The notes under the pieces were generated by a model that was not told the origin of the DNA, did not search any database, and was given only the letters and a program-made list of their open reading frames with translations. DNA of 64,000 bases, taken from contig JAGDWD010000001.1 of the NCBI GenBank assembly GCA_023255955.1, forward strand, positions 1-64,000. Reading direction: 5' to 3'. A program made the position numbers and the translations under genes. Shown piece by piece: positions 1 to 64,000 of this stretch. This DNA is from Desulfurococcales archaeon (GTDB lineage: Archaea > Thermoproteota > Thermoprotei_A > Sulfolobales > NBVN01). Numbering within the stretch: position 1 is the first letter of the stretch; each line of letters opens with the position of its first letter.

Positions 1-85
1 CCTTAGGAAAAACTAGGGAGGTTTTTCTATGTAATGGAATGTAGGGGTTTATAAGCTTTTCTGTTTTCTGGTCTCATGCGTGTTC
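1..85 (+). promoter_or_regulatory. Conserved ~85-bp promoter element, copy 1 (inverted repeat GAAAAAC-N7-GTTTTTC, then TTTATAA TATA-like box)
   Basis: Near-identical to 31091-31175 and 44151-44237; TATA-like ggggtttataagctttt about 25-30 bp before the ORF start; CCTTAGGA operator half-site at bases 1-8. Confidence 0.75.
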
Positions 86-1303
86 CCTAGTTTTTTCTTG
101 TGCTTCTTTGTTGTGGGTTTAGTCTTTTGTGATTCGGGACTCTGTGGGTGTGTCTACTCATGGTGTGGTTATTTGGGGGGTACTCAAGCTAAAAGCTCTG
201 TGGTTATGTGTTGGTTGGTTGTGGGAGGGTTCGTGGTGTACTCTGGTCTTGAGGGTGGTTTGAGGAGGCTTGGGTTGTTTCACGGTAGGCAGGTCTATGA
301 GGTTTGTGAGCCTCTTCCGCTGATTGGGCACATAGCTTTCGGTGTTATTGATAGGGGGACTAACGTCATTCAGGTGAGGCCCAGTACTCTCTGTTACCAC
401 AACTGTGTTTTCTGTAGTGTTGATGCTGGCCCTGCTAGTAGGACTAGGCAGTCTGAGTTCGTTGTTGATGTTGACTGGCTTGCGAGGTGGGTTGTTGAGG
501 TGGCTAGGTTTAAGGGTGGGGGTGTTGAGGTCGTGATTGACGGTGTTGGTGAGCCTCTGACGCACCCCAAGCTCCCGCGGCTTGTTGAGCTAGTTAAGAG
601 GAGCAGCTTAGTCAGTAGGGTTGCTCTAGAGACTCACGGTGGTGGGCTGACCAAGGACCTCGCGATCAGGTTGTGGGAGGCAGGCCTCGACAGGATTAAC
701 CTAAGCGTCGACGCTGTGTCGAGGGATGTAGCTGTGAAGCTCGTGGGTGTCGGGTGGTACGACCCGCAGAGAATCCTCGACGTAGCTGAGTGGGTGATAG
801 AGAACACCGGGATCGACGTGATCCTAGCACCAGTGGTAGTGCCGGGCTGGAACGAGGACGAGGTCATACCCCTAATAGAGTGGGCTAGAAAACACGGTGC
901 GGGCCGTAGGAGTGGCTGGCCTACGGGGGTACTCATCCAGAAGTACGAGGTACATAAATACGGGAGGAAGGTTCCCGGGGTCCGCCCCTGGTCGTGGGAG
1001 GCCTTCTACGGGTGGCTGAGAAAGATTGAGGAGAGAACCGGGTACAGACTGGTGGTGGAGTCTAGGGAGATAGGGATCGAGAGGAGGCCTAAGCTGGGAA
1101 CCCCCTACAAGGTAGGTGAGAAAGTTAGGGGGGTTGTCGTAGGTCCCGGCCTACATAGAGGGGAGACTCTGATCGTCGACTCAAGACTCTCCAGGTTGAT
1201 GGCCAGTATCGGGTCAACCGGGCTGAGGCCTGGGCAGAGGGTCACCGTTACTGTCTTAGAGAACGATGACAACATCTACGTAGTGAAGCCGTCCACTACC
1301 TAA
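80..1303 (+). CDS. Radical SAM protein with C-terminal TRAM-like region; true start probably downstream of the GT-rich 5' region
   Basis: CYHNCVFC cluster motif (CxxxCxxC), IDGVGEPLTHP, C-terminal GETLIVDSRLS..GQRVTVTVLENDDNIYVVKP. Confidence 0.8.
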   Translation: MFPSFFLCFFVVGLVFCDSGLCGCVYSWCGYLGGTQAKSSVVMCWLVVGGFVVYSGLEGGLRRLGLFHGRQVYEVCEPLPLIGHIAFGVIDRGTNVIQVRPSTLCYHNCVFCSVDAGPASRTRQSEFVVDVDWLARWVVEVARFKGGGVEVVIDGVGEPLTHPKLPRLVELVKRSSLVSRVALETHGGGLTKDLAIRLWEAGLDRINLSVDAVSRDVAVKLVGVGWYDPQRILDVAEWVIENTGIDVILAPVVVPGWNEDEVIPLIEWARKHGAGRRSGWPTGVLIQKYEVHKYGRKVPGVRPWSWEAFYGWLRKIEERTGYRLVVESREIGIERRPKLGTPYKVGEKVRGVVVGPGLHRGETLIVDSRLSRLMASIGSTGLRPGQRVTVTVLENDDNIYVVKPSTT

Positions 1304-2090
1304 GCTCCCTGAGCCAGACCACCCTCTGCGGGTACGGTATCTCAATGCCCGCACTCTCCAGGGCCTTCTTAATGTCCCTGATGACAGTCCTCCTAACAGT
1401 CCAGAACTCCTGTGAAGGTGTCCAGAAGAGTATCTTCAGATTGATGGAGCTCTCACCTAGGGAGTCTACTATCACCACAGGCTCCGGCTCCGCTAACACC
1501 AGCTCGTTCTCCCAGAGGACAGCCCTGATTATCTCTATTGCCCTATCTATGTCGGAGCTGTACGAGATCCCTATCCCTATCTCAGCCCTCCTAGCTATCG
1601 ACCTACTGTAGTTGTATATTGGGCCACTGACCACAGCGCTGTTCGGTATAGTAACTACCTCACCACTCCACAACCTGATCTGAGTGGTCATTATGCCGAT
1701 AGCTTCCACCAGCCCCCAGTCACTACCTATCCTCACCGAGTCACCGACCTTGACCCTCCCCTCGAGGAGGAGTGTGAGGCCAGCAAAGAGACTACTCAGT
1801 GTCTGCTGTGCTGCGAGACCGACGACGAGGCCGGCGAAGCCTGCTGCTACTAGGAGGCCCCCAAGATCCACACCAGCTACTGAGAGAGCTGTGAGACCCC
1901 CTACGGCTACCACAGCTACCCTAACTACCCTCTCGATATTGTGGAGTATCTCAGGTGCCGCAACTATCTTAAGCTTGGAGACCTGCTTAGCAGCTACCTT
2001 AGATAGGTAGAAGAATATTGCGAAGACCACCACAGCCAGAACATACCTCAACACGGGCACGTTCCCCGCGAGCCACTCGTAGACGTCCAC
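1296..2090 (-). CDS. MscS-family small-conductance mechanosensitive channel
   Basis: AAGFAGLVVGLAAQQTLSSLFAGLTLLLEGRVKVGDSVRIG..G.VEAIGIMTTQIRLWSGEVVTIPNS, characteristic MscS core. Confidence 0.87.
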   Translation of the reverse strand: MDVYEWLAGNVPVLRYVLAVVVFAIFFYLSKVAAKQVSKLKIVAAPEILHNIERVVRVAVVAVGGLTALSVAGVDLGGLLVAAGFAGLVVGLAAQQTLSSLFAGLTLLLEGRVKVGDSVRIGSDWGLVEAIGIMTTQIRLWSGEVVTIPNSAVVSGPIYNYSRSIARRAEIGIGISYSSDIDRAIEIIRAVLWENELVLAEPEPVVIVDSLGESSINLKILFWTPSQEFWTVRRTVIRDIKKALESAGIEIPYPQRVVWLRELR

Positions 2091-2100
2091 AGCACCACCC

Positions 2101-2808
2101 CTAGAGGCCGAACCTCATAATGAACGTCGAGGTGCTTGGCTCTACGACGGGTCTCACACCATCCCCCACATCAGCTGAGGGCATTAACTCGGTGGTGACC
2201 TCAGCGTAGGTCGGTCCATGCACTACCACTCTCACTGAGGAAGTTACCGGCTGCTTAGTAGGTGGGAGGTATAGTCCGAGGCTCCCGACCGGGATGACCA
2301 CCCTAGACATCCGCACGACCTCCCTATCTGAGTTAGATATCCTCACCCTTACCCGGGCCCTAAGACACTCGGGAAGTCCCTGAATAAGCGTGGTGCTGGA
2401 GTACCTGCAGAGAATCCCCAGGTCCGGGGGTCCGTAGAGAGCGTACTTAGCCTTGACCGGTACTACCCTGAGTGGGACACCCCCAACACGAACAACCAAG
2501 TCAACCGGGACCTGCTGGTCGAGGACAGCTGACTCCCCCGGCAGTATGGAGACCTCCTCAGCGAGGCGGACCATGAGGTAGTCCACCCTAACACCCCCAC
2601 CGACCGGGGGATGTGGGAGGACCTCCACGAACCTCCCCGCCGGGACGTTCAACAACCCTAGTGGTACCTCCCCATTACCGACCCTCGCAACAAGCCTAAC
2701 TAGGTCCGGGCCTAACCTAGTGAAAACCAGGGAAAGGTACTCGAAGTCAGCTACCACCTCACCAACCACATCGTACACCCCGTACCCGCAGTAAACCACG
2801 ACCGCCAC
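2101..2808 (-). CDS. Conserved hypothetical protein
   Basis: Long ORF in tight array with neighbouring minus-strand genes, GT-rich coding-strand 5' end typical of this genome. Confidence 0.5.
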   Translation of the reverse strand: MAVVVYCGYGVYDVVGEVVADFEYLSLVFTRLGPDLVRLVARVGNGEVPLGLLNVPAGRFVEVLPHPPVGGGVRVDYLMVRLAEEVSILPGESAVLDQQVPVDLVVRVGGVPLRVVPVKAKYALYGPPDLGILCRYSSTTLIQGLPECLRARVRVRISNSDREVVRMSRVVIPVGSLGLYLPPTKQPVTSSVRVVVHGPTYAEVTTELMPSADVGDGVRPVVEPSTSTFIMRFGL

Positions 2809-3159
2809 CCTACACTTCCTTCATGTTGCCCCTGATAAGCCCGCCTCAACAATCACGGAATACCTACAGCGCTTCATAGATAATTATCTATTACTAACCT
2901 GAGGTTACTGCGCGTTAGATTTACGGTTTCCTACTCTCTTGTCTCTTTAGTAGTGCGGAGGTTTAGAAACTGCTTCTAGTTAAGTAGCAAGTTTCAGTAA
3001 GAGTAGTGTAAGGTCTACTAGGTTCCCTAGATGCAGTAAGTAGATGAGTCAGTGAGAGCGAGCATTCAGGGCGGACAGCTTGTGACTACATCCAGGGTTA
3101 GACGTAGCTACATTACCTACATGTCTAAACCATTACAACGAGGAGGAACTGTAGGACAA

Positions 3160-4056
3160 CTAGAAGGATCTAGGGGAGCTGGGTTTTACTGCCGTGAAGC
3201 CCTTCGCTTTATCTACCCACTTGACGGACGTGAATCCCGCGTGTTCGAGTCTCTTCTTGACTCCTTTGAGGAAGTCTATGTTACTGTGTTTCCCCGGTTC
3301 ACCGACGTAGTGGAAGAGGCGTCCTCCGGGTTTCAGTATCCTGAGGAGTTCTCTGTAGAATTCGAGTCCGTAGAGCTCGCCCGCTATGCTTATTCTGGGC
3401 GGGTCGTGGAGTACTGCGTCGAAGCTTTCCGGCTCCAGCTCCTTCACGAAGGAGGTGGCATCTGCTAGCACTATCTCTATCCTCCCGTCCTCGAGCCCTC
3501 TAGACCATGGGTTGTACCTGGAGATCTCCACGACGTTCGGATCTATCTCGACTGTAACTACCTTACTAGCTCCTCGGAGCACCTCAGCTATCGCTGTGTA
3601 GCCGAGGCCGGTGCACACATCAAGTACGCGGGCACCCGATATGTTACCTAGGGACGCGACCTTCAATTTGGAGTCTGTCCACGGGTCGATACCGACGGTC
3701 CTGTGCATCTGTATACCACTTATCTCAAGTGTCGGTGCTCTATCTCTAGCTACCGGCTTCAGCTTATAGTACTTACCGGAGCTGTAGAGGTCTAGCCTGA
3801 CGAGCTCTCCGCCTAGGACCTTGTAGGCGAATCCCTCCCGAACTCTCTCAAACTCCTCGAGAGCTACTGGCTGTGAGTCCCCGAGCACCACTAAGTCGCC
3901 CTCAAGCCTAGCGATAACCCTCGTTAAGCCCATGTCTAGGGTGACCGTAAACTCCCTAACCCCTAACTGCCTAGCTCTAACTACCTCAGTAGCCTCCCAC
4001 GTGGTGATCACGTAGCCAGGTACGTACCTATACTCCACCCTCACCATATGCTCCAA
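3160..4056 (-). CDS. Archaeal class I SAM-dependent methyltransferase (COG2521-like)
   Basis: ARVLDVCTGLGYTAIAEVLRGASKVVTVEIDPNVVEISRYNPWS, DAVLHDPPR, RELLRILKPGGRLFHYVG. Confidence 0.82.
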   Translation of the reverse strand: MEHMVRVEYRYVPGYVITTWEATEVVRARQLGVREFTVTLDMGLTRVIARLEGDLVVLGDSQPVALEEFERVREGFAYKVLGGELVRLDLYSSGKYYKLKPVARDRAPTLEISGIQMHRTVGIDPWTDSKLKVASLGNISGARVLDVCTGLGYTAIAEVLRGASKVVTVEIDPNVVEISRYNPWSRGLEDGRIEIVLADATSFVKELEPESFDAVLHDPPRISIAGELYGLEFYRELLRILKPGGRLFHYVGEPGKHSNIDFLKGVKKRLEHAGFTSVKWVDKAKGFTAVKPSSPRSF

Positions 4057-4134
4057 GCATTTCTGCGCTCAGTACTTATCTTCCGTACCGGCTGGCAGGC
4101 CCTGCTTACCGGTCAATACCTGAGGTTCCACCCG

Positions 4135-4851
4135 CTAGAGAAGGGCTTTACTGACGTCCGGACCCGTAAACCTGGCTATGACAACCCCGTCACGCATCTT
4201 GTAGGAGACGGTGCATGACCTCGCTACTATGTAGTCGTGTGTCGCGATGATGAAGCTCTGGCCGAGCTCCTTGCTGAGCCTAGCTACTAGCTCCATTATC
4301 TTCACAGTGTTCTCTACGTCGATATTAGCCGATGGCTCGTCCATCAAGACGACTGCTGGTTTATTAGCTAACGCCCTAGCTATAGCCACCCTCTGCTGCT
4401 CACCCCCACTCAGGGAGTCTGGGGTCCTACTAGCTAGGTGCCTAACCCCAACGACCTCCAGGAGATACTCTACCGTCCTCGCTCTCTCCTCCTTACCAAC
4501 CCCTGCTAGAGCTAGTGGGAGCTCAACATTCTCCCACACCGTGAGTGCTGGTATGAGGTTAAAGAACTGGAAGACGTAGCCTACCTTCCTCAACCTGTAC
4601 TGCGCTAGCTCCCGCCCTCTCAGCTTGCTGACGTTGACGCCGTCAACCACCACCTCCCCGCTATCCGGGAAGTCTATACCTGCTACGATATTTAGGAGGG
4701 TGGTCTTACCGGAGCCTGAAGGACCTACTAAGCAGGCTATCTCCCCCCTACCTACCTCAAGGGAGACCCCTCTCAGCGCCCTAACGTAGCCCCTACCGTA
4801 TCTGTAAGACTTATACACATCCTTCACTAACACGATCGGGTTGCTAGACAT
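4135..4851 (-). CDS. ABC transporter ATP-binding protein (LolD/MacB type)
   Basis: Walker A GPSGSGKTTLLN, signature SLSGGEQQRVAIARALANKPAVVLMDEP. Confidence 0.95.
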   Translation of the reverse strand: MSSNPIVLVKDVYKSYRYGRGYVRALRGVSLEVGRGEIACLVGPSGSGKTTLLNIVAGIDFPDSGEVVVDGVNVSKLRGRELAQYRLRKVGYVFQFFNLIPALTVWENVELPLALAGVGKEERARTVEYLLEVVGVRHLASRTPDSLSGGEQQRVAIARALANKPAVVLMDEPSANIDVENTVKIMELVARLSKELGQSFIIATHDYIVARSCTVSYKMRDGVVIARFTGPDVSKALL

Positions 4852-6058
4852 ACCTGATCGCCTCAGCAGGTCTTATCCTCGCGGCTCTGTAGGACGGTAC
4901 TAAGCCCGCAACTACGCTCACAGCGATACCAATCAGAACCGCTGTACCTACTACCTGAGGTGTTATCGTTAATCCTGAGATGTTCTGAGGTACCGAGCTG
5001 AACTGCCTAGCTCCGGGGAGGAGCCTAGCTCCCCCGAACACAGCGAACCTCGGGATCAGCTGGGTGACTAACACGCCGACACCTACACCAGCTAATGAGC
5101 CTACAGCACCTATGATGAGTGCCTCAGCTATGAATAGGGTGAAGATGAATCTGTCTCCTGCTCCTATGGACTTAAGTATTCCGATCTCCCTAGTTCTCTC
5201 CGCTACAGCCATGAACATAGTGTTCATGACCCCGAAACCGCCAGCAGTTAGTGCCACCAGGCCTATGGAGAGGAAGAAAAGGTTCAGAGTACTTAAAGCC
5301 TGCTCAACTAGGTTCGTTAAAGCTCTCTGAACGACTACCGTAACCCCCTGGATGGTCCCCCTAATCGTGTTAGCTACTGAGTCTACGTAGCTAGGATCCA
5401 CACACTTAACTAGTACAGATGTTACGTAGCCTGACAAACCGGACATCTCCTGAACCAGCCTCAGAGGTACGTAGACAGCCATTTCCTGGAGTCTGATCCC
5501 GGTCTCGAACACCCCTACGACTAGGACCTCCCTACTCGCGTTGCCGATAGATAGAGCCAGCCTACTACCGACACTGATATTCAACTCCTCCGCCAGGCCC
5601 TTACCCACCACAACCTCAGGGCAGTCACTACACGTGAACATCCCTCCCTCAACGACGTTCACCGTACTAACTACCTCCGTGTATGTGGCGGAATCGATCC
5701 CCTGGATAGTGACGTAGGTACCTCCAAGAGATCCACGTATCGATAGTGTGGGTGTCACCGCGTAAACTCCCTGTATTGCTAGAACAGTCTCCGCGATGCT
5801 CTCACTCAGTAACCGCTGTGTGGTGGTGGACTGCCGCCCTGGAAGGGTGAGGGACCCCCTGATAGTGCTATTCACTATAGCTATGTCGTACCCAGCTATC
5901 CTCCTAATAGACTGGAGAGCTGACTGCTCAGCCGTCGCCGTCATCGAGAGTAGGGATAGAATTAGAGCAACTCCTACAGCTATCCCAGCTGCTGTTAGGG
6001 AGAACCTGAGCTTCCTCTTCACTAAGTTTCTGTAGGCCATCCTGAGCACACCGACCAC
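4844..6058 (-). CDS. ABC transporter permease (FtsX/MacB type)
   Basis: N-terminal TM plus periplasmic domain, C-terminal ERTREIGILKSIGAGDRFI..FIAEALIIG..GSLAGVGVG; overlaps ATPase gene. Confidence 0.92.
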   Translation of the reverse strand: MVGVLRMAYRNLVKRKLRFSLTAAGIAVGVALILSLLSMTATAEQSALQSIRRIAGYDIAIVNSTIRGSLTLPGRQSTTTQRLLSESIAETVLAIQGVYAVTPTLSIRGSLGGTYVTIQGIDSATYTEVVSTVNVVEGGMFTCSDCPEVVVGKGLAEELNISVGSRLALSIGNASREVLVVGVFETGIRLQEMAVYVPLRLVQEMSGLSGYVTSVLVKCVDPSYVDSVANTIRGTIQGVTVVVQRALTNLVEQALSTLNLFFLSIGLVALTAGGFGVMNTMFMAVAERTREIGILKSIGAGDRFIFTLFIAEALIIGAVGSLAGVGVGVLVTQLIPRFAVFGGARLLPGARQFSSVPQNISGLTITPQVVGTAVLIGIAVSVVAGLVPSYRAARIRPAEAIRYV

Positions 6059-6173
6059 AGCTAACCCCGCGTATCAAGTAAGGAAACCACTAAAGAATAC
6101 CTAGGTGAGACCGTAGCGAAACTATCGGGAGACGGGAGAGCAGGACCGTAGCTGGCCCGAGCTAGCTGTGGAA

Positions 6174-7088
6174 CTAGCTGTGGATCTCCTTCCTCTTCTC
6201 AGCACCTTTCACCGGTTCTGGGTGTACGGTCGCCTCCCAGCCTAACTCCTCCCTAATACGTCTCTCCACGTTAGACGATATCTCGTGGACCTCATCGAGA
6301 GTTGTCTTTCCGTCTAGCCTGATGTGGAGTGTGACCTCCGTGTGAGTCCCGTATCTGTGGACGTGTATGTGATGCACGTCCACCACCTTATCTGAGGTAC
6401 TGTAAGCCAGCTTCTCCAGGATCTCCACCTCCTCCTTTGTAGGGCCTGTCCCGAGGAGCTCTCTGGAACCTCCGAGTACGAGCTTGATGGCTGTGTAGAG
6501 TATGAGGGATGAGACGGCCAGCCCTAGAATCCCGTCAACCCACCATACCTCTCTACCTACCGCTATGCTGATGGCTAAGATAGTGGATGCTGCAGCGTCC
6601 GCTCTATGGTGCCACGCATCTGCTATTAGTGGCTGTGCCCCGTACTTCCTACCTAACCACATCGACCACCTGGCTAGGGCCTCCTTAACAACTGCTGACA
6701 TAGCGAGAACTGCGATTATGTACCAGCTGAACACTAGGGACATCCCCGACAGTAACCTACCCGCACTTGCCTGAAGCAACTCCACAGCTACGGAGCCGAG
6801 TAGGGTTCCTATAATCACCGTAGCTATGGCCTCAGCTCTCCCATGTCCTAGTGGGTGCTCCCTATCGGCCGGCCTATACGATATCCGGAACCCGATGATG
6901 ACTACGGCCGAGGTCAGGGAGTCTGAGAGAGTGTGGACCGAGTCAGCGAGGAGGGCTGTCGAGTTGGTGATCAGTGCCATGTAGTACTTCACAGCAAACA
7001 GAGCTGTGTTCACTACTATGGAGGTAAGACCCTCCAGATAGCCAGCTCTCCTCCTAGCTACCTCACCTGCTCTCCGCAACCACACCAC
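6174..7088 (-). CDS. Cation diffusion facilitator (CDF) family transporter
   Basis: NSTALLADSVHTLSDSLTSAVVIIGFRIS..PADREHPLGHGRAEAIA, DAWHHRADA. Confidence 0.93.
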   Translation of the reverse strand: MVWLRRAGEVARRRAGYLEGLTSIVVNTALFAVKYYMALITNSTALLADSVHTLSDSLTSAVVIIGFRISYRPADREHPLGHGRAEAIATVIIGTLLGSVAVELLQASAGRLLSGMSLVFSWYIIAVLAMSAVVKEALARWSMWLGRKYGAQPLIADAWHHRADAAASTILAISIAVGREVWWVDGILGLAVSSLILYTAIKLVLGGSRELLGTGPTKEEVEILEKLAYSTSDKVVDVHHIHVHRYGTHTEVTLHIRLDGKTTLDEVHEISSNVERRIREELGWEATVHPEPVKGAEKRKEIHS

Positions 7089-7174
7089 TTACAAGACCCT
7101 ATCTAACCCGGACCGAAATAAGTAGCTCTACCTGAAGATAAAGCATTTTACCTTAGGACACACCACTACTGGCG

Positions 7175-7372
7175 GTGCTTAACGTGCCGTTAGTTGAGGT
7201 CACTATGTGGGCCGGGGTACCCTCGGAAGTTAAGAAGAAGCTTGCTGAGGGGCTGACCAAGGTCTTCGAGGAGCTCGGAATCCCGAGGGAGGCTGTCACG
7301 ATAGTCATATATGAAGTACCCAAGGAGAACTGGGCTACCGGTGGCCAGCTACACTCGGAGAGGTTCAAGTAG
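7175..7372 (+). CDS. 4-oxalocrotonate tautomerase family protein
   Basis: Small ORF PLVEVTMWAGVPSEVKKKLAEGLTKVFEELGIPREAVTIVIYEVPKENWATGG. Confidence 0.75.
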   Translation: MLNVPLVEVTMWAGVPSEVKKKLAEGLTKVFEELGIPREAVTIVIYEVPKENWATGGQLHSERFK

Positions 7373-7382
7373 TCCCCGTAAG

Positions 7383-8437
7383 GTGGGGGACATACCTGTA
7401 ACTGTGGGTAGTGAGGTCCTCAAAGACGTAGCTAGGAGGATATTCGAGGCTCTTAAAGTCCCGAGGAGGTATGCTGAGATAACTGCTGAGGCACTGGTCT
7501 TCGCTAACCTGAGGTGTGTGGATAGCCACGGTATTTCGAGAGGGCTTGACTATGTTGATGGGATAAGGCTGGGTGAGATAAACCCAGAGCCGAGTATTAG
7601 AGTCGTCCGCGAGACAGCTGTCTCCGTACTGCTCGATGGTGATGGGGGTCTAGGACCTCCAGTAGCTTACGAGCTTGCTGAGAGGGTTGTAGAGAAGGCG
7701 GGTAGTGTAGGTATTGCTGTGGGTGCTGCTAGGAACCTCAGGGATGTGGGGGCCTTAGGGTACTACGTTAGTAAGGTCGTTTCATCCGGTTATATCGGTG
7801 TAGCGGTAGCTAACGCTAAGGCGAGGGTGTCTATCCCGGGTGTTTCCTCACCTATAACCGGTACTAACCCCGTGTCGGTTGGGATACCGTCGAGGAGGCC
7901 TGTCCTACTAGACATGTCCCTCTCCGTAGTTCCGTACGGGAGGATACTGTCCTACGCTGCGAGGGGTGAGGAGATACCTGAGGGGTGGGCACTGGATAGG
8001 TTCGGTAGGCCAACAAGATCACCGAGGGAGGCCCTCGAGGGCTACCTACTCCCTATAGGAGGGTATAAGGGGCTAGCCTTGGCTATGGTAGTGGACATAC
8101 TTGCGGGGCCTGTAATCGGGGGCCGACAAGCCTGGAAATCAGTGGTAGAGGCCCCTACACGCAGGGAGGTGTACTGATCCTAGCTGTAGACCCAACCCTC
8201 TTCAGGGATCTGAGGGAGATAGAGGAGGATATTGAGAGATACATAAACACCATAAAATCACTTCCGAAGGATCCTGCAGTAGAGGTCGTGGTACCTGGGG
8301 AGAGAGCGGCTAGATGCTTTGAGGAGAGATCATCGAGGGGGGTCCCCCTAGACGAAGCAACATACAGTAGGCTGGTCAGGGTCTGCGGGGAGCTGGGGAT
8401 AGATATCAGTGACCTCAGAGCTTCCCTGAGTACCTGA
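7383..8437 (+). pseudogene. Malate/L-lactate dehydrogenase (Ldh2) family oxidoreductase, frameshifted
   Basis: ANLRCVDSHGISRG, GTNPVSVGIP, GYKGLALAMVVDILAG in frame 1 to 8177; continuation TQGGVLILAVDPTLFRDLREIEEDIERYI in another frame to ~8437. Confidence 0.75.
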
Positions 8438-9266
8438 GGAACCCCTCTACAGCTCTCACAGCATCCTTAGTCGGTAGGACATCGTGAGTCCTCACGACGT
8501 GGGCACCGTTCACGACCGCTATAGCTGTAAGTGCTATACTACCGTAGAGCCTGTCCTCCGGTCTCTCACGACCTGTTAAAACACCTATGAAGGACTTCCT
8601 GGAGATGCCTATGGCTATGGGCCTACCAAGTACCCGAAGCTCCCTCAGCCCGGCTATGACGTTAACGTCCCAGATGTACCACGGGATGTCCTGATATCGG
8701 AAGAACCCGATGCACGGATCGATAACTACCTTCCCCATATCGTAGTCTATCCTGCGAAGCATCTCGAGGGTCTCACTGAGAGCTCTGAGAACCCTCTCAA
8801 CCGGCTTCCCACCGACCCCGGGTGAGGTCTCCCTAGCGCAGACTATTACGGACGGCTGGTACTCCCTCAATACATCAACCATAGCTGGATCCCCCTTAAG
8901 CCCGGTCACGTCGTTCACTATCTCAGCCCCAGCCTTAATAGCTTCCTCAGCAACCCTAGCTCTGAAGGTGTCGACGGAAACCGGGACATCCACACTACTC
9001 CTTATACTTTCCACAGCTACCCTCACCCTCTGAACCTCCTCCTCCAACGGAACCTCCGTCTGCAGGTATGGTGCTGTAGACCTACCACCAACATCAACTA
9101 TATCAGCACCCTCCTCAACCATGGCAGAAGCTACCTCACCAGCCTTCTCAGGCAGTACAACAGAACCCTTATAGAACGACTCAGGTGAGACGTTGATCAC
9201 GCCCATGACCCTGACAGGTAACCCGTCACCCACCTCAACCCGGCCCAGCCTCCCGAAGATCCCCAC
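8415..9266 (-). CDS. folP: Dihydropteroate synthase
   Basis: VMGVINVSPESFY, GADIVDVGGRSTAP, VPVSVDTFRARVAEEAIKAGAEIVNDVTG, IGISRKSFIG. Confidence 0.88.
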   Translation of the reverse strand: MGIFGRLGRVEVGDGLPVRVMGVINVSPESFYKGSVVLPEKAGEVASAMVEEGADIVDVGGRSTAPYLQTEVPLEEEVQRVRVAVESIRSSVDVPVSVDTFRARVAEEAIKAGAEIVNDVTGLKGDPAMVDVLREYQPSVIVCARETSPGVGGKPVERVLRALSETLEMLRRIDYDMGKVVIDPCIGFFRYQDIPWYIWDVNVIAGLRELRVLGRPIAIGISRKSFIGVLTGRERPEDRLYGSIALTAIAVVNGAHVVRTHDVLPTKDAVRAVEGFLRYSGKL

Positions 9267-9422
9267 CTAACCCACCAACAACAAGAACTGTCCTAGGTAA
9301 AAACTGAGGAACTATAACTAAATAATATAAATAGATATGCCCGACAGTACAGTACTCAAAATATTATTGATGCAGCATTAAAAAATATTAACTTCGAACT
9401 AGAGATAGTTCATGGTGGTAAA

Positions 9423-10618
9423 ATGCATCTACGTTCAGTTATAGTGCTTGCTGTACTAGCACTAATTATTAGCTCAATTATGTCGGTGGTTCTACCTGCT
9501 AATGCGCAGGTTACTAAAGGTCCTAGAGCTGAGACAATTACGTATGTAGGTGTAACAACTACAGATAAAGGTATTAAAGGTGTTGAGACAGGTGAGTTCG
9601 ATGCGTTCATGTGGGAGGTCCTCCCAGATGACCTCGAGAAGGCTGGTGCTGATATAAGTAAGCTCAGACTTATCCCGGCACTCAGATTCTTCGATGTTCT
9701 GGACATAAACGCGTATAGCGATCCGAACGAGATGGGTGTGTGCGGTCTAGCTACTAGACCTCGGGACGGTGTTGTAGTCTTCAACCCGTTCGCTATAAGG
9801 GAGATAAGATTCCAGCTAAATAACCTGATGAATAGGAAGTACATTAGTAACGAGCTCCTGAAGGGTGGTGAGCCAGCGTACACGTACGTAAGTGTAAGCC
9901 ACCCAGCTTGGAGATACATCAAGGACGTTGCCGACATGCTCGGTCTTAGAGAGGAGGGTAACGAGCTCCTCGCACTACAGAGGATTAGGGCGGCAATGCT
10001 GAACGCGTCAGCATGTGCTCAGAAGTTTGGCTACTCTATAACCACTGAGAAGGATCCTGTGTCTGGTAGGGAGGTTTGGACCCTTAAGAGACCTGACGGA
10101 TCTAAGGAGCCGATAAAGATAGTCCTCCTAATCAGGATAGAGGATGAGAGGAAGCTTATAGGTGACTACCTAGCAGGGCAGTTAGAGAAGGCAGGCTTCC
10201 TAGTTGAGAGGAAGTACATAGAGAGAGCACAGTTCAGGCCTCTAGTCAGATCCGCGGAACCTAGGAACCTTGACTGGCATATATACACACATGGTGACAC
10301 TATGATAAGGTCTGTATGGGTTCACGAAGAGGTTGGTACTCCTCTGAGTTCTCGTCCCTACCAACTACTGGAGGTTTATGGGAGTATACTGCTGAACACG
10401 CTAAGGCTATCGGTGACTACGTGCAGGAAAGGTTGGAGCAGATAGCTAGAGAGCTCTATAGGGGGCAGGTAAAGGACATAGAGGATTACTGGGCTAAGGT
10501 GAGGGAGGGTACCTACCTAGGGATCTACCAGAGCCTTAGAGTCTTCATTATCGGCGTCAGAAACTTCTACGTAGTCAACCCAAGAATCAAAGACATGGTC
10601 TACAGCCTGTATTTTTAA
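9423..10618 (+). pseudogene. Extracellular solute-binding protein (archaeal peptide/SBP_bac_5-like), frameshifted and C-terminally truncated
   Basis: Signal peptide, DWHIYTHGDTM then frame change near 10310-10340 to WYSSEFSSLPTTGGLWEYTAEHAK..YWAKVREGTYLGIYQSLRVFIIGVRNFYVVNPR and early stop. Confidence 0.65.
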
Positions 10619-10642
10619 TCTTGTCTATTATGGAGTGAAATA

Positions 10643-11146
10643 CTATAGCTTCAACTCCGCACTGGAACCATTGTAGAATACGAGCGGCTTCTCCGCGGAT
10701 CCTCTGTATGCCTCAACAACCCTACCAATAACTACAACGTGATCCCCAGCTACGTGCTCGTCAACAAGCTCACACTCAAGGATGAGGGGTGCCTTCCCTA
10801 TTATTGGGGCCGTTACCTTCCTAGCTCCTACCGGCACTATCTTAGCTAGGTCGAACTTATCTACATCCCTACCACTTACAGAGCCGAACACGTTGTACGC
10901 AACATCCTCCAGCTCCCTAGATACGAGGTGCACCGCGAAGGACCTGAACTCCTTTATCAACTCATAGGTATACCTAGCCAACCCTAAAGCAACAGCAACT
11001 AGTGGAGGATCCCACGACACCCTAGTTAACCAAGCAACTGCCGCCCCACCCCTCCTACCTCTACGACCAGGATCACCAGCCGTTACAATAGCTAGTGGGT
11101 AAGGTATGAGATCTAATGCCTGGAACACATCTATGGACTCCATCAC
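10643..11146 (-). CDS. Flavin reductase-like domain protein
   Basis: YPLAIVTAGD..GAAVAWLTRVSWDPPLVAVALG..RYTYELIKEFRSFAVHLVS..GKAPLILECELVDEHVAGDHVVVIGRVV. Confidence 0.82.
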   Translation of the reverse strand: MMESIDVFQALDLIPYPLAIVTAGDPGRRGRRGGAAVAWLTRVSWDPPLVAVALGLARYTYELIKEFRSFAVHLVSRELEDVAYNVFGSVSGRDVDKFDLAKIVPVGARKVTAPIIGKAPLILECELVDEHVAGDHVVVIGRVVEAYRGSAEKPLVFYNGSSAELKL

Positions 11147-11699
11147 ACATCACACTACCTTCTATCTATTCCAATATAAGTACTCTCAAAAACAAACAAT
11201 TCTTAAAGAGATCGAAATCGCATATTACGATAAATCACAGTTAAACCGTGATCAACACTTAACTCACAGCTTTTTGAATTTAGTGGTTTTGTGAAGCTGA
11301 AATCGGAACGACAGGGAGCTCGGTAAGGTCTTTTAGGAGGGTAATGTTTAGAGAGCTTTCACTAGAACACACTGACATCTCTTTCCCAAAGAATGCAGAA
11401 GCTCTTTTCACTCCCTACTAGTAGGCCTATATAGATCCTAGGAGGTGGATCTAATAAGAACTAGCTAAGAAGGGACTAGAACCTAAGACTCAGTAGCTCC
11501 TTTAAGTGCTCTACGTACACGTATTCTCCGTTAACTATTACTTCATGGAACATCTTAGGATTTTCATTCTCTTAAACGAGCATTAACTCGCCTACGTTGC
11601 TGATGTTAATTTAATAGTCATCCCGGAAGCACTAGCGTTGGTTTACTTTACTAGCTTATGTGGTCATCGCAAACTAGGATAATAGCAGCCCTAGGGGCT

Positions 11700-12133
11700 A
11701 GGGTGACTAGCATGGCTAAGAAGGGTGAGGACATCGTCATAGGGTACTCAACGACCCCCGACCTAGCGGGAAGGACGCAGTACCCGTAGACACCGGCTTC
11801 AGGGGGTTAGCAATATAAGCGAGGGGCTCTACTGAGCTCCCGACCCCCGCCAGCGGTCTTCAGGGTGCACGGGTGGATGGTCGAGGACAGCTACTTCGAC
11901 GGCATCCGCTAGCAGGGTACGGGGAGCCGTACCTGGAGGTACTCTCCAGCAAGCCGAACAGAGTAGCCACCAACCACTACGATGCCGGCCTACCTCCGGA
12001 GCTGACAGAGAGGACTGTAGTGGACCTGAAGGAGGGGAGGAACTTAATCGACCTTAAGGGGTACTGGGGGATCGTGTCCTTCAAGCTGGAGAGTAGAGAC
12101 CCGGAGGCCAGGATATACGTAGTTCTCAACTAG
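11700..12133 (+). pseudogene. Decayed CDS of unknown family (only C-terminal ORF intact)
   Basis: ORF 11873-12133 coherent (LEVLSSKPNRVATNHYDAGLPPELTERTVVDLKEGRNLIDLKGYWGIVSF); upstream coding-like sequence interrupted by stops/frameshifts. Confidence 0.35.
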
Positions 12134-12162
12134 CTTTTACCCCATAGGCTACTCCTCAGATT

Positions 12163-12459
12163 ACCGTTTGTCCCTAGATGCTTGTTGATGTGGGTTTATG
12201 TTTGTTCATCGCATCTAGGGACTTCCACCTCACCCACAGGGGTTTTCCCTACCCCTGTGGGTCGTGGGTGGTGTTCGTCCCGAACGGAACACGGGACACA
12301 TCTACACCTAACCCCGCAGAGCTCGGGGCACCGCCCCCATCGCTCAGCGGAGTGTTCAAGCTATTTACAGAAATGAAGTTAATAAGCTTAACACATAACC
12401 CCAGAACACAGCAACCCTAAAAACCATAAACACAACAATAAACAAAAACAGAACAGCCC
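12163..12459. repeat. Structured intergenic repeat, copy 1 (multi-hairpin; possible ncRNA)
   Basis: Homologous to 32152-32451, 61202-61440 and a degenerate copy at 19209-19320; stems GTCCCTAGATG/CATCTAGGGAC, CCCACAGGGG/CCCCTGTGGG, GGGGC/GCCCC. Confidence 0.75.
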
Positions 12460-12727
12460 CGTGGATAGTTGCTTCCCCGCCTAGCGCAGCACCAGCCCAA
12501 GACATTCACCCAGCGCTCCCCTTAGCAGTAGCGAAGCCCGCGGGTCCGAACCTCACCCCTCGGTAGGATGCTCATTCCGTACACTACCGAGGCTAAGGGC
12601 TATTTCAGAGCTGCCCCACTAAATTGGAATCGGGGAGGGAGCGTAGGACCCTTAGCTAAGAGGGTAGCTGAGGATTTTCGTTAACTCTGTTAAAGTTTAT
12701 TTAGTCGCATCTGTTAATACCAAAGGG

Positions 12728-13921
12728 GTGATGTTCTCGGTGAGGTTGGTCCCTACTAAGGAGCTAGCCTGCGGCGAGGTAGGTTTGGAAGCGTTCGTAG
12801 CCCTAGCCCGGGAGGTCCTCTCTAGGGGCGGTGTATCCACTACCGTCGTCGTCGACCCCCGGACAGGTACCGTGGTCCGTGGGTCTGAGCTCTGCGCGAC
12901 CCTCGCTAAGATCGGCGTTAGGTACGTACCGGTATCCTACGGTAAGTCCGAGGAGGTCTTCGTACCTTTGGAGGCGTTGGGCTTCTTTGACGACATCCAG
13001 CCAAGCCGGTACAGGGTCTTCTCCGATACTGAGGAGCTGCTCTACAGGAACTGGCCGACCCCCCTGGTAAGGCTCCCCAGGGCTTCAGTAGGCGGTAGGG
13101 TTGTTTGGGCTAAGCTCGAGGGCCTTAACCCGTGGAGCATGAGCGTTAAGGACCGCATAGGCTGGTCCATGTACAGGAGGGCCTTGGAGAGGTTGGGTAG
13201 GGTGGAGGGGCTCGTTGAGGCTACCTCGACAAACACCGGCCTAGCTCTAGCCGCTATGGCCTCCATCCACGGGTCTAGGCTGAGGGCGTACATACCCTCA
13301 ACCGTCTCCAGGGCTGGCGAGCTGCTGCTCAAGCTATTCGGTGCTGAGGTTGTGCGCTCCCCCATAGCCTCGATCACCGTCGAGCTCATAGGCGATGCTG
13401 AGAGGGATGCTAGGGCCTCAGGGGCTGTTCACCTCAACCAGTTCGAGAACGATGCTAACTTCGAGGTACACCTAAGGTACACAGCGAAGGAGCTGGAGCT
13501 GCAGCTTAGGGAGGCTGGGGTGGTGCCTAAGGCTATAGTAGGTGGATTAGGGACCTCCGGCCACATCTCGGCCCTAGCCCTGTACTTCAAGAGTAGGTTC
13601 AGGGGGGTCAGGGTCTACGGGGTAGTACCCGCAAAGGGTACCAGTATCCAGGGCATTAGGAGGGTGGAGACAGGTATGAAGTGGGTACACCTAGTTGAGC
13701 TAGACGGGGTCATCGAGGTACTGCCCGAGGAGGCTGCCGATGGGGTGCTGAGGGTGGTGAGGTCCGAGGGGATACTGATAGGACTGAGTAGCGGGGCTGT
13801 CTACACAGCCTACAGGAAGCTTGTAGAGAGCGGGGAGCTCGAGGAGGGGGACTACGTACTGGTCTTCCCGGACCACGGATTCAAGTACTTAGAGCAGCTC
13901 GAGAAGCTCCTGAAGCTCTAG
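12728..13921 (+). CDS. cysO: O-phosphoserine sulfhydrylase/cysteine synthase-like PLP enzyme with extra N-terminal domain (CysO-like)
   Basis: NPWSMSVKDRIGWSMYRRAL, EATSTNTGLALAAMASIHG, GGLGTSGHISALALYF; ~100-aa N-terminal extension as in Aeropyrum CysO. Confidence 0.8.
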   Translation: MMFSVRLVPTKELACGEVGLEAFVALAREVLSRGGVSTTVVVDPRTGTVVRGSELCATLAKIGVRYVPVSYGKSEEVFVPLEALGFFDDIQPSRYRVFSDTEELLYRNWPTPLVRLPRASVGGRVVWAKLEGLNPWSMSVKDRIGWSMYRRALERLGRVEGLVEATSTNTGLALAAMASIHGSRLRAYIPSTVSRAGELLLKLFGAEVVRSPIASITVELIGDAERDARASGAVHLNQFENDANFEVHLRYTAKELELQLREAGVVPKAIVGGLGTSGHISALALYFKSRFRGVRVYGVVPAKGTSIQGIRRVETGMKWVHLVELDGVIEVLPEEAADGVLRVVRSEGILIGLSSGAVYTAYRKLVESGELEEGDYVLVFPDHGFKYLEQLEKLLKL

Positions 13922-13959
13922 GTACCCCGACCACCAACCCAGGCAGGTTCTAAGCCCTC

Positions 13960-14340
13960 CAGAACTCCATACCGGTGTACTCCGTTAAGGGCTAGGGTAG
14001 AGCTTAGGGGACTAGGTGCTACTACTAGCGTTCGCGGTAGGGCTTGCCCTAGGCTACTAGGAGGGGTTGAGGTAAGGGTTGTACTGAGCGACGAGACGTT
14101 GAGGAGCTACCCTGAAACCGTGGAGTACTTGAGGAGCGTAGACATAGGGGTTAGGCTAGGCCCCAGCCGGGTGTAACCACCCACGCTAAGGTTGTTGTAG
14201 TTAATGGTTGGGTGGTCCTTGTTGGAAACCATAACTGGGCTGGGAGCGTTTTAACGCGGAATAACAAGGTGAGTGTGGTCTCATACTCGAGGGAGGTAGA
14301 GCGGGAGTCGTGGAGTACTTTGAGAGACTGTAGTCCAACG
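13960..14340 (+). pseudogene. Phospholipase D (HKD)-like nuclease remnant
   Basis: VEVRVVLSDETLRSYPETVEYLRSVDIGVRLGPSR in one frame, VTTHAKVVVVNGWVVLVGNHNWAGSVLTRNNKVSVV in another (HxK...NHNWxGS). Confidence 0.55.
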
Positions 14341-14393
14341 GTAGGCAGCTCTAGTACTTACTAGCTCTATAGGGGTTCGCTCCTAGAGGCTGC

Positions 14394-14654
14394 GTGGTTT
14401 TAGAGATGGACCTTAAGAGGGAGGTCCTGAGGCTACTTAAGGAGGATGAGGAGTTTAGGCTAACAGTTGCAGGCCTCGTAGGACTTGACACGGTGCTTAC
14501 CGAGCTTAGGAAGCTTAGGGAGGACTTCAATAAGTTTGTAGAGATCGAGGGAGGGAGGTGGGAGGGGTTGGGCCGGGAGCTCTTTAGTGGTTGCGGCTCT
14601 GGTGCTAGCCATTGGCACCGCGTTCGCGGGTCTCCTAATGATCAGCGCCCCTAA
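14394..14654 (+). pseudogene. N-terminal fragment of an archaeal coiled-coil/nuclease-type protein (DUF3782-like)
   Basis: MDLKREVLRLLKEDEEFRLTVAGLVGLDTVLTELRKLREDFNKFVE, then frame breaks. Confidence 0.35.
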
Positions 14655-14874
14655 TGTCTTGAGACGCGTTGTCGTCTAGCTCTACGCCTTCCCATTACTT
14701 CCCACCCCCACAGCATTCGTGGCATGACTACAGGGTCCAGGTTCAGGTAGCAGCTATGTCACGCCAGTAGCGGTACTACCGTAACGCTCCTCGGGGAGGT
14801 ACTGGAGTCCTACCTCCCGATGTCTACGGGCGGCCGTTAAGCGATGAGGATGTCCCATAGAGTCCACCCCGGGC

Positions 14875-15085
14875 TACAGAGTTGGGAGGATCCTCAAGGT
14901 AGTTAGCAGCATAGCTGGGGGTAGGAGTGGGGCTCCATCAAACATGCCAAGGAAGCTAAAGCTTTAGGGGCCAACGCCGTCCTGGGGCTCAGGTTCTCCA
15001 TCGATGCCGCACTAGCACTACCTGGAAAGTCGGCCACGTGAAGATGCTAGCCTACGGGACCGCTATGGTGGTTGAGTCCGGGACC
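14875..15085 (+). pseudogene. YbjQ/UPF0145 family (heavy-metal-binding fold) remnant
   Basis: GYRVGRILKVVSSIAGGRSG, then KEAKALGANAVLGLRFSID, then VKMLAYGTAMVVES in different frames. Confidence 0.5.
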
Positions 15086-15477
15086 CGAGAGCAGCTCAAG
15101 GCCCTTAAAGTACCTAGAGCTCTTAGCCTATCCGAGGCGAAGCTAGGAATCGGTTCCGGCAAACTCCCGCCCAGTCTAACCTTGGAGATGTACTGTCTAA
15201 GCTAAGGTAGCTGTAGGTAGGTGTGATGTGCGAAAGCAGTGCACTACCCCGCGAAAAGCCTGGAGCCGGCTCTGCGGGGAGTGGAGCGAAGGACGATGCC
15301 GTAAGAAGACGGTAAACCTGGGAGGCCGGTACAGAATTAGGTAGGTGAGCCTAACTATAGCCTAAGCCTTAGTGAAGGCGACCTACGAAAGTCTGTGGAA
15401 TCTCCAAGGCCCCTTCCGGGACCTCAGTATAGTCCCAGGGGGCTGCTGGAGCTGGTTGAGGGTCTAGGGCTACACCA

Positions 15478-16155
15478 GTAGCTCCCTTAGAAGCTTAAGC
15501 ATGGTTCTAGCGTTACCGAGCATCCAGTGGTCGTTGTTGAAGAACACGTAGACCCTCCTAGCTACCTCGACTAGCTCCTCGTAGCTGTAGTCGTGTGCGT
15601 ACCAGGAGCTCCTCCCGAGCATCCTTAGGTAAACCACCCCGCCGGCCAGCGCGATTCACGTAGCCATGAGGGAGTCCACAGATACCAGGGTCAGTCCAAT
15701 GCCCTTGGTTCACCTAGCTGTAGACTCCCTGAAGCAGTTTTGTGTCTGAACTCCACAGCCATCCTCGGGCCTAGTCCCACCCTGCTGTGGAAGGACTCCA
15801 CCCTACTGAGGTTTTCCGGGCTGCAGCTGAAGTTAGGCGGCAGCTGGAATAGGTAAAAGCCCACTAGGCTATCCAGGGGGTTAAAGAGCTCCCTAAACCT
15901 ACCCCAGGTGGTTAGGGCGGCCTCACCCAGCTTGCGTAGGTGGGTTATGGACCTATGCACCTTAACGCTCCACCTAAGCGCCCTACCCCCTCTAGCCCCC
16001 CACGACCTGGTTCCTGAAGGGGAACCTGTAGAAGCTCGCGTTGAGCTCTACGGAGTTAAGGCCGCTGTGGGCCACGTACCAGTCCAGGGAGAGCCCCTCG
16101 TTCCAGTCGTAGAGCCAGCCACTTGTACCTACGTAGACCTCGTACCTAGGTGTAG
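15478..16155 (-). pseudogene. DUF72 family protein, multiple frameshifts and stops
   Basis: YVGTSGWLYDWNEGLSLDWYVAHSGLNSVELNASFYRFPF / WSVKVHRSITHLRKLGEAALTTWGRF..GFYLFQLPPNFS..MAVEFRHK / LVSVDSLMAT*I..MLGRSSWYAHDYSYEEL. Confidence 0.75.
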
Positions 16156-16420
16156 GTAGCCCACGTAGGAGTAGGTAGCGGAGTTTTTACACTCAAGGAG
16201 CCGTACGCGGGTGGTGTAGCCCGAATGCCCTCCCTACAGTCCCCGGAGGGTTAGGCATAGGGTTAAGGGTGATTAACGTGGAGACACATCTACAGCTCCT
16301 GACTCCCGACACGCTGGCTCGACCCTGCTTTCCTGTCCGTGTTGGCGGGAACCGTGATTACTGCGACCTGGGGGTAAGCTCCACGAGCACTCGGGATTGC
16401 CGTAGGCCCTTCTTTAAGGG

Positions 16421-16780
16421 GTGGTAGAGGGAGTTAAAGGGGTGTGCGGGTTAGGGAGGGTACTGCTGGTAACTACACAGTCAGCCTACAGGTACGTGAT
16501 GGAGGTAGTGAGGTCCCTTAGTAAGGAGTACGTGACCGAGGTGGTGGCCTCCATGGCTCCAGTAGCTCAGTTTCTAAGCGTGGAGGACCTTGCCAGGGAG
16601 CTAGCTGAGAAGATCGGGAGGTGTGGCTACGACTACATAGTTACCCCGGGGCTTATCAGGGGCTCCACGAGGGTTTTCGAGGAGGTGCTGGGGTGTGGGG
16701 TTGTTAAGGGGTCTAAGTACGCTGGCGACATACCCATAGTTCTAAATAATGGAATTGAGAGAATAGTGTTGGAAAACTAA
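16421..16780 (+). CDS. Stand-alone N-terminal domain of archaeal dihydropteroate-synthase-like protein (DUF6513-like)
   Basis: VLLVTTQSAYRYVMEVVRSL..ASMAPVAQFLSVEDLARELAEKIGRCGYDYIVTPGLIRGSTRVFEEVLGCGVVKGSKYAGDIPIVLNN. Confidence 0.5.
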   Translation: MVEGVKGVCGLGRVLLVTTQSAYRYVMEVVRSLSKEYVTEVVASMAPVAQFLSVEDLARELAEKIGRCGYDYIVTPGLIRGSTRVFEEVLGCGVVKGSKYAGDIPIVLNNGIERIVLEN

Positions 16781-16897
16781 TAGTTTATGATTGTTCTGAA
16801 GAGGGATTTAATTGATAGAATTATGGAAATGGAGTTGGAGGTCAGGTGGAGCTATGGTTATGCTATTGAGGATTTAGAGCTTTACGGGGATTGAGAG

Positions 16898-18298
16898 TTA
16901 GTCTTTACGTTCGAGCTTTAGCCCTGATTCTTCTAGGATGCGCTCAACGTCTTTTGTATAGCGTAGTAGTTTGGATGGGCCTACCTCGATAAACTCCTTC
17001 TGAAGTCCTGCGTGGGCTATCATGATCCTCGTATTTGGTGTGATTTTAGTGCTTGGGTATTCCTCCTCTGGTTTTTCTTCTCTCCGCTTCTGTCTTAGTA
17101 TCTCGTTGTATCTAATCCAATTGCTGTAGCTAGCTTCTTCTAGGGCTTTCTCAAGCTGGCTGATTTCATTGCTTATTATGTAGTAGTAGGAACTATGTAT
17201 AGCGTTATATATCTCGGCAATCTCCTTAAGTTTGTCAGTAGGGGTTGGGTACTCAATACCTTGAAGTCTTCTGGTAGCTGCTTCAGCTAGTAGGGATACG
17301 TAGACTGTGTCTGGGTTTATGGTTAGAGCTCTCTCAACCACTCTATCTTTAACCTCGACCTGCTTAAGCCATAGCTCAAACACCCTCTCCAAGCTCTTAA
17401 GTGGGGACTCTACTTTACTGACTGCTGCACATAGAGCTAGTGGTAGGGGGTAGTAAAGAGTCAAGTATATTAGTCCAGCATCTTCGAGGAGCTTACGTCT
17501 AAGACTACCCACCTCGCTCTCCACCTCACTGTTCAACTTCCTTAAGCTCCTTACTGGACGTGGAAGTCTATGGACTAGCTGAATACTCTTAATCTGGTCC
17601 TCGATTATCAGGTTCAACCTAACCTCCGGGATCCCCCCAGCTCCTTCAAGCCCCGATGGAGGTCTCCTGTACGGGTCGCTGTTATAGACTCTTAACCTCA
17701 CTCCCCCTTCCCTGAGCTCCTTGTGAGCTACTAGGAGTACGCTAGCTAAGCGGTAGGCTACTCTTAGAGTTACTGAGGGCATGAAATTTAATCCGTGTGT
17801 AAGGTCTAGGATGATCTCACCGTAGCTTTCCTCAAGAACTAGCCTACCGAGCTCGTAGAGAACCACCGACTCAAAGTCCTGGGCTTCACCGCGAAATCTC
17901 CGGTTACCTCCGGGGCTTCCAACAGCTGGAGCTACAACAACTCTTACCTTAGCTTCTATTCCCAGACACCTAACTACCTCCTCTACAAACCTCCTTACAT
18001 TTTCCCTAAGCTCTATGTAGGATGCGTAGCTACTTCTAAGTATGTTCCTACAGCTCTCACAGCATATGAAGCACTCGCTCTCCTCTCTAGGCCTACCCTT
18101 AGGGCTGGGTAGGTCGACTAGACTATCGAGAACTACTAGTACAGCGTCGCAGCTCTCCCCACATAGGTACTTTAGTACTGGCTTAAGGGTGGTGCAGGTT
18201 TCGTATGTCTGCCTACCATCTTCAAGTACGTACCTAACTGTACCCCACTCTGCTGGTGAACCCCACGTAGCTATGAGGAGCCTCCTCACCTGGCTCAC
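16898..18298 (-). CDS. csx1: CRISPR-associated CARF-HEPN RNase, Csx1 family
   Basis: IILDLTHGLNFMP (DxTHG CARF motif) and C-terminal RIMIAHAG (RX4H HEPN motif). Confidence 0.85.
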   Translation of the reverse strand: MSQVRRLLIATWGSPAEWGTVRYVLEDGRQTYETCTTLKPVLKYLCGESCDAVLVVLDSLVDLPSPKGRPREESECFICCESCRNILRSSYASYIELRENVRRFVEEVVRCLGIEAKVRVVVAPAVGSPGGNRRFRGEAQDFESVVLYELGRLVLEESYGEIILDLTHGLNFMPSVTLRVAYRLASVLLVAHKELREGGVRLRVYNSDPYRRPPSGLEGAGGIPEVRLNLIIEDQIKSIQLVHRLPRPVRSLRKLNSEVESEVGSLRRKLLEDAGLIYLTLYYPLPLALCAAVSKVESPLKSLERVFELWLKQVEVKDRVVERALTINPDTVYVSLLAEAATRRLQGIEYPTPTDKLKEIAEIYNAIHSSYYYIISNEISQLEKALEEASYSNWIRYNEILRQKRREEKPEEEYPSTKITPNTRIMIAHAGLQKEFIEVGPSKLLRYTKDVERILEESGLKLERKD

Positions 18299-18312
18299 CC
18301 CAGGCTACTAAC

Positions 18313-19090
18313 TCAGCCTCTAGAACTTAGCTTCACCACTAGCTTTACAACCCGCTTCCTAGGCTTTAGCTTAGTATCCTCTACGTAGGTTAGGTAACTA
18401 TCCTCTAAGTCCTTAACATCTGCCTCGGTTAACCCCAGGAGGCTGTACGCGTATGCTAGTTCTACACCACCATACTCAACTACTAACTTTCTAACCAACT
18501 CTAGGTAGCGACTATCTAGGGAGATGGGTAGTATAGGTAGCTTAACTGCCTTCCTAAAGGTTTCGTGTATTAGTACATGGCTCCAGCTCCTGCAAGCATG
18601 GAGGCAAGAACAAGGAAGTAGGCCTCAGCCTTAACCCGGAGCTGCGTTTACGTAGATCTTATACCCCATCCTAGAGTACTCAACTACATCACCTACAGCA
18701 ATGTCAGCTAGGGATGCTAAACCATCATCAAAACCCTCGACAGATCTTATAGCCTTCAGTACCTTAATGAAGGTAGGTACGCCCTTTCCCCCCAAGTACC
18801 TAGCTACAATCTCTGAAGCTAGGTAAGATGAGCAGATAGCTGTTGGGTATAGGGAGACCATTACCCCAATACTCCCATACCTAGACCTAGCCTCATCTAC
18901 AGCAGCTAGGATCCCGGCTAGCTCAGCACAGGAGAACCTAGGGTCCGACTTCACGAAGTCTAGTAGGGCTTTAACTAAGAGCTCCTCCCATAGGTAATTG
19001 CAGACCCTACCATTGGGGTATGTATTTCTAGGATCATCGATCGATAGTTCAGCTAACGAACTAGCCCCATACCTAGTTACAACACCTCAA
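18313..19090 (-). pseudogene. APE2256/TIGR02619-type CARF protein (Crn1-like), frameshifted paralogue of 31241-32122
   Basis: LLDFVKSDPRFSCAELAGILAAVDEARSRYGSIGVMVSLYPTAICSSYLAS...KIYVNAAPG* then frame changes before GGVELAYAYSLLGLTEADVKDLEDSYL; two apparent single-nt deletions relative to the intact copy. Confidence 0.82.
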
Positions 19091-19208
19091 GAACCGAGGT
19101 AACCTGGAGAAGTTCCTAAGGAGGGACGTGCCAACTAGAGATACTATTAAAACTCTAGAAACTTAATAGAAACCCTAGACGTTAGGTACTGCGCCCAGCT
19201 ATTATCTA

Positions 19209-19320
19209 CTGTTTGTCTCTAGAGGCTCTCTGTTTTCATCACATCTAGGGGCCTCCTCGCAGGACTTGGAGCATCGTTCCCATCACCTCACGGGTCATCT
19301 AAGTTGCTCATAAGAAGGGG
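19209..19320. repeat. Degenerate copy 4 of the structured intergenic repeat
   Basis: ctgtttgtctctagaggc...catctaggggcc...ggagcatcgttcccatcacctca resembles copies 1-3. Confidence 0.5.
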
Positions 19321-19454
19321 TTAAAAGTTTTACACTACGTAACTACACCTTAAGCCTCAGCAATCAATTATAGTAAACGAATAAAAGTCCATAGACCTAA
19401 CACCTACTAATCAACAATAAAATAGTCCCCAAAGCTAAGACTATTAAAAGAAGC

Positions 19455-19913
19455 TTAGAGAGGTATTCTATAGGGTTTAACTAATCTAAGACCAGCATCA
19501 AATAGCTTAGCAGTATTAATAGGTTCTGCTAATACTACCCAAGCTTTAGAGCTCCTCAGGTTAATACTTAACTTCTTAAACTTAAGGAGTCCTACCCATG
19601 AACTTAACTGCCTATAGTACTCCAGCTCCACCTCACCTGAAACCTCTAGAGAACCTCCACCATGTACCCTTAGGTCGTTAGGGCTAAGCGCGTAGCACTT
19701 AGCTCTATAACCCGTTGGAAAACCTGCTTCAATTGGTATGAGGCCCTCATTTAGAAATCTCTCAATAGTACTAAGCAGATCCTCCAGACTCAAGCACCTA
19801 AGCCATAACTCACAGTAACTACCTCTCTGAAGTTCCAGTACAACCTCACAAAACCCTATTAGATCAGCCCTGCAAGCACCTTTGAAGATCAGTGCTATCC
19901 TAATAGAGCTCAA
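19455..19913 (-). CDS. Hypothetical protein
   Basis: 152-aa ORF between Crn1-like pseudogene and the csm operon. Confidence 0.45.
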   Translation of the reverse strand: MSSIRIALIFKGACRADLIGFCEVVLELQRGSYCELWLRCLSLEDLLSTIERFLNEGLIPIEAGFPTGYRAKCYALSPNDLRVHGGGSLEVSGEVELEYYRQLSSWVGLLKFKKLSINLRSSKAWVVLAEPINTAKLFDAGLRLVKPYRIPL

Positions 19914-20101
19914 TCTCCCTAGAATCTCATTAAAACAGCTCTAAAAGCTTAACTACTAGTTGAGAGGGGTATATACTCTCACAGTAGCCTTGTGGTAAGT
20001 ATTACTAACTCCAAATAAGCTACCTACCATGGACTGAGTGGGAAAACTGAGATTAAAGTTTATATAATTTTATTGTAAGGGAAACATGGTGTAAGTTAAG
20101 T

Positions 20102-20608
20102 ATGTCTAGACCTTCTGTAGGTAGATCTCCAGGACCTTCTAGAGAGGGAGACGTTATTGGGGTTTTAACGAATACCAAACAACTACAGCAAATACTAGTA
20201 GATGAAGTTCAGCTATCGCAGATAATTGATGGGATTCTCTCCATAGACCAATCAAGTGCCAGGAGTTTTCTAGGGAGGACCACTCTATCGGCTTATAGAA
20301 AGGTTCACAACCTAGTATCCTCAGCTCTCGATAGGATCTCTACGTCACCGGAATTTAGAGAAGGTCTGCTTTCAGACCTCAGCAAGGCTTTGATATTGGT
20401 AAAATATCAAAGCGCGAGAGAGCAAATCTCGCAGAGTATAGCTAGATGTATTGAAAGCATTATTAAAGTTGTTGGCGACGCCATGCGTGGATACGCTAGT
20501 GAAATTCGTGGAGGTGGGAAGGGGGATTGGGAGAAGGTTAAAAAATTTGCTAAAAATGCTAGGACACTTATCGATAGCTTAGCGGTCATAGCTTACGAAT
20601 ACTTGTGA
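20102..20608 (+). CDS. csm2: Type III-A CRISPR small subunit Csm2
   Basis: Alpha-helical small protein first in csm operon, ENVKKFAKNARTLIDSLAVIAYEYL-like C-terminus (VKKFAKNARTLIDSLAVIAYEYL). Confidence 0.75.
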   Translation: MSRPSVGRSPGPSREGDVIGVLTNTKQLQQILVDEVQLSQIIDGILSIDQSSARSFLGRTTLSAYRKVHNLVSSALDRISTSPEFREGLLSDLSKALILVKYQSAREQISQSIARCIESIIKVVGDAMRGYASEIRGGGKGDWEKVKKFAKNARTLIDSLAVIAYEYL

Positions 20609-20623
20609 TGAAAAGTCCGGGAG

Positions 20624-21586
20624 GTGTTGCAGATGACTGTATCCGGACCTGGGAGCTTCATACGTGTACTTAAGGGTATTGTAGATCTAGCTCTAGAGTT
20701 TGAAGCAAAGACAGGGCTTCTAATTAGGGCTCCGATTCAAGCACAAGCATATAGGATAGGTGCATCGGACCAGTACCCGATGATAACTAGGAAGGTCTAC
20801 GCTGGGCTGGAGCTTGAGGTTCCCTACGTACCGGGTTCTAGCTTTAAGGGTAGAATGAGAAGTTTACTTGAGTTAGCGCTAGGGAAGAAGCTTTACACTA
20901 CAGATAGGAAGATCTGGCAACACGTTAGAAATCTCAGTGCCATGGACTTAAAGGATTTCGTAGATGATGTAGTTAGTAGATGCGTAGTTGATGAACTCTT
21001 CGGTTATGCCGCAGCAAACTACGAGCAGATAAAGGAGGAATTTGAAAAATCTCAGAAGAGCGGGATTCAACTCAAGATTTCCGTGGACGAAGTGTTTAAG
21101 AACATGACGTTAACTAGGCTCATAGTTGATGACTTCTTCCCAACTGAGGAGTACGTAAGTAAGATCGGAGCGAAGTCTATAGAAGACTTCCTTGAAGATA
21201 AGTACGAGAATAGGATAGACAGAGTAACGTCAGCAGCAGACCCCAGAGACGTAGTCAGAGTGAAACCCGGAGCTAGGTTTAGGGGTAAGGTTAAGCTTCT
21301 AGTCTTCGACCTTGATGCTGATTACCTTAAGGTGTACTTAAGTACTATAGCTACGGGACTTAAATTAATCGAAGCTACCTACCTAGGTAGCTCAGGTAGT
21401 AGGGGTTACGGTAGGGTAAAGTTCGTTAAGATCGTGGTTGGTGCTAGTAAGGTTGAGGTGATTAATGGGATGTACCCGAAGCTTGAGACCCTGAAGCTCG
21501 ATAAAGCTGAGTACGATAGTGTAGAGGCTTTCGAAAGTGCCGTGGAGAATTTAGCCGGGAGTCTTAAGAAAGATCTGTTTGGCTGA
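20624..21586 (+). CDS. csm3: Type III-A RAMP protein Csm3 (Cas7)
   Basis: KTGLLIRAP..YVPGSSFKGRMRSLLE...LFG...RLIVDDFFPTE..ENRIDRVTSAADPR...GLKLIEATYLGSSGSRGYGRVKF. Confidence 0.9.
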   Translation: MLQMTVSGPGSFIRVLKGIVDLALEFEAKTGLLIRAPIQAQAYRIGASDQYPMITRKVYAGLELEVPYVPGSSFKGRMRSLLELALGKKLYTTDRKIWQHVRNLSAMDLKDFVDDVVSRCVVDELFGYAAANYEQIKEEFEKSQKSGIQLKISVDEVFKNMTLTRLIVDDFFPTEEYVSKIGAKSIEDFLEDKYENRIDRVTSAADPRDVVRVKPGARFRGKVKLLVFDLDADYLKVYLSTIATGLKLIEATYLGSSGSRGYGRVKFVKIVVGASKVEVINGMYPKLETLKLDKAEYDSVEAFESAVENLAGSLKKDLFG

Positions 21587-22625
21587 GGAAGTCATCACCA
21601 TGCCAGTTAAGGTATACCTGCTACTCTTTAGGAAGGGGTACCACGTAGGTTGGAGAGAGCCTAGAGAGTTAGTAGATCATACAACAGTTCTACGAGCTCT
21701 AGTCTACCTAGCCCACCTTACAGGTTCCGATAGGTGTTTCGAGTTAATTAAGGGGGGTAAACTAGAGGCTTCAGCACTTCTACCTACACTACCGATCGAC
21801 GGGAATTACGTAAGACTTCTAGCCCCATTCCCATACCTACCGTGTCTTGGCAAAGCCTCCGAGATTAGACGCCTATACCTAACCCTACCAGCACTTAGTG
21901 CCCTAGTGGAATTTGCTGATAGATGCCACAATACTGAAGGGGTCCCTGTTGTTGGAATTAGTTACGATGGTAGTATTGTTATCCAGTGCGTTAATGCTGT
22001 TAAGGAGGTTAGAGCACTAATTCTAAGACGTGTAGAGGGTATTGCGTGCCTTGATGGTGATGATTGTGCTAAGGTTAAGGACTACGCTATCCAGAGGTTC
22101 ATTGAGACTATCTCCGAGTATAGAAATAGGATAGACAGAGTAACGGGAGCTGCAGACCTCTTTACCCTCTACGGAAAGCGTCCACGTACCCCCCTATGGC
22201 TAGCACTTCACGGGGAGGAGGAAGCCCTGAAGTGTGCAGGTGAGTTACTAAAGATCCTCGAGTACACTGGGATTGGTGGATTAAGGAGTAGAGGTTGGGG
22301 GCTATTCACATTGCTAGAAGAGGTTAAGCTAAGTAGTTGGGATCAGAGTATTATTAATAAAGTTGGGTGGGCTCCAGGTTTAGTCTACCTACTTGGTACC
22401 ATGCCTCCAGGTACCTGGCTTAGGTACAAGTTCTCCTATGCTAATAGGTACGTAATTATGGGTAGAGCAGGACCTCCAACCGGCGAGTATAAGCTTCCCG
22501 TACTTGAGGTCATGGATGTAGGTTCTCTAGTCTATGTTGAGTCCATACCTAAGTCAATGATAATCCCCTTAGATGGGGGTAAAGCTGTCTACATATTCAA
22601 CCCGGTGGTACTACATGCAGGCTAA
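21579..22625 (+). CDS. csm4: Type III-A RAMP protein Csm4 (Cas5)
   Basis: YRNRIDRVTGAADLFTLYG..LLKILEYTGIGGLRSRGWGLFTL. Confidence 0.85.
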   Translation: MAEEVITMPVKVYLLLFRKGYHVGWREPRELVDHTTVLRALVYLAHLTGSDRCFELIKGGKLEASALLPTLPIDGNYVRLLAPFPYLPCLGKASEIRRLYLTLPALSALVEFADRCHNTEGVPVVGISYDGSIVIQCVNAVKEVRALILRRVEGIACLDGDDCAKVKDYAIQRFIETISEYRNRIDRVTGAADLFTLYGKRPRTPLWLALHGEEEALKCAGELLKILEYTGIGGLRSRGWGLFTLLEEVKLSSWDQSIINKVGWAPGLVYLLGTMPPGTWLRYKFSYANRYVIMGRAGPPTGEYKLPVLEVMDVGSLVYVESIPKSMIIPLDGGKAVYIFNPVVLHAG

Positions 22626-23736
22626 TGAGTTAACAGCAAGGAGCTACATTATTACCCTAAAACCGCTTACCCCTATTCATGTGTGGAGTGGTCAGAACCT
22701 AGTAGTAGGTGTAGACCTACTACACCTAGGTGGTGGGAGGTACTGCTTAGTAGATTTTGAGGGGTTATCTCAGCACATAGACGTAACTAAGGTAATTAGT
22801 ATGCGTATAGAGGAGTTACCGAAGCTTTTAGAGAGCTTAAAGGATGGGCTCCCATGTCTTCGAGAGCTTAAGGCTTACGAGGTACTACCATCAGGAACCT
22901 CTCCAACTTCTGTACAGGAGCTTAATAGGTACGTAATCCCAGGCTCAACTCTGAAAGGGTATATTAGGACAGCTATACTGTACTCACTGCTAAGTCGTAG
23001 GAATGCTAATGAAGTTAGAAAGATACTGGAGAGCGGAATAGATTTTCAGAAGGACCCCAAACATCTCTCTGAAGGGCTTGAAGCATGCTTCTTTAGAGCT
23101 CCTAGACCTAGGCGTATGGGTTTTGTAGACGCCTTCCAGTCACTTCTAGTCTCCGACCCGACTCTGGAGTTAGATCCGGACTGCTATAGGATAGCGAGGA
23201 TAGAGGTTTGTGAGCTACCTGATGGAAATACTATAGCATCGCAATATGCTGTAGTAGTGCAGTGCGGTAAGCTAACGTATAAAGTTGACGTGTTAAAGTC
23301 TCTAGAGAACGGTAGAGCTCGTATAAGCAAAGCTGCTCCAGAGCATGAAGATGATCTTAAGAAGCTTCAGCTACTTAGTCATGAGGACCTTCTAAGAGCT
23401 TTAAGGGATTTCGGTTGCTACATTCTACTAAGGGAGCTTGAGAGAGTTAGGGGCTGTAGTAAGTTGGGGGGTTATACTGCCCTACTGGAGGAGTTCTTGA
23501 AGGTATACTGTCGCGGTAGTAGTAACTGTGTGATCGCTAGAATAGGGTTTGGAGCTGGGGTGTACTCGAAGACCGTTATAGGGTTAATGAAGCAGGTTGC
23601 TCAAGACCTCTACGCCTTGGTAAAAAACGTCATGGAGATAGGACTAGGGCATACATGGGATGAGAAAACCGTCAAGCTTACGAGAACGGAGCGGGGCTCA
23701 GTTGGGCTTGGGTGGTGTGAGCTATGCTTAAGCTAG
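22573..23736 (+). CDS. csm5: Type III-A RAMP protein Csm5
   Basis: YIITLKPLTPIHVWSGQNLVVGVDLL..NRYVIPGSTLKGYIRTAILYSLL. Confidence 0.85.
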   Translation: MGVKLSTYSTRWYYMQANELTARSYIITLKPLTPIHVWSGQNLVVGVDLLHLGGGRYCLVDFEGLSQHIDVTKVISMRIEELPKLLESLKDGLPCLRELKAYEVLPSGTSPTSVQELNRYVIPGSTLKGYIRTAILYSLLSRRNANEVRKILESGIDFQKDPKHLSEGLEACFFRAPRPRRMGFVDAFQSLLVSDPTLELDPDCYRIARIEVCELPDGNTIASQYAVVVQCGKLTYKVDVLKSLENGRARISKAAPEHEDDLKKLQLLSHEDLLRALRDFGCYILLRELERVRGCSKLGGYTALLEEFLKVYCRGSSNCVIARIGFGAGVYSKTVIGLMKQVAQDLYALVKNVMEIGLGHTWDEKTVKLTRTERGSVGLGWCELCLS

Positions 23737-26700
23737 GTGGGAGTGAGGAGAGGTTACACGTATTAGGTCTCTACGCCTTGCTTCACGATGTAGGTAAGGT
23801 AACTCTAAGGTTTGCTAAACGATGCGTTGAAGGGGTAGAACCCTGCTTAAGTGAGGATGTAGCTAAAGCTGCTACTAGACTTATAGAGGAGTTCCACGGA
23901 CCTATAAACGTAATTGCTAACCGTAAGCACTGGGAGCTGTCCGACGAGTTTGTTGGGAAGATCTTAGGTAGAGCCCTGAGCTCTAGGGATAGGGAGTACG
24001 TAGATAGCGTTATAGCGAAGTGCGATAGACTTGCCGCCTCCGAGAGGGGCCTCTTCTCGGAGTCCATAGAGAGGATATGGGGAAATGTTGAGAGGAGGGT
24101 TAGTACTGGACTAGCTCTTAGGTATAGCCACGAGGTGATCCCCCTACTCTCACCTACGTGGATCCTACTGAAGACCAATTATCTTGATTATGTTGGGCTT
24201 AATGCCCTCCTTAGGAAGCAGGCTGGTAGGTGGTTAGGTAGTGAAAAGAGGGTTAAACTCTCTAAGGAGCTGTTCTACCCGATAATAAGAGCTCTAGATG
24301 AGGGCGACAGCAGTAGGTTTTCCGAACTTCTGTACTCCACCATTAGGGAGCTAGCTGACGAGGAGCTATGGCTTCCAGTAGTACCTATAACCCCTAACGA
24401 GATCTCCAACCTTAAAGCACTTAGACTTAGGGAAGCTATGGAGAGGTCGTCCTATAGTCGTGTAGTCCTACTACTCTACGCTATAGGTCGGGAGGTCTTC
24501 AATCTATTAGGTGGTAGAGTATCGAGAGGTCTTGTCGATACATTCCACAATCTACTTAAGGCTACAACCCTCCTCGTGCCCTCAGCTGTCTACTGGTCCC
24601 TGCTACCTGATATAAGCCTATACAGCCACAGTAAGCTGGTAGCAGCATACACCTACGCTCTACAGCTTAGTAGTAAGCTTAGGCTACTAACTATAGACGT
24701 AAATAGAATCCAGGACTTCATATCATCCCCAATAAGGGCTGTGGCAGCATCAAGAGTAATGAGGGGTAGGAGCCTACTTGTTGAGCTTGCACTGGACTCT
24801 CTAGTAGAATACGCTCTAACCCTCTTCGGAGGGCTTCCGTGGACTAACGTACTAATATCAGAGGGTGGTACTGCAGACCTATTAATCCCCGACCTACCTG
24901 ACCACGAGGTTAGAGTTAGTAAGTTAAGGGAGGTAGCTAGCTCCCTAGCACACTACCTCGGTAGTACTATAGGATTTACAGTAGCTTACTCGAATCCGTT
25001 TAGTGTTGAGGGGAAGTCCTTCATAGATACGGTTAAGGCTTTATCTGAAGGTAGAAGAGCAGAGACCTTCGCTGAAGTTCTTGAGAGCCTCTCCTTAAGC
25101 TTAGCTACAGTGAAGTCTAAGGTTGGGTGTAGTCCCGAGGCTATACATAGTGGTGGTGTAATAGCTCGGGAGAGTGAGGTTAGAGACTTCGATGCTATAA
25201 CGCTCGAACCAGTCTTAGAGGGGGAAAAGGACCTCTACAAGCTTACGGTAACTGAGGATAGCAAGGCTTACGCTGACTCCCTAGCTCCCGGGAAGCTACT
25301 GGTTGGGGAATCTATATCGACACCGACGCATCTAAGTCTTGTAGCCGGTTCTATAGCTAGGGAGCTTACTGCAGTAGTATCAGTACACCTGTATAGGTTT
25401 GTGGATAATCTTATTGAACCAGATCGAGATGGCATAATAGTTCTTAAGGAGATGGTTTCAAGGGTTTGTAGAGGTGGGGAGCTACTCTGTACTTACGCAA
25501 GGAAGGGTTGGGAGTTTAGGGTATCTCTAATACCTCTACCTGATGTAGGTGCTCTACATATTCTAGTAGCAACACCAAGTCGTGAAGAACCCTACAATCC
25601 TGAGAACCCAGAACTACTTGCACGGATTTACGAAGCTCTTCAAGTTGTACTCGAAGATATTGAGTCAGCGCTTAGCAGAGTGCTAAAGGAGGGTAGCTAC
25701 TCTAGAATTAGGATTTCACTAGTTAATGCACCCCATGCGTTTATAGCTGTAGAGGAGCTGAAGCTACTCTACGGTAACGAGAAGTTTGCTGAAGCTTCCC
25801 TAGTCTATAGGGACCTTAGGAAGTCCATACTTAAACTAACCACAGCGGGGGTTGATGTATCCCTAGGATACATTTTCACCAACTCCTACCACCCAGCTCA
25901 GCTAGCTATTACTAAGGAGGGGGAGGTTAAGGGATTTAGACTGGTTGACCTAGATGAGTACGGAATAATAGCAGTAGCTAAAATGGATATAGATCTCTTT
26001 GGTGAGGTTAGATCCCTCTACTCCATATCCCCTAGTAGGCTAGTAACCCTCTCAGACCTAGTTAATTTTGTAGTAGCTGGTAAAGCATACCTAAAAGCAC
26101 TCGAGCTAGCGAGAAGGTTACGAAGTAGGTACTACAATGTAGATGTAATACCCCTCTATGCGGGAGGTGACGATATAACTGTTTACGGTAAGTGGAGCCA
26201 CGTCGTTAAGTATGTAGCTGAGCTCTACAAGGAGGTTAGGTCTGTACTCAAGCCCCTAACTTTCTCCCTAGCTATAGCATTAGGTGACTGCAATATGCCT
26301 ATACTCCTACTCTACAGAGATACTACTAGCTTACTTAAGGAGTACGCAAAGGAGGTGAAGGCCTCCTGCGTTCTAGGAGCACCCACTTCAGTTCTGTATG
26401 TAGAACCGCAGCAGGCTAAGCCTGTAGTTAGCTATGTGGTACCTCTGGAGAGACCCTCTAAGTACTACCCGTGGGTAGACGATCTAAAGGCTCTCTGGAA
26501 CCTACAGCTCCTAGCGGAGCTAGTAGATCCTGTAGCTTATATCGAGGGTTCAGGTACTTTGACGAAGCTGGAGGAATTAAAGAGGGAGCTTCACATCCTA
26601 TCTAGGATAGCCTACGAGTATGGTAGGTTAGTTAGTGAGGAGGTTAGAAGTGGGGGGAGAGCTATTGAGGGGGTAGTCCCGATAGAAATTCTATACGCTT

Positions 26701-26942
26701 ACGTGTGGAGCCGTAGAAGAGAGTCTCTTAGCGAGTTAAAGAAAATCCTAGAGGAGAATGTAGAAACCGAGAACAGAGGTCTTAAACTACTTGCTTACCC
26801 AGATGATATAGTAAGTAAGATTACCGTGGAGGAGGCACTGAAGGTGTTACTAGCATCTAAATCTATTGTTGACCTAGTGTTACTGGCTCTAAGAAGACTT
26901 GATACCGTAGAGCCTTCAAAACTTATAATCACCTACAGCTAG
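23724..26942 (+). CDS. cas10: Cas10/Csm1 with HD and GGDD palm domain
   Basis: LHDVGKVTLRFAKRC (HD), IPLYAGGDDITVYGKW (GGDD). Confidence 0.93.
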   Translation: MLKLGGSEERLHVLGLYALLHDVGKVTLRFAKRCVEGVEPCLSEDVAKAATRLIEEFHGPINVIANRKHWELSDEFVGKILGRALSSRDREYVDSVIAKCDRLAASERGLFSESIERIWGNVERRVSTGLALRYSHEVIPLLSPTWILLKTNYLDYVGLNALLRKQAGRWLGSEKRVKLSKELFYPIIRALDEGDSSRFSELLYSTIRELADEELWLPVVPITPNEISNLKALRLREAMERSSYSRVVLLLYAIGREVFNLLGGRVSRGLVDTFHNLLKATTLLVPSAVYWSLLPDISLYSHSKLVAAYTYALQLSSKLRLLTIDVNRIQDFISSPIRAVAASRVMRGRSLLVELALDSLVEYALTLFGGLPWTNVLISEGGTADLLIPDLPDHEVRVSKLREVASSLAHYLGSTIGFTVAYSNPFSVEGKSFIDTVKALSEGRRAETFAEVLESLSLSLATVKSKVGCSPEAIHSGGVIARESEVRDFDAITLEPVLEGEKDLYKLTVTEDSKAYADSLAPGKLLVGESISTPTHLSLVAGSIARELTAVVSVHLYRFVDNLIEPDRDGIIVLKEMVSRVCRGGELLCTYARKGWEFRVSLIPLPDVGALHILVATPSREEPYNPENPELLARIYEALQVVLEDIESALSRVLKEGSYSRIRISLVNAPHAFIAVEELKLLYGNEKFAEASLVYRDLRKSILKLTTAGVDVSLGYIFTNSYHPAQLAITKEGEVKGFRLVDLDEYGIIAVAKMDIDLFGEVRSLYSISPSRLVTLSDLVNFVVAGKAYLKALELARRLRSRYYNVDVIPLYAGGDDITVYGKWSHVVKYVAELYKEVRSVLKPLTFSLAIALGDCNMPILLLYRDTTSLLKEYAKEVKASCVLGAPTSVLYVEPQQAKPVVSYVVPLERPSKYYPWVDDLKALWNLQLLAELVDPVAYIEGSGTLTKLEELKRELHILSRIAYEYGRLVSEEVRSGGRAIEGVVPIEILYAYVWSRRRESLSELKKILEENVETENRGLKLLAYPDDIVSKITVEEALKVLLASKSIVDLVLLALRRLDTVEPSKLIITYS

Positions 26943-27089
26943 GTCTACTCCTACTTTAAGAAAGAGCGTTGGAGATTTCTTAGCTTAGTAAGTATTTAAT
27001 GCGATGTGGGGAGTCAACTAATAAAACTAAAGTGTTTGAAGTTTAAATACTTATTAGTTTTTAAAGTCACTTAATTCAATGTCTTAATG

Positions 27090-27557
27090 TTTTCGGTTAG
27101 CTACGTCGAGATTCATAATGCGGGTATGCCTGTTAGGTTGGTTTTGTTCCGGATCTTCCTGGTAGGGATATTATTGAGAAGAAATTCTGTAGGTTTAGGT
27201 TGGACTGGATTAGGAGGTTACTAACGTACGAACCTAGAGGTTCCTCAAATTCCTACGGTGCTCTAATTACTGAGCCCTTGAGACCTGGTGCTAGCTTTGG
27301 TGCTCTATTTTTGACCCTAGTGGTCGGCACAATATGTGTGGTCATGTATCGATGGGTTTTGCTTCTATGCTGTTAGAGCCTGCTTGGTGAGCCTACTGGC
27401 TGAAGTTGCGGTACCTCTGGATACACTTGCTGGTTTAGTTATTAGAGTTGAAGTAACTGGTCAAAGCCCTAGGAGGGTTAGGATGGTTAATGTATCCTCC
27501 TATGTATTTCGTGAGCTAGTTACCGAGGTTACAGGCTATGGACGAACCCCTCATTAG
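27090..27557 (+). pseudogene. Decayed CDS downstream of cas10, possibly Cas6/RAMP-like
   Basis: MFSVSYVEIHNAGMPVRLVLFRIF / KKFCRFRLDWIRRLLTYEPRGSSNSYGALITEPLRPGASFGALFLTLVV / VPLDTLAGLVIRVEV in alternating frames; position next to array. Confidence 0.3.
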
Positions 27558-27595
27558 ATGTGGTGAACTCCTAGAAAGTGTTTAAATAAAATTGA

Positions 27596-30500
27596 CTTTC
27601 AATCAATTCTATCGTTCGAACCCAGGTACGGAAAAAGATAGTCTTCGGCCCCGTTAGGGTGACTGAAATACTTTCAATTCTATCTTTTAGATTCTCTACA
27701 TTAGAGCTTTAACACCTGTACACGTAGGTATTGGTCGCTTTCAATTCTATCTTTTAGATTCTAATAAAATACTGAATTTAATATACAAGCTACATGAGAA
27801 AGTCCTTTCAATTCTATCTTTTAGATTCTTGATGTTAACGACCCGATTGTAGACAAGATTGTCGAGCTGGTCTTTCAATTCTATCTTTTAGATTCTCGTA
27901 CAGGACCAGACCGGGAGAGTTAGAGGAAAGGAACTATATGCTTTCAATTCTATCTTTTAGATTCGCCCGGAAGGTCTTCGACTACTACAGCAAGATGGTC
28001 GAGTTCAAGGTCTTTCAATTCTATCTTTTAGATTCCGATGGGTAGCATAGTCGTTAACGTATCAACAGCTACACCATCTCCCTTTCAATTCTATCTTTTA
28101 GATTCACTACGGACGGGAAACTCCTACTCTCGCTAGGGTAGCCTTTCAATTCTATCTTTTAGATTCCTGAGTGGTAGAAATTTCTTCTATAGAATTATTG
28201 GATTTCTACCTTTCAATTCTATCTTTTAGATTCCACAATATATCTCAATGCGAAGGCAAAGCAAGACTTCTCTGACATACTTTCAATTCTATCTTTTAGA
28301 TTCCTAGGACGACGAAGTACCAAGTAGACCACATATATAAAAACTTTCAATTCTATCTTTTAGATTCCAGTAGTGATAAATGAGCCCGCCCCCGCATTGA
28401 TTAACTTTCAATTCTATCTTTTAGATTCAACTTTTACTATCAAGAGAAATAGCAGAAAAACTCAGAGAGCTCTTTCAATTCTATCTTTTAGATTCATTCC
28501 AGAAGAAAATGCCATTTCTGATATATATCGCTGAGAATGACACTTTCAATTCTATCTTTTAGATTCCGGGAGGTTCCAAAAGAGAGTAAAGCAGCCATCT
28601 AACGTTGATCTTTCAATTCTATCTTTTAGATTCAGCGGTACCTCCCGTTAGTAGGGAGGTGATGTTCTAAGATGAATACTTTCAATTCTATCTTTTAGAT
28701 TCTTTAAGTATGGAGGGGCGACTATACCAGCAAACACAGACCTCTTTCAATTCTATCTTTTAGATTCAGTAGAAGTAGATGGCTAGCCAGTACTCAACAC
28801 CTACGGGGACCATCTTTCAATTCTATCTTTTAGATTCACGACTACATCTTCACTATTCACTTAGCGAGCAAGGAGTTCCCTTTCAATTCTATCTTTAGAT
28901 TCACCATCCTGATCATAGGCACCTCCCTCAGGAGGGAGGAGATCGCTTTCAATTCTATCTTTTAGATTCAGAGGAGTAGTGTACGTACTACTCTAGTTAG
29001 TTTATTCAAGCGCCTTTCAATTCTATCTTTTAGATTCGTCTCACCCACGCAGGTAGGAAATACTTTACTATACGAGACACACTTTCAATTCTATCTTTTA
29101 GATTCCCTACCAGCTTTACTTATTTGCTGACTTAGCAGAATTCCCTAACTTTCAATTCTATCTTTTAGATTCTGGAGGAACACTGAAGTATATCATGGCT
29201 CAACAATAATAATTGACTTTCAATTCTATCTTTTAGATTCTACTAACTACAGCTATAATACCCCCCAGCAGTCCCTCGCGTTTTACTTTCAATTCTATCT
29301 TTTAGATTCGTGAGGCACTCACCGAGGAGGGCCCTCAGAATACCGTACACAGTCACTTTCAATTCTATCTTTTAGATTCAAACCGTCGCCTCGAAAATCT
29401 GTGTACCGTTACCATAGAACCACTTTCAATTCTATCTTTTAGATTCAGAATTTCAAGTGTCTTTAACACCCCTCTCGGTAGAATACTCATCTTTCAATTC
29501 TATCTTTTAGATTCAGATTCGTAGCTCTATCCCATGGTGAAGTTTTTTCACGTTCTATGCTCTTTCAATTCTATCTTTTAGATTCGCCTACCACCACGGC
29601 TAGGGCTACCTGCAGCAGTATCCATGCTACTTTCAATTCTATCTTTTAGATTCACAGTCAGCAAATTAGTGAGAACTATCACGGTGGTAATGCTTTCAAT
29701 TCTATCTTTTAGATTCTCGATATTCCTATACCTCGGTTCTAGCGTGGTGATTGTACCTTTCAATTCTATCTTTTAGATTCGCTGATACTCATTAACTTGG
29801 TGTTCTGAATGCTTTTCATGTCCTTTCAATTCTATCTTTTAGATTCAGCTTCCTGAACTGTGCCATGTAGTTCCTTCCTTTCTCGGTTACTTTCAATTCT
29901 ATCTTTTAGATTCAGCCAGCTTCGTGGACACATCACCTAAGCTCACCATAGTCTCTTTCAATTCTATCTTTTAGATTCTCGCGATAGATGCGTTCATGGG
30001 CGTGCTCCAGGCTAACCTACCTTTCAATTCTATCTTTTAGATTCATAAGGGGTTCATTGATGACGTGAGGTCCAGGTTCGCTACTTTCAATTCTATCTTT
30101 TAGATTCCTAAACTCCTCGTTGATGTCGCTGACCACCTCATTAAGGCTTTCAATTCTATCTTTTAGATTCCTACCCTCATAATCCCACCAGCTTACTCCT
30201 TTGTCTATTGCCTTTCAATTCTATCTTTTAGATTCGAACGGAATATATCCGCTAGTTGTAGTAGTAGATAACACGATCTTTCAATTCTATCTTTTAGATT
30301 CACGTGACTGTGAGCCTCATCCCGGGCTTCGCCTACGCTGTGAGCCTTTCAATTCTATCTTTTAGATTCTATCCCTACTTTATGAAGCTTTCTGTAGCCC
30401 GCTAAATAACTTTCAATTCTATCTTTTAGATTCGATAGCGTAAAAAACACATACTTCTTACGTAAACACGTCTTTCAATTCTATCTTTTAGATTCGCGAG

Positions 30501-30823
30501 CTATTCACGCAGAATGTCCAAGTCATTATTATCTTTCAATTCTATCTTTTAGATTCACCCCGCATGATTATCCCGATGCTTATCCCCATAGATTTATCTT
30601 TCAATTCTATCTTTTAGATTCATGTGAAGAATGCTGATGCGATAGTGTTCATAGAGATATCGAATAGCCTTTCAATTCTATCTTTTAGATTCGTCATCTC
30701 CTCTGCGAAGTTGTATAATGCAGCACCTATCGCCTCTTTCAATTCTATCTTTTAGATTCCATTGATAAAGGGGAGAGCGGGGCGAAGCCGTTCAAGGAGC
30801 TTTCAATTCTATCTTTTAGATTC
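27596..30823 (-). CRISPR. CRISPR array 1: 24-nt repeat CTTTCAATTCTATCTTTTAGATTC (+ strand; transcript GAATCTAAAAGATAGAATTGAAAG), ~48 clear repeats plus one degenerate distal repeat
   Basis: Direct reading of repeats from 27671 to 30800 with spacers ~36-46 nt; degenerate unit at 27596; leader on right. Confidence 0.98.
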
Positions 30824-31030
30824 TGTGTCGTGGGCCTACATCTCTATCTATCAGATTCAGATCCAAGTATTATTTGTGTCTAGATATTTAAGCTTTTCCT
30901 CCGGGTTGGGTTGTGAGCTCCCTAGAGTATTTTTAAGTGGGGTCCACGAAGCCTCCCAACCCAGTCTATACATCAAGATCCTATGGTGGACATAGGAAAA
31001 CTTAAGGTATCTAGCTATAGAATGGTTCTT
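30824..31030 (-). promoter_or_regulatory. CRISPR leader, array 1
   Basis: Nearly identical to sequence adjoining array 2 (43883-44065); minus-strand TATA-like GGAAAAGCTTAAATAT ~60 bp from first repeat. Confidence 0.85.
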
Positions 31031-31090
31031 AGAGCTACATGAACTTAGCGACCGAAAAGCTTTTATTTGCTTACCCTTCTTCCTATGGTT

Positions 31091-31175
31091 ACCTTAGGAA
31101 AAACTAGGGAGGTTTTTCTATGTAATGGAATGTAGGGGTTTATAAGTTTTTCTGTTTTCTGGTCTCGTGTGTGTT
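31091..31175 (+). promoter_or_regulatory. Conserved ~85-bp promoter element, copy 2
   Basis: Same as 1-85 and 44151-44237; GAAAAAC-N7-GTTTTTC and tttataag TATA-like box. Confidence 0.8.
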
Positions 31176-31240
31176 GTATGGTTCTTGTGTTTGGTGGTTA
31201 TGTTGGGGGGCTTGGTGTTTTTTAGTTTGGTCCTGGAGTT

Positions 31241-32122
31241 TTGTTGGGGTTAGCTTTGGTTGGGGTTTTCGTGGTGTCTACTGTGGGTACGTCTTTGTTT
31301 AGGAATATCTCGAGGTCTCGGGATTATTTGGAGGTGGTTGGTAGGTACGGTGTTGAGAGGTGGGTTGACATGTCCTTGGATTCTCCTGATAATAGCTATC
31401 CTTTGGGTAGGGTCTGCGGGCTTTCTGGGGATGGGTACCTGGTTAACGCGTTCGTGGATTTCATACGTTCGGATCCTAGGGCTTCCTGTGCTGAGCTTGC
31501 TGGTGTCCTGGCTGTTGTTGAGGATGTTTGGGCTAGGTATGGTAAGGTACCTATTGAGGTGGGTCTCTACCCTACGGCTAGCTGTACGTCCTACCTAGCC
31601 TCGAGGATTCTTGAGAGGTACTTGGTGTCTGGGGGGTTTAAGGTGTCTGTCAGGGTTGTCGAGGCTATCAGGTCTGTAGAGGGGTTTGATGAGGGGTTGG
31701 CATCGCTTGTGGATCAGGTTATTGGTGACGTTGTTGACTACTCGAGGAGGGGGTTTAAGGTCTACGTAAACGCGACGCCCGGGTTTAAGGCTGAGACCTC
31801 CTTCCTCGTTATAGCCTCCATACTAGCCGGGGCATCAGCTATCTACTACATACACGAAAGCTTTAGGAGGCCTGTTAAGCTACCTATAGTACCCCTAGAA
31901 GTACGTAGGGACTACCTCAGCTTGCTGGAGTCCATAGCTAGGGAGGGGGGTGTGGAGCTAGCGTACGTGTACAGCACTCTAGGCATGACGGAGGCGGACG
32001 TGAAGGACCTTGAGGACAGGTACCTAGCTTACTCAGATGAGGCTAGGCTCAAGCCTAGGAAGTGGGTTGTGAAGCTACTTGAGAAACTGAGGTGGTTGCG
32101 GGAACCTGAGGAGGGGCTCTAA
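31241..32122 (+). CDS. CRISPR-associated CARF protein, APE2256/TIGR02619 family (Crn1-type ring nuclease candidate)
   Basis: FIRSDPRASCAELAGVLAVVEDVWARYG..YVNATPGFKAETSFLVIASILAGASAIYYIHESFRRPVKLPIVPL. Confidence 0.82.
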   Translation: MLGLALVGVFVVSTVGTSLFRNISRSRDYLEVVGRYGVERWVDMSLDSPDNSYPLGRVCGLSGDGYLVNAFVDFIRSDPRASCAELAGVLAVVEDVWARYGKVPIEVGLYPTASCTSYLASRILERYLVSGGFKVSVRVVEAIRSVEGFDEGLASLVDQVIGDVVDYSRRGFKVYVNATPGFKAETSFLVIASILAGASAIYYIHESFRRPVKLPIVPLEVRRDYLSLLESIAREGGVELAYVYSTLGMTEADVKDLEDRYLAYSDEARLKPRKWVVKLLEKLRWLREPEEGL

Positions 32123-32151
32123 CTGCTGTCACTACCAGCCCTACCTGCTCG

Positions 32152-32451
32152 ACCGTTTGTCCCTAGATGCTCGTTGACGTGGGTTTATGTTCGTTCATCA
32201 CATCTAGGGACTTCCACCTCGCTCACAGGGTCTTGGGTATCCCTGCGGGTCATGGGTGGCTGTCGAGCCCAACGGCACAGGGTCCCCATCTACACCTAAC
32301 CCCGCAGAGCTCGGAGCACTGCTCCCATCACTCAGCAGGGTATCCAAGCTACTTATAGGAATGGAGTTAATGAGCTTAACGCATAACCCCAGAACACAGC
32401 AACCCTAAAAACCATAAACACGACATCCACTAATCAAAAACAGAACAGCCC
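32152..32451. repeat. Structured intergenic repeat, copy 2
   Basis: ~300-bp homology to 12163-12459 including terminal aaccctaaaaaccataaacac. Confidence 0.8.
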
Positions 32452-32542
32452 ACCTCTGGGAGAGTGCTCGAAGCTTGTTTGGGTAGGTCTACCTTAGATT
32501 TCGGTGGATGTGTTGTGTGGGTCCTCGAGTTACGTGGTTTCA

Positions 32543-34195
32543 TTACTCCAGGCACTTCTTCGCGATCTCGCTGATGTTCTCTAGGTAGAGTACTCTAGTT
32601 ATCGTGACCTCCCCACCCTGCCTAACTATGGAGAAGCTCCTAACTAGGCTGTACTCTAAGCCTGCGTGTGCTGCTAGGTTCCTGCACACCCTGCTGACGT
32701 CCATGTCCCTACCCATCTCCTTGATTCTCATCACGTCCTTCACCTCATTTTCATGTATCTCAAGTACCTTACTGATACTCTCCACGCACTCACCCCTACT
32801 CTCGTTGAAGTACCTGTACAGAAGTACGTTCACATCGACCTCACTACCCGATCTTAAGGACTCCTCGATGTTCTCCGGCACTACACTGTAACTCCTCAGG
32901 AGCTTACCGCATTTCCTTACGTACTCCTCCAGGTTCTTAATGAAGCTGTTTAGGTTCTCGTTCTCTCTTTTTACCATGAGGCTCACAGCCTTATATCCTC
33001 TCTTGTCGAGGGCTTTGCGCGCTCCCTCCAGGAACTCAGCTAGGTTGTTAGGGCTCCGCAGCTCTCCGCAGATGTCTTTGAGTACCTTAGTCAGGGAGTA
33101 CCTAGTTAGGGTAGTCCACATACTCGTCTTTCCATAGTCCACGACCTTGGAGTCACGGTCTATGTTGGGTATGTAGCTAAACTCAGCTGGATCCAGCTCC
33201 CTCTCGTACCTACTCAACTCCTCACATACGTTGAAGCCTAGTTTAACGCGGTTCTCCGTGTCGGGGCCCGGCAACATGTAGGATTCTGGGTACGCTAGAG
33301 CAGCCATACCGTTCCTAACTAGGTTGAGGAAAGTCACCGCTCTATCGATTAGGTTGAGAACGTCTTCTGGGACTGCTTCACCACCCCGCTTCTTCAGGTC
33401 CTTGTGGACCTCCTTCACGGGCTCTGTATCGAAGTTCTTTAGTGACATGAGGCCCCTAATGAACGATATACCGTACTGTAACTGACTCACATCAGCTACC
33501 TCCACTACTGGTACTTCCCCGACTTGCCCCGATGCTACCTGGGCAGTACCCCCACCCCTAGTTGCCGGGGCTGGTGACTGCACCGGCATACTGTTCAGTA
33601 TGACCACCCTACCCTCCTTCCCGAAGAGGATGGCCGCGGCAATAGTTGCGTAGAGAGTCGCTACTACCTGGTAGTTCACACCGTGGGTTAGGTCCATGAA
33701 GACCCACTTAAACTCCTCCCCCGGCCTCCCCAATCTCGCGTAGAGGTCTATGAAGACCTTGTTGAATATGTGTTCGATGGAAGCACCGAACCTGTAGCCG
33801 TGGTAGAGGCCTAGACCGGGCACCACAACAATATCCACCCTACCTAGGAGACTACCCGAGAACCCCGAACAACACGAACACCCCCTCACCATCTCCTCGA
33901 AGAACCCTAGGTAGAGTTCCTGAGCCCTCCTACGTAGCTCCACCCCACCACCGACCTCACCAGGATTCACAATAGTGTCCGCTCCGTAGATCACTACATC
34001 GACATCGTAACCCCACCCGAGAAGCGCCGCAGCAATAGCTACCGTCGAGCTCCTAGCCCTACAAACAACAGGATGAAACTCCTCGAAAGCCCTATGCTTA
34101 ACAGAAACCCAGTACTCAACCTCCCTCCAACCAGCCGGTAAACCCCATGAAGCCACTAAAAGAACCCTACCACCCACGAACGAAACCCCAAACAA
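32543..34195 (-). CDS. csx1: CRISPR-associated CARF-HEPN RNase, Csx1 family (second copy)
   Basis: WVFMDLTHGVNYQVVATLYATIAAAI (DxTHG), CRNLAAHAGLEYSLV (RX4H HEPN). Confidence 0.85.
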   Translation of the reverse strand: MFGVSFVGGRVLLVASWGLPAGWREVEYWVSVKHRAFEEFHPVVCRARSSTVAIAAALLGWGYDVDVVIYGADTIVNPGEVGGGVELRRRAQELYLGFFEEMVRGCSCCSGFSGSLLGRVDIVVVPGLGLYHGYRFGASIEHIFNKVFIDLYARLGRPGEEFKWVFMDLTHGVNYQVVATLYATIAAAILFGKEGRVVILNSMPVQSPAPATRGGGTAQVASGQVGEVPVVEVADVSQLQYGISFIRGLMSLKNFDTEPVKEVHKDLKKRGGEAVPEDVLNLIDRAVTFLNLVRNGMAALAYPESYMLPGPDTENRVKLGFNVCEELSRYERELDPAEFSYIPNIDRDSKVVDYGKTSMWTTLTRYSLTKVLKDICGELRSPNNLAEFLEGARKALDKRGYKAVSLMVKRENENLNSFIKNLEEYVRKCGKLLRSYSVVPENIEESLRSGSEVDVNVLLYRYFNESRGECVESISKVLEIHENEVKDVMRIKEMGRDMDVSRVCRNLAAHAGLEYSLVRSFSIVRQGGEVTITRVLYLENISEIAKKCLE

Positions 34196-34555
34196 GCTTC
34201 AGCAAAACAAGCTATTATACAGAAAAAGCCACACCACCCAAAAACTCAGGAAGGCAACCTATTCCTAGCTGCTACAGACCCATCACACAGGTTGAGGATC
34301 CCCAAGACAGTCTCAGCAATGAACCTCTGCGGAGGAGGTCTCCGAAGTTCGAAGAGGTATTCCTGCTTTAACGGGATTATGGAGAGGTTCCTGATCGTTG
34401 AAGTTTCCTTCGATAGAGTTTCGTAAGCCTTCTCCAGGACGCTTCTAGCTAGGTTCGTCCTAACCTCAGCTACGGAACGCGGAACTCCACAAGAAAATCC
34501 CGAACCTTCAGGGAAAATATATTTACTTCTTCTCTAAATTGCTTCGGTGTCCTGA

Positions 34556-35185
34556 GTGAGACTCTTCATAGTTCCACTAGGGTTCCATGAGGATATAGTA
34601 CTACGCGCTCTCATACGCTTAGGAGCTCAGCCTGGTGATGTAGTGTACACTGTAACGTGTGGCCCAGCTGCTGAGGCTGTTAAAAGGGCTTTTGAGTCTC
34701 TGCAGGCTCAATGCCTTAGGCAAGGTCTTCCTGAGCCTAAGCTCCTCGAGCTTAACTGCCGGGATTTTTACGGATCGATTAGGGCAGTTAGGTCTACTCT
34801 CTCTGAGTATGGTGAGGCAGAGGTATTCTTCTGTAGTGGTGGGGGCTTAAGGATACTAACGCACATAGTTGAGGTAGCTCTGTTCGTTACTAGGAGACCC
34901 TTCAACCTCCACTACGAACCTGAGGGCGAAGGAGCCAGTGTAGTTGACGTCCCTAACACACTATTTAGGGTGATGTACGAGGGAGTTAGGGGAATTAGAG
35001 AGAAGGTCCTAAGGAAAGTTATAGAGAACCCTGGAATAGCTGTAAAGGAGATATCGCAGATGCTGGGTGTTGAGGAAAAGACTGTACAAAATGCTCTCAC
35101 ATGGCTTAAGGAGCGCGGACTTGTAGTTAGGAAGCCGAAGGGGAGGGCCAGGCCGACAGAGATCGCAGTAGCTCTCTACGGCTAG
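34556..35185 (+). CDS. csa3: Csa3-type CARF-wHTH transcription regulator
   Basis: LGFHEDIVLRAL, CSGGGLRILTHIVEVAL, wHTH IAVKEISQMLGVEEKTVQNALTWLKERGLVVRKPKGRARPTEIA. Confidence 0.87.
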   Translation: MRLFIVPLGFHEDIVLRALIRLGAQPGDVVYTVTCGPAAEAVKRAFESLQAQCLRQGLPEPKLLELNCRDFYGSIRAVRSTLSEYGEAEVFFCSGGGLRILTHIVEVALFVTRRPFNLHYEPEGEGASVVDVPNTLFRVMYEGVRGIREKVLRKVIENPGIAVKEISQMLGVEEKTVQNALTWLKERGLVVRKPKGRARPTEIAVALYG

Positions 35186-35500
35186 ATAATCATACAAATC
35201 CCTGAAAAATAGGGAAAAGTAACCTGAATCCCTGCACACGAGATAATAGGGTTCTTAGAGTCCTAGTAGCGGTGTACACCCAGTGATAAACAAGACGTTA
35301 TTACTGGAAAGCATTGGAGAGATTCATACCCAGTTAGGAAGAGATACAGTCAACGAGGAGTGGGTACGTTGCCGAGCTACCGCTAGAACCGAGGACCTAC
35401 CTCGAGCTAGGGGATAATATGAGTTACGTATACAGAATGCTACGCAATAACATATTTATAGTGAATGTGTGTATACTTAATTGTGTAATTTGGTGAGAAA

Positions 35501-35962
35501 TTGTCCAGTCAAACCGTTAGGGAGGAGCCAATAAGACCTAGTCACTCCTCACTGGTAGATATACTCGCGTTCCTGGGAGCCCAGGAAGAGTACAGCTATA
35601 TAGATAGATTAGGTAACGCAATCGACTTAATCGGTATCCTCGAGGCCATTAGGGACGCGATGAGAGCTTACATCTCATACTGCTCCCCCGAAGGTAGAGT
35701 AGGTGGCTCCTCCCAGGAGGTGGAGTGCCCAGAAATCGACCCAGAGAAACTGGAGAGAGAGGTTAAGTACTTGGAAAACTGGCTATCCGCAATGTGGTAT
35801 GACGAGAGAAGAGGTGGTAGGGTCGAGGTGATAAGATTCAGTAGGGAGATGGCAATAGAGGCCTACGCAAAGATCTCTAAGCACTGGGGGAAGGGTGGGG
35901 AGGAGAAGAAAGGTGAAGAAAGCTCTGAAGGACATACCCAGAGAGGTGGTGGGGGTTGGTAG
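35501..35962 (+). CDS. csa5: Type I-A small subunit Csa5 (Cas11)
   Basis: Position first in I-A operon; small acidic helical protein of typical size. Confidence 0.72.
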   Translation: MSSQTVREEPIRPSHSSLVDILAFLGAQEEYSYIDRLGNAIDLIGILEAIRDAMRAYISYCSPEGRVGGSSQEVECPEIDPEKLEREVKYLENWLSAMWYDERRGGRVEVIRFSREMAIEAYAKISKHWGKGGEEKKGEESSEGHTQRGGGGW

Positions 35963-37245
35963 TTAACCTATCACTCTCCATTAGGGTAGCCGTTAACGCT
36001 GAAGCACTGAACATGGCCGAAGCAGTAGGTAACTACACGAGGCACAGGAAGGCACCCGTAGTGATCTCAACCGGGAGTGGGTACTCGGTAGTATACGTAC
36101 CAGCCGTTAGCGGGGAGTCCCTAGCCCATAACTACCAGGTCCTACTAACACAGATAGCTAAAAGCCGTGGACTACCCGTAACTAAGATGGATGAACTCGG
36201 CTACTTCCTGAAGTTCTCGGATAATAACGTAATACAGGGGCTGTACAAGGAAGATCTCGAAAAAATCTTTAACGATATTAAAGCTAAAGCTAAGGAGAGG
36301 GAATCATTATCGCAGTCCTCAGATCTAAGTGGATGCTTCCATTACTTACTAACTAAAAAAGATGCAAAGAAGGAGGTAACACTGGAAGAACTGCTACGAC
36401 CCTCAGATGAGGAGGAAGGAAGTTCAAAAGAGGAAAACCCAAGAAAATCGAAGAGGAAGTCAAAAGAGAAAGCAGAACCGAAGTCCTTACGCTTGAGACT
36501 CTCGTGTATAGAGGAGCTACTCCTGAAAGCTAGCGTCGTGGCTGACGTCGGTGGCTTCCTCTACACGAACGGGAGCATAAAGAGAACCTCAGCAGTGAGA
36601 TTCAGTTACATGCTCCCAGCTCTAGACTCCATCGAGAAGGGTGGTGCGGCCATAATCCCGCAACTCCATGCCCGTTACTCCCCACCAGAATATGCAAAGG
36701 ATATCCAGAAGCTGTTCTACATCGAGAGCGGTTCGGCCCTATATACCTTCACAGCAGAACTGAGAGCATCGGATATAGGCGTGCTTAACTACAGCTACGA
36801 AGGAAGCAGACTCCTCGAGAATTGGAAAGAGAGAGTGAAGATGTCAGTAGAAGCTCTCATGGCCTTGGTGGACGGCATGATGTTCGGAGCTAAGCGGTCT
36901 AGGTACGACCCCCTGTGGGACGTGAAGAGCATGGTGGTAGCTGTAAGTAGCGGGCCCGTAGAGTTCGTCGTGAGTCCGGGCCTCACCCGTGACTACATCA
37001 AGAAAACCTATGAGAGGGCTCTATGGTTAACTAAGAGCATCGACGGTGAGACAGTGAGCATATACGTGTTCGACAGTGAGGGATTGGAGAAGCCGCCGAG
37101 GCAAAGTCAAGAACAAAGTCAGAAGACGGAGGAGAAAGTAACGTTCGATGAAGCGTCGTCACATACCGAAGCACTATTCAAGGCTGGAAATAAGTTGTAT
37201 GAATTGCTAAAGCTAAAAGAAGATCAACAACCTAAGGGACAGTAG
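35956..37245 (+). CDS. cas7: Type I-A Cas7 (Csa2/DevR)
   Basis: SLSIRVAVNAEALNMAEAVGNYTRHRKAPVV..VVYVPAVSGESLAHNYQVLL..VADVGGFLY..KRTSAVRFSYMLPA. Confidence 0.92.
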   Translation: MVVNLSLSIRVAVNAEALNMAEAVGNYTRHRKAPVVISTGSGYSVVYVPAVSGESLAHNYQVLLTQIAKSRGLPVTKMDELGYFLKFSDNNVIQGLYKEDLEKIFNDIKAKAKERESLSQSSDLSGCFHYLLTKKDAKKEVTLEELLRPSDEEEGSSKEENPRKSKRKSKEKAEPKSLRLRLSCIEELLLKASVVADVGGFLYTNGSIKRTSAVRFSYMLPALDSIEKGGAAIIPQLHARYSPPEYAKDIQKLFYIESGSALYTFTAELRASDIGVLNYSYEGSRLLENWKERVKMSVEALMALVDGMMFGAKRSRYDPLWDVKSMVVAVSSGPVEFVVSPGLTRDYIKKTYERALWLTKSIDGETVSIYVFDSEGLEKPPRQSQEQSQKTEEKVTFDEASSHTEALFKAGNKLYELLKLKEDQQPKGQ

Positions 37246-37272
37246 GAGAGGTTAAGATGGGGAAGGAGCTCC

Positions 37273-38157
37273 TTGTCTAGCTTACGTGTTTTTTATGCGA
37301 GAGTAACACTTTCGTGGGGCTTTATAGTGAGGTTCTTCGGAGTATCTGCTGCTCAGCCATCATATCCTGTACCCCCACCAACTACTGTTGTAGGAGCGTT
37401 CGCCTATAGCTTATCTAGAGTCCTCGGTCTGAATCCAGCTGGAGCGGGTATCAGGTGGGGGGATGGTAGGCTGGTATCGGACACTATGAAGCCCTTCCTC
37501 GAAGCCACTGTACTAGCCTCAGCAGGCTTACTATCCTCAGGAGCCTCAGCAGGGGTAGCTGTACACCAGGAAATAAATAGGATCATCGCTTCACCATATA
37601 AAAGTGGTGGTGATGTGAGTAATATAAGGGAACCGAAGCATATTGAGGATGCTATTCAAAGAGCTCTACCAGTTCAAGCCGTTGGGGGAGCATACAGCCC
37701 GGGATTGAAGTTAGAGCTTCTCTGGGCCGTGGATATGAATAGGCTGTCGAAAGAGTTCGACATCAGCGTGGAGAGACTTGATGACGCTGCAAAGAAGGCT
37801 GTTCACGGTGTTGTGAGAGTCGGGAGTAAGGAAGGTATAGTAGCTATTGAGAAGTCTATTTATATAGAAAAACCAGATGTAGCTGGAACCGGGGGAAGGA
37901 TAAGGACGAGGCTATACGTTGACCACGAATGCGTTGAAGAGGTATTAGATCCAGCATACGTCATAAAGCTCCTGATCCCAGATTTGCGATATAGGCTAAA
38001 GCGGTACTATGTCCCAGCTCGTGGAGGCTCAAATAACATCATACTAGCCCTAAGAGAGGATATGCCTTCTCCACGTTTCAGGATAACAAATGAATGCAAA
38101 GCTGTGGGGATACCAGGTTTAGAGGGCGTGATAGGTGTATGGCCGGAGAAGGTGTGA
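37273..38157 (+). CDS. cas5: Type I-A Cas5
   Basis: WGFIVRFFGVSAAQPSYPVPPPTTVVGAFAYSLSRVLG; order after cas7. Confidence 0.88.
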   Translation: MSSLRVFYARVTLSWGFIVRFFGVSAAQPSYPVPPPTTVVGAFAYSLSRVLGLNPAGAGIRWGDGRLVSDTMKPFLEATVLASAGLLSSGASAGVAVHQEINRIIASPYKSGGDVSNIREPKHIEDAIQRALPVQAVGGAYSPGLKLELLWAVDMNRLSKEFDISVERLDDAAKKAVHGVVRVGSKEGIVAIEKSIYIEKPDVAGTGGRIRTRLYVDHECVEEVLDPAYVIKLLIPDLRYRLKRYYVPARGGSNNIILALREDMPSPRFRITNECKAVGIPGLEGVIGVWPEKV

Positions 38158-39338
38158 GCTCAATAGAGCTTCAGATTCTGAATGAGAGGTATATAGGGAG
38201 ATATTTCCAGGCAGCAGCCCTGGGAATAGCGCTGGACAGCCTCCCACCACATTTTTCAGAAAAGATAATCAGAGGTTTCGAGGAGGGTTTAGTTGCACTA
38301 AGTAGAGATGAGGCCAAGAAACTCCTCGAAGTCATTACCGAGAAGCTAAGGAATTTATGTAAGGAGTGTAAGACTAGAGAGAAGGGAAGTAATTTACTTC
38401 CAACACTCTATAAGGCCGGCGCATATTATGATGGAACAATACTTGAAAGAGCATTTAATTCTGATATTCGGGACGTCAGTTGCGATAGTGTAATAGGTAT
38501 AGGTGATTCACTGAAGCTCAACAACTTGAATAATATTACTGAAAAACTGCCAATGATACTTAAGACATACGTCTTTTCAGAATATAGAGACCGTTATAGT
38601 GTGGAGAGCGTGAACTCTCTTTCACTATACGTTACTGTCGCAGGTATTCCGATCTCCATAATTGCCCAAGGCGGCAAGGGTAAAAGTCGCAAGGATGAAG
38701 GTAAGTACGAGCTCTACGTCGTACCGGATACCTCTGCGGAGTCTCTAAGAGCTTCCGGGAAACTGTATCAACTACTACATCTCAGCGTTGAGGGAAGATG
38801 TATTAGTGACTACATTAACGATGTATCTAAAATCGAGGGCTTGAGCTTTGAACTAGCTACGCTAATTGCTGTAGCGATATACATCTACCAAGCTATGAGG
38901 TTGGCGTCTGAAATTCCCTCCATCAATGCTCTCTACGATGTTTTCGAGATGTTCAGGCTGGTCAACATAAGGCCAGAGAGGAGGCCGCAGGTAGTGTGGG
39001 AGAGACCTCTCACCATAACACACATCTTCAGAGGTTTAGACGATGTGGGTGCCCTAGAGTTGCTGGATACGCTGAAGGATGCTATCGAGCATTCTAATAA
39101 ACTCGGTGGTGATGCTCGTAGATTAAGGGAGGAGGTCAGGGACGTAGTGTCGCGGTGTGTTACAGCGCTCTTCACGTACTTTGAGACGTGGTCTCTAGAT
39201 CCTTTGCTCGCCTGTGGGGCTGACTCAGTTAAGGTGGCTAGGAGGCTTGGGGAGTTAGGTATGAGTGGGGCTAGCAGGACCTTTACGAGGTTGGTTCGGC
39301 ACATTTCTAGGCTGGCTAGTCCGGCTTGGTTAACCTAG
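38139..39338 (+). CDS. cas8a: Type I-A large subunit Cas8a
   Basis: ORF between cas5 and cas3' in canonical I-A operon; ORF track start 38094 probably too early (MAGEGV start). Confidence 0.75.
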   Translation: MAGEGVSSIELQILNERYIGRYFQAAALGIALDSLPPHFSEKIIRGFEEGLVALSRDEAKKLLEVITEKLRNLCKECKTREKGSNLLPTLYKAGAYYDGTILERAFNSDIRDVSCDSVIGIGDSLKLNNLNNITEKLPMILKTYVFSEYRDRYSVESVNSLSLYVTVAGIPISIIAQGGKGKSRKDEGKYELYVVPDTSAESLRASGKLYQLLHLSVEGRCISDYINDVSKIEGLSFELATLIAVAIYIYQAMRLASEIPSINALYDVFEMFRLVNIRPERRPQVVWERPLTITHIFRGLDDVGALELLDTLKDAIEHSNKLGGDARRLREEVRDVVSRCVTALFTYFETWSLDPLLACGADSVKVARRLGELGMSGASRTFTRLVRHISRLASPAWLT

Positions 39339-39339
39339 G

Positions 39340-41289
39340 GTGAGGTTCTTGGCGGCTGATCCTACATCCTCATGCTATGAGCTTATGGGAGGGAACGGTC
39401 TCATAAGAGTTGTTGAGGAGTTCACGAGTGGGCGGAACATCATCTTCGTTGCCCCAACGTCCTACGGGAAGACTATCCTCTCGCGTAGGCTCGTGGGGAT
39501 TGCACGTGGTCGGGAAATATCGTGCGGGCTTATCCACGTTGCTCCCTATCGTGCGCTGGTTAGGGAGATTTACAGGGAGAAGTTTAAGGGTTATCCTAGC
39601 GTTGGGTACCAGTCTCTAGATGATGTCTCCCCAGATAGGGCTAACAAGTCGCCGTACTACCTCAGGGAGCTGGTCGTCACTACCCTGGACAGCTTCGTGT
39701 ATAATCTATATAAGATACCGGTAGCGGAGATGCGTAAGATAATCAGGGGAAGTCACAGCCTCGGACACTACTACCCGATCCTAGCTTCGATCCTCACCTC
39801 CACCGTAGTGTTTGACGAAGCTCACGAATACCTCGGGGCTGACGTCGAAGAAGAGGAGAGTGAGGCCGGGGGTCTTGAGTTCATGTACGCAGCGCTGAGG
39901 TTCCTATCAGAGGCTAATGTACCGATAGTTGTGGAGACGGCAACAATGCATACCGAGGTGATTAAGGAGATCGTGGAGGAACTTCTACGTAGCTCGAGGG
40001 ATGTATCGATAGTTTACGTAGGTAGTGAGGCCGGACAGGGGAAGCTGGGAGTGAGCGGGCAGATTAGGAAGCTGAGAGAGCTCGAGTCAAGCTATGGAGG
40101 TAGGGTACGCCTCCTCGTTGAGGAAGATGAGGCGTTCGTTAGGAGGCAGGACATAAATTGGAAGACCGAGATGCTAAGTGAGGATGAAGTACTTACACAC
40201 GTAGAGAAACTATGTAACTCCGAGCCCGTACTCGTAATCCGCAATACTGTTCGAAGAGCTGTCGAGACCTACCAGCGTATAAGGGACAAATGTGCTAACG
40301 TTACGTTAATACATAGCCTCCTAAGTAGTAAGGATAGAGACCGCGCTATAGAGATGGCAAACGATATCGTAAGCGGGAAGGGAGGGGCGATAGTAGCTAC
40401 TCAGGTCATTGAAGCTGGTGTGGATATCCCTGCGAGGGTCCTCATCACGGACCCGGCACCGGTTGAGAACCTAGCTCAGAGAGCTGGGAGACTGTGTAGG
40501 GAAAAGCGAGGTGCGGGTGGCGGGAGCCGAAACCTCCTCAAGGAGTGTCTTGAGATTGGGGCTGAGGTGTACATAGTGAAGGGTAGGGTGGAGGAGCTCG
40601 CAAAGGTATATAATAAGGATAGGGTGGAGGAATCTATGAAGGTAGTGGAGGGGATACAGCAAGCAGGTAGGTTAGTTAACTGGAGGTTGCTTAGTGCTCG
40701 GGTAGATAACGAGGTAAGCTTCTCGGACATTATGGAGAGAGTAAAGCCTCCAGATCTTCGTGAGATAAAGCATACTTACACCTACAGCATGGCGGGGGAG
40801 TACCTGAGAGGTGATAGTGAACCAGATGTGCTGATTAGAATGCTTAGGAGGCTCGGTAAGAGCCTCGTGAGATCCAGTGTTCTAGTGAACATCGCGGTAA
40901 CTCCAGAGGGTCGGCATCCGGAAGAGGTAAGGTGGGAGGGTTTGGAGGGATTGGACGTAGTGACGGTCGACCTCAGTAGGATTCTAGGCAGAGAGAGTAA
41001 GGCTGAGAGTAAGTGCTTAGAGTACCTCGTTAAGGGAGGTAAGCACTACCCGAAGTTGTTACTGGTAACACGTAGGAAGGGCGGTAAGTACGAGTACGTC
41101 AAGACGCACTCTAGCTACAGCCTGGAGGATATCCTGTCCCGCATAGGTAGTTCACCCTCCATCGTGAAGTCCAGGTTCGTGCTCGAGGTCTTCGAGAAGC
41201 ACTTGGGGAAGTACAGGTCGTGGACTAGGACTTTCTTCGTAGCTAGAAGGGAATGCTATGAACGCGGGGTAGGGCTTAGGATATGGTGA
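39340..41289 (+). CDS. cas3: Cas3' helicase (type I-A)
   Basis: VAPTSYGKTILSRRL, VFDEAHEYLG, VATQVIEAGVDIPARVLITDPAPVENLAQRAGRLCR. Confidence 0.93.
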   Translation: MRFLAADPTSSCYELMGGNGLIRVVEEFTSGRNIIFVAPTSYGKTILSRRLVGIARGREISCGLIHVAPYRALVREIYREKFKGYPSVGYQSLDDVSPDRANKSPYYLRELVVTTLDSFVYNLYKIPVAEMRKIIRGSHSLGHYYPILASILTSTVVFDEAHEYLGADVEEEESEAGGLEFMYAALRFLSEANVPIVVETATMHTEVIKEIVEELLRSSRDVSIVYVGSEAGQGKLGVSGQIRKLRELESSYGGRVRLLVEEDEAFVRRQDINWKTEMLSEDEVLTHVEKLCNSEPVLVIRNTVRRAVETYQRIRDKCANVTLIHSLLSSKDRDRAIEMANDIVSGKGGAIVATQVIEAGVDIPARVLITDPAPVENLAQRAGRLCREKRGAGGGSRNLLKECLEIGAEVYIVKGRVEELAKVYNKDRVEESMKVVEGIQQAGRLVNWRLLSARVDNEVSFSDIMERVKPPDLREIKHTYTYSMAGEYLRGDSEPDVLIRMLRRLGKSLVRSSVLVNIAVTPEGRHPEEVRWEGLEGLDVVTVDLSRILGRESKAESKCLEYLVKGGKHYPKLLLVTRRKGGKYEYVKTHSSYSLEDILSRIGSSPSIVKSRFVLEVFEKHLGKYRSWTRTFFVARRECYERGVGLRIW

Positions 41290-41293
41290 GAGC

Positions 41294-42253
41294 GTGAGGT
41301 GCGCAGAAGAAATACGGAGGTTGTGGCCCGTTGCGTACGCTAGGTGTGTAAGGGATAAGCTGGAGAAGGTGGTTCCACTCAGTAGTCACCTAGCGTTAAC
41401 TGCGTGCATCCAGCGATGTATAGCTAGGAGAAGGTTCATGCTGCAAGGTAGCGGACTTAAAGTCACACTGAGGGGTGGCTTAGAGAGGTTAGTGAGGGAA
41501 CTGGGAGAGGAAAAGGTGGAGGAGCTACCGTACGTCGCTGGCTTACTACATGACCTCGGTAAGGCCTCCACATACTATCTTACACGCTACTCACGGGAAG
41601 AGGTAACGTTCCCGGGACATGAGCACGTGATAGCGTTACTACTTGAGTACATGGCTTCGAAGGAGGAGAGCGAGGGGTATATAGCTGCGTACGATCTGCT
41701 CGCTAAGACCATCTCTCGGCACCATGCCGCGATGGATAAAAGACATCCTAATAAGTTCTTCTCTGGTTCTGGTTCGATTAGCTACATTAGCAAGGTACTG
41801 CGCGGCATGCTTCATCACACCTCGTTCATAAATAACCTAGCGAGGTACTGCGGAAGTCGGGACTCCCTCTGCTACTACACGCTGAACTCCATCAGTAGAT
41901 CCTTGAACGAGATTTCGAGGACGTGGGGTGAGGACACGCCCTCGAATATCCTACTCTATGCTAACCCCATCAAGATCTTCGGGCTCTCAGGGCTTGCGAG
42001 TGCGAGTGAGTTAACTGTGTATGCTTTCACAACAGTCTTAACCGGGACACTCATAGTAGCTGATAACATATCAGCAGAGTTCTGCGAGGAGAGGGGTAGT
42101 GATGATGGTGCTAGCAGTACCTACGTTACTTACTGGAAGTGGGAGCTGGGACTCAGAGGGGATGAGGGATTCAAGAATCTACTTAGAGACTGCCTCAACA
42201 GCTGCATCCCGGAACTTCCTGATGAATGTACGTACTTAAAAAGACATACCTAG
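41294..42253 (+). CDS. Cas3'' HD nuclease (type I-A)
   Basis: LLHDLGKASTYYL, FPGHEHVIALL, SRHHAAM. Confidence 0.88.
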   Translation: MRCAEEIRRLWPVAYARCVRDKLEKVVPLSSHLALTACIQRCIARRRFMLQGSGLKVTLRGGLERLVRELGEEKVEELPYVAGLLHDLGKASTYYLTRYSREEVTFPGHEHVIALLLEYMASKEESEGYIAAYDLLAKTISRHHAAMDKRHPNKFFSGSGSISYISKVLRGMLHHTSFINNLARYCGSRDSLCYYTLNSISRSLNEISRTWGEDTPSNILLYANPIKIFGLSGLASASELTVYAFTTVLTGTLIVADNISAEFCEERGSDDGASSTYVTYWKWELGLRGDEGFKNLLRDCLNSCIPELPDECTYLKRHT

Positions 42254-42536
42254 TTACCGATCCCACCACCAGGTCCGAGGTAGCTCAATTCCAAACCCTC
42301 GTTAACAGCTTTCACAGCTACCTACACAAATAAACTAGTGAAGACCGCATCCACCCATCTAACCCCACCCCCAACAATCTCCTCAACTATCCATATCTCC
42401 CACACTACAAGATCGCGAGAAGGTCTACTACCACATCTTACGAAAACCAGTCCCCAGCGAGCCAGCAAACTAGAGTAATATTAGATCGAGAGATACAGTC
42501 CCACTTCCTCACGGAACAGAAAACAAATACTGAAGT

Positions 42537-43882
42537 CCACCAATTCTATCCTTTAGATTCAAATACAACTTCGAGATCAATAAGCATAACCCATTCAACA
42601 TAGACCTTCAATTCTATCTTTTAGATTCCTGGTGATACTGTGGTATCAAATCCCCAACCCCCAAACTTCTTTCAATTCTATCCTTTAGATTCCTTGAGGG
42701 GCGTGAGGGGCGAACCTATCTAACCATAAGATATGAGCTTTCAATTCTATCTTTTAGATTCGGAGCTAGGGCACGACGTCCTAGTGCTCTGTGCCGGTAC
42801 TGGCCTTTCAATTCTATCTTTTAGATTCACGAATTCGACAAGACACGACCATCCGCCGATGCTTTGTTGCTCTTTCAATTCTATCTTTTAGATTCGTACT
42901 GCTTATCTGCTTTATGAACCTCTCAATGAACTTGTCCTTTCAATTCTATCTTTTAGATTCAAGTAGTAGAGACAGCAATAGAAATACTGACATCGCATAA
43001 GTACAGCTTTCAATTCTATCTTTTAGATTCCTCTGACTATCAGGTCATTACTGTCTACCACTACTCAAAAAGCTTTCAATTCTATCTTTTAGATTCATCC
43101 TCGTTAGTACATCTATCAGTTGCTTGAAGTCAGTAATCCTTTCAATTCTATCTTTTAGATTCGACCGCAAAAATACTTAGTGAGCAGCTCCACAGCTACC
43201 TTTCAATTCTATCTTTTAGATTCCTACACTTCGGTGTTGGCGTGAATCCAGCCAACGTTAAGGTGCTTTCAATTCTATCTTTTAGATTCGGTGCTGGTGA
43301 AGTGTCGATAAGATTCAGCTTCCCAGTTCTTTCAATTCTATCTTTTAGATTCTCGGCTTCCCCATAGGCACGGCCCCGTATATACTGTTCGTTCTTTCAA
43401 TTCTATCTTTTAGATTCAGATCCATCTGGTGAGATCTTCACGGCATAGTCGTCCACTTTCAATTCTATCTTTTAGATTCGAGGGGGAGCCTAGGCAACCC
43501 TCTTACCCTCCTGCCTCTTCTTTCAATTCTATCTTTTAGATTCGGGTGTGGCTTTCCCGCGGGGTCGACCCGTTCGGCCCTAGAGCTTTCAATTCTATCT
43601 TTTAGATTCGAAAGCCTCGCCTTTTAAGGCGGGGATGGATAGAAAAGCTTATACTTTCAATTCTATCTTTTAGATTCTGGGGTCTGCCTGGAGCCAGAGG
43701 ACAAGACCATCACGAACCCTTTCAATTCTATCTTTTAGATTCAGAGCATAGTCCGGGTTGGTCACTAGGAATTTGAGGACTTCTGAGTCTTTCAATTCTA
43801 TCTTTTAGATTCTTAGAGCAAGTTCTAATGTAGCCAATCCTTCTGCTTATTTAGTGTACTTTCAATTCTATCTTTTAGATTC
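42537..43882 (-). CRISPR. CRISPR array 2: same 24-nt repeat, ~21 repeats, leader on right; left-end repeats degenerate
   Basis: Repeats read from 42537 to 43859; first three carry substitutions (e.g. TATCCTTTAG). Confidence 0.98.
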
Positions 43883-44065
43883 TGTGTGTTGGGCCTGCAT
43901 CTCTATCTATCAGATTCAGATCCAAGTATTATTTGTGTCTAGATATTTAAGTTTTTCCTCCAGGTAAGTCGCTCAGCTCCCTAGAGTATTTTTAAGTGGG
44001 GTCCGCGAAGCCTCCCAACCCTGTCTGTACATCGAGATCCTATGGAAACCATAGGAAAACTGATT
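43883..44065 (-). promoter_or_regulatory. CRISPR leader, array 2
   Basis: Same sequence as array 1 leader with few changes. Confidence 0.85.
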
Positions 44066-44150
44066 AAGTTTATATGTAGAGAAAAGTGATGGAGTATCGT
44101 AGGCTTATAGACCGAAAAGCTTATATTGGCTCAGTGGTTTTCCTAAGGCT

Positions 44151-44237
44151 ACCTTAGGAAAAACTAGGGAGGTTTTTCTATGTAATGGAATGTAGGGGTT
44201 TATAAGCTTTTCTGTTTTCTGGTCTCATGTGTGTTCC
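44151..44237 (+). promoter_or_regulatory. Conserved ~85-bp promoter element, copy 3 (adaptation operon promoter)
   Basis: Same as 1-85 and 31091-31175; precedes csa1-cas1-cas2-cas4. Confidence 0.82.
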
Positions 44238-44395
44238 TTTGTTTTTCTTGGGTTGTTCCTATGGTTTCTTTGGGTTGTTTTGGTTGTGGTTGTTTGGGGT
44301 GGTTTGGGTTTCTTCCTATGGTTTTCTTGGGTGGGTTTTCTGGGTTTCTTGGGCTGTGTGTTTAGTTTTTCTGTGTTGGGGTTTGGTGGTGGTTT

Positions 44396-45259
44396 GTGTT
44401 GGTTGTTAGGTCTGAGGTTTTGTTGAGGTGGTTGAGGGTTTTGAGGTCTTATGCTGAGAGCTACCCTGTTGAGCCTGGTTTGAGGGGTTGGTCGTGGCAG
44501 TTTCCTCCGGTTAGGCCCAGGGCTTTTCTGGGGCTTTCGGTTTATGATGTTGCTTCGTACTGTCCTAGTAGGAGGGATGTGTGGCTTAGGAGGGTTGCTG
44601 GGGTTAGGGCTCAGCCTTCTCAGGCTATGAGGTTCGGTTTGGAGGTTCACGAGGTTATATCTAGTGTTGTTAGGGTTGTCAGGTCCTATCTGAGGGCTCC
44701 GAGGGACCTGCCCAGGGTTTTCAAGGCTGTTGAGAAGCTCGTGGTGTCCAGGACTGCTGGGCTGGCCTCGCCTGAGTTGGTTAGGCTTGTCGAGGAGGTT
44801 GCTTGGCTCACCTACCACACAGTGGTCTCCGAGTGGTTCTGGTCTCAGTGTAGCTCGTTCCTAGCACCAGCAATGCTCTCCCTGAGTGAGGTGAGGGTTG
44901 ACGGGACCCCGGTAGGGCTCAGCAGTAACCTCAGGGTTGACGCGATACCGGTATCGAACGTAGTCGTGGACTTCAAGGTAGGTAGGAGGAGTGATAACCA
45001 CGAACTATCCGTAACAGCCTACGCGATGGCCCTGGAAGCGAGCCTGGAGGTCCCGGTCGACTACGGGCTACTAGTGTACATAGGCTGGAACGGAGGTGTT
45101 CAAGTAGATGTTAAGGGCGTGTACGTAGGGCCTGACCTGAGGAGGACCTTCATAGACTCGAGAGATGAGGTCATAGACATGGTCCTCAGCAGTAGGGAAC
45201 CACCCAAAGCAGTAGAGTGCCCCAACACGTGCCCCTACCTCGAGGTGTGCGGTAAGTGA
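44396..45259 (+). CDS. csa1: Csa1 (Cas4-family) adaptation protein
   Basis: GLSVYDVASYCPSRRDVWLRRV..RFGLEVHEVI..VDFKVGRRSDNHELSVTAYAMALE..ECPNTCPYLEVCGK Cys cluster. Confidence 0.88.
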   Translation: MLVVRSEVLLRWLRVLRSYAESYPVEPGLRGWSWQFPPVRPRAFLGLSVYDVASYCPSRRDVWLRRVAGVRAQPSQAMRFGLEVHEVISSVVRVVRSYLRAPRDLPRVFKAVEKLVVSRTAGLASPELVRLVEEVAWLTYHTVVSEWFWSQCSSFLAPAMLSLSEVRVDGTPVGLSSNLRVDAIPVSNVVVDFKVGRRSDNHELSVTAYAMALEASLEVPVDYGLLVYIGWNGGVQVDVKGVYVGPDLRRTFIDSRDEVIDMVLSSREPPKAVECPNTCPYLEVCGK

Positions 45260-46242
45260 GGACACTCATAATCAGAGACTACGGAATCAAGCTGAGGGTC
45301 AGGAAGGGACTCATAGTGATCCAGTCCAGGAAGGGTAGTGAGGTAGTACCTCTAGGTGAGGTGGAATCAATCCTCATCCTAACCTCGGGAGTATCGATAA
45401 CGTCGAAGGTCCTGAGGAAGCTTACGTCAGCCGGTATCCAGCTAGCTGTAGCTGATAGTAGGGGGATGCCCGTAGCCGTAATCCACCACCCATTCACAAC
45501 GAAGACCGTAGTAACCAGGAGGGCTCAGTACGAGTCCCTACACAACGGTAAGGCCTTGGAGGTAGTGAAGGTTGTGGCTACATCTAAGCTGGGTAACCAG
45601 GCAGGGCTACTCAGAAGGCTTAGAAGAGCTACGCACATTAAGGAGCTTACCGAGGCTGAGGAGAGGGTGCTTGCGGTAGCTGAGGAGGTGGGGAGGTTGA
45701 GGACCAGCTCTATAGAGGAGCTCAGGCAGAGAGTGATGAACTTGGAGGCCGAGGCAGCTAGGACCTACTGGGGAGCTTTAGCACTGACCCTACCGAAGGA
45801 GCTTGGATTCGAAGGGCGTGACCAGGAGGGGGTGGACCCGGTGAACGCAGCTCTAAACTACGGATACGGGATCCTCTACTCCAAGGCATGGTCCTCAGTA
45901 GCCCTGGTAGGTCTAGACCCATACGCAGGCTTCCTACACGTAGATAGATCCGGCAAGCCAGTCCTAGTATTCGACGTTGTCGAGGTTTTCAGGCCTGTAG
46001 CTGTTGACTACCCCATAGTTAAGGCCTTCAGGTCGGGAGCTAAGCTAGCGATCAAGAGTGGTTTACTAGACTACGAGTCCAGAGCTAAGGTAGCTAGGAC
46101 AGTCCTGGAAGGGCTTAAGGAGAAGTTCTCCGGTTGGGGTGAGGTCAAGGAGGTTGAGGCCTGGATCAAGACTTTCTCACTATCCCTAGCTTCCTACCTT
46201 AGGGGAGACTCAGAGCTCAGACCCCTAGTCTTCAGGTGGTAA
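45256..46242 (+). CDS. cas1: Cas1
   Basis: DYGIKLRVRKGLIVI..VPLGEVESILILTSGVSITSKVLRKLTSAGIQLAVAD..DPVNAALNYGYGILY..GLDPYAGFLHVDRSGKPVLVFDVVEVFRPVAVD. Confidence 0.97.
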   Translation: MRTLIIRDYGIKLRVRKGLIVIQSRKGSEVVPLGEVESILILTSGVSITSKVLRKLTSAGIQLAVADSRGMPVAVIHHPFTTKTVVTRRAQYESLHNGKALEVVKVVATSKLGNQAGLLRRLRRATHIKELTEAEERVLAVAEEVGRLRTSSIEELRQRVMNLEAEAARTYWGALALTLPKELGFEGRDQEGVDPVNAALNYGYGILYSKAWSSVALVGLDPYAGFLHVDRSGKPVLVFDVVEVFRPVAVDYPIVKAFRSGAKLAIKSGLLDYESRAKVARTVLEGLKEKFSGWGEVKEVEAWIKTFSLSLASYLRGDSELRPLVFRW

Positions 46243-46243
46243 C

Positions 46244-46525
46244 TTGAGGCTCCTAGTGGTTTACGATATAGGTGATAACGTAAGGAGGGAGGAGTTCGCT
46301 AGGAGACTGCAGGCTATGGGGTTAGTGAGAATCCAGAGGTCCTGCTTCCTGGGTAGGGGAGGTCTGGATAAAGCTAAGGAGATACTGAGGCTAGCTGAGA
46401 GGTACATAGACGTATCGAGGGACGTAGTCCACGTAATACCCCTAGATGAGTACAGCTTCAGGTACGTGAGGTTCGTCGGGGTACCCTTCAGTAGGCAGGG
46501 GGTTGAGGGGGTGGAGTATGCTTAA
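46244..46525 (+). CDS. cas2: Cas2
   Basis: RLLVVYDIGDNVRREEFARRLQAMGLVRIQRSCFLGRG. Confidence 0.93.
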   Translation: MRLLVVYDIGDNVRREEFARRLQAMGLVRIQRSCFLGRGGLDKAKEILRLAERYIDVSRDVVHVIPLDEYSFRYVRFVGVPFSRQGVEGVEYA

Positions 46526-47078
46526 CCCTAAGACCTCGGAATACGTGACCTCCTGGGACGTTAAGCAGTACATCTACTGCCCGACGATAGTGTGGATAAA
46601 GAGTGTGGTAGGGGTTGAGGAGCCTGCTGACATCAACATGGAGTTAGGTAAGTCCAGGGAGTACGGTAGGACAGCCCTCAATTCCCTAAGCCTACCGAGA
46701 CCACTACGCTTCGAGGTGTGGGTTAGGAACCCCTCTGCTGGGCTAGCCGGTGTCGTCGACGTCCTAGCTGGGGACGGTAGGTTCGAGGTTGCTGAGGTTA
46801 AGGCCTACGAGCGTAGGGGGTTCGAGCACTTCAGGCTCCAGCTCATGTTCTACTCCTACCTAGTTACGGTCAGCTTAGGGCCGGTCACCAAGGCCCACCT
46901 AGTTCTTGGGAGGTCCTACCGTACCTACCCCATCACTGAGAGGTCCCTGACGGAGGTATCTAGGCTGGTTAGGAAGGTGCGGCAGGTGCGGGATCTGGAG
47001 AGGCCCCCGCCATCACCCTACGCTAGGAGCTCTAGGTGTTTGAGGTGCTGGTACAGGAGGTACTGCCCGTGGCTCTAG
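46503..47078 (+). CDS. cas4: Cas4 (Dna2-like exonuclease)
   Basis: TSWDVKQYIYCPTIVW..GVVDVLAGDGRFEVAEVKAYE..SSRCLRCWYRRYCPW. Confidence 0.9.
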   Translation: MRGWSMLNPKTSEYVTSWDVKQYIYCPTIVWIKSVVGVEEPADINMELGKSREYGRTALNSLSLPRPLRFEVWVRNPSAGLAGVVDVLAGDGRFEVAEVKAYERRGFEHFRLQLMFYSYLVTVSLGPVTKAHLVLGRSYRTYPITERSLTEVSRLVRKVRQVRDLERPPPSPYARSSRCLRCWYRRYCPWL

Positions 47079-47117
47079 CTCCCCCGGATTGTCGGAGTGT
47101 TGTTTTAAGCTACCGTA

Positions 47118-47771
47118 TTGTTTCTCTACGGGGGTTTAGTGGGGAGGAGGTTCATCATATCCCTAGGCTTCCACGAGGATAGGGCTATCAGGAGATTGAC
47201 CATGTCCTCAGCCTCCAGGGACGATGAGGTCTTCCTAATCACGGCGTCGACCTCCCCAGCTGTCTTGAGGGCCTACGACTCCCTAGTTAGTTTCTGCAGG
47301 AAGGCCGGGCTCCGGGAGCCTAAGCTCGTTGAGGTTCCTTCAGACCTCTACGGGGGTGTTGCTAAGATAGCTGAGCTAGTTCTAGGCTTTGAAGGGCCGG
47401 TCGTGGTCGATCTATCTGGTGGTATGAGGTACCTAGCTGTCCTGGGGATGCTGGCTCTGTTCCTAGCTAGGCGTAGAGCTGTTGTCTATGTCCAGCCTGA
47501 GGGTGAGGGGCAGGACCTGGAGATCCCGGAGTCTGTTATGGACCTAGCACACACGTCTCTCCAGGACCTCGAGAGATCCATCCTAAAGATGGTAGCTGGG
47601 AGTGAGGGACTTAGAGTTGAGGATGTGGCTAGGTCCTTAGGTAGGTCCCCTAAGACGGTTGCTAACGCTGTATCTAGGCTTCAGAGGCTGGGTCTAGTGG
47701 TTAGGAGGGGTAGGTCGGGCGGTCTCCACCTGACGAGTGTTGGTAGGCTAGCAGTCCTACTGGGTGTCTAG
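47118..47771 (+). CDS. csa3: Csa3-type CARF-wHTH regulator (second copy)
   Basis: SLGFHEDRAIRRL..VVVDLSGGMRYLAVLGMLALFLARRRAVVYVQPEGEG..wHTH RVEDVARSLGRSPKTVANAVSRLQRLGLVVR. Confidence 0.88.
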   Translation: MFLYGGLVGRRFIISLGFHEDRAIRRLTMSSASRDDEVFLITASTSPAVLRAYDSLVSFCRKAGLREPKLVEVPSDLYGGVAKIAELVLGFEGPVVVDLSGGMRYLAVLGMLALFLARRRAVVYVQPEGEGQDLEIPESVMDLAHTSLQDLERSILKMVAGSEGLRVEDVARSLGRSPKTVANAVSRLQRLGLVVRRGRSGGLHLTSVGRLAVLLGV

Positions 47772-48627
47772 GTTGTTCGTGTCTGTAGCTAGGGTCGTCG
47801 TCGTTCCTCTAGGGACGTGTTTAGGGCCCCCGGTCTCGTCTAAGATCCTCAAGTACTGCTTCAGTAACTACCTGAGGAGGAAGGTCGTAGGCTCCCTCAC
47901 CAACCTGTCCATCTCAATGCTCTTCAACGACTCCAAACCCCTCTACTCCAGCGGCGATAACCCGGTAGTCCTCGAAGCAGGTAGGAGGTATGTAGGTAGG
48001 ATCAGTGCTATAGATGAGGATACCTGGCTCCTCGACACCTTCTCCAGTTTAGGGCCCGACTTCAGGTGCTCAGGTAGCTACGGGGACCTCGCGATCTCGG
48101 TTGAGGAGGTTGAGGTAGTACCTATGAGTAGCTTGAAGCTCGACCTACCCGAGGTTTTCAAGATAGTGTTCAGAACACCGACAATCCTCTCATCTAAACT
48201 CATGTGCCCACCAACCCTAGCCGATAAGGTGAAACCCATGCACAAGCTAATCCCCCAAGCATCCCTCATATTCTCCCACCTACTAAGAACTTGGAACACG
48301 TTCGCACCACCAGAACTGAAGATAGGAAAGCAGAGTGAGTGGGCACCGTACCTCCTAGGAAGGCAGGCAGACATAACCCTAGTAGAGATAGACTACAACA
48401 TAAAACCAGAGACAGTAGTGATAGGTAGGGACAGCCAGGGAAAACTAAGAGAAGTAAGAGGATTCAGAGGCTGGGTAATATACAGATCAACAGCACCAAG
48501 AAAACTCCACGAAATATACTCAAAACTCCTAGCACTAGCACAACTAGTAGGAGTAGGAAGATCAAGAGGAATAGGCCTAGGACACGTAACCATAGAAACA
48601 CCCACCCACAACACCCCCACACAATAG
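47764..48627 (+). CDS. cas6: Cas6 pre-crRNA endonuclease
   Basis: C-terminal glycine-rich loop LVGVGRSRGIGLGHV and LREVRGFRGWVIY. Confidence 0.88.
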   Translation: MSRLFVSVARVVVVPLGTCLGPPVSSKILKYCFSNYLRRKVVGSLTNLSISMLFNDSKPLYSSGDNPVVLEAGRRYVGRISAIDEDTWLLDTFSSLGPDFRCSGSYGDLAISVEEVEVVPMSSLKLDLPEVFKIVFRTPTILSSKLMCPPTLADKVKPMHKLIPQASLIFSHLLRTWNTFAPPELKIGKQSEWAPYLLGRQADITLVEIDYNIKPETVVIGRDSQGKLREVRGFRGWVIYRSTAPRKLHEIYSKLLALAQLVGVGRSRGIGLGHVTIETPTHNTPTQ

Positions 48628-49183
48628 ATCCCCCAACCTTAAATCCATAGCAGACCCCACCGCTACATCCCAGCAATAGAAGCCTAACACTCCACTCTAC
48701 GTAGACCTCATCATTAACAGGTAGAACACACTCACTGAATACCCACATCCACACACCGAGTAATTGTAGAAGGCAAGACTGAGCCTACACCCTATATATG
48801 TGGAACCCTCAGCTACCCTACTTAAGTCCGAACCACCTAGCTTTTCCTTCTAGCCTGCTGAAAGCCTTGTTATAGTGCATCATGTTAGTATTCGCATGCC
48901 TCCCTCAGGGACTTCGGAGACTGTCTAGGCTAGCTGGAGGAGGCTTGGTATGCTCCTGCTCTGAGTAGCCTGGGTTTTGGACTCCATAGACATAATTAAG
49001 GTTGCCTGCTACTACGTAATTAAACTGTTGCTACGTTTATAACTCTCTACCTAGAATTTTAATGCGCTGAGAATTGAACAACGTGGTGGGTTAGCCGTGG
49101 ACAACGCTAATTGCATGTTTGCTGACGATAGAAAAGCAGGGTACTTAACTGAGAAAGGTTTAAGAGTATTTCGGTAGGATCGT

Positions 49184-49741
49184 ATGGTTCGTCTTGTGAA
49201 GATAGAGGTGGCATGCTTGAGACTTATAGTTGAATACCCCATCGATATTGTTTTAGCTGGTGTGAGAAAGTTCCTGCCTGTTGTTTATGTAGATAATGCT
49301 GGAGTTGAGTTTGATAGGGAGTACCCTGTAAAGCTAAGATTCTCCCCCAACATTCCCCCAAGGAAGCGTCCTGAAGGGTCTTCAGTCGTCCTCTACATGC
49401 TTCTCTACCTCGCTAAACATAAGCCCGTTATTAAGCTTGGAAGCGTATCGTACAATAATAGCTCAGCAGCTATGCTGTGGGCTCAAGCACCTATATACGC
49501 GAGAGTTGTCGGGGTGTTTCATCTTACGAAAACAGTTAACTTAGAGGAACTCGAGAATTCTAGTTTAAAAATCCTGTCAAGCTCCGAATACGCAAACATG
49601 TTCAGGTTCGTAACCAGGAGGGATGTCCTGTTTAGTAGTCGTAGTATTGTTGAGATGTGGCTCAGCCCTAACCGGAGCGGTGTAGAAAAGCTTGTTAGTG
49701 AAGTTGATAGTGCCGCGGAGTTCCTTCTAGAAGGGTTATAG
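49184..49741 (+). CDS. Hypothetical protein
   Basis: 185-aa ORF with coherent codon usage; no family recognised. Confidence 0.45.
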   Translation: MVRLVKIEVACLRLIVEYPIDIVLAGVRKFLPVVYVDNAGVEFDREYPVKLRFSPNIPPRKRPEGSSVVLYMLLYLAKHKPVIKLGSVSYNNSSAAMLWAQAPIYARVVGVFHLTKTVNLEELENSSLKILSSSEYANMFRFVTRRDVLFSSRSIVEMWLSPNRSGVEKLVSEVDSAAEFLLEGL

Positions 49742-50102
49742 GTTATTAGCTCTAAAACATTACCAAGCATTATTGATACCGTTGTTGATGATAATTATTA
49801 TGCTGTTGATGCTTATGCCGTATCAACCCCCGGCAAGAGAGGAACATAACCCCCGTATAGGGGGTTCCTAGAAAACAAAACAAACTAGGGATGTACCCAT
49901 TCCAAGTTATCGCTAGGAGTACGTTCAACGAGGTTCTCGGCACCATAAACCTAGTGCTCGTCATACTGCCGCATAGCCTCCCAGTAGAGGTAGTGAATTA
50001 CCTGCACATACTGCTAAGCTACTATAATATATTTAGACTTTCATCAATGGGATACAGTACGTCATCTGGTTCCTCCTAAGCAGCTTTCTACGAGATAGAG
50101 GA

Positions 50103-50729
50103 ATGAGCTTCACCGACATAAAGGCCATCTACGAGTTCTTCAAACGCAGGGAGGTGAGCAACGGCACGGTCGGAGACCTCATCGAGATGATGGCGAACAA
50201 GGGAATAATCGTGAAGAGGCAGGGCAGGTACTACACCGCTGTAGACGATGAGGAGCTAATCCTAGAGCTAATAGATGCTAAACGGGTTAGAAGCGGCCGG
50301 AAGGGTGCCAAACAATTGCTAGAGACACTTGCCACGGATTCGGAAGCAGAAGGCAGAGGCACCGCAAGGGAGAAGACCATTCCACTAGCTGTCAAGAGGG
50401 TGCTTCGCATTGCTGAAAGGCTAGTAGAGCAGGGTCAGACACGAAGAGCGCTGGGGCTAATACAGCACACCCTCGTAGGCACGCGGGAGAATGGAAGATG
50501 GGTACTGTGGATTGACGACATATTCATCTACTGGGAGAAGAAGGCTAAACCCAACTACCACTACTTCCGCTCCGAAAGGCTAGCGGAAATACTTCGGGAT
50601 ATGGGCTTCAGGCAGGAGTTCGTACACGTGCAGCCAGTAGGCGGCCTAATAAAGGCGTGCTTCCATGACAGTTACAGAGAAGCGAGGAAAATACACTACA
50701 TACTTAAAACCATGGGACGGCTAGCTTAG
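50103..50729 (+). CDS. Hypothetical wHTH-like protein
   Basis: N-terminal DIKAIYEFFKRREVSNGTVGDLIEMMANKGIIVKRQGRYYT looks like winged helix. Confidence 0.5.
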   Translation: MSFTDIKAIYEFFKRREVSNGTVGDLIEMMANKGIIVKRQGRYYTAVDDEELILELIDAKRVRSGRKGAKQLLETLATDSEAEGRGTAREKTIPLAVKRVLRIAERLVEQGQTRRALGLIQHTLVGTRENGRWVLWIDDIFIYWEKKAKPNYHYFRSERLAEILRDMGFRQEFVHVQPVGGLIKACFHDSYREARKIHYILKTMGRLA

Positions 50730-51188
50730 GGATCGCCACTAATACTATATATAGCTGTCTACCCCGATAACACCGGGGGATTTAGGCTAGAAACCATCTA
50801 TGGAGAGTTAGTAGCGGAGGTAAACTACAACCCCGCACAAGCACGTGCAATTACCAAACACCTCGTTGTGCCCGAAGAACACGTGAACAAGAAGAACGAC
50901 AACACCTACTTCAAGTACCAGCGGTAAACCCCGAGAGCTATTCTCTCAGCGGAAAAACACAAGACCATCACACCCATAGCTATATCGTATAAATATTCAT
51001 TTCAAGCAACACTCCAACATTCAAATCTGTGGAAACCAGTGGTGTAGGCTATGAGGAGTGGAGAGGGAAGTAAATATAATAGGCATACGAAGGCCTGTAG
51101 TAAAAAGCATTGCTATAGAGGGAAAACAAATACTGTCATAAAAGTTTTTTAACTTTCTTACCTTAACTTTATAACTTGGGGTGTAAAG

Positions 51189-51923
51189 TTGTCTTCTATG
51201 ATTAGGCTAAATAATAAGGTTAGCATAGTGTTGATTGTCATAGGCTTGTCAATAATTGGTGGTTTGATATATTCATCTGCAATTGCAAGCAAGGAAAATA
51301 GTGTAATCCCGAAAAGCGACGTTGAAGCTGGTATTGATTTGCAACTCCTTAATAAATGGAGCTTCATAGTTGTAGAACACAATAGCAGTGTGCTGTACAA
51401 AAACCTGCAGAAAATCTTGACTTATAAGAACATTAACGCTTCGACAACAAGATGTGGTAGTGTATCCACGCTTGCTGGTAGCGAACTTTGGAAGCCGTCT
51501 ATAGTCATATTGAATCTGTTAGACGAGGAGGTGTTGAAAGAGATAAATTCTTCTGCTAGAAACATCGATGTTCTTCGTGGACTTGCACGAGGCAGCAACT
51601 ACATACTTTTTGTAGCAAATGATTCAAGAGTAATTCAGAGTATTAGTAAATTATTTGACCCACCACTCAGCTACATTAGCGAATCTAGAGTTACAATCAC
51701 AAAACAGTATAAAGATGGAAGAGCCGAAACCATATCACAGAATTTGTTAATCGTTGTAGGCAGGACATATAGGAACATAGATGGGCGGCTAGTTCCAATC
51801 GATTTTACAGGCACAGTGCATATCGACGACTTCAACAACATAGATGATGCAATCCAAAAGGCATTGCTTAATACCCTAATGTTAGTTGTAAAAGCAGAAA
51901 ATGATTTAGTACCTGGGAGGTGA
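51189..51923 (+). CDS. Predicted membrane-anchored/secreted hypothetical protein
   Basis: N-terminal TM VSIVLIVIGLSIIGGLIYSSAI followed by soluble domain; paired with next gene. Confidence 0.6.
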   Translation: MSSMIRLNNKVSIVLIVIGLSIIGGLIYSSAIASKENSVIPKSDVEAGIDLQLLNKWSFIVVEHNSSVLYKNLQKILTYKNINASTTRCGSVSTLAGSELWKPSIVILNLLDEEVLKEINSSARNIDVLRGLARGSNYILFVANDSRVIQSISKLFDPPLSYISESRVTITKQYKDGRAETISQNLLIVVGRTYRNIDGRLVPIDFTGTVHIDDFNNIDDAIQKALLNTLMLVVKAENDLVPGR

Positions 51924-51927
51924 AGGG

Positions 51928-52737
51928 GTGAGTATGATGAGGGCGATAGGCAGAGCGCATCTGTCGGTTCTGCTAGCTCTTTTAGGCCTGTTAGCAATAC
52001 TATGCTTGCCTGATGTAAATGCTGGTGTGACACAACAAAATTGGAATTTGATATTGGTTGGTTATGGCTATCAAAGTAGCTCTTATGGTAACATATATTA
52101 TTACTATGAAGTATATAAATTCGCTGGATATACACAGGCTGGATATCATGAATGGTATGCAGTGTATTTGAGAGATATTGTCGATCCTGTAAATCCCTCA
52201 AGCAATAATGATGGATTTACTGTTGCTGGAAAAGCAGGTCAAAGTGCTACTGGTGGAGGCGTTGGCCCATATATCTATGATAAATATGGTGTCTTTGGCA
52301 TTTACAACTTGATTCCGCAGTCATCTCAAACAAGTTGTGCACAAAGTTGGAGTGAAACGTTTAGCGTATCAGCTTCAATATCTAAGAATGGGCCAGCCAT
52401 CACTGCGAGCTATACTCAGTCAACATCATGGCGCGCAAATGGTGTATCATGGTCTCTAACAGACGTTTACCCCAAGAGCCATTGGGAGTTCTGGCACTGC
52501 AACGAACCTCCACCAAGTTCTGCAGAACTAGGAGCTGCATGGACATTTGAAATTACAGTAGCTTATATCAAAACATATCCAACATATCCAGGCACTCAAA
52601 CGTATACAATAGAACTTGGCCCTGCTGCTGGATTCAGACATTGGTACCAGAGTTGTTTCTTGTTCTGGTGTTGGTGGGAGTGGGATTACTCGGTTCATTG
52701 GAATATCCCAGTAACAATAAGCTTTAGCAACAGCTAA
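51928..52737 (+). CDS. Predicted secreted aromatic/Ser-rich beta protein
   Basis: Signal peptide MMRAIGRAHLSVLLALLGLLAILCLPDVNAG, Tyr/Trp/Ser-rich mature part. Confidence 0.65.
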   Translation: MSMMRAIGRAHLSVLLALLGLLAILCLPDVNAGVTQQNWNLILVGYGYQSSSYGNIYYYYEVYKFAGYTQAGYHEWYAVYLRDIVDPVNPSSNNDGFTVAGKAGQSATGGGVGPYIYDKYGVFGIYNLIPQSSQTSCAQSWSETFSVSASISKNGPAITASYTQSTSWRANGVSWSLTDVYPKSHWEFWHCNEPPPSSAELGAAWTFEITVAYIKTYPTYPGTQTYTIELGPAAGFRHWYQSCFLFWCWWEWDYSVHWNIPVTISFSNS

Positions 52738-53303
52738 TATCCCAACTCATTTTCTATTTTTTCCCAATTTTCAAGACCATATATCTAGTTATTTTTATTA
52801 TTAGTTTATTATAACGTTATGCGACACTAGGAGCTCCAGGCTCGAAGTGAACGGTATATATTCCCTCTGCGGTGAAAGAGTGTAGGTTGCTATGGTCGGC
52901 TCTAGTCCCTCGACGAATAAGTGGACTTCTAGACTGGTGTTCGACTCTACATGTAATGATACGCTTGCTTCTGAACCCGGTCTGGTAACGACTACCTTCT
53001 TCGATGGCTTTACGTACACTGTGTACCTCTGCTTCACCCCTGCTTCAACGCTCCTATCACTCTCCACAACAAGAGACACTGCGCTCCCCACTAACCAAGA
53101 GCCGGCAAGGCATAATTATGTGAGCAACAGTAAACAAGTAAGTGGTGAACCCATGGCCAGGCTCAGGCTCGGCGAAGAAGAGTGTAGAAGCCTCCTAGAG
53201 CTTAGAGTAGGAGACGATATCTCATCAGACGACTACAAGGGAATACTAGAACTATGTAGCGAATACATACGAAAAGCAGAGAAGCAAAGCCACTGAAGTC
53301 GGT

Positions 53304-53334
53304 GGTCGGAGGTTCGAATCCTCCGGGCCCGCCA
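53304..53334 (+). other. tRNA 3'-end fragment (T-arm plus acceptor strand); possible att site
   Basis: GGTCGGAGGTTCGAATCCTCCGGGCCCGCCA: GGAGG-TTCGAAT-CCTCC T-arm followed by acceptor-like GGGCCCG; no matching 5' half upstream. Confidence 0.65.
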
Positions 53335-53744
53335 CACAATCTCTATGGAGTTGAGGACATCTCAATATATGCTGTGAAACTCCTCTTCGCTTTTTCGTTG
53401 AATCCAGGTTTGACTACATAGATTGAGACATTGCTGGATACAGCATCTATGGCACCATATCTGCTAATAGCCTTTGATATTGTGTTTAAATATATCTCTT
53501 TTGATGTTGTTACCCATACCTTCTCTGACAGGACACTTGGCAATGGTGTCCAAATTCTTTTCAGCGGTTGTATCATCCAAAATCATAACTACATTGTGTT
53601 TAGCATATTGTCTAATCTAAAAATTTATACATCGATGCCTTCCCTGGTTCAGCATCTCTGAAAAGAGGTTTTGCAATGGTATTAAGCAATAGCCATGGCT
53701 TTCAAAGTTAAAAGCCTCTAATAAATGCTTGTTCAATGCTGTGT

Positions 53745-54740
53745 TTAGCTTTTTGCGAATCGTGTGATTGCATATCTGTATGCCGGTATTTGCCATGCCC
53801 ACTCCTCGCCTATGCCGAGGTCAAGGTCTTTCTTAGGTATTTGGCTTATGGCGGAACTTCTTCTAAGTTCTATCATAAGGTTTAGCTCTTCGAGTTTCTC
53901 GGCTATTGCCCAATCAAAGTCTGGATTTTCTGCAAGTTGGAGGATTTTGTCTCTTCCGATTATGTGTACAGCTCTTCTGATTCTATCCTCGTAGATTTTG
54001 CTAAGCCACTTGTCGATGCTCCAGCCATGTCTTGCCAGGTCTATGGTTGCCCGTGGATTGCCTCCGGTGTGCATCCAAATGGCTTCGGCATCTATATGTG
54101 GATTCAGCTGCTCGACGAACTCTTCAAAGCTTTTCTTAGGCAGGTTCCACATCATGTATATGGATACATATGTGTGTTTGGATAGAATCCTCTTTGACAT
54201 GCCCTCAGAGGTTGTTAGAACTATGGCTACGTTCGATGCCTTGTATCTTTCATGTAGATAGCCAATCCATTCATAGAGAGACTTTGTATATCTATCCACC
54301 TCATCCAAACCTATAGCTCTATACACATCATCGAGAACAACAACCACGGACTTGCCCTCCAACCCAATTCTCTGAGCAAATCTGCTGACAACAGACATAA
54401 TAGCCCTAGCTATTGAAGCTCCCAGCGGTATTGAAATTAGATCCTGTATAAATTCAAAGACCTCTTTGTATGATGCAAACAAGGCTTTTCCAACATCGAA
54501 ATGCTCTAGAGCATCCACGTAAACAATAACCATGTCTCTGCTTACACCAAGCCCTCTAACCATATACCTAAGAAACGCTGTTTTTCCGCATCCCTCAGGG
54601 CCATAGATAGTCACAGGAAATGCTGTACCCCTAGAAACAATGTCTCTAAACCATAGAGCCTCATCCTCTCTGTCAACAAAGTTTATCACCTTGTCCAGTT
54701 CCTCTACGTAGATTGTATAGCTAGGCCCTCTATTCATCAC
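53745..54740 (-). CDS. Archaeal AAA+ ATPase (archaeal_ATPase family)
   Basis: GPEGCGKTAFLRYMVRGL Walker A, VVVLDDVYRA Walker B, TGGNPRATIDLARHGW. Confidence 0.85.
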   Translation of the reverse strand: MMNRGPSYTIYVEELDKVINFVDREDEALWFRDIVSRGTAFPVTIYGPEGCGKTAFLRYMVRGLGVSRDMVIVYVDALEHFDVGKALFASYKEVFEFIQDLISIPLGASIARAIMSVVSRFAQRIGLEGKSVVVVLDDVYRAIGLDEVDRYTKSLYEWIGYLHERYKASNVAIVLTTSEGMSKRILSKHTYVSIYMMWNLPKKSFEEFVEQLNPHIDAEAIWMHTGGNPRATIDLARHGWSIDKWLSKIYEDRIRRAVHIIGRDKILQLAENPDFDWAIAEKLEELNLMIELRRSSAISQIPKKDLDLGIGEEWAWQIPAYRYAITRFAKS

Positions 54741-54947
54741 ATTGCCACCTCAGCTACATAGCTTATTTAGAGATAGCCTAGCTAATTATCTCTGCCTTTC
54801 ATACGGTAATAAACACAGTCGTTTCAAGCAAATGCCGTGGTGCATACGCAGTTTCCTAGACTGCATGGTGGAACTGGCATACAAAACTGATTACCTATGC
54901 AACAATAGCTAAAATAGATACTCTATAAATATTCAGATACCAGCTGA

Positions 54948-55436
54948 TTGATGCATTTGGTTAGTGGTATGGTGTTTGAACACACGTATTGCAGAACGTG
55001 TTTGCGTTGTTGTAGAAACACAGAAATGATTTTGCTTAGATGTGACTTGGAGAGGATAGAGGGTTTGGGCTATAGATGCGACGATTTTGCTGAGCTGCGG
55101 GACTCTTTCATTAGGCTGAGGAATGTCGATGGACGCTGCATATTTCTCGACGAGTCTTCTGGTAGTTGTCGCATCTACGATGCGAGACCTCTTGGCTGTA
55201 GAATATACCCACTCATATACGATGAAGATACTGGAATTAGATTTGATTCGGAATGCCCATTAGCGTCCTACTGGATGTTTAATTGCAGTGAGTTGGTGAA
55301 GGGCATCAACGAATTGATGTATTTTCTTCGCCGTCTAGAGATAGAGTATGGATACAAGGTGAATTGGAGTCTTTTCTACTCCTCTAAGAAAAGGCTTTTG
55401 AGAAGCTGTACAAATAGTGAACCACAAACCAGTTGA
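54948..55436 (+). CDS. YkgJ-family cysteine cluster (Zn/Fe-chelating) protein
   Basis: CRTCLRCCRNTEMILL..GRCIFLDESSGSCRIYDARPLGCRIYPL. Confidence 0.82.
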   Translation: MMHLVSGMVFEHTYCRTCLRCCRNTEMILLRCDLERIEGLGYRCDDFAELRDSFIRLRNVDGRCIFLDESSGSCRIYDARPLGCRIYPLIYDEDTGIRFDSECPLASYWMFNCSELVKGINELMYFLRRLEIEYGYKVNWSLFYSSKKRLLRSCTNSEPQTS

Positions 55437-55482
55437 GCTCGGTTCATATCTAGAGTCGAAGATTAGAAGTGTTGAGGAGAAG

Positions 55483-56380
55483 CTAGCTAAGTAGAGAACC
55501 GTTCAAGGGCCTTGCAATGTATATCCCATCATCGCTAGACACAATCTCCACCTTAATCCTCTTACCCACAAGCCTATCATACCACTGAACACCAACCACA
55601 GTAATCGCAACATCATAGTCTTTATCAACAGCTATAACCTCGTTTTTGAGCCACCCAGGAACAGCAATGACAACGTCTATGACATCGCCTCTCCCATATT
55701 TTATCGGATACCTTCTAGCGGGTCTAATACCAAAATCAAGCCTTTTATAGTATAGAGCAATTCCATATTCTTTTTCCAGATCCTCCAAAAACCTTTTGAA
55801 TGTGCTCCAAGAAACTTCTTTGACGTTTCGAACCTTTCTTCCATACCTATGAACCTCATATTTCTGTATTCCGAAGGGTGGAAACCTCTTTCCAACCCCT
55901 ATTCTGAGACCCCACTCAACAATCTTCTTTATATCGTCGTCGTTTAGACCCGGTATCCACACAGGGGTTAGATGGACATCTATCCTGGTGTTTCTAACAA
56001 TATACTCGACGATCTCCATAACACTTTTAACGCTGTACCACGGAACCCCCTGGATGATCTTGCCCTTCTCCTCGTCGAGTGTATCGATGCTGATGTTCAG
56101 CCTGTCTAGGCCAGCCTCGTCGAGCATGTCTATCAATGCTTTGGATAGTGTCTGTCCCCTACTCTCCATAGCAACCCTTGGAAAGATCTTCTTAAGCTCT
56201 CTAACGATGTCAACTATGTTTGGGTGTGTTGGGGGCTCCCCCACACCATCTATGAGAGCTTCTAGCACGTCGCCACCCTTAGCATTTCTCACATGCTTTG
56301 CCCACTTGACCAGGTGTCTCCAGTCCACAATATACTCTGATTGTCTGTGTCTAGAGGGCTCTAAACATGAGTCTATACTT
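55483..56380 (-). pseudogene. Radical SAM protein, paralogue/homologue of 80-1303, 5' truncated before the FeS-cluster motif
   Basis: Homology extends upstream of the ORF start (SIDSCLEPSRHRQSEYIVDWRHL vs SVDAGPASRTRQSEFVVDVDWLA) but an in-frame stop replaces CxxxCxxC. Confidence 0.75.
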
Positions 56381-56555
56381 TATGAAGATCCATAGCGTAG
56401 GCAGGAAAAAGATTGTTGCTGTTTGTGATGAGGAGATTCTTGGCATGGTGTTTAGAGAAGGTGATGTGGTTCTAGACATTTCGCCTAAGTTCTACGGCGG
56501 TAAGAAGGCAGATCTAGAAACATTAGCATATTTTGACAGTGGTCTTGTCACATAA
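56367..56555 (+). pseudogene. DUF424 family protein, C-terminally truncated
   Basis: MKIHSVGRKKIVAVCDEEILGMVFREGDVVLDISPKFYGGKKADLE then unrelated tail. Confidence 0.65.
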
Positions 56556-56914
56556 ATTGTGTTGCTATCCCTTATAACATCCTCTATCATTACTACAGCA
56601 TCAGCTCCTATAGGCATTTTCTGTCCTGTAACAACAGGTATCGCTTCATCACATGAGTTTAGAGCGTCGCCAAACTGTATTTTCAATGGAATTGGATTGT
56701 TTGGGGATGCTGATGACGCAGCCCCGCTACATATTGCATAACCGTCAACAGCACTTCTATCAAATGGCGGAAGGTCTATAGGTGCATAAACATCTTCGGC
56801 TAGTACCATACCAACGGCATTATCCAATTCAACTTCTGCAAAACCTAACTCTAACTTAACATGCTGTAATAGCGATTTCAATGCTTCTTCAATAGGCTTA
56901 TAATGGTATATCAT
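56492..56914 (-). pseudogene. moeA: MoeA N-terminal fragment, truncated
   Basis: PIEEALKSLLQHV..AVGMVLAEDVYAPIDLPPFDRSAVDGYAI..VVTGQKMPIGADAVVMIEDV then ends. Confidence 0.75.
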
Positions 56915-57061
56915 ACCATCATTCCAGAGGGGCTATGATCAAATCAAAACAGATTCCTATGCGACCAATATAAGTTTATTTTTGGATAAACTTGGATTAT
57001 ATAGTTAAATGATGATGTAGCTGAGCTCTGAATAGTGATGTACCCGGATTGTCTGACACAT

Positions 57062-57760
57062 TCATTTACCCGCATCAGCTTTTTTGTAGTAACTGCACAA
57101 GTCTCTTAACACACACTCATTACATAGAGGTTTCCTAGCCTTACAAACCCTCCTTCCATGCTCTATCAACAAAATGTGCAATTTCATTAAAATGTCAACA
57201 TCATTATGAGTTTCTGAGACGATCTTCTTTCTTATACTCTCATAACCCTCATTTTCAAGCGCTAGACCAATTCGTGTTAAAACCCTTTTGATGTGAGTAT
57301 CTATGGGAAATGTCGGTTTTCTTAGCACAGCTAATAAATACACATCAGCTGTTTTAGGCCCTACACCACGTATTTGCATCAGAATTTTTCGCGCTTCATC
57401 AACATCTAGCATGTGGAGCTTGTTAACAATGCCTTCATCGCTCTTGAACCACTTAGCTAATTCATATATTGTTTCTGCCCTTCTCTTGGCAATCCCGGCA
57501 ACCTTAATAGCATTTATAATAGTCTCAACTGGGGTTCGAAGAACCCTTTCCGGTTCTATTATGCCGCCAAGATCCCTTCTCAAATTGTTTAAAGCACGCA
57601 TAGCATTTCTATCACTTGTATTCTGACTCAAAACGATTCCAATCAAAATCTCAAAGTGGTTTACCTGATTATCTTTGGAAATCATATGCAAAACGATATA
57701 TTCATCCTTGTTCGGTCTATAGACACTCTCTAATCTTTTTAAAATCTCGTATAAATTCAT
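57062..57760 (-). CDS. nth: Endonuclease III family DNA glycosylase
   Basis: LSQNTSDRNAMRAL, IRGVGPKTADVYLLAVLRKPTFPIDTHIKRV, C-terminal CKARKPLCNECVLRDLC FeS cluster. Confidence 0.92.
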   Translation of the reverse strand: MNLYEILKRLESVYRPNKDEYIVLHMISKDNQVNHFEILIGIVLSQNTSDRNAMRALNNLRRDLGGIIEPERVLRTPVETIINAIKVAGIAKRRAETIYELAKWFKSDEGIVNKLHMLDVDEARKILMQIRGVGPKTADVYLLAVLRKPTFPIDTHIKRVLTRIGLALENEGYESIRKKIVSETHNDVDILMKLHILLIEHGRRVCKARKPLCNECVLRDLCSYYKKADAGK

Positions 57761-57893
57761 GTCCTAGACACAAACCTTTTAGTAGTTAAAGGATATAAAT
57801 ATGTTATATGCTATGAATACTGTAGAAATTGGCTGGGTACTTATTAGAAGCTAATATATTTTTAGCGGAAACTCGGTATGCGAGGATAAAAAT

Positions 57894-58790
57894 ATGTCTA
57901 GGCAAACGATGTCAGTAGCTATAGTGATTCCAACTTATAACGAAGTCGAAAATATAGGCATTCTGCTTGGGGAGATAAAAAAGAATGTTCCCACAGATGT
58001 TGATTATGAGATAGTGGTTGTCGATGATAATAGCCCTGATGGTACATGGAAAAAGGCTGTTGAACTGCTTGAAAATAACATATTTGTTGTTAGAAGGATT
58101 GGTTTAAAAGGTCTTTCAACGGCTGTTATAGATGGCATAATTTTTTCTTCTAAGGACTATGCGCTTGTGCTCGATGCCGATTTGCAGCACCCACCAGAGT
58201 ATATAAAAGATATGATTTTCGAGGCGCAGAAAACCAATGTTGATGTCGTAATCGGCTCAAGGTATACCAAGGGTGGGGGTGTTGCTGGTTGGTCAAAAAC
58301 AAGGCTACTAATATCTAAGACGGCAACACTTATAGCGAAGCTGTTTCTGCCATCGGTACGAAGGATATCCGACCCGATGTCAGGTTTCTTCATGGTTAAG
58401 AGGAGAATTGTTTTAGAGAATCTATCGAAGTTAAACCCATATGGCTTCAAAATCCTTCTAGATGCGATACTGGATAGCATTGATTATGCGGAGGTTCTCT
58501 ACGATGGTGCTGGTTTCGAAGCCCCGCGGCTATTTACTAGACTTCCCCAGAATTTCAGAACATTTAATTCTTTGAAGAACTCATTGAAGAGGGGCCGTAA
58601 GGATGTTAAAGGCCTATTTAGAGTAACCCCAGTAGGTCTGTGCTTATTTACTCTAGCGAAAAGAGGTGATAAAAGTGATGATGTTCCGTATGTTGATATA
58701 TGTAGAGAGTTCGTATACAATGTCGAGATGTCCTTAATTCACGAAGAAATCGAAGTGGATAACGTTTGGGGTGTCAGAGGGTATGAGTAG
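57894..58790 (+). CDS. GT2 dolichyl-phosphate-mannose-synthase-like N-terminus fused to unrelated C-terminus (chimeric ORF)
   Basis: IPTYNEVENIGILL..VVVDDNSPDGTW..VLDADLQHPPEYI..SDPMSGFFMVKR..NPYGFKILLDAIL then no DPMS homology. Confidence 0.7.
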   Translation: MSRQTMSVAIVIPTYNEVENIGILLGEIKKNVPTDVDYEIVVVDDNSPDGTWKKAVELLENNIFVVRRIGLKGLSTAVIDGIIFSSKDYALVLDADLQHPPEYIKDMIFEAQKTNVDVVIGSRYTKGGGVAGWSKTRLLISKTATLIAKLFLPSVRRISDPMSGFFMVKRRIVLENLSKLNPYGFKILLDAILDSIDYAEVLYDGAGFEAPRLFTRLPQNFRTFNSLKNSLKRGRKDVKGLFRVTPVGLCLFTLAKRGDKSDDVPYVDICREFVYNVEMSLIHEEIEVDNVWGVRGYE

Positions 58791-61137
58791 TAGAGGCTAC
58801 GTCCTGGAAGCCTATAAACTCAGTTTCAGATTCCGAGAGAGTAAGGTACACACAGTCACCGTTCCCAAGGTAATTCTCCAACCATTACTAAACTTCCTGT
58901 TCATATCCGGAATTACCCACTCAAAACCGATGAAGCTACCTAATGAATCACTTTACCTAATTTACATAGTTGGTGATAACGATACTATCAACAGGGTTAA
59001 GGACTTTATAAAAGAGCATGACCCTAAGTCAGAGTTACCTGTCAATATGGGTGGTGGAGGCTCGGTAAGTAGTCTCGATGATAGCATCAAAGGTGACATG
59101 GCTTATAGAGCTGTTAGGCAGTACATCTACAGGAGGCTCGGGTTTAGAAGAGGTTCCGGGCAAAAACTCTACGATATTAGCAAGATTGTGCAAAGCCACG
59201 ACAATATCCTCAACGTCTTTCAAGCCTATGTAGTGAGTCACGACGTTATTAGTAACTCTAGCTACGTGTTCGTAGACGCAGCAAGGAAACTCGAATTCGC
59301 GGCTACCCTCAGAGATTTGGAGACGAAAGGTAAGCTAGGTACATCATCCAAGATTCAATGGGTTAAGATAAGGGACTCCACAGTTTCGTTCTACATCGAA
59401 CCCGATATTGATTTCAAGAAGTTTGGCCGCTCTAGTGATAAGGTAGTCAATACCTTAAAGTACATTGTTAAGTCGAGGTACATACCTCTAGACATCGATA
59501 AAATCGATAGTAGTGATGTCGTGGCTTTAACACCTAAAAGCGCTGGGCTTAGACTTGAGCTTCATAGAAAAGGCTATACTGTAACTATCGGTGATAAAGA
59601 AGTTGTCTTCCTACCTAAAAATGTATTAGTACCTGTAGCGTCTATGGATAACGTGTCCACTCTTCTTCAAGAATACATCACGCTAAAGTTCGGGCCGACC
59701 ACTCGTCATAAAGAGGTCTACGATCTTGTGCGGAAGCTTAGTTCAGACATAGAGATCGGAAATGTCTCCATAGCTCTAGACCCTCATCCACTAGAAATAA
59801 AGACTGGGAAAGTACCCCCAAATGAGCTCTACATAGATCTTAAAGACTCCGGAAACCAGGATACTGAAAAAGTTACGTTCGACTGGAGCCCCTACGAACT
59901 TCTGAAGAAGATCGTAGATAAGCTCCTTATCTACGTACTTTACAGTAAAGGTGATAAGGATAGCTATAGAGCTGCGGATCTCATTCGACGGGAACTACAT
60001 AAGAACCTGGATGTTATGCCTCAAATGCTTGAGATAGATTTTGGAGATGTTTATGTGCGAGACTCTAGAAAGATCGAGAGGCAATTAGAGTACATAACTG
60101 AAACAGCTAAGGGCGTAAACTGTGCTGTGCTAGTTATTGGTCCAGGTAGTATAGATGCTAGAGAGGATCGCGATCTCAGAAATAAAGTCGAGAAGGTGTT
60201 CAGGTTTAGAGGTTTGTTCTGCTGGTACATATCAATCACATCAATTATTCCTAAGCGTAGAGAGGAAGAGAGGAAGTTTAGGAATGTGCTCTCGAGGAAG
60301 CTTCTTGTAGTAATGAAGGAGCTAGCTATAAGGTTGCAACTGTTTTCGCATAAGCTTCAACCACTACAGCTATCAAAGATTGATGGTGGTACAGACGTTT
60401 TTGACGCTATAGCGGCAGCAGATGCGACTGTTATAGGTATGGAGAGAAGTCAGCTAAGAATTGGGGCTGTACTAATACTTATGAATTTAAGTAGAGGTAG
60501 CTATACGATTGAGACAGATACTTATGAGATAAATGAAAGTGGAGAGGACCCTACGTTGGCTAAAACGATCAAGAAAGCCTTGGAACAACTACAAGATACG
60601 AAGCTGATAATATACGTCAACAGAGCTAGACCTGAAGCACTTCTCAACTATCTTCAAGAAGATGAAGTTAGAGAACTCTTAAATAACGCAGTAATAGTTG
60701 GGGCTACAAAGACCCACACCTACTCAAGAATACTCAAGAAAGTAAATGACGTCTCATTCAGCAATCCAGAGCTGACAACGTATTACCAACTTTATACCAG
60801 AGACTTAAAAGAGTTGAGAAATGCGAGAGCAAAGATCTCAAGATACCTAGCGATAACAACTACAGCACAATTCGAAGTTGGAGAAAGATTAACGGTTAAA
60901 CCAACACTGCTATCAATCATCTTGAATAAGGATATCTGGAGATCCGAGAACATAGACAAGGTACTAAAGTACACGCTGACTCTATGTACACTAAACAACA
61001 CCACCACGTGGGTACACTCACTTCCGTGGCCTCTCCACAGGGTAGACAGAATACTCAAGAACGCCCACAGATTAGCCGAAGATAGAAACGATTTCATCAA
61101 AGCGCTCGAAGATAAAGATATAGTTAAAACACTCTAA
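58771..61137 (+). CDS. Divergent long prokaryotic Argonaute (PIWI domain), probably catalytically inactive
   Basis: VIGMERSQLRIGAVLILMNLSRGSYTIET; KLIIYVNRARPE..VIVGATKTHTYSRI; C-terminus LTLCTLNNTTTWVHSLPWPLHRVDRILKNAHRLAE typical of pAgo C-terminus. Confidence 0.7.
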   Translation: MSEGMSSRGYVLEAYKLSFRFRESKVHTVTVPKVILQPLLNFLFISGITHSKPMKLPNESLYLIYIVGDNDTINRVKDFIKEHDPKSELPVNMGGGGSVSSLDDSIKGDMAYRAVRQYIYRRLGFRRGSGQKLYDISKIVQSHDNILNVFQAYVVSHDVISNSSYVFVDAARKLEFAATLRDLETKGKLGTSSKIQWVKIRDSTVSFYIEPDIDFKKFGRSSDKVVNTLKYIVKSRYIPLDIDKIDSSDVVALTPKSAGLRLELHRKGYTVTIGDKEVVFLPKNVLVPVASMDNVSTLLQEYITLKFGPTTRHKEVYDLVRKLSSDIEIGNVSIALDPHPLEIKTGKVPPNELYIDLKDSGNQDTEKVTFDWSPYELLKKIVDKLLIYVLYSKGDKDSYRAADLIRRELHKNLDVMPQMLEIDFGDVYVRDSRKIERQLEYITETAKGVNCAVLVIGPGSIDAREDRDLRNKVEKVFRFRGLFCWYISITSIIPKRREEERKFRNVLSRKLLVVMKELAIRLQLFSHKLQPLQLSKIDGGTDVFDAIAAADATVIGMERSQLRIGAVLILMNLSRGSYTIETDTYEINESGEDPTLAKTIKKALEQLQDTKLIIYVNRARPEALLNYLQEDEVRELLNNAVIVGATKTHTYSRILKKVNDVSFSNPELTTYYQLYTRDLKELRNARAKISRYLAITTTAQFEVGERLTVKPTLLSIILNKDIWRSENIDKVLKYTLTLCTLNNTTTWVHSLPWPLHRVDRILKNAHRLAEDRNDFIKALEDKDIVKTL

Positions 61138-61201
61138 AGCAATACTGCTGGTAGGGCTTCTCGACCTAGTAGTAATTACCTCTTCGGCACTTAACCTTAT
61201 C

Positions 61202-61440
61202 ACCGTTTGTCCCTAGAGGGTCATTTCCATTACTTCAGGGTTGTTTGGCCTCCTCTAGGGACTTCCACCTCGCTCACAGGGGTTTTCCCTACCCCTGTGG
61301 GTCGTGGGTGGCTGTCGAGCCCAACGGCACGGGGCTCCCATCTACGTACAGCCCTAGGGAGCTCGGAGCATTGCTCCCATCACCCCTTAGAGCTTACACC
61401 CCCGACACAACCCTAATAAACTTTTCAGCCCACTCATAGT
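61202..61440. repeat. Structured intergenic repeat, copy 3
   Basis: Homology to 12163-12459; stem GTCCCTAGAGG/CCTCTAGGGAC and GGAGC/GCTCC. Confidence 0.75.
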
Positions 61441-61744
61441 GATGGTAATAGTTGTAGCAGTAATAGCGTCACTCCCCATCTACACGTAAGCAATCAAAGT
61501 CGAGGTATCGACGTCCGCGTGGTTTTACTCTTGGTAGCTGGGGAGTCAGTACTTAAAAATAGATAGTTTAATGACCTGAAACTAGGTTAACACCTAGAGC
61601 AGTCCTTACGATAAAACCGTTATTCTTGAGTATCTCTGGAATGTTCACACAGAGCGATACGAACTTGTTAACAATTTTATATCTTAGCTCATGATATAGT
61701 AATATAAACTACTCCTATAATTTAAAAGCGTGGAGAGCAGTTAG

Positions 61745-63610
61745 ATGAGTAGTTTAAGTCTCTCTGATAAAGTTTTGATTTTAGAAGGGAGTTATGAAAA
61801 CTTTAAGACATCGCTATGTAAAGCACTTGAAACGGACAGATTTCTATGGGGTTTTAAGCATAAGAAAGATTACAATAAGGTTTTAAAAAGAGAAAATAGA
61901 GATTCACCAGTGGTCTTCTACATCCCTGAGAAAGAGGGTTCTGTTATCGGGAGGTGTTTTGTTAAGATGATTGCAAAAGTAGGTGAAGAAGTAAAAGATA
62001 AAGAACTTAGAGAGCTCTTTTGGCCAGACGAAATTAGAGCCAATAAAATAATATATCCATATAGATTTTACTTAGTGCCAGTGAAGACCTCAGAAAAACT
62101 ACCCGATATTTGTACCGGAGCTGAGCCACCAGAAGAGATTTTTATTAAATTAGATGATATAGAAAAGTATATCGAAGAAAAATGTGGAAGCAAGAAGCAA
62201 ATTCCAGTAGGGTGGTCTGCTAATACCCTGCAAGGATGTGAAGCCCGTAAACTCCTTGAATACTTAGAGCAGAACTTCACACTGGCTGATTTCAAATACA
62301 CACTTAAGAATCTCCTTGGGAGAATAAGGCCTTTCAGAAATAAATCCGGGGAATTGAAGTTTAGAGGAGACGAGGTATCTATTATTTTACTTAGTTTGTT
62401 TAGTGGTAAGAACGTCTTGTTGGTTGGTCCTCCTGGTTCTGGTAAAACTAGTTTATTGAGGGAGTTGCTCGACGGGCTTGGAGTAAGTTATAGATTGGTA
62501 ACCGGTAATCCTGAGTGGACTCCTTTTGACACTATTGGTGGTATGTTAGTTGGAGGGGGTGTGAGGAAGGGGTTTATATTTAGTACAATAGAGGAAAGCG
62601 TGAGAGTGTTTAGGGAGGACGGAAGATTACATTGGCTTATTCTCGATGAGATTAACCGTGCCAATGTGGACTTAGCGTTCGGTAAGTTCTTCACTCTGCT
62701 AGATCCTGTATATAGGGAGAAGGAGAAACTGGAAATACCGGGTGTTGAAGGTGGAGAGAGTAGTACGGTAGTCCCCTTCTCATTTAGAGTATTGGCTACT
62801 ATGAACAGCTATGACAGAGCAATGCTATTTAAACTAGGATACGCGCTGACAAGGAGGTTTGCTATTATAAGCCACATCTACCTTGAAGACCTATCCACGT
62901 ACTGTAATAACTACGTTAAGAAAGCTTCGGAGGAAAACACTTTAAGAGAGTTAGTCAAGTACTCTGAGACGATTAAAGACCTTCTCCACGTAGACTTCGA
63001 GAAGATAAGAGAAGAACTAGTTAAGTGTAGAGAAGTTAAGCACGGGGAATATACTCGACACGATTGTATAACACCGGTAGACTTCGCAGAGAAAATAAAG
63101 GGGTATGGTGATAAATGGGTTGAAGAAGTATTTTCTCTCAAAGTCTCGGAGACAGAGATTAAACTCGATAGAATTCTACTCGAACTTGTAGAGGAACTAA
63201 ATAGCGAGCTAGCTAATTACGAAGACTGCGAGATATGCCCGGTTCAAATAACACCTGGCGTTGTAGCAGATGCTTTGAAATACATAGCCGTAGGTATCTA
63301 CGCGTATAAACAGGGATATGGCAAACTAGAATGCCTAGCCAGTACGTCAAACGATAAACAGACACTCGCGTACGCACTCCTACTACTAGACACAGCTTTC
63401 TCCACTTACATCCTGCCACAACTGGATATATTGGCAGACTATGCCCATAGAGAGAAACTCTATCGAGGGAGGCCAGGAGCAGCTGGACAGTCTGAAGGGA
63501 ATAGCATTGAAGATATACTGAGAAGCATCAACGAGAAGTTGAAGAAGGCGGGGTTGATATACTCAGCTAAACTAGTTGAAAAGCTAGTGAAGGGGTACCA
63601 TGTCTTCTAA
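61745..63610 (+). CDS. EVE/PUA-like domain fused to McrB-type AAA+ NTPase
   Basis: N-term RFLWGFKHKKDYNKVL..DSPVVFYIPEKEGSVIGRCFVKM..LFWPDEIRANKIIYPYRFYLVPV; GPPGSGKTSLLREL, LILDEINRANVDLAFGKFFTLLD, VLATMNSYDRAMLFKLGYALTRRFA. Confidence 0.82.
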   Translation: MSSLSLSDKVLILEGSYENFKTSLCKALETDRFLWGFKHKKDYNKVLKRENRDSPVVFYIPEKEGSVIGRCFVKMIAKVGEEVKDKELRELFWPDEIRANKIIYPYRFYLVPVKTSEKLPDICTGAEPPEEIFIKLDDIEKYIEEKCGSKKQIPVGWSANTLQGCEARKLLEYLEQNFTLADFKYTLKNLLGRIRPFRNKSGELKFRGDEVSIILLSLFSGKNVLLVGPPGSGKTSLLRELLDGLGVSYRLVTGNPEWTPFDTIGGMLVGGGVRKGFIFSTIEESVRVFREDGRLHWLILDEINRANVDLAFGKFFTLLDPVYREKEKLEIPGVEGGESSTVVPFSFRVLATMNSYDRAMLFKLGYALTRRFAIISHIYLEDLSTYCNNYVKKASEENTLRELVKYSETIKDLLHVDFEKIREELVKCREVKHGEYTRHDCITPVDFAEKIKGYGDKWVEEVFSLKVSETEIKLDRILLELVEELNSELANYEDCEICPVQITPGVVADALKYIAVGIYAYKQGYGKLECLASTSNDKQTLAYALLLLDTAFSTYILPQLDILADYAHREKLYRGRPGAAGQSEGNSIEDILRSINEKLKKAGLIYSAKLVEKLVKGYHVF

Positions 63611-64000
63611 CCAGGTTTCTTCTTCGAAGAGGCCGTGCCCAGACAAGAAACTAGCTCACTTTTCAGGCCGGGATAGGACGCTACATATATGCCTAGTTGA
63701 AGACAGAACAGAAAGAAGGGAGAAACTAGAGGAAGATGTCCGTGAGGCGCTAGGGGGAGAGGAGATCTCGGTTTAAAACCGGAGGACGTTGTAGAGGAAG
63801 TACGTCGCTTTCTAGATGGACTTAAAGAAGCCGTAAACAGATCAATTGAAACCCTGTTTAGTGGTGAGTTAAGAGATATCTCACTACCGAAGGTAGCAGG
63901 AGATGAGGTTAACCCAGGTGAGTTTGTCGGGGACTTCCTGATTTACAGTGGTTGCGGGTCTAGGGTAGTACTACATGTAGAGCCTAAAACAGGGTGGGGT
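63600..64000 (+). CDS. McrC-like restriction subunit, partial at window end and split by an apparent frameshift near 63773
   Basis: MSSNQVSSSKRPCPDKKL..GGEEISV* then -1 frame LKPEDVVEEVRRFL..EFVGDFLIYSGCGSRVVLHVEPKTGWG. Confidence 0.5.

Follow-up and report, generated by a model that had tools for sequence, protein, structure and literature searches.

Repeated element copies in a 64-kb window

The window, the whole 64-kb stretch of DNA analysed here, carries a Type III-A-like CRISPR locus (22573-30900), with Csm5-like and Cas10-like proteins encoded at 22573-26942 and an array of ~49 repeats (repeat CTTTCAATTCTATCTTTTAGATTC) from position 27671. Three CARF proteins are encoded at 16898-18298, 31241-32122 and 32543-34195, two of them Csx1-like and one of the Cas_APE2256/Csm6-like (ring-nuclease-type) family. 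The same window harbours four copies of a short repeated element. Two of the three CARF proteins flank copy 2, while copy 3 lies just downstream of a 788-aa protein (58771-61137) that gave no Pfam or PADLOC match, and upstream of an AAA_5 (McrB-like) ATPase (61745-63610); the CARF/Csx1 and McrB-like neighbours named in a preliminary description of this DNA are genuine. The copies were scored with a covariance model (R1) built from the element family itself, and their features are as follows.

12164-12459, minus strand: copy 1, complete subfamily A mini-element (296 nt; ends fixed in the all-copy alignment), running in minus-strand sense from the left end GGGCTGTTCTG... at 12459 to the right end ...ACAAACGG at 12164
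12164-12353, minus strand: omega-RNA scaffold of copy 1, six helices (model R1, 198 bits; structure and pair counts)
12144-12163, minus strand: predicted guide of copy 1, TAATCTGAGGAGTAGCCTAT, the first 20 nt beyond the right end, by analogy with known TnpB RNAs
32153-32451, minus strand: copy 2, complete subfamily A mini-element (299 nt)
32153-32341, minus strand: omega-RNA scaffold of copy 2 (model R1, 203 bits)
32133-32152, minus strand: predicted guide of copy 2, TCGAGCAGGTAGGGCTGGTA
61203-61431, minus strand: copy 3, complete subfamily B mini-element; its left end, GGGCTGAAAAGTTTATTAGGG, is shared with the intact IS607 element of contig C2
61203-61393, minus strand: omega-RNA scaffold of copy 3 (model R1, 192 bits)
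61183-61202, minus strand: predicted guide of copy 3, TGATAAGGTTAAGTGCCGAA
19209-19296, minus strand: copy 4, internally deleted, with a decayed omega-RNA remnant (model R1, 30 bits; alignment)

All matches to the covariance model in the 64-kb window fall on the minus strand. The four copies are where the preliminary description had placed them, and the stems it quoted are present and perfect in copy 1. Its start at 12163 was one base early, the A at that position being flank: on the plus strand the element begins with CCGTTTG... at 12164, and ends with ...AACAGCCC at 12459. The figure of four copies holds for the window and is an undercount for the genome (1.64 Mb, 13 contigs), where we found 53 covariance-model matches (E <= 0.01; 37 above 150 bits) and, by sequence search, 48 DNA matches to copy 1, ~22 of them nearly full length and mostly at 81-87% identity. 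With four of the 53 matches lying within 64 of 1,639 kb, where ~2 are expected, the window's copies form no cluster and their density is unremarkable.

Alignment of the copies reveals abrupt common ends and unrelated flanks. Read in minus-strand sense, each element runs from a left end (GGGC...) through a ~190-nt structured RNA to the right end (...ACAAACGG). GGG opens all 30 copies with a recognisable left end, and CGG closes 34 of 38 right ends. No fixed motif was found in the flanks outside the element ends, no target-site duplication was present in any flank pair seen, and the sequence past the right end differs in every copy. A search for a TAM motif in 30 left flanks yielded nothing beyond GG and a weak T/G at -1. 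Two subfamilies have the ~190-nt 3' part in common and differ in their left ends: subfamily A, to which window copies 1 and 2 belong and which has 22 full-length copies, starts GGGCTGTTCTGTTTTTGATT, and subfamily B (window copy 3, L027, L030, L135 and L136) starts with GGGC, three variable or near-fixed bases and AAAAGTTTATTAGGG.

The element is short (~300 nt), multi-copy and without an ORF. It is MITE-like and not a strict MITE, because its ends (GGGCTG... and ...AAACGG) form no inverted repeat of useful length and target-site duplications were not seen. A MITE with such duplications was the contrary reading named in the preliminary description; its MITE-like part agrees with our data, and the absence of duplications is normal for IS607 transposons, which target GG and have neither target-site duplications nor terminal inverted repeats (PMC6188088). 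One insertion could be compared with its empty site: copy L016 sits within a CaiB-like gene, split in this genome between ...RGWSIV and PKFDMEKKPRIWRG..., whose orthologue is uninterrupted in four relatives. At this one site there is no duplication, and the spacing is two bases shorter than in the orthologue if one GG is kept, a shortfall that may represent later drift.

Many copies have a gene within 100 nt. The first few copies hinted at a preference for gene 3' ends, which is unsupported across the genome, since copy orientations relative to the neighbouring genes are even (8/6/6/6). A link to the neighbouring defence genes is likewise unsupported, the copies being scattered genome-wide with this same even orientation to flanking genes. 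A search for the element in viral_contigs with two exact patterns gave no match.

Structure and strand of the RNA

RNAalifold applied to 50 sequences yielded six helices with 42 pairs, 27 of which show at least one double-sided change. By direct count, 95.5% of cells are paired. Shuffled alignments reach 84.8%, and shifting the partners by 1-3 columns leaves no more than 46%; over the shifted versions the structure has an advantage, having been taken from the same alignment. Double-sided changes occupy 199 cells vs 51 in shuffles; these are pairing counts rather than R-scape statistics, and relatedness inflates the contrast with shuffles. The pairing is strongly supported by compensatory changes, in agreement with the earlier proposal of a structured RNA family. 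No relevant Rfam match to the family was obtained at the gathering threshold, nor at a permissive E <= 10, and this includes RAGATH-18.

On the minus strand G-U outnumbers A-C (107 vs 51 cells) among 39 mostly Watson-Crick pairs. The excess is significant when counted over cells and not significant over pair positions (20 vs 12). The functional strand is most likely the minus strand, for which the linkage to tnpB described below is a stronger argument than the G-U bias. In two copies, L004 and L011, helix 3 joins arms of unlike sequence type (GTCCCG/GAGCTC and GGGCCC/CGGGAC) and pairing is lost; such chimaeras suggest recombination, gene conversion or exchange between copies.

Parent IS607 transposons and tnpB linkage

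Family searches showed that the element's own genome encodes serine recombinases of IS607 type as well as TnpB proteins. Contig C2 carries an intact-looking IS607 element with the order TnpA, TnpB, family RNA and family right end, and a left end (GGGACAGAAAGTTTATTAGGGTC) of the subfamily B type. Its TnpA (218 aa) matches the IS607 transposase model NF033518 above the cut-off (E 1.7e-71) and has Resolvase and helix-turn-helix domains. The TnpB frame (437 aa) matches PF07282 and TIGR01766, and matches the curated TnpB model NF040570 at E 2.3e-22, which is under that model's cut-off; the likely catalytic residues, judged by eye, are present (DVNENN, LEKL, RDVTACWN). A second IS607 TnpA, with a left end (GGGCTGTTCTGTTTTTGGTTAGTG) of the subfamily A type, runs off the end of contig C10, and contig C3 begins within a tnpB that terminates in the family RNA. 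The two may represent a single element that the assembly has divided.

Some copies extend upstream of the RNA into the coding frame of the TnpB C-terminal zinc ribbon, on the minus strand (VYVDPRNTSKVCPVHK...RDVVACWN). The earlier statement that no ORF is conserved therefore stands for the mini-elements and not for their full-length relatives, in which the tnpB frame enters the RNA on the minus strand. At L161 (2880-3237) the intact element's TnpB frame stays open through nearly the whole omega-RNA and stops ~14 nt short of the right end. L163 (1085-1165; contig C1, ~52.1 kb) holds the remains of an IS607 element whose TnpB frame is broken, and a right-end-like fragment, TGTTTGTCCCTA...TATCTAGGGACCTCCACC, lies in or beside its tnpA remnant.

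Of 214 genomes from the order, 126 gave a covariance-model match to the family RNA; in a phylum-wide sample of 300, which also covered the order, 66 did. Among the 30 best loci fetched (L194-L223; one locus per genome), tblastn placed an IS607 TnpB directly upstream of the RNA in 26, and an IS607 TnpA match was also present at 19. Wherever the TnpB match reaches query residue 360, the gap from that residue to the RNA is 51 nt. A further 40 loci, from seven genomes, included 25 without an IS607 TnpB in the fetched stretch; at one more, L257, the TnpB is part of an adjacent element on the opposite strand. More than one genus thus has orphan copies, several genera being represented in this sample chosen among high-scoring matches. 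In one relative with a single-contig genome, G110, seven of nine copies (L224-L232) are orphans.

Origin, possible use in trans and known systems

The element is very probably a non-autonomous, MITE-like IS607 derivative, formed by internal deletion with loss of tnpA and tnpB, that carries an omega-RNA, the guide RNA of the Cas12-related DNA-cutting enzyme TnpB; this RNA might be used in trans. Both ends are retained, and with them the complete omega-RNA scaffold. This reading rests on the fixed ends with GG on both sides and the lack of a visible target-site duplication, on IS607 elements of the same genome that share ends and RNA, on the tnpB directly upstream in most of the best loci, and on the strong covariation. 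Two features expected of an omega-RNA are present, namely a tnpB directly upstream or overlapping on the same strand and a conserved scaffold followed by variable sequence past the right end. In place of the intergenic plus-strand ncRNA gene first proposed, the element thus appears to be the omega-RNA part of an IS607 transposon, read on the minus strand in a protein-less mini-element.

We postulate that the mini-elements are mobilised by TnpA from intact IS607 copies, through recombination at GG. An orphan copy, if transcribed on the minus strand, would yield an omega-RNA with neighbouring host DNA as its 3' guide. By analogy with characterised TnpBs (PMC11061315, PMC10640517, PMC8612924), TnpB would bind the RNA and use the 3' extension beyond the right end as guide. 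TnpB made elsewhere in the genome could then take up orphan RNAs in trans and cleave a sister chromosome at the site that lacks the element, whereupon repair would copy the element back; such a cycle may help dozens of protein-less copies to persist. Retention of the whole scaffold in dozens of such copies fits use in trans. Tentatively, as a quite possible rather than a probable outcome, we propose a shared guide-RNA economy in which one or a few TnpB genes per cell serve ~30-40 orphan omega-RNAs, each of them directed to the empty site of its own copy; the mini-elements would thereby home and persist collectively, an arrangement that would have arisen repeatedly across the order.

A serious possibility, if also short of probable, is that the origin is the same and the orphan copies are passive, the RNA being kept through overlap with right-end DNA needed by TnpA, or through descent from functional parents, with no guide use in trans. 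The private-substitution comparison gave no sign of slower stem evolution in single copies after insertion (0.20 substitutions per column in stems vs 0.17 in the left-end region), helix 3 is broken in some copies, and the compensatory changes may all date from tnpB-linked parents. Passive carriage accounts less readily for the complete 190-nt scaffold kept in nearly all full-length copies, beyond the need of short transposon ends. Pair-keeping private stem changes (8 of 15 vs 3.0 expected without transition bias) also speak against it, but this excess weakens under transition bias and is suggestive only.

Other readings part from an IS607 guide RNA altogether or from its role in transposon maintenance. 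Nuclease-dead TnpB-like regulators are known elsewhere, and the many copies close to genes would suit host adoption of some orphans as guides for gene control; we consider this very unlikely, given that the C2 TnpB has its likely catalytic residues (by eye) and that the guides are mere local flanks, different in each copy. An IS200/IS605-type (Y1 transposase) mini-element, comparable to the bacterial palindrome-associated elements, might be entertained from the subterminal hairpins and from the Y1-type transposases with their own TnpB in this genome. It is exceedingly unlikely and largely refuted: the 30 left flanks hold no conserved target motif, the parents encode a serine recombinase, and the family RNA is unattached to the Y1 element on contig C9, the one Y1 element read. 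Scarcely credible, and again largely refuted, is a stand-alone family of plus-strand structured ncRNA genes, perhaps regulating their neighbours, to which the strong covariation and intergenic positions had pointed, but which is at odds with the fixed ends and their transposon-type left ends, with parents that encode TnpA and TnpB, with the random orientation of copies to genes and with a G-U bias on the other strand.

Under the IS607 derivation, an apparent archaeal ncRNA family becomes a defined IS607 TnpB guide-RNA family with a covariance model. Amplified orphan guides beside an intact TnpB would allow a direct test of TnpB maintaining non-autonomous elements in trans, and the scaffold could supply heat-stable IS607 TnpB nucleases with a matching guide. 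The component parts (IS607 transposons, TnpB guide RNAs and mini-elements) are of known kinds; within largely open-access literature, the archaeal IS607 omega-RNA family, its structure and the amplification of orphan copies appear to be new. Orphan omega-RNA elements occur in bacteria as IS605 PATEs and stand-alone HEARO/IscB RNAs, which are likewise protein-less and keep a transposon guide RNA, although they belong to other transposon families.

With IS607 transposons (PMC6188088) our elements share a parental serine-recombinase TnpA with N-terminal helix-turn-helix, TnpB, GG ends and the lack of inverted repeats and of visible target-site duplications, whereas the window copies are without both genes and only ends and RNA are left. 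In bacterial IS607 systems TnpB works with RNAs derived from RAGATH-18, which have a 187-nt scaffold, and the TAMs are G-rich (PMC11061315). Those reRNAs resemble the present family in being ~190-nt structured RNAs at the 3' end of an IS607 tnpB with the guide past the right end; the present family, by contrast, is archaeal, lacks an Rfam match at the permissive threshold and consists mostly of orphan copies. The Sulfolobus islandicus SisTnpB1 omega-RNA likewise comes from the 3' end of an archaeal tnpB, whose product it guides, although it is of IS200/IS605 type, with an AT-rich TAM, and was described with two hairpins (PMC10640517). In Staphylothermus marinus, 14-copy MITEs of ~260 nt linked to IS607 were reported in 2009, no guide RNA being recognised in them (PMC2678158). 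Though reported with inverted repeats, before the omega-RNA era, and likened here by description only, they share with our elements the character of protein-less, IS607-tied repeats in the same archaeal order, some of them interrupting genes.

Follow-up and report, generated by a model that had tools for sequence, protein, structure and literature searches.

What do two 19-base palindromes control when they lie between a CRISPR array and the gene for a predicted ring nuclease? The question is raised by the window, ie the whole 64,000-nucleotide stretch analysed here, from the genome of a Desulfurococcales archaeon. The initial annotation read the palindromes as a paired operator, placed between the leader of array 1 and a rightward gene and repeated at the csa1 locus, which would put a cA4-degrading enzyme under the same control as the spacer-acquisition genes. 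Both palindromes at array 1, P1 (TCCTATGGTGGACATAGGA) and P2 (TCCTATGGTTACCTTAGGA), were confirmed to the base, with a start-to-start distance of 102 bp, and the pair is mirrored on the csa1 side at a nearly equal 103 bp. The four sites were located by pattern scan and leader alignment.

30979..30997, no strand: P1, the leader-distal palindrome of array 1
31081..31099, no strand: P2 of array 1
44038..44056, no strand: P1 of the csa1-side leader
44141..44159, no strand: P2 of the csa1-side leader

The window contains no other perfect matches to TCCTA-N9-TAGGA than these; when one mismatch is allowed there are 14 matches, compared with 5.3 expected. The genome (1.64 Mb in 13 contigs) contains 7 perfect sites, whereas the reversed pattern used as a control occurs 3 times. 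Leaders hold five of the seven, and the others are at C4:58042, in a coding frame, and at C12:192428. The site counts, together with the conservation across species described below, rule out a chance origin of the palindromes.

The likeness of the two pairs in the window is not independent evidence, because both belong to paralogous copies of a single leader block. The duplicated block extends approximately 330-350 bp outward from the last CRISPR repeat, and the array 1 and csa1-side copies have identities of 90% on the side of P1 that faces the array, 58% in the P1-P2 linker, and 98% to the right of P2. A search of the genome revealed a third copy on contig C12, at an orphan array which has no adjacent cas gene and whose neighbour, a HAD-type gene, ends toward the leader. 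That array (L005:5619-7600) has about 26 repeats and a complete leader. The array 1 leader is 87% identical to the C12 leader, and the similarity stops at query position 333 (window 31156). The leader defined in this way is approximately 330 bp long, which is unusual for a CRISPR leader, and it takes in both palindromes. The rightward gene is present as annotated, but P1 and P2 are in fact inside the leader rather than between it and the gene. Nor is a rightward gene the constant partner of the pair, since the gene next to the orphan array points toward the array. The parts of the block at array 1 are listed here with the partial copy at the start of the window.

30800..30823, minus: leader-proximal CRISPR repeat of array 1 (GAATCTAAAAGATAGAATTGAAAG on the minus strand)
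30824..31156, minus: CRISPR leader block of array 1, delimited by similarity to the orphan-array leader
30841..30858, minus: half copy of the CRISPR repeat within the leader (TCTCTATCTATCAGATTC), from the leader alignment
30883..30899, minus: BRE/TATA-like promoter (GGAAAAGCTTAAATATC) facing the array, the probable pre-crRNA promoter, predicted by inspection and conserved position
31052..31068, plus: conserved putative BRE/TATA-like element between P1 and P2, pointing away from the array
31105..31112, no strand: TAGGGAGG, the same in all 11 leaders aligned
31139..31155, no strand: putative TATA (TTTATAAG) with a strong BRE on the array-facing strand, from the leader alignment
31157..31176, plus: segment common to the csa1 copy and the window-start copy, absent from the orphan leader
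1..84, plus: partial leader block copy (half of P2 and the outer promoter), before a radical-SAM gene

The start of the window is the end of its contig and falls inside P2 of a fourth leader. A fourth array, C5:32-3248, begins at the start of its own contig and, judging from these contig ends, probably joins the half leader at 1-84; breaks in the assembly seem to fall at the repeated leaders.

Independent evidence is provided by other species, in which the pair is kept where the rest of the leader has diverged. P1 and P2 are both present in all 11 complete leaders from four genomes of the genus, whose members live in hot springs: the window's own, G001 (four places), G004 (three complete leaders and one cut by a contig end) and G002 (at csa1). 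In the complete leaders the distance from the first repeat to the start of P1 is 152-156 bp, or 136 bp in one that has a deletion, and the starts of P1 and P2 are 99-103 bp apart. That spread does not support a strict helical phasing of the two sites. The linker sequence is strongly diverged among the 11 leaders while the positions of the palindromes are kept. It is very improbable that the palindromes are functionless relics of recent duplication, as the paralogy of the blocks within the window's genome might suggest: their arms, positions and spacing persist over four species despite the diverged linkers, and the motif family to which they belong is strongly spacer-specific before csa1 across the order, as described below.

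Two other elements of the leader are equally constant. The half copy of the repeat lies approximately 17 bp from the first repeat and is in the same place in 11 of 11 leaders. It appears to change together with the repeat, since in G001, and in two of G004's three complete leaders, it is identical to the corresponding half of that species' repeat, and it could be a landmark for Cas1 or for Cbp1, which binds repeat-like motifs (PMC10883916). The element TAGGGAGG (region 31105-31121) is followed after 6-7 bases by an ATG, an arrangement that resembles a Shine-Dalgarno sequence. It was rejected as the start of a conserved small protein because the frames that follow are, on inspection, mostly of 1-3 codons or unrelated, and it may mark the start of array-facing transcription.

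The genes beyond P2 differ from one leader to the next. They are csa1, the crn1-like gene, pyrF, a PRPP-synthetase-like gene and a helicase-like gene (the last three named from reading their translations); at two of the remaining loci no gene follows for hundreds of bases and at one the neighbour is convergent. As these genes are mutually unrelated, the pair belongs to the array leader, irrespective of what class of gene lies beyond. P2 lies about 40 bp from a TATA, and the evidence suggests that P2 is an extra site which serves the leader, because the strongest BRE of the adjoining TATA faces the array and the similarity to the orphan leader ends just past that BRE. The same TATA (31139..31155) could also be used for outward transcription.

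The occurrence of the pair follows that of Csa3. All four genomes with csa1 and Csa3 have pairs, and none of the three without them (G003, G005 and G006) does, showing scattered single matches only; the congener genomes are MAGs, 79-97% complete, so these absences are soft evidence. The distinct leader sites give a 19-bp consensus, TCCYA-N-G-N5-C-N-TRGGA, in which T1, C2, A5 and their partners are invariant and G7/C13 nearly so. The arms are TCCCA/TGGGA in the congeners and TCCTA/TAGGA at most sites of the window's genome, which has one mixed site. The wider pattern TCCYA-N9-TRGGA occurs in that genome at 11 places, six of them leader sites; compared by eye, all six have kept G7 and C13 and none of the other five has.

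A related motif is found outside the genus. Within 400 bp before csa1, TCCC-N10-GGGA is present at 15 of 26 loci, from 10 genera, compared with three loci for N11, one for N12 and at most three for the remaining spacers, and a control scan of gene bodies gave no sites for N10-N12. Many of these loci have two N10 sites, separated by approximately 95-220 bp. Palindromes of this family are therefore typical of csa1 promoters across the order, the version in this genus being longer by one base. The sites resemble CAPPa, the 18-bp palindrome described from leaders and acquisition promoters of 27 Sulfolobales, which tracks Csa3a (PMC8699464): the half sites are TCCC and GGGA, the locations are array leaders and the region before the acquisition cassette, and there is co-occurrence with Csa3. 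The legend in that paper prints TCCC-N8-GGGA; the sites upstream of csa1 in other genera (L079-L100) are N10, ie 18 bp, in agreement with the length given in its text. An exact match to CAPPa is ruled out for the palindromes studied here, since every leader site of the genus is 19 bp (N11) instead of 18 bp (N10), and we therefore regard them as a variant of CAPPa and not as members. They differ further in a T/A variant at one arm position in the window's genome and, in all leaders examined, in being doubled about 100 bp apart, with three further sites at csa1.

Those further sites, P3 to P5, lie between P2 and the first gene of the acquisition operon.

44235..44253, no strand: P3 at csa1, two mismatches, +92/94 from P2
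44257..44275, no strand: P4 at csa1, one mismatch, +114/116 from P2
44314..44332, no strand: P5 at csa1, one mismatch, +170/173 from P2 and about 84-85 bp before csa1
44396..45259, plus: csa1 (TIGR01896), first gene of csa1-cas1-cas2-cas4-csa3-cas6

They are at fixed offsets from P2 in all four genomes with csa1, except that P4 has been lost in G002, while the number of sites with up to one mismatch expected by chance between P2 and csa1 is approximately 0.01 or less per locus. P5, at about -84 from csa1, is comparable to the promoter-proximal sites of other genera, which are mostly at -71 to -106. CAPPa is placed some 12 bp ahead of the BRE/TATA of the acquisition genes; no clear TATA could be assigned for P5. 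The coding strand is very rich in G+T from the leader to csa1 (44230-44395, containing P3-P5) and likewise before the crn1-like gene (31170-31240).

A precedent is found in S. islandicus, where Csa3a binds and activates the csa1 promoter (PMC4333418) and has a leader-distal motif, at -143 to -94, which is required for efficient adaptation (PMC9456107); spacer acquisition falls when that motif is mutated, and Cas1 is released by Csa3a at the leader (PMC9456107). There too one site is upstream of the first repeat and one upstream of csa1. By position and half-site, P1 may be taken as the counterpart of the leader-distal site and P5 as that of the csa1 site. However, the single S. islandicus motif compares with two sites here, P1 at about -153 to -175 and P2 at about -255 to -275, and their sequence differs from TTCNTAACTAAANANGGNNNGAAA, reported for S. 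islandicus Csa3a. A second CARF-wHTH regulator of that species, Csa3b, similarly acts on the csa1 promoter, from a position upstream of that of Csa3a; it represses csa1 and also controls the csa5 promoter (PMC7480081), and its site is described as unrelated to CAPPa (PMC8699464).

Two Csa3 proteins are encoded in the window.

47118..47771, plus: Csa3 regulator in the acquisition operon, best candidate binder of the sites
34556..35185, plus: second Csa3, beside type I-A interference genes

The product of 47118 matches the Csa3 CARF domain PF22662 with 96.9 bits (cut-off 27) and TIGR01884 with 90.5 bits (cut-off 60.2), with HTH matches in addition, and the Csa3 pocket motif G-F-x-E-x4-R is kept in both proteins. 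E173, K174 and N178 are reported as conserved in the recognition helix of Sulfolobales Csa3a (PMC8699464). The csa1-operon protein has P-K-T-x-x-N and those of the congeners A-K-T-x-x-N, so that K and N are kept while E gives way to P and A, respectively. The helix typical of Sulfolobales Csa3a, E-K-T-x-x-N, is that of the interference-side protein. This match speaks for a different reader of the sites, either the 34556 protein or an unrelated regulator; we think such a reader improbable, as G001 and G004 have the csa1-operon Csa3 as their only Csa3 and yet carry multiple pairs.

Taken together, the presence of the pair in diverged leaders beside varied neighbours, its co-occurrence with Csa3, the related motif before csa1 in other genera, the additional sites P3-P5 and the published Csa3a sites lead us to consider it likely that the palindromes are Csa3 operators, most probably of the csa1-operon copy, fixed in the leader and acting there as well as on csa1. 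Their main target is probably the leader of the array. Bound at P1, in the place of the S. islandicus leader-distal motif, a Csa3 dimer would aid pre-crRNA transcription and also Cas1-directed spacer insertion; another at P2, where the outer promoter elements lie, could act together with the first and would affect transcription out of the leader in either direction. Csa3 on P3-P5 would control csa1, P5 being at the usual site position before the gene. Several observations count against this reading: most other genera have a spacer shorter by one base, the P1-P2 spacing is spread over 99-103 bp, the absences in congeners come from incomplete MAGs, the genome has a second Csa3, and the published binding of Csa3a is in part non-specific and does not depend on cA4. 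Thus Csa3a of S. solfataricus bound CAPPa non-specifically and without effect of cA4 (PMC8699464), and in another study binding was specific, again independent of cA4 (PMC8844856).

The sites may instead be landmarks for adaptation, with Csa3 or another DNA-bending protein at P1 and P2 shaping the leader and docking Cas1 for insertion at the first repeat. This is a real possibility, if short of an even chance. The position of the pair is fixed relative to the repeat, it is found at all leaders regardless of the gene, and in S. islandicus the requirement for the leader-distal motif and the release of Cas1 by Csa3a (PMC9456107) would fit such a role. On the other hand, the palindromes are found ahead of csa1 as well, arranged as is typical of promoters, and the BRE/TATA-like elements next to P2 are conserved. 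Roles as operator and as landmark can, moreover, coexist.

There remains the gene that gave rise to the question.

31241..32122, plus: Crn1-like CARF protein (Cas_APE2256), predicted ring nuclease; start uncertain (TTG at 31241 or later)

The annotation of this gene as a Crn1-type CARF protein is borne out by a score of 97 bits against Pfam Cas_APE2256 (cut-off 24.8) and by alignment over the CARF domain to the structures of Sis0811 and Sso1393. The Gly-Thr-Ser of motif I is conserved, and so is the Lys aligned with G-[LF]-K of Sis0811; in Sso2081, Ser11 of the motif is required for full activity (PMC10018336). The protein thus shares with the Crn1 ring nucleases (Sso2081, Sso1393 and Sis0811; PMC10018336) a CARF domain with the GTS motif and Lys, and is unlike them in its score against the NCBIfam equivalog NF040951, 116.4 bits with a cut-off of 600, and in being encoded directly behind a CRISPR leader. 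As the score is far below the equivalog cut-off, we describe the protein as Crn1-like and as a predicted ring nuclease. A decayed copy of the gene, 55% identical and with two stop codons, is present at 18328-19086 on the minus strand. The genome also encodes Csx1 proteins and a Cas10 with a match to the palm domain and an AGGDD stretch in its translation; with GGDD in Cas10, Csx1, and the motif residues of a ring nuclease in the Crn1-like protein, cA4 signalling is credible in this organism, judged from sequence.

If the pair were the dedicated operator of the rightward promoter, csa1 and the crn1-like gene would be controlled together, and acquisition with cA4 clearance. The credible cA4 circuit agrees with this, and so does the segment at 31157-31176, which is common to the crn1 block, csa1 and the window-start copy and is not in the orphan leader, making the outer end of the block csa1-type. 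We nevertheless regard a dedicated operator as unlikely. The pair is equally present at orphan leaders next to housekeeping genes or a convergent gene, and the csa1-specific P3-P5 were not found upstream of the crn1-like gene, where the only candidate is a site with two mismatches at 31231, overlapping the predicted start codon. A search of the congeneric genomes did not find the crn1-like gene, and more distant Crn1 homologues had no such palindromes nearby when these were counted over whole loci. What the crn1-like gene has is P1, P2 and the 20 bases of the csa1-type outer segment.

Of the original proposal, the reading of the palindromes as operators of a regulator is very likely right, given their conservation and their link to Csa3, and the idea of a private switch for the 31241 gene is not upheld. 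Control of that gene together with the acquisition genes would hold only in so far as the leader and promoter block is shared, and not as regards P3-P5. Under the Csa3-operator reading the crn1-like gene could respond to Csa3 and cA4 via the leader pair alone, since its outer promoter segment is shared with csa1. Shared control of the crn1-like gene and csa1 is therefore plausible and partly supported, from the leader pair in a single genome; it has no support across species, as the congeners lack the gene.

Palindromes of the CAPPa type, associated with Csa3a, were already known from leaders and acquisition promoters of Sulfolobales. The present sites are a Csa3-associated variant of these, 19 bp long and doubled in every leader examined of this genus. 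Csa3's reading of its palindromes is disputed, having been found specific in one study and non-specific in the other, with cA4 without effect in both. The sites described here are doubled, are identically placed in every array examined and number five at csa1, which suggests that the real target may be cooperative binding of several dimers. Together the four genomes amount to phylogenetic footprinting of the leader of an archaeal CRISPR array, and at the crn1-like gene the control of a neighbouring defence gene by such a leader may be put to the test. More speculatively, and in our view with little likelihood, the leaders of this genus would be portable Csa3-responsive modules that bring neighbouring genes under Csa3 and cA4 by means of the doubled operator and an outward TATA, and that have here captured a ring nuclease and so formed a negative feedback loop. 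If this were true, Csa3, responding to cA4, would drive both the acquisition of spacers and the removal of cA4.

What the first reader, a model, noticed from the sequence alone, without database searches (positions are those of the whole stretch)
44038..44159. Paired palindromic operator TCCTAWGG-N3-CCWTAGGA in the leader/csa1 intergenic region
Seen directly: TCCTATGGAAACCATAGGA at 44038-44056 (perfect 8-3-8) and TCCTAAGGCTACCTTAGGA at 44141-44159 (perfect 8-3-8), start-to-start 103 bp, lying between the array 2 leader (leftward transcription) and the adaptation operon promoter (rightward). This is about ten helical turns, compatible with looping or cooperative binding. Inference: binding site of one of the two Csa3 CARF-HTH regulators encoded at 34556 and 47118, since Csa3 proteins are known to regulate the csa1-cas1-cas2-cas4 operon in Sulfolobales.
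Basis: partly seen in the sequence, partly recalled or inferred. Interest (0 to 1): 0.85.

Follow-up and report, generated by a model that had tools for sequence, protein, structure and literature searches.

The report
Paired Csa3a-type operators in CRISPR leaders
Two matching 19-letter mirror-image DNA sites about 100 letters apart sit upstream of every CRISPR memory array whose start can be seen in this archaeon, and of many arrays across its order; they are probably docking sites for the CRISPR-linked regulator Csa3a, extending a motif known as a single site in Sulfolobus to a paired one.

Summary
They are not specific to csa1. The same pair (102 bp) lies upstream of array 1 next to a Crn1-type ring-nuclease gene (30979/31081) and of an orphan array on another contig with no cas gene beside it: 3 of 3 visible leaders.

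In four same-genus genomes the core reduces to TCCYA-N9-TRGGA while the spacing stays 99-103 bp. Across 217 genomes of the order, 15 of 16 such 19-bp pairs and 29 of 32 assessable 18-bp pairs (TCCC-N10-GGGA) lie next to CRISPR arrays, in five families. The 19-bp reversed-pattern control gave none.

The csa1 promoter carries three further weaker sites at positions conserved in relatives. The adaptation-operon Csa3 (47118) groups with Sulfolobus Csa3a and accompanies the pair; Csa3_34556 has no same-genus ortholog and different (17-bp) sites around it.

Best reading: a paired, diverged version of the Sulfolobus palindrome CAPPa, with Csa3a binding beside the array promoter and at a core promoter pointing away from the array. 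Binding was not tested. Strict helical phasing is not supported across species. New variant of a known kind.

The parts
44038..44056 (.). pal1 of array 2, array-proximal operator TCCTATGGAAACCATAGGA, 155 bp from the first repeat
   Evidence: conserved position in 11 leaders of 4 species
44141..44159 (.). pal2 of array 2, distal operator TCCTAAGGCTACCTTAGGA, 14 bp after a rightward BRE/TATA
30979..30997 (.). pal1 of array 1, TCCTATGGTGGACATAGGA
31081..31099 (.). pal2 of array 1, TCCTATGGTTACCTTAGGA, about 140 bp before the crn1 ORF
44235..44253 (.). weaker csa1-promoter site TCCTTTGTTTTTCTTGGGT (-164 from the csa1 match start)
   Evidence: profile rank 9 in window; relatives have a site at about -163
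44257..44275 (.). weaker csa1-promoter site TCCTATGGTTTCTTTGGGT (-142)
   Evidence: relatives at -141
44314..44332 (.). weaker csa1-promoter site TCCTATGGTTTTCTTGGGT (-85)
   Evidence: relatives at -84
44113..44126 (+). predicted rightward BRE/TATA CGAAAAGCTTATAT ending 14 bp before pal2
   Evidence: consensus score only; region conserved in 11 leaders
43945..43958 (-). predicted leftward array promoter BRE/TATA (GGAAAAACTTAAAT on the minus strand), 79 bp array-side of pal1
   Evidence: consensus score, conserved
44198..44212 (-). second, distal leftward BRE/TATA-like element (GAAAAGCTTATAAAC on the minus strand), nearly invariant in 11 leaders
   Evidence: direction inferred from the BRE-like side
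43883..44215 (-). array 2 extended leader module (similarity between leaders drops beyond it)
42738..43882 (-). CRISPR array 2 (repeat reads CTTTCAATTCTATCTTTTAGATTC on +)
27671..30823 (-). CRISPR array 1
31241..32122 (+). Crn1-type ring nuclease gene beside the array 1 leader
   Evidence: PF09651 1.1e-27; NF040951 1.2e-33 but under its curated cut-off
44396..45259 (+). csa1 (Cas4/Csa1), first gene of the adaptation operon
   Evidence: TIGR01896 1.3e-73
47118..47771 (+). Csa3 of the adaptation operon, Csa3a clade: preferred binder
34556..35185 (+). second Csa3, less favoured binder
   Evidence: 17-bp TCCC-N9-GGGA at 34498 and 35199

Best explanation
The two palindromes are operators for the adaptation-operon Csa3 (window 47118), a Csa3a-type CARF-wHTH dimer. 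They form a fixed two-operator module that is part of each CRISPR leader. pal1 lies on the array side, upstream of the leftward pre-crRNA promoter, in the place of the single Csa3a/CAPPa leader site of Sulfolobus. pal2 lies about 100 bp further out, just after the TATA of a core promoter that points away from the array. Three more weak sites sit in the csa1 promoter. A Csa3a dimer at pal1 would support array transcription and/or Cas1-Cas2 delivery to the leader. A dimer at pal2 would occlude or tune the outward promoter, which reads toward csa1 at array 2 and toward the ring nuclease at array 1. Array expression, spacer uptake and possibly cA4 removal would then share one regulator. Shown here: sites, conservation, CRISPR linkage, Csa3a kinship, promoter geometry from a consensus score. 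Inferred: that Csa3a binds, the sign of regulation, any cA4 effect.
For: Three of three visible leaders in the own genome carry the pair, including an orphan array. Four same-genus genomes (G000, G132, G133, G134) keep the arrangement at 11 leaders, with outer bases TCCYA/TRGGA paired in 80-100% of sites and inner bases drifting. Of 16 order-wide 19-bp pairs, 15 are beside CRISPR arrays, and the reversed-pattern control is 0 in 217 genomes. Of 32 assessable 18-bp pairs, 29 are beside arrays or repeats in families f1, f3, f4, f9; 3 more lie at contig ends. Csa3_47118 orthologs are present in all four same-genus pair-bearing genomes. In sister genera G130, G137, G140 the Csa3_47118 homolog directly precedes csa1, with a palindrome of this kind in the gap and another upstream of csa3 in G140. 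The Csa3 tree puts 47118 with Sulfolobus Csa3a (95/89), and that clade, except one truncated ORF, reads K-T-x-x-N in the recognition helix, whereas the Csa3b clade reads differently. G125 carries two Csa3 with KSEKTVRN. Published: Csa3a footprints on the S. islandicus csa1 promoter (PMC4333418); mutating the leader-distal Csa3a motif cuts adaptation (PMC9456107); CAPPa presence tracks Csa3a (PMC8699464). pal2 follows a rightward BRE/TATA by 14 bp (f1 genus, f7) or 2-3 bp (most of f3).
Against: No binding data for this protein or these sites. Purified S. solfataricus Csa3a bound CAPPa without specificity and without a cA4 effect (PMC8699464; see also PMC8844856). Promoter calls rest on a consensus score without a formal significance test and were not clear in Sulfolobaceae. 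G007 carries three pairs, yet its operon regulator has no detectable CARF domain and its kinship to Csa3 rests on a weak wHTH match (E 0.003 in a two-sequence comparison). One G007 leader keeps only a single palindrome, so the pair is not indispensable. Spacing varies enough to argue against strict same-face cooperativity.
Confidence: 0.68

Rival explanations
1. The second Csa3 (34556) binds the pair instead of 47118.
For: 34556 is also a CARF-wHTH with an EKTVQN recognition helix and branches next to the Csa3a clade.
Against: No ortholog was found in the same-genus pair-bearing relatives. Two of only three TCCC-N9-GGGA 17-mers in the window flank its own gene (34498, 35199), suggesting a different site length.
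Confidence: 0.13
2. A host transcription or chromatin factor unrelated to Csa3 (for example an Lrs14/MarR-type regulator) binds the palindromes as part of leader architecture.
For: Many winged-HTH dimers prefer such sites; the pair persists at orphan arrays and in G007, whose operon regulator lacks a detectable CARF domain.
Against: Pairs are almost absent away from CRISPR arrays. Same-genus genomes without csa1/csa3 hits (G131, G135, G136, all incomplete) have no 19-bp pair. The palindrome accompanies csa3/csa1 in sister genera.
Confidence: 0.12
3. The palindromes act as RNA or DNA hairpins (attenuator, terminator, or Cas1 stem-loop docking).
For: The two reported copies are perfect 8-bp stems with 3-nt loops, and Cas1 of S. 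islandicus prefers a leader stem-loop (PMC9456107).
Against: In same-genus relatives inner-arm pairing falls to 20% at positions 6 and 8 while the outer bases stay. No Rfam match except a sub-threshold CRISPR repeat. The published Cas1 stem-loop is at the leader-repeat junction, not 155-280 bp away.
Confidence: 0.04
4. The shared pair only reflects copying of leaders within and between genomes, without function of its own.
For: Leaders within a genome are clearly copies, and leaders recombine (collapsed G007 leader).
Against: The same architecture occurs in leaders of different families with different repeats. The segment between the sites has diverged to 67-81% identity within the genome while its length stays within 1 bp.
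Confidence: 0.03

Closest known systems
CAPPa, CRISPR-associated promoter palindrome of Sulfolobaceae (PMC8699464), Csa3a site of S. islandicus (PMC4333418, PMC9456107)
   Same: TCCC...GGGA outer half-sites; found in CRISPR leaders and upstream of the csa1 cassette; tracks Csa3a; rare elsewhere
   Different: Here 19 bp (N11) instead of 18 bp (N10), half-site TCCT in this genome with full inner symmetry; two copies 102-103 bp apart at each leader rather than one; present at an orphan array and at the array beside a ring-nuclease gene; extra weak sites before csa1
S. islandicus leader-distal Csa3a motif (-143 to -94 from the first repeat; PMC9456107)
   Same: Upstream of the array promoter and part of the leader; pal1 is its positional counterpart at 155-156 bp from the first repeat
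   Different: No second site about 100 bp further out is reported in the papers read
Csa3b sites of S. islandicus (csa1 -168 to -128, csa5 and cmr promoters; PMC7480081)
   Same: CARF-wHTH regulator acting on csa1
   Different: Described as unrelated to CAPPa (PMC8699464); Csa3b-clade recognition helices differ from 47118

Membership tests
CAPPa | Palindrome with TCCC/GGGA outer half-sites | tested here: met
   TCCY/RGGA in the window, TCCC/GGGA in most relatives; the window itself mostly has TCCT/AGGA
CAPPa | 18-bp length (N10 between half-sites) | tested here: not met
   Window sites are 19 bp; Sulfolobaceae sites measured at 18 bp. The paper's legend prints TCCCN8GGGA but its text says 18 bp
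CAPPa | Located in CRISPR leaders and upstream of the acquisition cassette | tested here: met
CAPPa | Generally absent elsewhere in the genome | tested here: met
   Own-genome sites with up to 1 mismatch are all in the three leaders
CAPPa | Co-occurs with Csa3a | tested here: met
   in G007 only by operon position and a weak wHTH match
CAPPa | Bound by Csa3a | not testable with these tools
   needs EMSA or footprint
CAPPa | Single copy per leader as described | tested here: not met
   Paired in window, relatives and several Sulfolobaceae leaders
Csa3a regulators (protein 47118) | CARF domain with DxSGGMR-type motif plus wHTH | tested here: met
   PF22662 1.1e-27, TIGR01884 9e-26; DLSGGMR present
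Csa3a regulators (protein 47118) | Recognition-helix residues E173, K174, N178 (S. solfataricus numbering, PMC8699464) | tested here: inconclusive
   K and N conserved, E is P in 47118 (SPKTVAN)
Csa3a regulators (protein 47118) | Groups with Sulfolobus Csa3a, not Csa3b | tested here: met
   support 95/89

The most novel reading that the evidence does not exclude
CRISPR leaders across the order carry a conserved two-operator switch in which Csa3a dimers at two sites about 100 bp apart act together on the array promoter and on an outward promoter, jointly setting array transcription, leader accessibility for spacer integration and, by gene placement, adaptation-gene and ring-nuclease expression, possibly through a bridged loop answering cA4.
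Probability: 0.25. Interest if true: 0.8.

Novelty: new variant of a known kind. Interest (0 to 1): 0.62.

Why it matters
Csa3a is proposed to couple type III cA4 signalling to spacer uptake, but published binding data conflict and treat CAPPa as a single site. If leaders normally carry two sites about 100 bp apart, tests with short or single-site probes may have missed the real binding unit. The order-wide pair gives clean probes, natural controls (orphan arrays, a collapsed single-site leader) and a simple signature for finding true leaders and array orientation in archaeal genomes.

Tried and rejected
Broad pair pattern TCCY-N11-RGGA over the order: matches as frequent as the reversed control, so unusable; tightened to TCCYA-N9-TRGGA. 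Helical phasing as the reason for the spacing: not supported across species (99-103, 92-108). RNA hairpin: disfavoured by decay of inner pairing and no Rfam match. A first search for CAPP-like sites in Sulfolobaceae failed because it demanded inner symmetry; repeated with outer half-sites only. Five own-genome matches with 2 mismatches were not pursued, apart from a look at the one on C3. No structure prediction was run; sequence kinship to solved Csa3 (2wte, 6w11, 6wxq) was already clear.

Full report
Observation. The consensus search found a second pair in the same window at 30979 (one mismatch) and 31081, 102 bp apart, and nine matches in all against 1.5 expected. A whole-genome search found a third pair at C12:240618/240720, also 102 bp apart. 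All own-genome matches with at most one mismatch belong to these three pairs.

Context. Each pair lies on the leader side of a CRISPR array with the same repeat, 155-156 bp from the first repeat (one search prints 154 for array 2 because the repeat end was entered one base late). At array 2 the next gene outward is csa1; at array 1 it is a Crn1-type ring nuclease (PF09651). Beside the C12 leader there is no cas gene: the outward neighbour is a HAD-like hydrolase (my reading of its sequence) that reads toward the array. A fourth array on C5 starts 32 bp from a contig end and shows the same leader start, so its distal part cannot be seen. The pair is therefore a leader element, not a csa1 element.

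Relatives. Three other same-genus genomes with csa1 (G132, G133, G134) have the same layout upstream of csa1, and G132 and G133 also at further arrays. An alignment of 11 leaders shows the two sites, a rightward BRE/TATA-like element before pal2, a nearly invariant GTTTATAWG element beyond pal2, and an AGGGAGG block, while much of the sequence between the sites has drifted. Site comparison shows the core as TCCYA-N9-TRGGA: the outer arms pair in 80-100% of same-genus leader sites, the inner arms only in 20% at positions 6 and 8. This fits a protein-dimer site rather than a hairpin. A profile built from sites of this genome and relatives picks out three weaker csa1-upstream sites in the window (44235, 44257, 44314) at -164, -142 and -85, matching sites at about -163, -141 and -84 in relatives. 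Those three were not used to build the profile; the window's four palindromes were.

Order-wide test. The 19-bp pair pattern was found at 16 places in 7 of 217 genomes; 15 places are beside CRISPR arrays and the reversed control is zero everywhere. These include two other families, G007 (f3) and G125 (f7), with different repeats. Spacing was allowed to vary from 90 to 119 bp and came out at 99-103 at every array. The 18-bp version (TCCC-N10-GGGA twice) gave 35 places in 18 genomes, against 9 for the reversed control. Three lie at contig ends without a visible repeat; G034, G097 and one G024 place are not beside arrays. In the csa1-linked leaders of Sulfolobaceae, up to five show a perfect or degenerate second site 92-94 bp beyond the known one. 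Genomes and leaders are not independent, so these counts are not probabilities.

Which regulator. Csa3 47118 sits in the csa1-cas1-cas2-cas4-csa3-cas6 operon. Its orthologs (47-56% identity) are in G132, G133 and G134, whereas the second Csa3 (34556) has no ortholog there. In sister genera the 47118 homolog directly precedes csa1 with a palindrome in the gap (G130 and G137 19 bp, G140 20 bp), and G140 has another (19 bp) upstream of csa3. The tree places 47118 with Sulfolobus Csa3a with support 95/89, and the clade shares K-T-x-x-N in the recognition helix except for one truncated ORF. Of the S. solfataricus residues reported as strictly conserved (PMC8699464), K and N are kept in 47118 and E is replaced by P. 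G125 carries two Csa3 with KSEKTVRN. G007 has a 202-aa protein in the csa3 slot of the same operon; it has no Pfam match, and its wHTH similarity to 47118 is weak (E 0.003), so its identity as Csa3 is inference.

Mechanism. In S. islandicus, Csa3a footprints just upstream of the csa1 core promoter (PMC4333418) and a leader-distal Csa3a motif supports adaptation (PMC9456107); CAPPa is described as one motif per leader (PMC8699464). pal1 here is in the corresponding place relative to the array. pal2 follows a BRE/TATA-like element pointing away from the array by 14 bp in the f1 genus and f7, and by 2-3 bp in most f3 leaders, the two settings differing by about one helical turn. That places it where an archaeal repressor would block polymerase. 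The promoter score is a plain consensus count with single reversed controls, so this is suggestive only. Taken together: Csa3a at pal1 favours array transcription or integration, Csa3a at pal2 tunes the outward promoter. Binding, sign and cA4 dependence are inferred. Published S. solfataricus binding was non-specific and cA4-independent (PMC8699464; see PMC8844856), which is the strongest caution.

Novelty. CAPPa and its link to Csa3a are known. I found no description of the paired arrangement, of 19-bp versions, or of its spread outside Sulfolobaceae in the papers read; most subscription papers were not available. Garrett et al. note conserved leader sequence over the first 230 bp in Sulfolobales (PMC4390879), which would span both sites there. 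I file it as a new variant of a known kind.

Noticed in passing
43898-43917 and the same place in array 1, C12 and relatives: A degenerate half-copy of the CRISPR repeat (CATCTCTATCTATCAGATTC) lies in the leader a short distance from the first repeat and tracks repeat changes in relatives (for example CTATCGTTCAGATTC in G133).
   Followed up: partly
34498-34514 and 35199-35215: Two TCCC-N9-GGGA 17-mers flank csa3_34556, the first just before its TATA-like box, the second about 300 bp before the next operon (35501 onward); only one other such 17-mer is in the window.
   Followed up: partly
L150:1180 (G007): A fourth G007 leader has a single palindrome whose left flank matches pal1 and right flank matches pal2 of its sister leaders, as if recombination between the two sites had removed the middle.
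   Followed up: partly
44166-44185 and the same place in 10 other leaders: A conserved AGGGAGG followed 6-9 bases later by ATG, which in this genome is at once followed by a stop codon (ATG TAA / ATG TGA); may be a minimal reading frame or the complement of a leftward start site.
   Followed up: partly
31241-32122: A ring-nuclease-type gene (expected to degrade cA4) sits directly beyond the array 1 operator pair, so a cA4-sensing regulator may control a cA4-removing enzyme.
   Followed up: no
L053, L055, L056 (sister genera G130, G137, G140): csa3 lies directly upstream of csa1, with one palindrome of this kind in the gap.
   Followed up: partly
32543-34195: Csx1-type CARF protein of 550 aa; only its first 200 residues match a family well.
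   Followed up: no
G000:C3:30076: An isolated single copy of the CRISPR repeat without a recognisable leader.
   Followed up: partly
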